Below are positions 1 through 30,805 of a stretch of 30,805 nt of DNA, piece after piece. Every line of letters begins with the position of its first letter. The first letter of the stretch is position 1. The notes below the pieces were generated by a model. It ran no database searches. It saw only the letters and a program-made list of their open reading frames with translations, and was not told the DNA's origin. The DNA comes from a virus: positions 1 to 30,805 of the IMG/VR virus record IMGVR_UViG_3300020430_000064; one strand, given 5' to 3'. The position numbers and the translations under genes were made by a program.

Positions 1-54
1 GTCTAATATACATTTAGGCACAAACAAACATAGGCAAAATAGGAGGCTTACATT
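1..54 (+). promoter_or_regulatory. gp32 leader and ribosome binding site
   Basis: This leader carries a near-perfect Shine-Dalgarno AGGAGG at 41-46, 8 nt before the ATG at 55. The rest is rich in A and C and appears unstructured. The hexamer-like motif AGGCA occurs twice upstream (16-20 and 32-36). In T4, gp32 represses its own translation by binding an unstructured leader. An equivalent role here is only inference, and a pseudoknot further upstream could not be seen because the window starts here. Confidence 0.6.
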
Positions 55-1038
55 ATGGCATCATTGGCTGAAATAAGAGCGAAGTTAAAATCTCAAGAAG
101 TGAATCGCTCCACTTCATCAACAGGCGGAGACAACGCCATTTACCCACACTGGAACATATCAGAAGGCTCGGAAGCAGTTGTTAGGTTCTTACCTGATAA
201 GGACACAAACAACACTTTCTTTTGGACTGAAAGAAACATGATCAAACTACCTTTCGCAGGTATAAAGGGTCAGACTGATTCAAGACCGGTAACGGTGCAA
301 GTACCATGCATGGAGATGTATGGAAAGACTTGTCCGGTCCTAACAGAAGTTAGACCATGGTTCAAAGACAAGAGCATGGAAGACATGGGCAGGAAATATT
401 GGAAAAAGAAAAGTTACATTTTCCAAGGGTTTGTAACAACAAATCCACTAGCAGAGGACACACAACCTGAGAATCCGATCAGAAGATTCATAATCGGACC
501 TCAGATCTTTAACATCATCAGAAGTGCATTGATGGATCCAGAGATGGAAGAAATGCCAACTGATTACGTTAAGGGTGTTGACTTTAGAATTACTAAAACA
601 ACTAAAGGTGGATACGCTGACTACTCAACATCAAAATGGTCAAGAAGAGAACGTGCATTAGATGAGGCAGAGAGGGCCGCAATCGACACGCATGGTTTAC
701 ACAACCTAGGTGACTTCAGACCAAAAGAACCAACCGAAGCAGAAGTAAAAATAATTAAAGAATTATTTGAAAAATCTGTGGATGGAGAGGCTTATGATCT
801 TGAGCAGTACGGACAGTATTTCAGACCGGCAGGAATGGCTTATCAGGCTAGACCACAAACGTCTGTACCAACTGCATCGGCTCCGGCGGCTCCGGTCACA
901 GAGGCGGCTCCAACAGCGGCACCTGTAACTGAATCAGCGCCAGCACCACAACCAGCGGCGGCCACGGCTCCTGCAGGAGACAGTGCCAAGAGAGCAGAAG
1001 ACATCTTGAAGTTGATTAGGTCAAGACAAGCAAAATAA
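55..1038 (+). CDS. 32: Single-stranded DNA-binding protein gp32
   Basis: This is the T4-type single-stranded DNA-binding protein. It coats ssDNA at forks and recombination sites and works with UvsX, UvsY and the helicase. The 327-residue length is close to T4 gp32 (301). The N-terminal basic stretch, the OB-fold core with many aromatics (about residues 30-220) and an Ala/Pro-rich linker (about 265-310) match marine T4-like gp32 proteins. The C-terminus ends in a short helix-like tail rich in Lys and Arg rather than the strongly acidic T4 tail. The T4 zinc site uses one His and three Cys; here I see only Cys85 and Cys93 in that region, so zinc binding may be reduced or lost. The start is set by a strong ribosome binding site. 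It is the first gene of a run leading to uvsX and uvsY. Confidence 0.93.
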   Translation: MASLAEIRAKLKSQEVNRSTSSTGGDNAIYPHWNISEGSEAVVRFLPDKDTNNTFFWTERNMIKLPFAGIKGQTDSRPVTVQVPCMEMYGKTCPVLTEVRPWFKDKSMEDMGRKYWKKKSYIFQGFVTTNPLAEDTQPENPIRRFIIGPQIFNIIRSALMDPEMEEMPTDYVKGVDFRITKTTKGGYADYSTSKWSRRERALDEAERAAIDTHGLHNLGDFRPKEPTEAEVKIIKELFEKSVDGEAYDLEQYGQYFRPAGMAYQARPQTSVPTASAPAAPVTEAAPTAAPVTESAPAPQPAAATAPAGDSAKRAEDILKLIRSRQAK

Positions 1039-1046
1039 TCTGACAG

Positions 1047-1868
1047 ATGTTATACGAAATCGACGGTAAACAAGCATTTCGTATAGACCTTTACAATCAC
1101 TCTGTCGCCCACAAATGGAAAAAACTTATTCAAAACATTTATGTGGGCGACGGAGAGGACATTGATCATAAGAGATCATTTTTCCATCTTAGACCAAAGT
1201 CCGAGGTAAAAGAAATACTGCTTAATGCAATAAAAAATATTAATGAATTTATAAAGAAAGACTTTATAAAAGTACCGGAAACACTAGATTGGGATGATCA
1301 AGATTTTTATAACAGTTTACATATTGCTTTTGAAAAATTATCAGGTGAGTTCGATAACCCAACCAAATTAATGAAAATAGCACCAAATAGTGTAAAGGAA
1401 AGCGTGAGAGATTTAAATTTCTGTGTTCATGCATTAGAACATGGATCGGATAACAAGAATATTAACACATTTCCTATACAATGGACAAAAGCAAGAAAAA
1501 CATTGCCACGTGTGAAACTTCTACCCAACGAATATGACCTGATACAATTTGATATGAAGGAAAACGAAGTCTATCTCGCTTACAACGAACTTGGAAAAAC
1601 TTTTATAGATCTTTGGCATGATAATTTACCAATAGACTATAATGCAGTAAAAAATAATCATTACATAGGTGCTGATATAAAAATATCACTATGTAACAAC
1701 CCAAATATATTTGAACAAGGATTCTTAGACTGGTGTGGTGAAAATAATGTAGATGCATTTGATAAAAAACTTGGCATCGGAGTGCTACCAATTGGTAAAG
1801 TAAACACAATTAACACAGAACATTTGACAAAAGACAGTAAGGCAAATATAATAATAGAAAGGAACTGA
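1047..1868 (+). CDS. Conserved-looking hypothetical protein between gp32 and uvsX
   Basis: I do not recognise this 273-residue protein. It has no signal peptide and no membrane segment. It is charged and apparently soluble, with a predicted helical N-terminal half (about residues 50-130) and a mixed second half holding several aromatic residues and scattered Cys (about 127, 216, 230). It starts 8 nt after the gp32 stop and ends 3 nt before uvsX, so it is almost surely co-transcribed with both. There is no good Shine-Dalgarno before the ATG, which suggests translational coupling to gp32. Its place suggests a role in DNA replication or recombination, but nothing in the sequence proves that. Codon use resembles its neighbours, with somewhat more AT. 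Confidence 0.8.
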   Translation: MLYEIDGKQAFRIDLYNHSVAHKWKKLIQNIYVGDGEDIDHKRSFFHLRPKSEVKEILLNAIKNINEFIKKDFIKVPETLDWDDQDFYNSLHIAFEKLSGEFDNPTKLMKIAPNSVKESVRDLNFCVHALEHGSDNKNINTFPIQWTKARKTLPRVKLLPNEYDLIQFDMKENEVYLAYNELGKTFIDLWHDNLPIDYNAVKNNHYIGADIKISLCNNPNIFEQGFLDWCGENNVDAFDKKLGIGVLPIGKVNTINTEHLTKDSKANIIIERN

Positions 1869-1871
1869 AAA

Positions 1872-2924
1872 ATGACAAAAGTATTCGACGCAACAAAATT
1901 TAGAAAAAGCATAACCAAATCTATACAAGGACTAGGCATAGGATTCAGCGACCCAACTGATTGGATTTCAACAGGCAATTACGCATTAAACTATTTGATG
2001 ACAAGTGATTTCAATAAAGGTATTCCCCTAGGCAAGGTTACAGTACTTGCCGGTGAGTCTGGTGCAGGTAAATCTTACATTGCATCAGGCAACATAATTA
2101 AGAACGCACAGGACCAAGGTATATTTGTTATACTAATTGATACTGAAAATGCTTTAGACGAACAATGGTTACAGGCGTTGAATGTGGATACATCAGAGGA
2201 CAAACTTATGAAATTAAGTATGTCAATGGTCGATGATGTAGCCAAAACTGTTTCTGAGTTTATGAAAGGTTATAAAGATCAACACGCAGACAACAAAGAA
2301 GGTGCACCTAAAGTGCTGTTCGTAATAGACAGTCTAGGTATGTTACTAACACCAACAGATGTAAATCAGTTCGAAGCAGGTGAAATGAAAGGTGACTTGG
2401 GTAGAAAACCTAAAGCCTTAACAGCACTTGTAAGAAACTGTGTGAACATGTTTGGCAGTTGGAATGTAGGACTCATAGCAACCAACCACACATACGCATC
2501 GCAAGATATGTTTGACCCGGATGACAAAATATCAGGCGGGCAAGGATTTATATATGCGTCAAGCATTGTTGTTGCGATGAAAAAATTAAAACTAAAAGAA
2601 GATGAAAAAGGAAACAAAGTAAGCGACGTCAGAGGTATAAGAGCCGCTTGTAAAGTAATGAAAACAAGATATGCAAAACCGTTCGAAGGTGTACAAGTAA
2701 AAATTCCTTACGATACGGGCATGGATCCTTACAGTGGACTGGTTGACTTGTTTGAAAAAAAAGGGTTACTAGTACAAACAGGAAACCGATTGAAATACAT
2801 AGATTCCAAAGGAAAAGAACACATAGAGTTTAGGAAAGCCTGGACAGGTGATAAATTAGATATGATAATGGCCGACTTTAAAGAAATTATGCCTGCCGAA
2901 TCAACAGAACAGAACAAAGAATAA
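1872..2924 (+). CDS. uvsX: UvsX RecA-like recombinase
   Basis: This is the phage RecA/Rad51-type strand-exchange ATPase. It forms filaments on ssDNA and starts recombination-dependent replication. The Walker A motif GESGAGKS is at residues 61-68 and the Walker B strand with the Asp (VLFVIDS) is at about 148-154. A later segment rich in Gly (SGGQG, about 222) fits the L2 loop. The 350-residue length is a little shorter than T4 UvsX (391). A Shine-Dalgarno-like AAAGGA lies about 8 nt before the ATG. It is followed at 1 nt by a small acidic ORF and then by uvsY, as expected for functional partners. The family assignment is firm. Confidence 0.95.
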   Translation: MTKVFDATKFRKSITKSIQGLGIGFSDPTDWISTGNYALNYLMTSDFNKGIPLGKVTVLAGESGAGKSYIASGNIIKNAQDQGIFVILIDTENALDEQWLQALNVDTSEDKLMKLSMSMVDDVAKTVSEFMKGYKDQHADNKEGAPKVLFVIDSLGMLLTPTDVNQFEAGEMKGDLGRKPKALTALVRNCVNMFGSWNVGLIATNHTYASQDMFDPDDKISGGQGFIYASSIVVAMKKLKLKEDEKGNKVSDVRGIRAACKVMKTRYAKPFEGVQVKIPYDTGMDPYSGLVDLFEKKGLLVQTGNRLKYIDSKGKEHIEFRKAWTGDKLDMIMADFKEIMPAESTEQNKE

Positions 2925-2925
2925 G

Positions 2926-3156
2926 ATGGTAGATTTCACACACGAAGATATAGAACGACTCTGGAGTTCGATAATACATTACGTCCCTGAAAGACAAAAG
3001 TTAGACATGGCTATCGACTTCATTAAAAGCCTAGAAGACATAGGTGTGGAACATGACGAAATAAAAGCATCAGCAGAATACGATCCAAAACTAGAAGAAG
3101 CGATCAATACCGTGTTCGAAGACGACGAAGAAGAAACGTACGGTGAGGATGAATGA
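2926..3156 (+). CDS. Small acidic hypothetical protein between uvsX and uvsY
   Basis: This 76-residue protein is strongly acidic, especially its last 15 residues (Glu/Asp-rich tail). It has no Cys pair, membrane segment or known motif that I can recognise. It starts 1 nt after the uvsX stop and its stop overlaps the uvsY start in an ATGA junction, so it is translated together with both. A role as an accessory or DNA-mimic-like partner of the recombination proteins is possible from charge and position, but this is speculation. Confidence 0.75.
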   Translation: MVDFTHEDIERLWSSIIHYVPERQKLDMAIDFIKSLEDIGVEHDEIKASAEYDPKLEEAINTVFEDDEEETYGEDE

Positions 3157-3614
3157 TAAACTGGTACAACGAAGTAAGTAGGAACCTAAATAAAATTCCA
3201 GATTGTATAGCATTTTTTGACAAAGAATTACTAGAAGCAAAGAAGCAGTGTAAGATATATGGAAATCTTGAAAGAGCAAGTGCGGCACTTCCCGGGATAG
3301 TCGAAGAAAGATTTGGACAACTACAACAACTAGAGGCAATACTTGAATACCTAAATATAGAATTAAGACGTCTTCGATCTAAAACATTTAAAAAATTCTT
3401 AGAAAATTACAACAGGGCATTGTCTAGTAGAGATGCTGAAAAATACGTAGACGGTGAAGATGATGTTGTTGATTTGACAAAAATTGTAAATGACTTTGCA
3501 TTAATTAGAAATCAATACTTAGGTATCACCAAAGGTCTAGATCAGAAACAATGGCAAATAACAAACATTGTAAAACTGAGAGTAGCGGGAATGGAAGATG
3601 CCGATATCAAATAA
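3153..3614 (+). CDS. uvsY: UvsY-like recombination mediator
   Basis: UvsY loads UvsX onto gp32-coated ssDNA. This protein has 153 residues, against 137 in T4. It is mostly helical with clusters of Lys/Arg and Glu. The pattern is a helical N-terminus, a conserved-looking central segment around LRRLRSKTFKKF (about residues 68-79) and a C-terminal helix with Trp. It matches the marine T4-like UvsY proteins as I know them and sits just downstream of uvsX. Similarity is low by eye, so position contributes to the call. An ATGA overlap links it to the acidic ORF before it, and its end overlaps the HAD gene by 17 bp. Confidence 0.8.
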   Translation: MINWYNEVSRNLNKIPDCIAFFDKELLEAKKQCKIYGNLERASAALPGIVEERFGQLQQLEAILEYLNIELRRLRSKTFKKFLENYNRALSSRDAEKYVDGEDDVVDLTKIVNDFALIRNQYLGITKGLDQKQWQITNIVKLRVAGMEDADIK

Positions 3615-4227
3615 TAGAATAATACTTACAGACGTCGATGGCGTTTTGTTGGAATGGGAAAAACATTTCACAGATTGGATGTTACAGCGTTCATACTACA
3701 CCGAAAATGAAGAAAGGGTATATCCTTACAAACTGTTGCCCAACAAAGAGAACACCTATGAAATGGCGGAACGTTTTGGTCTTACCATTCCTGAAATACG
3801 AAAAGAGATACGTGAATTCAATAAAAGTGCTTGGATGGCCACGCAGTGCCCTATGCCCGATTCACAGACCTGGGTAAAGTTATTGGCCGCAGAAGGTTGG
3901 ACATTTATTCCGATCACATCTCAGACTTCTGACATACCCGCACAGACTGTCAGGAAGAAAAGATTAGGTGAACTTTTTGGACATCACATCTTCACAAATT
4001 ACCATATTCTAGAAACAGGAGCGGACAAAGATTCAGCATTGGCGGAGTTTCACAACACCGGACTGTATTGGGTCGAGGATAAGCCTAAGAACGCTATAAC
4101 CGGGCTCAAATACGGTTTAAAGACTATATTAATAGACCATCCATACAATCGAGATTTTGAACATCCTGATATCACCAGAGTAAATAATTGGCAAGAAATA
4201 CATCAACTTGTATCAGGAAGAAAATGA
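3598..4227 (+). CDS. HAD-superfamily hydrolase (phosphatase-like)
   Basis: This is a 209-residue HAD-fold hydrolase, probably a small-molecule phosphatase or deoxynucleotidase. Motif I is DVDGV at residues 12-16, with the nucleophile Asp12 and acid/base Asp14. Motif II is the Ser/Thr at the end of the strand in PITSQ (about residues 102-106). A Lys-rich segment (about 118-122) fits motif III. Motif IV is the ED pair in WVEDKP (about 160). The helical cap of about 70 residues between motifs I and II fits a C1-type cap. The substrate cannot be told from sequence. It overlaps uvsY by 17 bp and the next gene by 4 bp (ATGA), so it belongs to the same transcript. Confidence 0.85.
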   Translation: MPISNNRIILTDVDGVLLEWEKHFTDWMLQRSYYTENEERVYPYKLLPNKENTYEMAERFGLTIPEIRKEIREFNKSAWMATQCPMPDSQTWVKLLAAEGWTFIPITSQTSDIPAQTVRKKRLGELFGHHIFTNYHILETGADKDSALAEFHNTGLYWVEDKPKNAITGLKYGLKTILIDHPYNRDFEHPDITRVNNWQEIHQLVSGRK

Positions 4228-4898
4228 AAATATACGTTGGACACGACAGCAGAGAAGACATAGCATATCAAGTATGTGAACACAGCATCAAGAGAAGAGA
4301 TCCATCTGCTGAAGTAATACCTCTTAAACAAAAACAGATGCGAGACCAAGGTCTGTACACAAGACCTGTGGATAAACTGGCATCAACAGAATTTACTTTT
4401 ACGAGATTCTTTGTTCCGTATCTTAACGACTTCAAAGGGTGGGCAGTATTTTGCGACTGTGATTTCCTTTGGAAGATACCATCTCACGAACTTGTAAAGT
4501 ACTGCGACAACTCCAAAGCAGTTGTAGTTGTACAACATGACTACACACCAAAAGAAACCACAAAAATGGACGGACAGGTCCAAACTGTTTACCCTAGGAA
4601 AAACTGGTCAAGCATGGTTATTTGGAACTGTGAACATCCTAAAAATAAAATATTAACTCCAGAATTACTAAATGAAGAATCACCAAAATTTCTACACAGG
4701 TTCAGTTGGCTCGATGACAACGAGATTGGATCATTACCTTTAGAATATAACTGGCTAGTGGGTTGGTACAAAGAACCTAGAGACGGCTCTCCAAAAATAT
4801 TACACTACACAGAAGGTGGTCCTTGGTTTGATGGCTATCGTGATTGTGAATATGGGGACGACTGGAAGAAAGAACTTATAAATCTTTTCAGTTCATAA
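4224..4898 (+). CDS. GT-A-like glycosyltransferase
   Basis: This 224-residue protein looks like a compact GT-A, GT8-like transferase. It has an N-terminal strand with a GHDSRE segment (residues 6-11), a DCD motif at residues 78-80 after a hydrophobic strand (typical metal and nucleotide-sugar binding), and a C-terminal HYTEGGPWF-type segment that resembles the HxxG region of GT8 enzymes. I start it at the ATG at 4224, which overlaps the stop of the HAD gene (ATGA). An in-frame TTG at 4188 would add 12 residues that overlap the HAD gene and look unrelated. It converges on the minus-strand methyltransferase with only 1 nt between the stop codons. The donor and acceptor are unknown. Confidence 0.8.
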   Translation: MKIYVGHDSREDIAYQVCEHSIKRRDPSAEVIPLKQKQMRDQGLYTRPVDKLASTEFTFTRFFVPYLNDFKGWAVFCDCDFLWKIPSHELVKYCDNSKAVVVVQHDYTPKETTKMDGQVQTVYPRKNWSSMVIWNCEHPKNKILTPELLNEESPKFLHRFSWLDDNEIGSLPLEYNWLVGWYKEPRDGSPKILHYTEGGPWFDGYRDCEYGDDWKKELINLFSS

Positions 4899-4899
4899 A

Positions 4900-5505
4900 T
4901 CAAAAATATATTTTATCTATTTGATCGGAATTTTCTTTTTGTTCAATAACTTCACTGTGATTAAAACCTAGTTGAAACATGTACTCATCCATTTCGTTTT
5001 CCGACGGCATATCTAAAAAATGTTTATTCTTATGTAAATTTACTTCTTGAATCACATACTTTGCACGTGCAAATATATCTGGAGCACCATTCATTATCAT
5101 AATCTCGGCACCTTGCACATCTTGTTTTATCAAATCAAACTGTGCATCCTTACCAACCAATTCATCCAAAGTCTGCATTTGCCTAATCTCAAAATCTTTG
5201 AAAATTCCAAATACTGTGGATCCTTTTGTGTACGTAATCTTCTTTTTATTTCCCTTATCTATTTCACGCAGATACATTTTGACTTCCTTGTTGCTATCAC
5301 CAAGCACTGCGATGTAACATTCATGGCATATCTCCTTTAGATGCTTTTCATATTTTTGCCCTGCTTCTATGCAGGTATATCCAGCATCAGGCCAAATTTC
5401 TTTGACACTTTTGGTCCAGTGCCCGATGTTTGCACCTATATCCAAAACTCTGATGGGTGTGAAATCTTTTTCTACTTTGATTTTTTTCAAGTATTCGTAC
5501 ATCAT
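4900..5505 (-). CDS. FkbM-type SAM-dependent methyltransferase (downstream copy)
   Basis: This protein has the FkbM methyltransferase layout. The SAM-binding loop DIGANIGHW is at about residues 22-30, an acidic residue ends the next strand (CIEAG), and the FkbM signature KQDVQGAE lies in the middle of the protein. Such enzymes usually O-methylate sugars. I chose the ATG at 5505, which overlaps the upstream stop as ATGA and gives 201 residues. An upstream in-frame TTG at 5532 is possible but would overlap the neighbour by 31 bp. It is the last gene of a four-gene minus-strand run and follows a second FkbM protein directly. Confidence 0.85.
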   Translation of the reverse strand: MMYEYLKKIKVEKDFTPIRVLDIGANIGHWTKSVKEIWPDAGYTCIEAGQKYEKHLKEICHECYIAVLGDSNKEVKMYLREIDKGNKKKITYTKGSTVFGIFKDFEIRQMQTLDELVGKDAQFDLIKQDVQGAEIMIMNGAPDIFARAKYVIQEVNLHKNKHFLDMPSENEMDEYMFQLGFNHSEVIEQKENSDQIDKIYF

Positions 5506-6143
5506 GCTTTTATGTATACAATGTCTGGCCAAGACTTAATCAATATTTTGAATCCTAATACCTTTAAATGTTCCTTAATATCTTTTTTACTACTGCCATA
5601 TCTTTCACTATTGCCATTTAATTCTATCATCAAATATTCAACATTTTCTAGGGTATTGGCCGCACCCTTGAGTACTTCCATCTCCAGTCCTTCAACATCT
5701 ATTTTAATGAAATCTACATGCTTATATCCTAAAGAATCTAACTTGTTTATTTTTGTTTCACCGTTTTCTAGTAAAACTCTAGTATTTTGAGTAGCAATTT
5801 CTTCTGTAAGTTTTACATACCCATCTTTGTTGCCTACTGCTTGATTATACGATTCGACATTACTGTAACTATTAATGTTTCTTGTAAGGCATCCATAATG
5901 TAAATTATTAGGTTCATAGCAATGGATATTTTTTGCATATTTTAACATAGACAACGTCCAAGTGCCGCACCATGCACCCACATCAACTATAAGATTGAAT
6001 TTCTTATCATTAGTCTTGCACCACTCTACTAATTTCTTAAGACAAGTATCCTGCATATGTGGATAACCTTTTTCACGCCACTGTTCTATTTGTGCATCAT
6101 TTGATGGTACCCATAAGCCATTTGATAGTTGTTCAATACTCAT
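5502..6143 (-). CDS. FkbM-type SAM-dependent methyltransferase (upstream copy)
   Basis: This 213-residue FkbM-family methyltransferase has the SAM loop VDVGAWCGTW at residues 53-62, the acidic residue in HCYEPN after strand 2, and the hallmark KIDVEGLE. It lies head to tail with another FkbM protein and the two differ strongly, so they are not a recent duplication. ATGA overlaps join it to both neighbours. It probably methylates a glycan made by the surrounding transferases. The target is not known. Confidence 0.9.
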   Translation of the reverse strand: MSIEQLSNGLWVPSNDAQIEQWREKGYPHMQDTCLKKLVEWCKTNDKKFNLIVDVGAWCGTWTLSMLKYAKNIHCYEPNNLHYGCLTRNINSYSNVESYNQAVGNKDGYVKLTEEIATQNTRVLLENGETKINKLDSLGYKHVDFIKIDVEGLEMEVLKGAANTLENVEYLMIELNGNSERYGSSKKDIKEHLKVLGFKILIKSWPDIVYIKA

Positions 6144-6952
6144 AGCAGATTTTTATCCATCAATATTTCTACTGCTTTGCCGTTGGCTATTTCTTCTGGT
6201 GTGAACTGCTGGTATGCAAGGCTGTAGAGCCAATCCTCACAGCCAACAAAATATGGATTTTCTATGTCGGCAAATCCCTGTGCTCCTACTTCCTTGGCAA
6301 AACTTTTCTCATCACATATGACCGGAACTCCCATACATTGTGCTTCAACCGCCGCTATGGAACAACTTGTTACAACTACCCAGGCATCCTTAAGGTCCTC
6401 GGATAGGGGCACAGTCGCTTCGCTTGGTCCTGATGTTCCCCTGCCTCTCGGCTTATGTCGTATTTTAATAGGTCTGTCTGTGTATCTCTTTATTTTTTCA
6501 ACTGTCTCGCGAGTCCAGTTTGGCTGGTCAATATAGTTGTGTATACCTGCTGAACTGGGACACACCAAAATGTAACTGCCTTTAAAGTCAGGCGCTTTAA
6601 TACTAATGCCAAATTTATCAAATCTATCTGACTTGCACATTTTCAAATACTGGGCATGTATCCCATTTTTACATATACGCCAATAATGATTATCTGGTTT
6701 CAAATTATTATTATCAAATCTTCCAAAATATGGAGTGTCTGTAAACCAAAACTGATGTTTACGTGCCTCAAGTTTTTTTACCATTCCCATGTTGTTGCCA
6801 ACAAATCCCCAAAACATAGAATTTGGCACAGGCTCTGTTTCCACTTGGTTGTTCAACATTTTTGTTTGTTCGGGCCATGATTTTTCAACACCGTCAAATA
6901 CTTCGTATGCTTTGCTTTTTTTATTATTAAATGGTGCGTAAATTGTTAGCAT
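6140..6952 (-). CDS. GT-B-like glycosyltransferase paralogue A
   Basis: This 270-residue protein resembles the C-terminal half of GT-B enzymes of the capsule and CDP-glycerol transferase type. Visible marks are a strand with IRHKPRG (equivalent to the RPHP strand of its paralogues), a strand then Ser-Cys-Ser (VVVTSCS) leading into a helix, and MGVPVICD. It then has an ending of the type YSLAYQQFTPEEIANG that is shared with the plus-strand paralogues at 9461 and 10260. It is coupled to the FkbM gene by ATGA and overlaps the SGNH gene upstream by 26 bp. Substrates are unknown. The enzyme call rests on motif pattern and context. Confidence 0.7.
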   Translation of the reverse strand: MLTIYAPFNNKKSKAYEVFDGVEKSWPEQTKMLNNQVETEPVPNSMFWGFVGNNMGMVKKLEARKHQFWFTDTPYFGRFDNNNLKPDNHYWRICKNGIHAQYLKMCKSDRFDKFGISIKAPDFKGSYILVCPSSAGIHNYIDQPNWTRETVEKIKRYTDRPIKIRHKPRGRGTSGPSEATVPLSEDLKDAWVVVTSCSIAAVEAQCMGVPVICDEKSFAKEVGAQGFADIENPYFVGCEDWLYSLAYQQFTPEEIANGKAVEILMDKNLL

Positions 6953-7589
6953 CTATAAATTCTTGTAGTTGTATTGCCCACTGCCTATGTCCTTCTGCAG
7001 ACGGATGTGGATCATTTTGACTTACGATTAAATTTTTGTCCGACACAAATTCAAGTTGGCTTACTGCTGGACTGAAAAATCTGTCCATGTTTAGTGCATT
7101 TCTAATTGTATTGAAGTCTTCTGTTCCGTTGCCAAAATTATTAGGCAATGAGTTGTACATCACATAGGGTATTCGCTTACGTTCAAAATAATTTTGTAAG
7201 TTGAAAACATTATCAAGAAAATTCATTGTAAGATTATTCTCAATGTCCCAACCTTTGTGATTCCTTATGAAACTTACGTTGTCTAGTGTCTTCCATGTTC
7301 TCCACGTGAGACCTGTCCCTGGAATACGGCCTTTCTTCCATCCGTCATTGGTCACATAATCGTTCCTAACGGAACTAGACCACCCAATGACCGCGAAAAT
7401 ATCTTCTTCCTTGTTCTGTTCACACCAAACTTTTGTTGAAAAACTTATCCGAGTATTGCCTCTGCCTCCCATGGCCAAGTTTGCTAACTTCATGTCATAG
7501 TTTTCTGCAATAATTTTTGTGGTAAATGTCTTTACCCCATCTTTTGGACGGGGAGTAAGGAAACTGCATCCATTCGAAAATAAAATCAT
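6927..7589 (-). CDS. SGNH-hydrolase-like protein (copy 1)
   Basis: This 220-residue protein has the block layout of SGNH/GDSL hydrolases. Ser9 lies in NGCSF at the very N-terminus, a Gly in MGGRGN at about 40-45 and an IGWSS strand follow, and NDPHPSAEGH is near the C-terminus (H195). Members of this superfamily are esterases or deacetylases, often acting on glycans. Here the catalytic acid is not the usual DxxH spacing, with an Asn three before the His and an Asp two before it. A second protein of the same type lies at 29785-30549 (NGCSF, KGGRGN, GWSSS, NDAHP). The ATG at 7589 is the first gene of the leftward run. Its role could be removing acetyl groups from glycan or host surface. Confidence 0.75.
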   Translation of the reverse strand: MILFSNGCSFLTPRPKDGVKTFTTKIIAENYDMKLANLAMGGRGNTRISFSTKVWCEQNKEEDIFAVIGWSSSVRNDYVTNDGWKKGRIPGTGLTWRTWKTLDNVSFIRNHKGWDIENNLTMNFLDNVFNLQNYFERKRIPYVMYNSLPNNFGNGTEDFNTIRNALNMDRFFSPAVSQLEFVSDKNLIVSQNDPHPSAEGHRQWAIQLQEFIDANNLRTI

Positions 7590-7620
7590 AATCGTGTATT
7601 ATAACATAATTATTAGTAAA
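7590..7620. promoter_or_regulatory. Short divergent promoter region
   Basis: Only 31 bp separate the start codons of two divergent operons. On the minus strand there is an extended -10 (TGTTATAAT) at 7606-7598. On the plus strand a TATAAC lies at 7600-7605. Both operons may share overlapping -10 elements. The minus-strand box ends only 8 nt before the ATG at 7589, so a start from it would give a nearly leaderless mRNA. No clear -35 boxes are visible. Confidence 0.45.
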
Positions 7621-8709
7621 ATGTCAGTAAAAAACATAAACTCATTGAGATATTTCCTGGACAGATGGGAAATGGTTGACCCCGAGTACAACTACACTGT
7701 ACCGTATCATGATTCAGTTGATCCAAACTTTACTAGTTTACCAACATTCGTGGCAGAATTTCATGAGTGCAAAGTTCACAGTTGCCCAATTCTTGTTACA
7801 AGAGAAAACAAAATGATTACAGAATACATATGGCCATTGACTCATAAAAGCAAATATAAACCAAACAAGTCACACTCTTTGTGGACGGAATGGGCAGACA
7901 ATATGCAGATAGAACTCCCTCCAGTAAAACAATATTTCAATGAAAATAACACTTATGTTTGGTTACCTATAGATCCTGAGAGCACAGGAAATCCATGGCA
8001 CATATGGATAGATGTTATTTCAAAGTTTAGACTTTTAGAGAAAAGATGGTCAACAAATTTTGCCAGATACTGTTTCATAATGGCAAACAGTAGTCCTTAC
8101 TTTGAAAAAGTTTGTAAAGAACTTTTTCCAGATATAAAAATAGTTGTAATGCCTAAAGATGAGACCTGGCAATTTAAACATTTAATTGTACCAAGCATGA
8201 GTAATTCGAAGGACGGTGTTATTGTTCCGCCTTTGGCTCCTTGGTTAAGGCACTTCAAAGGACTTTTCAATTTGAAAGGGGTCAAACCACATAGGAAAAT
8301 ATTAGTGTTAAGACCAGGTGCAAAATCTAGAAGATTGGTTAACTCAGATGAATTGCTACTTAAACTTAAAGGCTGGGAATCAGTTATCTTAGAAAAATTA
8401 AGTATTAAGGACCAAATGAAAACTTTTGCTGAGGCCACACACATTCTTGCGGCTCATGGAGCAGGACTAGTAAACTTGTTGTGGTGCCAACCTGGAACGA
8501 AAGTAATTGAAATACAAGATAGAAACATGATACATAAAAAAGTTTATCCTTTGCTGGCACACAACTTAAATTTGAAACACAAATTGTATCTTGCAGATGT
8601 TGAGCCAATTGCAAAAGAAAAAGGCGCCAAACCAAAAGGCATCAAGAGATTCAGTGACATGATAAATTTTAAAATTAACATACCCGAAATAATGGAGGAA
8701 CTAGAATGA
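7621..8709 (+). CDS. GT61-type (DUF563) glycosyltransferase
   Basis: This is a 362-residue protein of the GT61/DUF563 family, which transfers sugars such as xylose or GlcNAc. The family signature AHGAGLVNLLW is near the C-terminus, followed by PGTKVIEIQ. An RPGAKSRR segment before it fits the donor-binding side. I start at the ATG at 7621. The longer in-frame start at 7519 would add 34 residues that overlap the divergent SGNH gene and look like noncoding translation. It leads a plus-strand glycan run and its stop overlaps the next start (ATGA). Confidence 0.85.
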   Translation: MSVKNINSLRYFLDRWEMVDPEYNYTVPYHDSVDPNFTSLPTFVAEFHECKVHSCPILVTRENKMITEYIWPLTHKSKYKPNKSHSLWTEWADNMQIELPPVKQYFNENNTYVWLPIDPESTGNPWHIWIDVISKFRLLEKRWSTNFARYCFIMANSSPYFEKVCKELFPDIKIVVMPKDETWQFKHLIVPSMSNSKDGVIVPPLAPWLRHFKGLFNLKGVKPHRKILVLRPGAKSRRLVNSDELLLKLKGWESVILEKLSIKDQMKTFAEATHILAAHGAGLVNLLWCQPGTKVIEIQDRNMIHKKVYPLLAHNLNLKHKLYLADVEPIAKEKGAKPKGIKRFSDMINFKINIPEIMEELE

Positions 8710-9461
8710 ACATTTCAGTATTACAGAAAAAACCAAATTTAATTTTAGAACCATATCCTCATTTTGTAATTGAGAATGCACTGCCACAAGAGATATACGA
8801 TAGTCTCGAAAGAGAATGGCCAAAAGATCAACTTCTGGAAACAGAACCTTTTGACTCAGGGATATGCCATAGACTTAAGGCAGATCAAATGTTGAAGCCA
8901 GGAAAAGTTGCCAACATATGGAGAGAATTCACCGAGTACCATACATCATCAACTTTTTACAAAGAGATGCAAGAAGCATTTGGTGATCTTGTGCCACACA
9001 TAGAAAATTTAGAAAATACTCTAAGTCCAAGAGGCTGGGATAAAGGTAATGACTGGATTGGCACTGACTGTCAAACTGTCATGCACAAACCCATCGACTT
9101 CAGTTCGAGGACTCCTCACATCGATAATCCTAGGGAAATTTATGCGGCATTACTTTATTTGCCTTACAAAGATGACCTTAGCACAGGCGGTGAATTTCAA
9201 ATACACAAGACAGATCAGCATATACATGAGGTTAATAAAAATGGTGGTAGGGCCGTTGGCGACAAGGCAGGCGAAATAGTAAAGACAGTGCCATACAAAC
9301 CAAACACACTAGTTGCTTTTTGTAACAACTCAACAAAATGTGTACACGGCGTATCTGCTAGACAGAATGCAACACTGCACAGGCGAAGTGTTAATATCAT
9401 AGCGGAGTTCAATAGGGTTGCCAAGCGTAAGATGTTTGAAATACAGGAAAACAGAAGATAA
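8706..9461 (+). CDS. 2OG-Fe(II) oxygenase (copy 1)
   Basis: This 251-residue protein belongs to the 2-oxoglutarate and iron-dependent oxygenase superfamily. The iron-binding His138-x-Asp140 is followed after a strand (IYAALLYLPY) by GGEF, then His214 in CVHGVSA and Arg226/227, which would bind 2-oxoglutarate. In phage surface modules such enzymes hydroxylate glycans, lipids or proteins. The target is unknown. It is joined by ATGA to the GT61 gene and by TAATG to the next transferase, so it most likely acts in the same glycan pathway. Confidence 0.88.
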   Translation: MNISVLQKKPNLILEPYPHFVIENALPQEIYDSLEREWPKDQLLETEPFDSGICHRLKADQMLKPGKVANIWREFTEYHTSSTFYKEMQEAFGDLVPHIENLENTLSPRGWDKGNDWIGTDCQTVMHKPIDFSSRTPHIDNPREIYAALLYLPYKDDLSTGGEFQIHKTDQHIHEVNKNGGRAVGDKAGEIVKTVPYKPNTLVAFCNNSTKCVHGVSARQNATLHRRSVNIIAEFNRVAKRKMFEIQENRR

Positions 9462-10270
9462 TGTTATCAGGTATACATACGACCAAACCAAGGACACAAC
9501 GATATATCGATGCTTTTGTAAAGGGATCCGGACAGGGCACAATTTATCATTTCCGGCACCTGAAAGGCCTGCCTGCAGAAGATTTGACCATGTACGGAAT
9601 ACTGGCAGGGTCTGGAGAGATATACAAGGATTGTGAAAAGGCAAATAAAACTTTCTATTTTATGGATCACGGCTACTTCACAAATGCTCACGTGGCCCCG
9701 CACTGGTTAAGAATAACAAAAAATAAACACTGCCAGAACGTTTTGCAAAACAGACCAATTGATCGTTATGAAGAAAATTTTAAAGAAGATATCAAACCAT
9801 GGAAAAAAGGAAAGAAGATTTTAGTACTGCCTCCAACAAATGCAATAGCAAATTTTTTTGGAGTAACACATTGGCTGGATAAAACGATTAAAACTTTACG
9901 TAAAAACACAGACAGAGATATAGACATCAGAGAGAAACCCTACAACCCAATAGTTGGCAAAGATCACATTGGTGCAACAGTAAAAATTGAAACAAAGACC
10001 GTCCATAAAGGTGAAATAAATTGGAATGATTATCATGCAATGGTAACATACAACTCTAACACCATGGTGGCTAGTTTGATCAATGGCGTACCTGTATTTT
10101 GCGACCCTGTGAATAGTGCGGCCGCCCCAATATCAGAAACCGATTTCAGCAAGATAGAAACGCCAGTATATGGTGACAGGATTGCATTATTTTCAAGTTT
10201 AGCGTATAATAATTGGACACTACAAGAAATGGCAGACGGTACTGCTTGGAGAATGCTTAATGAAGGTTGA
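9461..10270 (+). CDS. GT-B-like glycosyltransferase paralogue B
   Basis: This 269-residue protein is the closest in the window to the minus-strand paralogue at 6140. Shared features are a tyrosine-rich DHGYF region, DIREKPYN, a strand ending YNS (VTYNSNTMVAS), GVPVFCD, SKIETP and FSSLAYNNWT near the end. The pattern fits the nucleotide-binding half of a GT-B transferase. It starts by TAATG overlap with the oxygenase gene and ends overlapping the next start by 11 bp. No donor or acceptor can be named. Confidence 0.7.
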   Translation: MLSGIHTTKPRTQRYIDAFVKGSGQGTIYHFRHLKGLPAEDLTMYGILAGSGEIYKDCEKANKTFYFMDHGYFTNAHVAPHWLRITKNKHCQNVLQNRPIDRYEENFKEDIKPWKKGKKILVLPPTNAIANFFGVTHWLDKTIKTLRKNTDRDIDIREKPYNPIVGKDHIGATVKIETKTVHKGEINWNDYHAMVTYNSNTMVASLINGVPVFCDPVNSAAAPISETDFSKIETPVYGDRIALFSSLAYNNWTLQEMADGTAWRMLNEG

Positions 10271-11243
10271 AATATTTAGAAGAACTGTCAAAGACCGTAA
10301 GCGTGGAAACAGTTATGACCTTTTGTATCATTTGAAAGAAGGCATTGAAGCCGCGGGTGATGAAGCAATCATAGTGAATGAGCACATGACAGGACCAACC
10401 GTCGAAGGTGAAATGACACCAACTGCACCCATGGCGGCAATGTTTGGTTACGGTGGTGATAAGCAAATGCATCATACAAAAGGAAGACGCAGAGAACTTG
10501 CAAACAACTGCAGAGCAAAAAAGATTCCTTTAATCACATTTGATGGCGGATTGCTGTCAAGTTTTGGAAACGTCTCAACATCTCCGGACCATCACTTTAG
10601 GGTCTCGTTGTATACTCCTATGAACGACGGCGACTTCTTGTCAGATAACAGTCCCAGTGATCGTTGGGAGATGATGGTAAAAAAATTCAAAGTACGTTAC
10701 GAGCCATGGAGGAAATCCAATCCAGATGATCCTATACTTTTCGGACTACAACCCAAAGACAATTGGAGTATGAATGAGCTCGATCCTATTGATTGGTTCA
10801 ACAACGTATATGAAAAACTGAGACCACTTACTAAAAGAAAATTTATTGTTAGGCCACATCCAAACAATGTGGCAAACATCGATGGACGCAGTGCAGAACT
10901 GCCTGATGATGTTGAGATACAGTTTACACAGAAACATTTCATGGGTGATGAGAAAAAGCATTATAGATTCCATTTCCAAGAGGCTTTAAATAATTGTCAT
11001 GCTTTTGTTACTCACAATTCTACTGCCAGCGTCGACTCTTGCATTCGTGGAATCCCTACCTTTGTTACGAGCGATCTTGCAATTTGTTGGCCTGTAGCAA
11101 ACAAAGATCTATCTAAAATAGAAACACCAGAATATCCTGATAGGACACAATGGGTAAACGATCTTGGTTACAAGATGTGGAGCATAAAAGAAATTAAGGA
11201 TGGTACTGTGTATAAAAGATTCAAACAGAGGTTGGGCCTTTAA
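10260..11243 (+). CDS. GT-B-like glycosyltransferase paralogue C
   Basis: This 327-residue protein is larger than paralogue B, with an N-terminal half of its own, including GYGGDK and a FDGGLLSSFG segment. Its C-terminal half carries IVRPHPNN, a strand ending VTHNSTAS, RGIPTFV and SKIETP, and it ends with the typical W-x-I-K-E-I-x-D-G-T pattern. RPHP with a later HNS or NHSS is typical of KpsS/CDP-glycerol transferase-like GT-B folds. It overlaps both neighbours by a few bases and is part of the operon. Function within the glycan pathway is inferred. Confidence 0.72.
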   Translation: MKVEIFRRTVKDRKRGNSYDLLYHLKEGIEAAGDEAIIVNEHMTGPTVEGEMTPTAPMAAMFGYGGDKQMHHTKGRRRELANNCRAKKIPLITFDGGLLSSFGNVSTSPDHHFRVSLYTPMNDGDFLSDNSPSDRWEMMVKKFKVRYEPWRKSNPDDPILFGLQPKDNWSMNELDPIDWFNNVYEKLRPLTKRKFIVRPHPNNVANIDGRSAELPDDVEIQFTQKHFMGDEKKHYRFHFQEALNNCHAFVTHNSTASVDSCIRGIPTFVTSDLAICWPVANKDLSKIETPEYPDRTQWVNDLGYKMWSIKEIKDGTVYKRFKQRLGL

Positions 11244-12163
11244 TGAAAACATTGACCGTCGTTACAACGTTTCCGCCTAACAGATGGAATGCGTATGCTA
11301 AAAGAATGCTACAAAGTCATATTGACTTTTGGCCCAATGACGTCATGCTTCATGCATATCACGAAGGAGATAAACCAGACTTAGAACACAACAAAGTGAA
11401 GTATATCAACATAGAAGAAGTTAATCCCGAACTAGTCAAGTTCAAAGAAAGACACAAAGACGATCCGGTGGCGAACGGTGAGGTAACAGAGATAGCAGGA
11501 GGAGTTAGGAGAGACCCCAGAGCTGGCAAAAACGATAAAGGAAAAGGTTCTTACCTTTGGGACGCTGTTAGATTTGCTCATAAAACTTTTGCTGTTGATC
11601 ATGCAATTAAAAATGCAGGAACAGACTATGTGTTATGGCTAGATGCTGACACGTACACATTCAGGACAATAACAAAAGAATTTGTTGTAGGCCTTTTGCC
11701 CGAAACAAAACTTGTTAATTTTTTAGGACGTGGAGAGAAATATCCAGAGTGTGGATGGGTATGCTACAACACAAAGCATTCTAAAGTTGACAAATTTATG
11801 AAGTATTGGACAGACATGTATGTCAATGACACAATATTCAAAGAACTAGAGTGGCATGACAGTTATCTATTCTGGCAGTGTGTTAAACGTATTGCACCGG
11901 CAGACGGACAAGATATAGGAAAAGGTGCAGGTGCAAAAGGACACCACGTATTCATTAACAGCGTGTTGGGAGCATACATTGACCACATGAAAGGCAAAAG
12001 GAAAGTCAAGGGTAAAAGTAGTAAAAGTGATCTCCGTGGTGACCGACAGGAATCATATTGGCAGAATGTCGAATCCTATGATCCGTTTGGTGGTATAAAA
12101 TTTGATCCGAAACAGGCAGAGGACATAGTGAGCAAAGTTGCAAAAGGGAAACAAGGAAACTAA
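11243..12163 (+). CDS. GT-A-like glycosyltransferase with DxD motif
   Basis: This 306-residue protein has a nucleotide-diphospho-sugar transferase look. It has an N-terminal strand VVTTFPP, a WLDADTYTF strand with the metal-binding DAD at 134-136, and an aromatic and acidic segment (WHDSYLFW) about 80 residues later. A Lys-rich, low-complexity stretch (about 250-265) precedes the C-terminus. TAATG overlaps join it to both neighbours. It differs from the smaller transferase at 4224. Sugar specificity is unknown. Confidence 0.78.
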   Translation: MKTLTVVTTFPPNRWNAYAKRMLQSHIDFWPNDVMLHAYHEGDKPDLEHNKVKYINIEEVNPELVKFKERHKDDPVANGEVTEIAGGVRRDPRAGKNDKGKGSYLWDAVRFAHKTFAVDHAIKNAGTDYVLWLDADTYTFRTITKEFVVGLLPETKLVNFLGRGEKYPECGWVCYNTKHSKVDKFMKYWTDMYVNDTIFKELEWHDSYLFWQCVKRIAPADGQDIGKGAGAKGHHVFINSVLGAYIDHMKGKRKVKGKSSKSDLRGDRQESYWQNVESYDPFGGIKFDPKQAEDIVSKVAKGKQGN

Positions 12164-13035
12164 TGAAACTAGAAATTTGGACAGAATATGGACCTTTGAA
12201 TTCCAAACCTATATTTGATGCATTTATAAAAAGTGTCAGAGATGCAGGTGATCAAGTAGTATTAAACAAGTCAACAAATGCTGACGTGGCAGTGATATGG
12301 AGCGTGTTGTGGCGGGGGAGAATGGAACAGTACAAAAGAATTTGGAACGAATACAGGAGTAAGGGCCTACCTGTAATAGTAATAGAGGTCGGCGGATTAA
12401 GAAGGAACCACAGTTTCAAAATTGGGATCAATGGAATCAATCGAGATGCAGATTTTGCCAATCAGACGTTTGACGACAAACGGTGGCCACTTTTCAAACA
12501 CACGCTTCGTCCATGGAATCCAACAGGGGAGATGATTGTAATTTGCGGTCAACATGATGCTTCTGAACAATGGAAAGGTCTCCCAAGGATGGAAAAATGG
12601 ATAACGCAACAGATAAGGGAAATCAGGAAGTATACAACTAGGCCTATATTAGTGCGACCACACCCGAGAAATATAATTCAATTCAAAGAGAATGATTTTG
12701 AAAATGTAAAGGTAAGACTACCAAGAAGAGATTACAAAACATATGATGACACCGACTTTAAATTCACCCTTGAACGTACATGGGCCGTAGTAAACCATAG
12801 TTCTAATCCTGCAATGGAGTCAGTGATCAAAGGAATACCTGTGTTTGTTTCGGAATCAAGTCTTTGCCACGATGTTGGAAACATAAAGATATCAGACATA
12901 AACACACCTGCTATGCCTAGCAGAATAAATTGGGCAAACTGGCTGAGTTACACAGAATGGTTCAAAGATGAAATTGAGGCAGGATTGCCATGGTCCAGAA
13001 TCAAAAAAAGATTAGAAGAAAAATATTTAAGGTAA
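12163..13035 (+). CDS. GT-B-like glycosyltransferase paralogue D
   Basis: This 290-residue protein keeps LVRPHPRN, a strand ending VVNHSSNP, KGIPVFV, a DIxTPAMPSR segment and the WANWLSYTEW ending, which line up with paralogues B and C. It is most like paralogue C in the RPHP motif. The N-terminal half shows a strand-loop pattern (ADVAVIWSV, VIVIEVGG) consistent with a Rossmann domain. It is coupled to the preceding transferase by TAATG and ends 1 nt before the next gene. It is probably a further step in the same glycan chain. Confidence 0.72.
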   Translation: MKLEIWTEYGPLNSKPIFDAFIKSVRDAGDQVVLNKSTNADVAVIWSVLWRGRMEQYKRIWNEYRSKGLPVIVIEVGGLRRNHSFKIGINGINRDADFANQTFDDKRWPLFKHTLRPWNPTGEMIVICGQHDASEQWKGLPRMEKWITQQIREIRKYTTRPILVRPHPRNIIQFKENDFENVKVRLPRRDYKTYDDTDFKFTLERTWAVVNHSSNPAMESVIKGIPVFVSESSLCHDVGNIKISDINTPAMPSRINWANWLSYTEWFKDEIEAGLPWSRIKKRLEEKYLR

Positions 13036-13036
13036 T

Positions 13037-13792
13037 ATGAAACAGATTGATCTAGGAAGAAAAATTGAGATACAGCCACTCGAGTGGACCTCATACCTAG
13101 GTGAAACAGTTGTGGTAAACACAATTATAAGAAAAGGTAAGCGTATACAGGAAACTGCCTTCTATGAAGATAAAGTAAAGGCAGTGCCACGTGGCAATGC
13201 ATACTGTATCGGCAATGGACCTTCGCGTAAAGACTTTGACCTAAACACATTGAGAGCAACAGGACAAACATATGGATGTAATGCACTGTACAGAGATTTC
13301 ATGCCTGATTATATTTTTTCAGTAGATGCAAAAATGACCTTGCAGATGGTAGAAGACTGTGTTGGTTTAAACACTATTCATTATGCACCAGCACTCGAAG
13401 TTAATAGGAAATCTAGTAAAGGTATGTTACATCTTATTCCAAACAATCCGCACTGGATATCAGGCAATGCCGCATTTTGGACCGCTGGTGTCCATGGACA
13501 CAAAAACATATACCTAATAGGATATGACTTCCGAGAGTATGGCAAAGGAAAATTTAATAACATGTACCAAGATACTGTTTGTTATGGAGAGCGACACGGG
13601 GATCATATCTTTGAAGGATGGTTGAAACAATTTAGAGATATGTTAAAGATGAGACCTTATGTAAACTATACTATTGTGCATGACGACCCGCCAGAATATC
13701 TGCATTATGTTCAAACCGGAACAGACTTAGGAAATAGTAAAGTGATTTCTTATAAAGAGTTTAACGATACAGTCTTAAACCAACAGACTTAA
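13037..13792 (+). CDS. GNGPS-motif Rossmann protein, possible sialyltransferase-like (GT42/DUF115-type)
   Basis: This 251-residue protein begins its core with YCIGNGPSRKDFDL (about residues 56-69), then GCNALYRD. The order Gly-Asn-Gly-Pro-Ser followed by CNxxY recalls the nucleotide-binding site of GT42 bacterial sialyltransferases and also of DUF115/MptE-like proteins. A later SGNAAFWTAGVHG and IYLIGYDF fit the second half of such folds. I cannot choose between these families by eye. It is the last gene of the plus-strand glycan run and its 3' end overlaps the convergent SprT-like gene by 32 bp. Confidence 0.7.
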   Translation: MKQIDLGRKIEIQPLEWTSYLGETVVVNTIIRKGKRIQETAFYEDKVKAVPRGNAYCIGNGPSRKDFDLNTLRATGQTYGCNALYRDFMPDYIFSVDAKMTLQMVEDCVGLNTIHYAPALEVNRKSSKGMLHLIPNNPHWISGNAAFWTAGVHGHKNIYLIGYDFREYGKGKFNNMYQDTVCYGERHGDHIFEGWLKQFRDMLKMRPYVNYTIVHDDPPEYLHYVQTGTDLGNSKVISYKEFNDTVLNQQT

Positions 13793-14237
13793 ACTTAGGT
13801 ACAAATGCATAAAAGTTTTTGTTGTGGTTAGAGTAAGGATCTCTTATCACTTGCATTTGATAAAGATGTACCATCTCGTGCGCCAAAGTTTCTATAAAGT
13901 CCTTCCATTTTGGAAATTTAGCATGTAATTCTATGTAGAAGTATACATCAGTCTTATCGAACGGAATGACTCGTTGATTAAAGGTGCCTTTCCTACATTG
14001 CCTGTTGTCCCAGTCCGCAACACATCTGCCCCAATCGTGATGTAATTTTTTTATTCGTATCTCACAACCTCTGAGTCTATTGTTAAAAAGCATTTGATTT
14101 AGTTTTCTAAACCAATGTGCCGCTATTACCGGCGTGGGTCTAAATGCAGTAACACTTTCCTTCGCAGTCAAAGTCCTTTTAAACTGCTTTTTCAGTGTGT
14201 GTTTTTTGGTCCTTTTTTGTTTACTTTGTTTTTTCAT
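13761..14237 (-). CDS. SprT-like zinc metalloprotease
   Basis: This 158-residue protein has the SprT/Spartan-like core. The zinc motif HEMVH is at 120-124 and a third ligand is probably His138 in NHNKNF. Conserved aromatic and Arg/Cys residues occur upstream (WGRC, about 69-72). The N-terminus is very Lys-rich and may bind DNA. Spartan-type proteases remove proteins crosslinked to DNA. Small SprT-like proteins are found in T4-like phages, where their role is unclear. It is transcribed alone, divergent from the gene at 14292 and convergent with the glycan operon. Confidence 0.85.
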   Translation of the reverse strand: MKKQSKQKRTKKHTLKKQFKRTLTAKESVTAFRPTPVIAAHWFRKLNQMLFNNRLRGCEIRIKKLHHDWGRCVADWDNRQCRKGTFNQRVIPFDKTDVYFYIELHAKFPKWKDFIETLAHEMVHLYQMQVIRDPYSNHNKNFYAFVPKFKSVGLRLYR

Positions 14238-14239
14238 GG

Positions 14240-14267
14240 TTGACTATATTACCAGTTATGCTATAAT
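14240..14267 (+). promoter_or_regulatory. Sigma70-type promoter with extended -10
   Basis: A -35 box TTGACT (14240-14245) and a -10 box TATAAT (14262-14267) are separated by 16 bp, and TGC just before the -10 gives an extended -10. This is a strong host-RNA-polymerase promoter in sequence terms. It lies 24 bp before the ATG at 14292 and would drive the uvsW operon early in infection. It has no late-type ATAAATA box. Confidence 0.75.
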
Positions 14268-14291
14268 ATACTAGTAATTATCTAAAATACC

Positions 14292-15638
14292 ATGAACAAT
14301 ATGCACACAGATTTACCAAAAACCATAAACGAAGCATTGAAAATATTAGCATATAATGATTATTTTTGGAGAGATGCCCAACAGAACCAAATTCACCCAC
14401 ATCCAAAAGACAAAGCAACAGTGACCTCGCTGGCAGAGGCTCAATATGCATGGACGGAAAAACAAGGCCGTTTGGCTTTGGTAATACTGAAAAGATATCT
14501 TACAAAGTTTCAGGCAAATGGTATGGATATTAAGCCATTGCTGGACAATCCTGTATATGATGACGATTTCAGAGTAATAAGTTTTGACAAAAGCATAGAA
14601 AAATTTGTGGGCGACGACAATGTGACAAGAATAGAAATGAAGTTTCCTTACAACAAAAAAGTCATACAATTAATTAGATGTGTTAAAGATAAGCGTGGTC
14701 TACCTGGAATGTATGCACAGTATGATGGTGAGGCTAAAAAATGGACTTTTTTACACACCGACGTAACAGCATACTATCTCACGTTGATAGCAGTGAGATA
14801 TGATTTTAAATTTAGTGACGACAGTCTGTTGAACGACTATGATGAAATTAAAAAAGAAATAGTGGGATACCGTAAGCCAACAGCAAGACTAGTTGGTGGA
14901 GAAATAATATTAAACAATGCTCCTGATCCTCTCCAGGAATACTGGACTAACAATTTCAAGAACAAGCCTACTCTACAGCAAGTGGACGCTCTCAAAAATT
15001 TCAACATCGAAACAAACGGAATCGACGTGCCAGCAACAACAACGATAGCAAAAAAAATTGCACATAAAAATAGTCATATACTTTGGATAGATTCAAAAAC
15101 TTTTGCAAAACACGAAGTAGTCAAAGGACTTATTGAACTTGACTGTTTTCCCTTGATAATGCCTGTAAGTGGTGACATTCACATGGAGGAGGATGTACGA
15201 AACTGTTGGGAATGGTTGAATGTATTCAAATCTCATAACATTGATATTTTGAATGACTGCTCTTGGGGTTTTGATATAAAGGAACCAATGTATAAAAAAG
15301 ATATTGACAAATTTTCCGATCAAAAACATTGGCTAGTTGACAATCAAAAACCTGAAGAATTTTTCCAGAATCTATATGAATTGCATCAGATGAGCAAACA
15401 GTTCAAATTGATAAGTGATAACACGAAAGTTATTTTCGTACGTAATAGAATACCGAGAGCGTTAATCAAAAGTAAGGTAAAACCAAAAGCATCTTTGGTT
15501 GCCATTGGTGGAGGTCATTATTCGACAGGCACCGACAATCTTAAAAGATTACTTGAAAATCTTCCAAAAAAGTTGTATTATAGTGACTATCAGCCAAGCA
15601 GTTGGGATTGGCATGATCGTGTTATAGTAAAACTTTAG
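14292..15638 (+). CDS. Unknown replication-linked protein with HARP-like segment
   Basis: I do not recognise this 448-residue protein as a named family. Residues about 113-177 (FPYNKKVIQLIRCV, a Gly-rich turn, then KKWTF and a long helix) resemble the HARP domain found with annealing helicases of the SMARCAL1 type, which binds branched DNA. The rest contains strands and helices, with a C-terminal part (KVIFVRN, LVAIGGG) that could be a degenerate nucleotide-binding fold. No Walker motif is present. It starts after a strong promoter and ends 1 nt before uvsW. This suggests it is a DNA-structure-binding partner of UvsW, which is inference only. Confidence 0.7.
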   Translation: MNNMHTDLPKTINEALKILAYNDYFWRDAQQNQIHPHPKDKATVTSLAEAQYAWTEKQGRLALVILKRYLTKFQANGMDIKPLLDNPVYDDDFRVISFDKSIEKFVGDDNVTRIEMKFPYNKKVIQLIRCVKDKRGLPGMYAQYDGEAKKWTFLHTDVTAYYLTLIAVRYDFKFSDDSLLNDYDEIKKEIVGYRKPTARLVGGEIILNNAPDPLQEYWTNNFKNKPTLQQVDALKNFNIETNGIDVPATTTIAKKIAHKNSHILWIDSKTFAKHEVVKGLIELDCFPLIMPVSGDIHMEEDVRNCWEWLNVFKSHNIDILNDCSWGFDIKEPMYKKDIDKFSDQKHWLVDNQKPEEFFQNLYELHQMSKQFKLISDNTKVIFVRNRIPRALIKSKVKPKASLVAIGGGHYSTGTDNLKRLLENLPKKLYYSDYQPSSWDWHDRVIVKL

Positions 15639-15639
15639 A

Positions 15640-17106
15640 ATGAGTAGTTGTAAATTAGTAATAAAAGACGAAGTAAATGTGAAATTTGAGAATCTATCTC
15701 TCGAATGGCGTAAAAGATTATCAAACAAATTCAAATACGAGATACCATATGCCAGACATCTACCAGCAGTGAAACTTGGCAGATGGGATGGCAAAGTGTC
15801 GTTTTTTGGATTAGGTGGCACAACATATCTTAATCTAGTTGACCAAATCATTCCTATACTAGATGAGGGCGGCGTTTACATAGATGTTGTTGACCAACGC
15901 CACAAGCACGATTTAGAATTCAAAGCCGTAGATAAAAATTACTTGTCACACATCAATTGGCCTGACAAACATCCATGTGCAGGACAACCTATAGAGTTGA
16001 GAGACTACCAAGTTGAAACAATAAACAAGTTCATCGAAAACCCCCAAAGCATACAAGAGATTGCCACAGGTGCAGGTAAGACCATAATCACAGCGGCACT
16101 GTGTCAGTTAGTGGAACCGTATGGAAGAACAATAACTATTGTCCCAAACAAAAGTCTTGTCACACAGACAGAAGAAGACTTCCTTGCTTGTAATTTAGAC
16201 ACCGGAGTGTATTACGGAGATAGAAAAGAAGTTGGAAGGTACAACACAATCGCGACATGGCAAAGTCTAAATGTACTTGAAAAGAAAGCAAAAAACGAAC
16301 ATAGCACTGAATTCAAAGAGTTTTGCGATGGTATACAAACTGTGATTATAGATGAAGTACATATGGCAAAAGCAGATGTACTGAAAAGATTGTTGACAGG
16401 TCCATTCGCACACTGTGGAATTCGTTGGGGGCTGACAGGCACAGTCCCGAAAGCAGACTACGAATTCATGGGACTTAAATGTAGTATAGGTGAGGTCGCA
16501 AACAGAATACAAGCAAGTGAATTACAAGACAAAGGTGTACTTGCAAACTGTCATGTAAATATTTTGCAAACACAAGATCATCCGCAATTCAAAACATACG
16601 CAGAAGAACTTAAATGGCTAACTACGGACAGTACCCGAATGTCATGGGTAGCCAATACAATAAAACATATTTCGACGTCAGGAAACACATTGATTTTAGT
16701 AGACAGAATATCCGCGGGCGAAATATTAAACAAAAAATTGAACGACTCTGTGTTTATATCTGGGTCAACAAAAAATTTAGAAAGGAAAGAACACTACGAT
16801 GAAGTGTCTACAACACAAAACAAAATTATTATTGCAACATATGGCGTCGCATCCGTTGGAATTAATATTCCTAGGATATTCAATCTTGTTCTTATTGAAC
16901 CTGGGAAATCTTTCGTAAGAGTAATACAGAGTATAGGACGAGGTATTCGTAAGGCAGAAGACAAAGACAATGTGCAGATTTGGGACATTACCAGTTCTTG
17001 TAAATTTGCAAAAAGGCATCTAGGTGCAAGAAAAAAATTTTACAAAGAAGCAAATTACCCGTATAATATAGAAAAAATAGATTATGAAAATCCTTACACT
17101 AGATAA
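15640..17106 (+). CDS. uvsW: UvsW DNA helicase
   Basis: This SF2 helicase remodels branched DNA, including D-loops, R-loops and Holliday junctions, and helps end origin-dependent replication in T4. Motif I is ATGAGKT at 142-148, motif II is DEVH at 238-241, motif III is GLTGT at 264-268, and motif VI is QSIGRGIRK at 430-438. The N-terminal 110 residues fit the small UvsW N-domain. At 488 residues it is near T4 UvsW (about 500 before the extra C-terminal ORF). Its end overlaps the next gene by 23 bp. Confidence 0.94.
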   Translation: MSSCKLVIKDEVNVKFENLSLEWRKRLSNKFKYEIPYARHLPAVKLGRWDGKVSFFGLGGTTYLNLVDQIIPILDEGGVYIDVVDQRHKHDLEFKAVDKNYLSHINWPDKHPCAGQPIELRDYQVETINKFIENPQSIQEIATGAGKTIITAALCQLVEPYGRTITIVPNKSLVTQTEEDFLACNLDTGVYYGDRKEVGRYNTIATWQSLNVLEKKAKNEHSTEFKEFCDGIQTVIIDEVHMAKADVLKRLLTGPFAHCGIRWGLTGTVPKADYEFMGLKCSIGEVANRIQASELQDKGVLANCHVNILQTQDHPQFKTYAEELKWLTTDSTRMSWVANTIKHISTSGNTLILVDRISAGEILNKKLNDSVFISGSTKNLERKEHYDEVSTTQNKIIIATYGVASVGINIPRIFNLVLIEPGKSFVRVIQSIGRGIRKAEDKDNVQIWDITSSCKFAKRHLGARKKFYKEANYPYNIEKIDYENPYTR

Positions 17107-17587
17107 CAGAACATATAGACTAGAAAAGATACCCGAGTGGGTGGACGAAAAATTAAGATTTGCAGTGTTGGATAACTCAGACCCTGCTAATCCTGATTTC
17201 TTTTACATTCCATTAATTTTCTTAGAAAGTTTTAACGCACCTGCGGCGGTGCTTGAAATCGGCAAATACAAGTTAAAGATGCCTCTTGATTGGAAAATGC
17301 TTATAGGTGAGGCGGGCCAGTCAGAAATGCACGTTTTACCAATTACAAGTTTGAACGACAGAGGATTTGATGCTTTCACATTTAACCCTCTTTCAAGTTC
17401 CAAACCTGATTTTATGCCCATAGACATTGTCGACATATACACAGAAGTAAAATGGTACTTTCCTAAAATTAAGTCGGGACAGATGTTGGCTGTCCCCCTA
17501 TCAGGAGGTCCGAAACCGGTTTGTGCATATTTCGTGAAGGACATTTCAAGACAATGCGAACAGATAGATTATGGCTCGGTCTGGTAG
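17084..17587 (+). CDS. Hypothetical protein downstream of uvsW
   Basis: This 167-residue protein is not recognised. It is mostly beta-like with hydrophobic strands, has no signal peptide or membrane helix, and holds a short Pro- and Gly-containing segment near the end (SGGPKPV). It is in the uvsW/gp62 operon, overlapping uvsW by 23 bp and the next ORF by 17 bp. Such tight packing supports translation. No function can be assigned. Confidence 0.75.
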   Translation: MKILTLDNRTYRLEKIPEWVDEKLRFAVLDNSDPANPDFFYIPLIFLESFNAPAAVLEIGKYKLKMPLDWKMLIGEAGQSEMHVLPITSLNDRGFDAFTFNPLSSSKPDFMPIDIVDIYTEVKWYFPKIKSGQMLAVPLSGGPKPVCAYFVKDISRQCEQIDYGSVW

Positions 17588-17831
17588 AAAGCACCTAACA
17601 ATAGAAGCACCGATTATCAAAGTATCGGGTGCATTCATTTGGACTAATCGAGAATGGCCACACTCTTTCTTTGCTTGGACTAGAAAAGAAAAAATTAAAT
17701 TTACGGAAATTAAAATGAAAAAAGATAAACTTACACTCTATTTTTCCAACGCAAAAGAGTGTACAATGTTTGGATTAAAATATGACAGAGAAAAGCAAGA
17801 GGAAGTTTTTCGAACTTCGCAATGGACTTAA
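17571..17831 (+). CDS. Small basic hypothetical protein
   Basis: This 86-residue protein has Lys/Arg-rich ends and several Trp and Phe residues (positions about 24, 29, 33-36) that suggest a small folded, possibly nucleic-acid-binding domain. It overlaps the preceding ORF by 17 bp and the gp62-like gene by 50 bp. That long downstream overlap is unusual in this compact window and could mean the gp62-like start lies further in. I do not recognise the family. Confidence 0.65.
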   Translation: MARSGRKHLTIEAPIIKVSGAFIWTNREWPHSFFAWTRKEKIKFTEIKMKKDKLTLYFSNAKECTMFGLKYDREKQEEVFRTSQWT

Positions 17832-18237
17832 GGCAGTAGACTTTAGGAATAAAGACTACTTTGACAGAATAGACGATCATGAGAGATCGCTATATTCACC
17901 ATTTATGCTGATGCGATACGCATCAAGTGTGTCGTCAAAGGATCCATTCTATGTTGAACACTACGTGGAAATGGTCAACGAATGTGTTAATAAAAATTTG
18001 TTTACACTATCTGGCAAACACAAAAAATTATGTTGGATACTAACAGCCATGTGTGGTGCACTTAAACCACAGTTCCATCCATGGATAAAACCAATGAAAA
18101 GGATTCCAAATAAAAGTTTAAAACAACTACAACAAATTTATCCAAACTGGAAGGAATCAGATCTCGAAACATTGGACAAAATTATAACTGACAGAGAACT
18201 AGAGGAGTTATTAGAAGCACATGGCATCAAAATATAA
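17782..18237 (+). CDS. 62: Clamp loader small subunit, gp62-like
   Basis: In T4, gp62 and the ATPase gp44 load the clamp gp45 onto DNA. This 151-residue helical protein resembles the short gp62 proteins of marine T4-like phages. The pattern SPFMLMRYAS at about 39-48 is followed by a helix rich in hydrophobics, then LSGKHKK, a FHPWIKP segment and a Leu-rich C-terminus. It is shorter than T4 gp62 (187). Similarity by eye is moderate and the partner genes 44 and 45 are not in this window. It overlaps the ORF before by 50 bp and the zinc-finger gene after by 17 bp. Confidence 0.7.
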   Translation: MTEKSKRKFFELRNGLKAVDFRNKDYFDRIDDHERSLYSPFMLMRYASSVSSKDPFYVEHYVEMVNECVNKNLFTLSGKHKKLCWILTAMCGALKPQFHPWIKPMKRIPNKSLKQLQQIYPNWKESDLETLDKIITDRELEELLEAHGIKI

Positions 18238-18904
18238 ATGTTCATACTGTGGTAAAGAATTCACCAAAGAAAGAACACTCCAGGTACATATGTGTGAGCC
18301 TAAAAGAAGATTCCTACAGAGGGATGAAAAATGGGTGGTTAATGCATTCATGGTGTTTCAAAGATTTTATCAGATCCATCAACACAACGCAAAACTTAAA
18401 ACCTATGAAGACTTTGTCAAAAGTCCTTACTACAATGCGTTTGTTAAATTTGGTAGATTCATAATGCATATAAATCCTTTATATCCAGAGAAGTATATAG
18501 ACTTTGTTCTTAAATCAAAGATCAAACTAGACCACTGGGCAAGAGATGACTTATACGAAACTTACTTGATAGAAGCACTCAAATCTGAACCTGTGGAAGC
18601 CGCACTTCAGAGAAGTATTACAACAATGATGGACTGGGCCAACGAGCAGAACGCACAGTGGTCAGATTACTTTCGATTAGTGAATACGAACAGGGCCGTG
18701 CAACACATCCAGCAAGGCAAGATAAGTCCTTGGTTGTTGCTAGGTTGCAACGCAGGCAAAAGGATGTTAAAATCATTTAACGACGAACAATTACAAATGA
18801 TAGAAAGATTTATAAACCCAAGTTTCTGGCCAAGCAAATTGAAAAGTTATCCCGCGGATCATATGCTGGTACAGGACACGGCAAAGGAGGCCAAGATTGT
18901 CTAA
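18221..18904 (+). CDS. Hypothetical protein with N-terminal C2H2-like zinc finger
   Basis: This 227-residue protein starts with a single zinc finger. The pair CSYC is at residues 7-10, followed after 12 residues by His23 and Cys25, with an FTKERTL helix start between. It is like a C2H2/C2HC finger. The rest is helical with several aromatic residues and no motif that I know. The location between the clamp-loader gene and a DnaE-like gene suggests DNA binding. A strong Shine-Dalgarno for the next gene lies inside its last codons. The product is not recognised. Confidence 0.75.
   Translation: MASKYKCSYCGKEFTKERTLQVHMCEPKRRFLQRDEKWVVNAFMVFQRFYQIHQHNAKLKTYEDFVKSPYYNAFVKFGRFIMHINPLYPEKYIDFVLKSKIKLDHWARDDLYETYLIEALKSEPVEAALQRSITTMMDWANEQNAQWSDYFRLVNTNRAVQHIQQGKISPWLLLGCNAGKRMLKSFNDEQLQMIERFINPSFWPSKLKSYPADHMLVQDTAKEAKIV
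18883..18890 (+). promoter_or_regulatory. Strong Shine-Dalgarno that sets a TTG start
   Basis: AAAGGAGG lies 6 nt before the TTG at 18897. It is one of the strongest ribosome binding sites in the window, and it supports TTG as the true start of the small ORF, since no ATG occurs early in that frame. Confidence 0.75.
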
Positions 18905-19130
18905 GATAGATTTGGAAATAGCAGACACATTAGAGTTTGACGATGGTGACTGTGCGATCATAATAAAACAAGATGGCTCAATAGGTAGAGTAATAATGCC
19001 AAAGATGACAGAAGAAATTGTAAACACAGAAGGATACAGAAAGTTGTTAGATGTGCTAGACGTCTTGCAACCTGGAGCCAAAGATAAGTTTATAAAACAC
19101 AGACAACAAGAGAAAGGAAGCATTCACTAA
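18897..19130 (+). CDS. Small acidic hypothetical protein with TTG start
   Basis: This 77-residue protein, read from TTG, has an acidic N-terminal half (EFDDGDC) and a helical, Lys-containing C-terminus. No motif is recognised. The strong ribosome binding site, its 8-bp overlap with the zinc-finger gene and its TAATG overlap with the DnaE-derived gene all argue for translation. A role with the DnaE-like protein is suggested by position only. Confidence 0.72.
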   Translation: MSKIDLEIADTLEFDDGDCAIIIKQDGSIGRVIMPKMTEEIVNTEGYRKLLDVLDVLQPGAKDKFIKHRQQEKGSIH

Positions 19131-19720
19131 TGCCTGATGTAGACATAGACTTTTTCGATAGGGACGGAGTATTAAAACTATTCAAACACACTCCTGCCAC
19201 AATGATAAAAGAGGGAAAAACGGAAAAGCACAAGACTGGTGTATACTTCCATGCTGTTCCAGAACATCCTGTGACCGGACACGCTTCACTGGATTACAAG
19301 AACGCAGAGGACAGAGGATATTTCAAGATAGACATGTTGAACGTCAACATCTACAAAGACGTTAAATCAGAACAGGAACTTGTTGAACTGATGATACAAG
19401 AGCCGGACTGGGACATGCTGAAAGACCCAAAGGTTGTAGAAAACTTATTCCACCTCAACGGACATTTCAAGATAGTTTCGAGTCTCGAACCAAAAAACAT
19501 AGAACAACTTGCGGCTGTATTGGCAATAATACGTCCGGCAAAAAGAGGACTGATGTACAAGAATTGGGTGGACATAATGAAAGAAGTGTGGGTAAAACCA
19601 ACTGATGGAAGTTATTTCTTTAAGAAGTCACATGCAGTTGCATATGCACAGGCAATAGTTGTGCAGATGAATTTGCTGAGCAGAGCTAAATATAGTTTTG
19701 ATGCACCATCAAAAAAGTAA
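19130..19720 (+). CDS. Reduced DnaE (family-C polymerase) palm-derived protein
   Basis: This 196-residue protein is recognisably derived from the DnaE alpha subunit but is a fraction of its size. It starts directly at the catalytic motif PDVDIDF (residues 2-8; Asp3 and Asp5 match E. coli Asp401 and Asp403). It then shows HKTGVYFHAVP (about 34-44, equivalent to HAGGVVIAP), and FKIDML at 65-70, where Asp68 matches Asp555 in KFDFLGL. NLFHLNGH and IIRPAKRG match the GVFQLES and RPGP motifs, and FFKKSHAVAYA at 163-172 matches FNKSHSAAYA. The PHP, finger-tip, beta-binding and OB regions are absent, as is the RGSGAGS motif. All three active-site Asp remain. It may be a regulatory or accessory subunit, or an exotic enzyme. 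It overlaps the small basic ORF downstream. Confidence 0.8.
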   Translation: MPDVDIDFFDRDGVLKLFKHTPATMIKEGKTEKHKTGVYFHAVPEHPVTGHASLDYKNAEDRGYFKIDMLNVNIYKDVKSEQELVELMIQEPDWDMLKDPKVVENLFHLNGHFKIVSSLEPKNIEQLAAVLAIIRPAKRGLMYKNWVDIMKEVWVKPTDGSYFFKKSHAVAYAQAIVVQMNLLSRAKYSFDAPSKK

Positions 19721-19862
19721 AAAGAAAATCATCAAAAGACGCACTAGAAAATCCAAATCTTCAAAACGTTCAGAGTATGGCAGTTATAAGCCGGATAGTC
19801 CTTTAACATTACACTATCTTACAACAGGTGCTATACTTCCTGAAAAAAAGAAGACTAGATAG
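19701..19862 (+). CDS. Small basic hypothetical protein (53 residues)
   Basis: This short ORF starts at the ATG at 19701, inside the end of the DnaE-derived gene, and ends at the TAG at 19860-19862. The first 24 residues are extremely rich in Lys and Arg, then a Tyr- and Pro-containing tail follows (EYGSYKPD, LTLHYL). The basic head fits nucleic acid binding. It overlaps the last 8 bp of the convergent gene at 19855. Without it, 19721-19854 would be an unexplained gap. Evidence is only coding potential and packing. Confidence 0.55.
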   Translation: MHHQKSKKKIIKRRTRKSKSSKRSEYGSYKPDSPLTLHYLTTGAILPEKKKTR

Positions 19863-20229
19863 GTCGTCTAACTAATTGGATAGTCTTCCTTTTCACCCGT
19901 TTCTTCGAAATTTCTGAAAGTTTCACTGTGGGTCCGTGAACGATTTCAACATCCTTTGAATTTAAAGTAACCAATGTTGACCTAAAATATCTGAACTCAC
20001 CTTTGAGAAAAATATTAATTGGCAATTTTCTATTAGACTCGTGCCACCAAGTTTCACCGCATTTAAGATATCTCATCTTATCTTGAGGTAGCATCAGTCT
20101 TCCGTAATCATAAAAACTGATCACATTGGCATCTTCATTTTGTATAATGCCCACAAACTCCATATCACCCTTTCTAATTAGGCTTAAAAAGGGGAACTTG
20201 TCCCTGAGTGTGTTAAAAATTTCGTTCAT
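19855..20229 (-). CDS. Hypothetical protein on the minus strand
   Basis: This 124-residue protein is not recognised. It has an N-terminal helix, a beta-rich middle (FVGIIQNED, VISFYDYG) and a very basic C-terminus (KKRVKRKT). There is a conserved-looking CGETWWHES segment at about 57-65 that could be a small functional loop. It is a single gene lying between two plus-strand runs, convergent with the small basic ORF and divergent from the virion-type gene. Confidence 0.75.
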   Translation of the reverse strand: MNEIFNTLRDKFPFLSLIRKGDMEFVGIIQNEDANVISFYDYGRLMLPQDKMRYLKCGETWWHESNRKLPINIFLKGEFRYFRSTLVTLNSKDVEIVHGPTVKLSEISKKRVKRKTIQLVRRPI

Positions 20230-20237
20230 TCTCTATC

Positions 20238-20245
20238 CATAAATA
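20238..20245 (+). promoter_or_regulatory. T4-like late promoter
   Basis: CATAAATA matches the T4 late promoter core TATAAATA with one mismatch at the first base. It lies 16 nt before the ATG at 20262. It is followed by an AT-rich leader. It would need the phage late sigma factor (gp55) and clamp, whose genes are not in this window. It sits in front of a virion-type gene, which fits late expression. Confidence 0.65.
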
Positions 20246-20261
20246 TTGTTAAATATGTACT

Positions 20262-21041
20262 ATGCAAACAATACAAAGGTATTTACTAAACCAGTTGGTA
20301 ATTGGTTATATTTCCGGTTATCACGGAAGGAACTCAAAAGTGTACGATAGGCGTCTAACATTACATAGAGGGGTATCAAATCCTGTCTCATTCACGTTCA
20401 AGAATGAAGATCAAAAGCCACAGGACATATCTAGCAAAAAATACACCCTAAATGTTGTTGACACAGAGTCCAAGAAAAATGCACTAACAAAAAGTCTTAC
20501 GATACTAGATGATGGATCCACAATTAGTTTGAGAGGGACTGCAAATTGCACAATCACAGACGGGGACTTGCTCCAACTTGATGCAAAATTCTATAACTTT
20601 TCTGTGAGTGATGTAACAGACGCGAACAATCCACAAGTGACTTATTCAGATACAGGATATGTGGCCGCTGGCACAATAGAAGTGTTAGACGGCGCTTATG
20701 CACAATTCGTTGACAGTACCTCGATCTCAGCATTTACACTGTCTGGTGATGTGTTCACTTCAGGTGCAATATCTGGTAGACCAGGAATTAATAACAATAC
20801 TGCACTACATACCATTGCAATTTACCCTAAAAACTTTTCAGGCACTGTTACGGTACAAGGTACAATGGAAACCGATCCATCTAGTGATGATGATTACTTC
20901 GATATTACCAGTTCTACGTTGTCAAGTGCATCTAGTGTTTCGACTTTGAACTTCACTGGTGTTTACCAAAATGTGAGATTTAAAGCAGACAGAACTGCAG
21001 ATACCACAGGCCGTATTGACAAAATCCTTTATAGACAGTAA
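20262..21041 (+). CDS. Putative virion structural protein, beta-rich
   Basis: This 259-residue protein is rich in Thr, Ser, Asp and Val, with almost no Cys and no enzyme motif. The N-terminal part (LTLHRGVSNPVSFTFKNED, about residues 32-50) resembles the first domain of several baseplate and upper-tail proteins of marine T4-like phages, which adopt a beta-sandwich. The middle and end repeat short beta-strand and Gly/Ser loops (TLSGDVFTSGAISG; TSSTLSSASSVS). It stands alone behind a late promoter in the middle of replication genes. The exact virion location is unknown. Confidence 0.6.
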   Translation: MQTIQRYLLNQLVIGYISGYHGRNSKVYDRRLTLHRGVSNPVSFTFKNEDQKPQDISSKKYTLNVVDTESKKNALTKSLTILDDGSTISLRGTANCTITDGDLLQLDAKFYNFSVSDVTDANNPQVTYSDTGYVAAGTIEVLDGAYAQFVDSTSISAFTLSGDVFTSGAISGRPGINNNTALHTIAIYPKNFSGTVTVQGTMETDPSSDDDYFDITSSTLSSASSVSTLNFTGVYQNVRFKADRTADTTGRIDKILYRQ

Positions 21042-21051
21042 AATATAGAGT

Positions 21052-22065
21052 ATGAACCTGATCCAATCTACTATTCTGACGAGCCTTCCAACGGCTAGGA
21101 AAAAAACTCCTAGTGGATGGATATCATTTAACGCACCTTGTTGCGTACACAACGGAGAGACAGCAGACAAAAAGAAACGTGGCGGTATAATGACCAGTGC
21201 TGACGGCACTGTAAGTTATCATTGTTTTAACTGTGGGTTTAAAGCAAGTTATGTTATTGGAAGGAAACTAACGTACAAGATGAGACAGTTCATGGGTTAC
21301 ATTGGGATACCCGACGACACAATACGTAAATTGGCAATAGAGGCCATGCGTGAAGAAGAGGGTGATATAAAATATGAAAAGAAAAAATTTGTAACATTTA
21401 AAAATAAAACACTACCCAAGAACTCACACAAACTGGACGTGTGGCTAGAAAAATATGTAGCAAAAGATTTGACTGAACCACAATGGAAAAAAATAGATGC
21501 AGTTCTGAAATATCTAGAAAGTAGGGGTATTGGACCTGAGTGGTATGACTTTATGTATTCACCAGAACAACATTGGGACGTTAACAAAAGATTGCTTATA
21601 CCTTTTTACTGGAGGGGTGATGTCGTTGGATTCACCGGAAGAATATTTGAATCATCAGACAAAGTAAAATACTATACAGACGTACAACCCGGATATGTGT
21701 TTAATATGGACGCACAGGATTGGACAAGGAAATTTGTGATAGTCACCGAAGGTCCATTTGATGCCATAGCAGTGTCTGGTGTGAGCATACTTGGTAGTGA
21801 AATAAACGCTACCCAAAGAGAATTGATAGACGGACTTGGTAGAAAGGTAATTGTAGTGCCGGATAGAGATGCTCCGGGAGAAAAACTTATCAACCAAGCA
21901 ATAGAGTTCGGATGGTGCGTTGCTTTTCCTGAATGGGATAAAACGGTTGGAGATGTGGCTGAGGCTGTGTTAAAATATGGGAGACTGTTTACTATACAAT
22001 CGATATTGAAAACAACAGAATCTAGTAAACTGAAAATTGATTTAAAAAGAAAAATGTATGGATAG
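21052..22065 (+). CDS. 61: DNA primase gp61-like
   Basis: This primase makes RNA primers and works with the gp41 helicase. The zinc ribbon is visible at the N-terminus (Cys30/Cys31, His33, then Cys58 and Cys61 in YHCFNCGF). The TOPRIM catalytic Glu is Glu233 in VTEGPFDA (231-238), and the metal Asp pair is in PDRDAPG (Asp271, Asp273). The 337-residue length matches T4 gp61 (342). It is followed by an oxygenase gene that overlaps its end by 8 bp, then gp41. The family call is firm. Confidence 0.93.
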   Translation: MNLIQSTILTSLPTARKKTPSGWISFNAPCCVHNGETADKKKRGGIMTSADGTVSYHCFNCGFKASYVIGRKLTYKMRQFMGYIGIPDDTIRKLAIEAMREEEGDIKYEKKKFVTFKNKTLPKNSHKLDVWLEKYVAKDLTEPQWKKIDAVLKYLESRGIGPEWYDFMYSPEQHWDVNKRLLIPFYWRGDVVGFTGRIFESSDKVKYYTDVQPGYVFNMDAQDWTRKFVIVTEGPFDAIAVSGVSILGSEINATQRELIDGLGRKVIVVPDRDAPGEKLINQAIEFGWCVAFPEWDKTVGDVAEAVLKYGRLFTIQSILKTTESSKLKIDLKRKMYG

Positions 22066-22666
22066 TCCGCAAAAAGCATTTACGATAGAAAACTTCTTAA
22101 GTGAAAAAGAACTTATGCACATCGATATCATAAGCAACACAATACCTAAGCAGATGAATAATGCAGAAAAACAAACCTTCACTAGCGGATTCAACTATTC
22201 TCTCATAAAAAAGATTGTAGACGAAAAACTTAAAAATATTTTTGGTGAGTTTAATGTGAAAGACTGTATGATACTCGAAGAAACAAAACCATGGGACATA
22301 CACACTGATTTTAACAAGGGAGACACCCATCCATACTATGCGTGTCTTATACCACTTGAATACGACGGCAAAGACACCCACACTGTGGTCTTCAACGAAG
22401 AAGCAAAGAATAGAGAGGAAATATTTCAATTACCTGAAAGTGAAAACAAATTGGATACTCAGACACTTGCCATATTGGACCATTGCAATGATAAAAAGTT
22501 ACAAAGGGTTTCATTACTGTCAAGTTACAAGTGGAAACGTGGTTCACTTATTTGCTGGCACAGAAAATTATTACATGCCAGCGATAATTTTAAAAAGAAT
22601 AAACTTGATAAAAAGAAAGCACTTGTGATGTTTTTGAACCAAGACAAAGAGGAATTGGATGGCTGA
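22058..22666 (+). CDS. 2OG-Fe(II) oxygenase-like protein (copy 2)
   Basis: This 202-residue protein has an iron-site pattern of the 2-oxoglutarate oxygenases. His82 and Asp84 (IHTDF) are followed by YACLIPLE and then WHRKLLHAS with His173, and a Lys-rich segment follows that could hold the 2-oxoglutarate-binding basic residue. It is not close to the copy at 8706. It sits between primase and helicase genes with overlaps on both sides, unlike a glycan enzyme, so a DNA or nucleotide target, such as a base modification, is possible. That is inference from position. Confidence 0.8.
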   Translation: MDSPQKAFTIENFLSEKELMHIDIISNTIPKQMNNAEKQTFTSGFNYSLIKKIVDEKLKNIFGEFNVKDCMILEETKPWDIHTDFNKGDTHPYYACLIPLEYDGKDTHTVVFNEEAKNREEIFQLPESENKLDTQTLAILDHCNDKKLQRVSLLSSYKWKRGSLICWHRKLLHASDNFKKNKLDKKKALVMFLNQDKEELDG

Positions 22667-24101
22667 ATATACATTTGATGTACAAAAACTTTATATGGAG
22701 ATGCTACTAGCAGATGCAGAATCGTTTGCCAGGGCACAGAACATATTCAAACCAGAATCGTTTGACAGGAAACTACAACCTATCGCAAAGTTCATAAAAG
22801 ACTACATGGACGAGTATAAGGTCATGCCTGAAGTCGAGCAAGTAAATGCAAAATTTGATATCAAACTAAAGTCAGCAAAAGACCTAGACCCAAGTCATTT
22901 CAACTGGCTACTAGACGAATTTGAAACGTTTTCAAGACACAAGGCACTAGAAAGTGCGATATTACAATCAGCAGACCTTTTAGAAAAAGGAGACTATGCT
23001 CCGGTAGAGGACATGGTCAAAGATGCGGTGAATGTAGGACTGACACGTGATCTTGGTACAGACTACTTTGAGGATCCAAAGGGAAGACTAGAGGCACTCA
23101 AAGCGAACAACGGACAGGTCAGCACTGGCTGGACCAATTTAGACAAGAAACTGTTTGGTGGATTTAACCGAGGAGAACTAAACATCTTTGCAGGTGGATC
23201 AGGCGCAGGTAAGAGTTTGTTCTTGCAGAATCTTGCAGTAAATTGGGCACAGGTTGGCCTGAACGTTTGTTATATATCATTTGAATTGAGCGAACAACTT
23301 ACTGCTATGAGATTGGATGCCATGATGACCAACATTCCAACACGTAAGGTTTTTCCAGAAATAGACAATGTGGAAATGAAAGTTAAGATGTTGGCCAAGA
23401 AGTCCGGAACTTTGCAGATCAAATATCTACCAAGCGGCAGTACTGTTTTGGACATCAGAACATATCTAAAAGAATTAGAACTGAAGAACAAAAAGAAAAT
23501 AGATTGTATATTGATAGACTATCTGGACTTGATGATGCCCAAGAGCAAAAGGATCTCTCCTGCAGACTTGTTCATAAAAGACAAGTATGTATCAGAAGAG
23601 TTGCGAAACTTGGTTGTGGAAAAACAATGTATACTGGCGACAGCATCACAGTTGAATAGAGCGAGTGTTGAAGAGATAGAGTTTGATCACTCTCACATTT
23701 CGGGCGGACTGTCCAAGATACAGACTGCAGATAATGTCATAGGTATATTCACAAGTAGAGCAATGAAGGAACGTGGAAGATATCAAATACAGTTCATGAA
23801 GACAAGATCTAGTTCTGGTGTTGGACAAAAAGTGGACTTAGAGTTTGATGTCGACAGTCTAAGAATAAGGGATTTGGCCGACGACCCAGAGTACAAACAG
23901 TTTGACAAACAGAGAAGCACGATATACGATTCTCTAAAACAAACTTCTAAGGTGTCTGCATCAGATGGCACACCAAAGGATGCACGAAACGACGTGCCGG
24001 ATCCACGTAAGGGTGACACAATAGGTAAAGTCAAGGCCACTGTAGAAGGTGGTAAACTGAGACAACTTCTTAACGAACTGCACTCAGATGAAGAACAATA
24101 A
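22659..24101 (+). CDS. 41: Replicative DNA helicase gp41 (DnaB family)
   Basis: This hexameric 5'-3' helicase drives the fork with gp61. The Walker A is GGSGAGKS at 179-186 and the Walker B strand is CILIDYLDLM at 283-292. The N-terminal region of about 140 residues is helical, as in DnaB-type helicases. An arginine-containing motif (HISGGLSKI) is near residue 345-352. The length (480) matches T4 gp41 (475). Its ends overlap the oxygenase before by 8 bp and the endonuclease III gene after by 14 bp. The assignment is firm. Confidence 0.94.
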   Translation: MAEYTFDVQKLYMEMLLADAESFARAQNIFKPESFDRKLQPIAKFIKDYMDEYKVMPEVEQVNAKFDIKLKSAKDLDPSHFNWLLDEFETFSRHKALESAILQSADLLEKGDYAPVEDMVKDAVNVGLTRDLGTDYFEDPKGRLEALKANNGQVSTGWTNLDKKLFGGFNRGELNIFAGGSGAGKSLFLQNLAVNWAQVGLNVCYISFELSEQLTAMRLDAMMTNIPTRKVFPEIDNVEMKVKMLAKKSGTLQIKYLPSGSTVLDIRTYLKELELKNKKKIDCILIDYLDLMMPKSKRISPADLFIKDKYVSEELRNLVVEKQCILATASQLNRASVEEIEFDHSHISGGLSKIQTADNVIGIFTSRAMKERGRYQIQFMKTRSSSGVGQKVDLEFDVDSLRIRDLADDPEYKQFDKQRSTIYDSLKQTSKVSASDGTPKDARNDVPDPRKGDTIGKVKATVEGGKLRQLLNELHSDEEQ

Positions 24102-24768
24102 TGATATTCAATACATATATGAGAAGTTAAGTTCTCTTTATCCGCACTATTCAAATAAAAAACCTAAAGCAAAAATTTATTCCAAAGCCTACACAAGTTT
24201 GATAGGGGTAATGCTTTCTGCACAGAGTCAAGATAAAAGAACAGCAATAGCATGTAGGCAACTTTTTTCATTGGCAGACACCCCCGAAGAGATGATAAAG
24301 TTAACACGAGAAGAAATTATAGAAGCAATAAAACCCGCAGGACTGTTCAATGCAAAGAGTAAAAATATTCTTGCGACTAGTAAAATCCTTATAGAAAAAT
24401 TTAATGGTATTGTTCCTAATACCCAAAAAGAATTAATGACACTTCCTGGTGTTGGCCGTAAAAGTTCTGACATTGTGATGCGTTTTGTATTCGGAGAACC
24501 ACACATAGCCGTTGACACTCACGTCTTTAGAATGTTATGGCGATTGGGTTGGGCAGACAGTCTCGACGAAGGTAAGGCTTCCATCACAGTCAACAACACG
24601 ACACCTGGCAAGTACAAGTACGGTGCCCACATGTGGTTGATTACACATGCAAAGAAAGTTTGCAAATCAAGAACTCCTATCTGTGATCCGTGTGCAATCA
24701 GTGCCGTTTGTGACAAGAGAGATATTACAATTCCAAAAAGTAAATTACGCCAAAATCTCACAGCATAA
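24088..24768 (+). CDS. nth: Endonuclease III-like DNA glycosylase/AP lyase
   Basis: This 226-residue protein is a complete base-excision enzyme of the Nth family. The helix-hairpin-helix LPGVGRK is at 119-125, with the catalytic Lys125 equivalent to E. coli Lys120. The catalytic Asp143 is in AVDTHV (matching Asp138). The [4Fe-4S] site is C-x6-C-x2-C-x5-C with Cys192, 199, 202 and 208, all present. Nth removes oxidised pyrimidines. T4 uses DenV for a different lesion, so this is a distinct repair gene. It is coupled to gp41 by a 14-bp overlap. Confidence 0.95.
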   Translation: MKNNNDIQYIYEKLSSLYPHYSNKKPKAKIYSKAYTSLIGVMLSAQSQDKRTAIACRQLFSLADTPEEMIKLTREEIIEAIKPAGLFNAKSKNILATSKILIEKFNGIVPNTQKELMTLPGVGRKSSDIVMRFVFGEPHIAVDTHVFRMLWRLGWADSLDEGKASITVNNTTPGKYKYGAHMWLITHAKKVCKSRTPICDPCAISAVCDKRDITIPKSKLRQNLTA

Positions 24769-24779
24769 TAATATGCGTA

Positions 24780-24787
24780 GATAAATA
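24780..24787 (+). promoter_or_regulatory. T4-like late promoter
   Basis: GATAAATA matches the late consensus TATAAATA except in the first base, and it is followed by TATC. It lies 35 nt before the ATG at 24823. A late start for a polymerase-like gene would be unexpected, so either this box is fortuitous or the gene is expressed late. Confidence 0.5.
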
Positions 24788-24797
24788 TATCTGCTCA

Positions 24798-24823
24798 AGG
24801 CAATAACAGGCAAACACAGGCAA
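24798..24823 (+). repeat. Three direct AGGCAA repeats at 10-nt period in a gene leader
   Basis: AGGCAA occurs at 24798, 24808 and 24818, exactly 10 nt apart, with the last copy running into the ATG. No normal Shine-Dalgarno is seen, so the AGG of the last copy may serve instead, at very short spacing. The gp32 leader has two similar motifs. A translational operator is possible. Confidence 0.55.
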
Positions 24824-26511
24824 TGAAAAAAGACAAAGAACTAAACGACATAACAAGGCTGTACGATAGATTCATTAGGCAATGCCCAGGCACAGAAGAA
24901 TACACGCAAAGGCTCGCTGAGGAAACTCAAATCATCCTTCGACTACGTTTCGTAGACTACTTCATCCAAATATGTGACATACTTGCAATAACCAGAGACA
25001 TACCTCATATGACTCGTGGCAGTGCGGGTTCATCACTTGTCTGCTATCTACTTGGCATAACAGATGTAGATCCTGTGGAGTGGGATATACCGGTTGCACG
25101 GTTTCTCAATCCAAACAGAGACGACCTCCCTGATGTTGATATTGATTTCCCCCATCACAAACAGAACGAGGTTATGCAGAGAATATTCAAACGATGGCCG
25201 GGACGCAGTGCTAGAATATCTAACTACGTGCTCTATCAAGATAAGTCAGCAAGGCGAGAAGCGGCCAAACGTTTGGGTGTAAAGGGTAACCTACCCCGCA
25301 GGTTCACATATGATTCTTTGGGTATAGACACCAAGGAAGCCAAAAGAATCGAAAATAAATTGAAAGGTAAGAAAAGATGCATATCAAAACACTGCGGAGG
25401 AATACTGATGTTTCAAAGACAACTACCAAAAAGCCTGTTCACGGCAGAGAATCAAATACTACTAGACAAGAACGAAGTGGAGGACCTAGAACATCTAAAA
25501 GTGGATATTTTAGCCAATCGTGGTTTATCACAACTCATAGAAATAGAACCTACTATGAAACTGACAGACTACCCAGAGGAAGATGCCGCTACCTCGGACC
25601 TTTTGTGTCGAGGAGACGTGTTAGGGGTCACACAGGCCGAGAGTCCGGCCATGAGGAGATTGTTCAGGGCAATACAACCAAAGAGTAGGAAAGACTGTGT
25701 ATTCGCAACTGCACTGATAAGACCTGTTGCTATATCAGGGAGGAAGAAGGCAACCATGTTTCATGACTGGAGTAAGGAACGTATGAGTGATACGATAGTG
25801 TACGAGGACGATGCCATAGATCGGATATCAGAAGTACTAGACATAGACAAGTACGAGGCAGACATGTACCGTAGAGCATTTGCGAAAAAGAATGAAGAAA
25901 AGATAATGGAATTCATAACTAGGTTGGGTAATCATCCACGCAAAGATGAGATAATCGCAATGCTACAATCTTTATCCGGTTTCGGTTTGTGTAGAGCTCA
26001 CGCTGTAAATTTAGGGAGACTGATATGGGCATTGGCCTATCAGAAAGCACACAACAAAGAAAAATTTTGGAGATCCTGTTTGAAACACTGTCAAGGTTCA
26101 TATAAACGTTGGGTCTACAGAACAGAAGCCAAGCGTGTGGGTATAGAAGTCGTTACACCTAGCAAATCAGATAGATGGGACACACCACAGTTCCAATACA
26201 GGAAGTATGGATGGTGGAGCCAGAATGATTTTATGCCTGGCATGTATGTAAAAGAATTATATCTCGACAAGGTCGAGTTTGCCGGAATGATAGCAAACGG
26301 ACGAGTGTTTCGAGGTGACAAAGGAAGATACGTTACATTCCTTACTCTAGGAGTTGGCAACGGAGAATACATAGACGTCACCATAAAAAAAGCATTTGCA
26401 TACAGCGACCATGACGTTGTATGGGGACAGGGAACTATAAGACACTCCAACAATTCGGACTATGTGGAGTGCTACGATTCCAAGGGATTTAGATTAGAAA
26501 AATTCCTGTAA
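24823..26511 (+). CDS. PHP-less DnaE-type (family-C) DNA polymerase
   Basis: This 562-residue protein keeps the core of DNA polymerase III alpha. The RGSAGSS motif is at 65-71, followed by DPVEWDIPVARFLNP, and the catalytic motif PDVDIDF at 103-109 (Asp104, Asp106). HCGG is at 190-193, the third Asp is Asp228 in LKVDIL, GVTQAES is at about 268-274, IRPVA at 299-303, and FGLCRAHAVNLGRL at about 387-400. A C-terminal OB-fold domain is likely at about 483-540 (FAGMIANGR, YVTFLTLG). The PHP domain and the long finger and beta-binding parts are missing; E. coli DnaE has 1160 residues. T4 relatives use family-B gp43, so this is unusual. It could be a second polymerase or a lesion-bypass enzyme. Confidence 0.87.
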   Translation: MKKDKELNDITRLYDRFIRQCPGTEEYTQRLAEETQIILRLRFVDYFIQICDILAITRDIPHMTRGSAGSSLVCYLLGITDVDPVEWDIPVARFLNPNRDDLPDVDIDFPHHKQNEVMQRIFKRWPGRSARISNYVLYQDKSARREAAKRLGVKGNLPRRFTYDSLGIDTKEAKRIENKLKGKKRCISKHCGGILMFQRQLPKSLFTAENQILLDKNEVEDLEHLKVDILANRGLSQLIEIEPTMKLTDYPEEDAATSDLLCRGDVLGVTQAESPAMRRLFRAIQPKSRKDCVFATALIRPVAISGRKKATMFHDWSKERMSDTIVYEDDAIDRISEVLDIDKYEADMYRRAFAKKNEEKIMEFITRLGNHPRKDEIIAMLQSLSGFGLCRAHAVNLGRLIWALAYQKAHNKEKFWRSCLKHCQGSYKRWVYRTEAKRVGIEVVTPSKSDRWDTPQFQYRKYGWWSQNDFMPGMYVKELYLDKVEFAGMIANGRVFRGDKGRYVTFLTLGVGNGEYIDVTIKKAFAYSDHDVVWGQGTIRHSNNSDYVECYDSKGFRLEKFL

Positions 26512-26521
26512 ATATGGGTAT

Positions 26522-27508
26522 ATGCCCAATCTTACTATGCCAACCCCAATAGAACTAGCGTTCGAACCAATTAACCTTTGTAACGCAAGATGCTTCTGCT
26601 GTCCATACACATACCTAGAAAAGGATAAGGAGTACAGGGGAAAAAGGATGTCTGAAGACCAGGTGAGAACACTCATACATGATTTTGCAGATGGTATAAA
26701 AGAACATAATATAAATCCAAAATATACAGTTGTCAAACCATGGCGTTATTCTGACCCGTTAGTCAACCCATACATGGAACTGGTTTTTGATTTGTGTCAA
26801 AGGTATAATCTTAAAGTGAACATTACAACAAACGCGGTAAGTTTTACAGAACGAAAATGCAAAATAATAGAACGGTACATCAATAGTGTAAACAAAATAA
26901 ACATTTCAATAATAGGTTTCAACAAAGAAGAAATAAAAGAATGGATGGACATTGACTGGGACGTCACAAAAGAAAGATTAAAATTTATAAAAGAAAACTA
27001 TCCTCAAGTAAGCAGAAAAATGATTATAGGTGTCAAACATAAAATACAACGTCCAACTATAGAACACTACGGACCGGTAGTTGAACAAATACAAAAACTT
27101 ACTTTAGGAAAGGTAAAGAAGAAAGCGGACTGGTTAGAAAGCAGAGTTGAGTGGAACGGTCTTAAGACAGACGAATTTGACTTTCCCATTTCTGAAAAGC
27201 AATTTGTACAAGGCTGTTCCATGGTCAACGGCAAGATATTAAGGACGCTAGAAGTTCTTGTTGACGGGCAGGCTGTCCTATGTTGTGATGACGCCACAGG
27301 GAAAACAAACTTCGGTAATGTATTTGATATAGGGATAAAGGGTGCTTGGAAGAATCTTGTAGCATATCATAAGGAAATATTCAGTAACGAGTACACAGAA
27401 TCCAAAACAAACATGATGTGTAACACCTGCAGTAGAGCAAAGTTTAATTGGACCGACGCTAGAACACAGTCAATATATGCAGAACATAGCAGATACCTCA
27501 ATCAGTAG
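26522..27508 (+). CDS. Radical SAM protein with C-terminal SPASM-like cysteines
   Basis: This 328-residue protein has the radical SAM motif C-x3-C-x2-C at Cys20, 24 and 27 (LCNARCFCC), which binds the [4Fe-4S] cluster that cleaves S-adenosylmethionine. Extra cysteines at 232, 254/255, 300 and 303 (CNTC) fit an auxiliary SPASM/twitch cluster. Such enzymes mature peptides or modify glycans and cofactors. It lies 10 nt after the DnaE-like gene, with an ATG at 26522 that begins just before the conserved region. The substrate is unknown. A second radical SAM protein follows at 27790. Confidence 0.85.
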   Translation: MPNLTMPTPIELAFEPINLCNARCFCCPYTYLEKDKEYRGKRMSEDQVRTLIHDFADGIKEHNINPKYTVVKPWRYSDPLVNPYMELVFDLCQRYNLKVNITTNAVSFTERKCKIIERYINSVNKINISIIGFNKEEIKEWMDIDWDVTKERLKFIKENYPQVSRKMIIGVKHKIQRPTIEHYGPVVEQIQKLTLGKVKKKADWLESRVEWNGLKTDEFDFPISEKQFVQGCSMVNGKILRTLEVLVDGQAVLCCDDATGKTNFGNVFDIGIKGAWKNLVAYHKEIFSNEYTESKTNMMCNTCSRAKFNWTDARTQSIYAEHSRYLNQ

Positions 27509-27619
27509 CGAAAGCGTAAATTACCAAAAAAGCGTTTTTTAGAAAATAACGCGAAGCGTTAAAAAGCGTAAAGCAGGCCTGACCTGAACGATAATTACAG
27601 TAACAATGGGAGTTACACA
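27509..27619 (+). other. Intergenic spacer with AGCGT repeats and a small hairpin
   Basis: This 111-bp gap is the longest without a gene in the plus-strand part. AGCGT occurs four times at 27513, 27531, 27555 and 27565. A palindrome TAACGC-GAA-GCGTTA at 27547-27561 forms a 6-bp stem with a 3-nt loop, and an A6-GCG-T6 stretch lies at about 27526-27540. No T-run follows the hairpin on plus, but on minus it is followed by TTTTCT, so a weak terminator on that strand is possible. A GGGAG ribosome-binding-like site precedes the ATG at 27620. Confidence 0.6.
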
Positions 27620-27793
27620 ATGGGCATACACTATGATTACAAAAGCACCAGAGGTGACAAGAAAATGCGAAAGCAACAGGAACGTGAGGAGCGAAGGCGC
27701 AGAAAGAAAAAAAACAACTCCCAAAAACCAAACAGCACTATACCCGAGAATGTGGTGCTGACTCTTGACATGTTGACTGATCCCAACAGATGA
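27620..27793 (+). CDS. 57-residue basic protein coupled to a radical SAM gene
   Basis: This small ORF begins at ATG 27620 with GGGAG about 8 nt upstream and ends at TGA 27791-27793, overlapping the radical SAM gene by ATGA. The first half is very rich in Lys, Arg and Glu (KMRKQQEREERRRRKKK); the second half is less charged (NSTIPENVVLTLDMLTDPNR). It has no Cys. Its fused translation with a radical SAM enzyme resembles the arrangement of peptide precursors and their maturases, but no known precursor motif is visible. It could equally be an RNA- or DNA-binding protein. Confidence 0.6.
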   Translation: MGIHYDYKSTRGDKKMRKQQEREERRRRKKKNNSQKPNSTIPENVVLTLDMLTDPNR

Positions 27794-28806
27794 TAAACAA
27801 ACGACTATTTGAACACTACGGCATAGACACCAACAAGGACCTCGGCATCAAGAGCATATGTGGCAGGCCCTACGACACTGTGCTTATAGACAAGCAGGGT
27901 TCGTGCTACGCCTGTGAGTGCACCGCGTGGTTGCCACAGAGCATAGGCAACCTGCAGGTAAAAACCCTGTCAGAGATCATAGGATCCAACATGCACAGAC
28001 ACCTGCAGGAATCAATAAAAGACGGGACATACAGATACTGCAACAACAAACAGTGCACCTACATCAAGACCAATTCGTTCGATTCTCCCGCGGGAGGCAT
28101 AAAACATCTGCGATTGGCAATAGACGACAGTTGCAATCTGCGATGCCCTAGTTGTAGGAAGAACCTTATATTCCACAAAGAGGGCTCCGCATACAACCTG
28201 GGCATAAGGCTGGCGGACAGGATAAACGAATGGCTACAGACCCATGAGGGATCCATACAGGTGCACATAGGATCCGACGGGGATCCATTCGCATCGCACG
28301 TGTACAGATACTTCATGGACCAGACGCCCGAGCGTGACAACATAAAATATTCCATCCTGACCAACGCACTGATGTTCCGAGAGTTCCACACACGTGTTCC
28401 CTACGTGATGAGGAATCTGAACGAATTGGGAGTCAGCATAGACGGCGCCAGCAAGGCCACCTATGAGAAACTGCGACTGGGTGGTCGTTGGGACAAAGTC
28501 AACGATAACCTCCAAAGCATTGCGGAGGCCAAACAGAAACACGGCTTCAAGTTCATACTGTACTTCGTGGTTCAGAAGGATAACCACCATGAGATGGATG
28601 ACATGTTGGCCTTGGGTGAACGCTATGGCGCAGACAGGGTGAACTTCTCGCTGATCGAGGACTGGGGAGTGCTACCAGATTTCAAATCTAAACTACCACC
28701 GTTAGAAGACCCACGATTCAAGGAAATGTTGGACAGGTGCACAAGATCGAGGCTGGGCCAGACCTGGTTGCCGGGCGGTGTTGTCAAGGCACGACCCCTT
28801 ATATAG
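27790..28806 (+). CDS. Radical SAM protein with N-terminal SPASM-like cluster
   Basis: This 338-residue protein has C-x3-C-x2-C in DSCNLRCPSC (Cys115, 119, 122), so it is a radical SAM enzyme. Before this, residues 24-89 hold Cys24, 39, 42, 44, 84 and 89, which look like a SPASM-type domain placed at the N-terminus instead of the usual C-terminus. The segment IGNLQVKTLSEI is typical of SPASM (IGNL...L.EI). A conserved GVSIDGAS motif is in the barrel. The gene has clearly higher GC than most of the window, suggesting separate origin. It converges on the SGNH gene with 2 nt between them. Confidence 0.85.
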   Translation: MINKRLFEHYGIDTNKDLGIKSICGRPYDTVLIDKQGSCYACECTAWLPQSIGNLQVKTLSEIIGSNMHRHLQESIKDGTYRYCNNKQCTYIKTNSFDSPAGGIKHLRLAIDDSCNLRCPSCRKNLIFHKEGSAYNLGIRLADRINEWLQTHEGSIQVHIGSDGDPFASHVYRYFMDQTPERDNIKYSILTNALMFREFHTRVPYVMRNLNELGVSIDGASKATYEKLRLGGRWDKVNDNLQSIAEAKQKHGFKFILYFVVQKDNHHEMDDMLALGERYGADRVNFSLIEDWGVLPDFKSKLPPLEDPRFKEMLDRCTRSRLGQTWLPGGVVKARPLI

Positions 28807-28808
28807 GA

Positions 28809-29480
28809 TTACTTCAGTTTATTTTTAAATCGAGATATGAACAGTTCCGCGAAACGCTTGTGGTGGTTCGCTCCATAGTGTTCGCCGTCACTGGCCAGAT
28901 CAGGATCTTTATACTGCTGTCGCTGTTCAAACTTATCCCAGTAGGGCCAGCAGTTCTCTATTGTGTAGGTATCTAACACATTGAGTTGTGGAATGTGTTC
29001 GTGGTATGAGTCTTGGGCGAAGCAATGGAACGTCTTGCAATCGTTGTGCTCAGCAAATTTTTCAACCAAGAAAACGTTTTTCAGGAAGTTGTTTTTGTCT
29101 GTGTGCTCATCCTCGTCCTTAAGCACAGTGTCGTAACTAATGACATCCTGCGGTTCTCTGCCTAATCGCTCTCTCCTGCTCCAGAATGGCCAACACACTA
29201 TCACTATGCTGGGGTGTATAACTTTCTGTGAGCCATACAATATCCTGACCACCTTGTCTCCACTGGCGCCCGGTTGGCCCAGGTTCCAATATCTCAAACG
29301 ATCTGTGTTGTGCCTAGACAAGTGCGCCACCCAGTGACTGTCGTCGTCATGTCCGACTCCATACGTGTGGGAGCAACCCAGCACCACGACGTTCTTCTTG
29401 CCGTCGGGCATAGGATCCCAACTGGGACATCTATAGTTGCCCGGTGGTAGTTCAGTGTCTGAATACTGTCCAAATTTCAT
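28809..29480 (-). CDS. SGNH-hydrolase-like protein (copy 3)
   Basis: This 223-residue protein has GCSHTYG at 35-41 (Ser37 the likely nucleophile), then a LGQPGASGD segment (Gly and Asn/Ser region of block II), and a DGEHYGANHHKRF segment near the end that fits block V with a His. The family is SGNH/GDSL esterase-like. It differs from the two NGCSF-type copies at 6927 and 29785. It is coupled by a TAATG junction to the gene at 29480. A role in esterase or deacetylase action on glycan is possible. Confidence 0.75.
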   Translation of the reverse strand: MKFGQYSDTELPPGNYRCPSWDPMPDGKKNVVVLGCSHTYGVGHDDDSHWVAHLSRHNTDRLRYWNLGQPGASGDKVVRILYGSQKVIHPSIVIVCWPFWSRRERLGREPQDVISYDTVLKDEDEHTDKNNFLKNVFLVEKFAEHNDCKTFHCFAQDSYHEHIPQLNVLDTYTIENCWPYWDKFEQRQQYKDPDLASDGEHYGANHHKRFAELFISRFKNKLK

Positions 29481-29782
29481 TAGGTTGATCCTTTTGCTAA
29501 TTCTAATTTCTTGTTTATCGCATGTGATATGTAAAGTTCAAGAAACCCCATCCTACCTTTGTGACCAAATATGCTTGGGTATTTCATCTTGGCCATCATG
29601 AGATATTTCTCGTCAGCGTAGACGTCTAATCTATTCTTGCCTTTTGGATATTTGAACTCCAATGCTTTATTCCTCCAGAGGTAATCGATCATTTTGGATT
29701 CATCCAACAACATCTGCTCTGCCAACTTAGGTGGTATGTTCTCCTTGTGGTGCTTGATCCTTACCGAATAGAATTTTTTCAT
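29480..29782 (-). CDS. Small basic hypothetical protein
   Basis: This 100-residue protein is rich in Lys and Arg, with several Tyr and Met residues. It has no motif that I recognise and no membrane segment. It lies between two SGNH hydrolase-like genes, 2 nt after one and sharing 1 nt (TAATG) with the other. It therefore belongs to that run. The function is unknown. Confidence 0.7.
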   Translation of the reverse strand: MKKFYSVRIKHHKENIPPKLAEQMLLDESKMIDYLWRNKALEFKYPKGKNRLDVYADEKYLMMAKMKYPSIFGHKGRMGFLELYISHAINKKLELAKGST

Positions 29783-29784
29783 TT

Positions 29785-30549
29785 CTAAAGTATCTTGTTA
29801 TCACGCACATGACGATACAGCAGTTCCGCCCACTTGTGATGTCCTTGTTGGTTTGGGTGAGCATCGTTGTGAGATTTTTTCATGTTGTTTACCACAACGT
29901 ACTCATAGTGTGATTGCACATAACCTTCGTTGGGAATAGTGATAGGTTCCTTTGACAGTTTCATAGCATTGTATCTTTTGATGTTCTCCTTGACGTGCTC
30001 TGATTCCTCGAAGTTGTAGAAGTGTTTTCTATCCACCGCGTCCTTGAGATGTATCAAGTCGCCATCCTGCTGTAGGTCATTACTCAGTGCCCAATACATC
30101 AGATACGGTATGTCATGGTATTTGAAAAAGTGTTGCAGAGCAAGTATGTTGGTGTACATCTTGAATGTTGCTGTGTAGTCTATGTCGACATCGGGATCTC
30201 GGGATATCCAGTCCTGTTCCCAGGTACGCCAACTGGCCCACTGATATGAGAAATCCCTAACTGCCCCTTTGATGCCGGGGACCTTCTCCGTGGGTGTTGG
30301 ACCATTTATGTAGTCCCATCTATGTGACGATGACCAACCTATAGACACAAATGTGTCCTTGAACCTTTCTGGATTTTTATAGAACCAGTGCATGGTCGTT
30401 GTGACTATCCTGTCATTACCTCGGCCACCCTTTGCCAACATGATGGTTGGTTCCAGTGCCAACTTCTCGCCTAGTTTCTGATGCACACTCATGTAAGTCT
30501 TTTTAGTGCTGAAACTACAACCATTGCTGAGGTGATATCTGATGCCCAT
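29785..30549 (-). CDS. SGNH-hydrolase-like protein (copy 2)
   Basis: This 254-residue protein matches the copy at 6927 in layout. The nucleophile Ser12 lies in SNGCSF, then KGGRGND, IGWSSSHRWDY and, near the C-terminus, NDAHPNQQGHHKWA. I start it at the ATG at 30549. A longer in-frame start at 30606 would cover tRNA-Arg and read the T-arm as protein, which is false. The N-D-x-H spacing is shared with copy 1. It follows the tRNA cluster and may be expressed from the same transcript. The gene is more GC-rich than most of the left part. Confidence 0.78.
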   Translation of the reverse strand: MGIRYHLSNGCSFSTKKTYMSVHQKLGEKLALEPTIMLAKGGRGNDRIVTTTMHWFYKNPERFKDTFVSIGWSSSHRWDYINGPTPTEKVPGIKGAVRDFSYQWASWRTWEQDWISRDPDVDIDYTATFKMYTNILALQHFFKYHDIPYLMYWALSNDLQQDGDLIHLKDAVDRKHFYNFEESEHVKENIKRYNAMKLSKEPITIPNEGYVQSHYEYVVVNNMKKSHNDAHPNQQGHHKWAELLYRHVRDNKIL

Positions 30550-30570
30550 GCCAATATTTAATGGTAGGTT

Positions 30571-30647
30571 TGGTGTGCCCGGCAGGATTCGAACCTGCGA
30601 CCCCAAGTTTAGGAAACTCGTATTCTATCCAACTGAACTACGGGCAC
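30571..30647 (-). tRNA. tRNA-Arg (anticodon CCU)
   Basis: The minus strand folds into a full cloverleaf with acceptor stem GTGCCCG/CGGGCAC, anticodon loop TTCCTAA (anticodon CCT), a T-loop TTCGAAT and an encoded CCA end after discriminator A. It would read AGG, a codon used often in this window. It ends 24 bp upstream of the SGNH start. Confidence 0.97.
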
Positions 30648-30650
30648 GGT

Positions 30651-30725
30651 TGGCGGTCCCTAGGGGAATCGAACCCCTCTTTCATGGATGAAAACCATGT
30701 GTCCTAACCGATAGACGAAGGGACC
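30651..30725 (-). tRNA. tRNA-Glu (anticodon UUC)
   Basis: The cloverleaf has acceptor GGTCCCT/AGGGACC, anticodon stem CATGG/CCATG with loop TTTTCAT (anticodon TTC), T-loop TTCGATT and discriminator G with CCA encoded. The gap to tRNA-Arg is 3 nt. Confidence 0.97.
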
Positions 30726-30728
30726 ACG

Positions 30729-30804
30729 TGGCGGAGCATACGGGAATCGAACCCGTGGTCTTCGCCGTGACAGGGCGACGTGTTAACCGCTACACTAATG
30801 CTCC
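30729..30804 (-). tRNA. tRNA-Asp (anticodon GUC)
   Basis: The cloverleaf has acceptor GGAGCAT/ATGCTCC, anticodon stem TCGCC/GGCGA with loop CTGTCAC (anticodon GTC), T-loop TTCGATT and discriminator G with CCA encoded. It is the first tRNA of the run on the minus strand and ends one base before the window edge. The gap to tRNA-Glu is 3 nt. Confidence 0.97.
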
Positions 30805-30805
30805 G

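Follow-up and report, generated by a model that had tools for sequence, protein, structure and literature searches.

The 196-residue protein studied here is a marine member, with strong sequence conservation, of the split DNA polymerase III (Pol III) alpha already described in 2021. Its gene lies in a window of 30,805 bases, which is an entire IMG/VR record and a piece of a larger virus genome. Most probably, the protein is the C-terminal subunit (C-half) of a two-protein minimal family-C core, which would add nucleotides at primer ends close to a primase and a helicase. A "minimal, split DNA polymerase III alpha" was reported in the PolB-encoding jumbo phages of group 2.2, where its two halves were proposed to restore enzyme activity together and to serve as a model of an ancestral form (Iyer et al., 2021; PMC7824862); the paper on phage CBB noted only a "truncated" alpha subunit of 172 aa (PMC5259590). 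The marine protein agrees with the form of Iyer et al. (2021) in sequence family, cut point, size, catalytic residues, gene neighborhood and, in its relatives, the company of PolB, and it is ~52-55% identical to its counterparts in Phosso and Atu_ph07. It differs in that the N-terminal half (N-half) is off this contig, and in that this phage adds a single-chain mini Pol III alpha of 562 aa. Our analysis contributes the exact cut point, a residue map, a co-occurrence count, the missing thumb, an estimate of selection and a separation from the 562-aa protein.

The initial annotation of the window had proposed a 196-residue, DnaE-derived ORF starting at PDVDIDF. The ORF check confirmed this proposal, as the frame opens with ATG, runs over 196 codons with zero internal stops and is collinear with E. 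coli DnaE. All the motifs named at that stage are present, but FKIDML had been listed before HKTG; the order in the protein is PDVDIDF, HKTG, FKIDML, RP, KSH, which is also that of DnaE (Table 1). By hmmscan, the whole protein matched PHROG 11778 ("DNA polymerase," 197 positions) with E=1.1e-66, residues 3-187 being aligned with profile positions 8-195 of 197. Its N-terminus lies immediately ahead of PDxDID and it has the Asp triad that binds Mg2+, two traits of the C-half family. The match to the Pfam family DNA_pol3_finger was below threshold (13.9 bits, cut-off 22), and a sequence search against the PDB gave no match, even at E 10. The homology of the 196-aa protein is therefore founded on profiles and folds.

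Table 1. Features of the window around the C-half gene (coordinates in bases of the 30,805-base window).
Feature	Coordinates	Strand	Evidence or occurrence
C2H2 zinc-finger-like protein, PHROG 11058, upstream neighbor	18221..18904	+	in 80/80 close relatives
77-aa ORF, stop overlaps C-half start (TAATG)	18897..19130	+	in 80/80 close relatives
C-terminal half of split minimal Pol III alpha, 196 aa	19130..19720	+	PHROG 11778 E=1e-66; AlphaFold2/Foldseek
PDVDIDF motif, residues 2-8; D3, D5 = E. coli Asp401, Asp403	19133..19153	+	profile alignment to DnaE 399-419
HKTG motif, residues 34-37 = E. coli KH511AGG	19229..19240	+	HHalign; H34, G37 unvaried
FKIDML motif, residues 65-70; K66, D68 = E. coli Lys553, Asp555	19322..19339	+	HHalign; both unvaried
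RP motif, residues 135-136 = E. coli R639-P640 (fingers)	19532..19537	+	profile alignment, HHalign
KKSH motif (KSH = residues 166-168); H168 = E. coli His760	19622..19633	+	profile alignment, E. coli 752-767
Small convergent ORF, downstream side	19855..20229	-	in 73/80 close relatives
DnaG-type primase, same cluster	21052..22065	+	PHROG 47 E=7e-38; synteny
DnaB-like replicative helicase, same cluster	22659..24101	+	PHROG 19 E=2e-72; synteny
562-aa PHP-less single-chain Pol III alpha	24823..26511	+	PF07733 E=3e-42; own RGS, PDVDIDF, KVDIL

A profile of 196 distinct homologues aligned to positions 399-419, 596-641 and 752-767 of E. coli DnaE (NP_414726.1; PDB 2hnh, 2hpi), and HHalign placed KHKTG on K510-H511, KID68 on K553-F-D555 and RP on R639-P640. 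Based on these alignments, D3, D5 and D68 are the equivalents of Asp401, Asp403 and Asp555, which we take to be the catalytic residues of E. coli DnaE; KH511xGG, R639-P640 and KSH760 are also shared. The three aspartates, whose retention had been noticed in the initial annotation, and D7 as well, were unvaried in the 196 distinct homologues, an invariance that for D3, D5 and D7 was partly selected for in some sets, because some scan patterns included DxDID. D68 was in none of the patterns, and D3, D5 and D7 were kept also in loci matching only the other scan pattern. In a set of 93 representatives with less than 80% identity, the invariant positions numbered 16 (D3, D5, D7, H34, G37, P44, K66, D68, W94, R135, P136, K138, W154, F164, H168 and N181). 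When codons were compared among 81 close marine copies (1183 pairs), the median pairwise dN/dS was 0.049, well below the value of 1 against which it was to be checked, and the gene is thus under purifying selection. Since the protein covers just a small portion of a polymerase, a functionless, decaying DnaE fragment could be imagined, for which relaxed selection, a lost active site or a broken frame would be expected. The dN/dS of 0.05, the unvaried catalytic residues, the full-length ORF in 240 of the 241 extracted loci and the conserved neighborhood refute this reading, to which we attach a negligible probability; the initial annotation had likewise argued against simple decay.

Complete cellular DnaE unites PHP, palm, thumb, fingers, HhH and OB in one chain. 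The phage form, by contrast, is split in two and is without PHP, thumb, most of the fingers, HhH, clamp-binding and OB parts, the 196-aa protein itself consisting only of the C-terminal part of the palm and shortened fingers. D7 and H34 are 26 residues apart, compared with 105 in E. coli, so that the thumb, with the boundaries that we assume for it in E. coli DnaE, has been removed. Similarly, the spacing between P136 and H168 (31 residues vs. 119) indicates the removal of much of the fingers, and 28 residues follow H168 vs. 400 in E. coli. The lack of most polymerase domains, remarked upon from the start, concerns in the C-half the thumb, a large share of the fingers and all parts further downstream. 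The structure prediction proposed for the protein alone was performed with AlphaFold2 and reached a mean pLDDT of 92.2 (92.0 for an N-half). When these models were compared with the PDB by Foldseek, the top 13 matches of the C-half were all Pol III alpha/C-family polymerase entries, and the top 16 of the N-half were all Pol III alpha or another family-C polymerase (PolC). The TM-scores were moderate (0.33-0.53), as expected with the thumb missing and the fingers shortened.

In every named phage searched, the N-half was found as a protein of its own (PHROG 11127), 169-177 aa long. Across homologues its length varies from 161 to 202 aa, ~172 aa being typical; it carries the GRGS (NTP-binding) part of the palm and ends with "...DLDIxEFLK." The N-half profile aligned to E. 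coli DnaE 322-392 and the C-half from 399, and together they tile the DnaE palm with zero overlap (profile alignment, HHalign). Because the break falls between DnaE 392 and 399, with neither half holding the other's part, we infer that the two proteins dock into a single active site. The C-half would contribute the palm's three metal-binding aspartates along with the shortened fingers, and the separately encoded N-half of ~172 aa would contribute the GRGS nucleotide-binding part. To our knowledge, an active site shared in this way by two small proteins, encoded by distant genes, would make up the smallest family-C polymerase core known and, if true, it would show how much a cellular replicase can shed while remaining functional. 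The 196-aa protein had been thought to be possibly the smallest DnaE-derived protein of its kind, an idea that has to be abandoned, as the predicted partner is smaller and both were published in 2021 (PMC7824862).

The two halves occur together almost without exception. By tblastn, the N-half was detected in 60 phage records, all among the 63 records with a C-half, and a profile search added Slicko01 (complete, 141 kb), that is 61 of 63; the remaining two are PP728206 (109 kb, from a phage type with ~346-kb genomes) and Slickus01, the sister of Slicko01 (the profile search covered Slicko01). In four mapped phages the two genes are far apart, for example at 115 kb and 149 kb in RaK2. Among IMG/VR contigs, which are mostly incomplete, the C-half was present in 10 of the 12 of at least 100 kb where the N-half was found, and the N-half in 5 of the 9 of at least 190 kb where the C-half was found. 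No fusion of the halves was seen among the extracted loci (C-halves 184-221 aa, N-halves 161-202 aa). Across 17 genomes, the pairwise distances of N- and C-halves were correlated (r = 0.75, Mantel 0 of 5000), a correlation which may come from shared phage ancestry alone. Profile searches of the 30.8-kb contig found no N-half gene, except for an N-half-like stretch inside the 562-aa protein, and neither profile found an N-half in the contigs of the close marine relatives. All these contigs are fragments of at most 61 kb, and the missing N-half is therefore no evidence of absence. With the cut point defined, the unvaried residues known and the halves almost always found together, the two-protein core is directly testable with proteins of ~172 and 196 residues; no experimental test of split Pol III alpha was found in the literature searched.

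The C-half homologues came from 63 phage records (tblastn), nearly all of them jumbo phages, including Atu_ph07, Phosso, PA5oct/Cassandra, RaK2, 121Q, GAP32, CBB, XacN1 and SCTP-2; two 141-kb Alishewanella phages are also among them. Each IMG/VR scan gave 455-570 loci that encode relatives. Together with the PHROG match, these numbers put the observation far above what chance would give. No relative from GTDB genomes was confirmed by tblastn, thus no cellular copy of the C-half was found. The single exception to the ORF lengths of the extracted C-half loci was one of 75 aa (locus L201). The C-half of Atu_ph07 (L001, NC_042013.1, 7992-8567) has a late annotated start (8073), by which the DIDID motif is lost from the annotation, and other C-halves are labeled "putative membrane protein" or hypothetical in GenBank, such labels being common for one of the two halves.

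The gene belongs to a replication cluster with the order C2H2-like gene, small ORF, C-half, convergent ORF, structural-type gene, primase and DnaB. This order is common to Atu_ph07, Phosso, RaK2 and Cassandra, and in good part to Slicko01, with a small convergent gene at the same place in all five; it was also observed in the 80 close marine relatives, as far as their contigs reach. PolB turned up in 4 of the 4 named phages searched, as well as in Slicko01 and in the majority of the large contigs with a half, and none was found within the 30.8-kb fragment. The gene between primase and DnaB (22058-22666) is a variable insertion spot, encoding 202 aa here and different proteins of 228 and 239 aa in two relatives (L029, L068).

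All parts of the palm are contained in the 562-aa protein itself. Like the split form, it is a PHP-less family-C core of large phages (this window and LR756508), but it has both palm parts in one chain and more of the fingers, and it is patchy in the clade. Its best relative (38%) is encoded at 47370-49016 of LR756508.1 (L185), a 484-kb uncultured phage in which PolB is present and neither split half was found by profile searches; in phages that have the split pair, the same searches found nothing resembling the 562-aa protein. As LR756508 has a 562-like protein together with PolB and no split halves, large PolB phages may carry either the single-chain form or the split one. The initial annotation had considered the 562-aa protein as a possible partner, and the 196-aa protein could be seen as its accessory or regulatory subunit, given that both genes are within 6 kb here and in 7 relatives and that the only N-half-like sequence of the window is inside the 562-aa protein. 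Where the site was sequenced in close relatives, 7 have the 562-aa gene (2 cut by the contig end), 17 are without any 562-aa gene, and 3 (L029, L032, L059) keep a scar of its last ~24 residues after DnaB; these latter 20 relatives all have an intact 196-aa gene. Such a distribution, the full palm of the 562-aa protein and the separation of the two forms in LR756508 and the split-pair phages make this partnership highly improbable. Because of its patchiness in close relatives, the 562-aa protein is regarded as an optional second enzyme and probably not the partner of the 196-aa protein. The 562-aa gene travels with an nth-like endonuclease gene (24088-24768).

For the two-protein core, we propose that the complex would add nucleotides at primer ends beside the phage primase-helicase, with a family B polymerase as the main replicase. 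Its likely job would be to extend RNA primers before a hand-off to PolB, gap filling or repair being the alternative. The role of primer extender is a guess, drawn from the primase-helicase neighborhood and from an analogy with Bacillus subtilis, whose DnaE extends primers and hands over to PolC (PMC5627055). Both cases would involve a family-C enzyme by a primase and a hand-off to another replicase; the DnaE of B. subtilis differs in being full length and in having PolC, not PolB, as partner. Of the functions suggested in the initial annotation, that of a subunit is the best of the three, and nuclease and nucleotide sensor found no support.

The halves could also assemble into something other than a DNA polymerase, either a nucleotidyltransferase of Pol-beta fold that modifies some other substrate, or a structural component of the replisome whose metal site serves for binding only. 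The split form has no thumb, OB or clamp-binding parts and lacks ~90 residues of the fingers, and a full PolB is already present. Moreover, Arg390 of DnaE, which all the aligned single-chain DnaEs keep, is matched in the N-halves by a Glu with almost no variation (e.g., L101:9992-10507), a replacement that would suit such a reading. However, the fingers motifs RP and H168 of KKSH, as well as W154, are unvaried, and an enzyme working without a template would be less likely to need them; the position of the gene within a primase-helicase cluster also speaks against this reading. We therefore consider the non-polymerase reading rather unlikely and retain the two-subunit polymerase core as the preferred one. 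As judged from sequence, efficient polymerization by the split form is not assured, since the thumb is absent and Glu replaces Arg390 in the N-half. In the most complete scenario, which is possible but tentative, a thumbless two-subunit family-C polymerase would extend primers for a hand-off to PolB, and a second, single-chain core would accompany it in this marine phage.

Two further observations were made. Slicko01 (L343), an Alishewanella phage of 141 kb, has both split halves and PolB, though it is not a jumbo phage and falls outside the group originally described. Downstream in the window, positions 26522-28806 encode two adjoining radical SAM proteins with SPASM-like domains.
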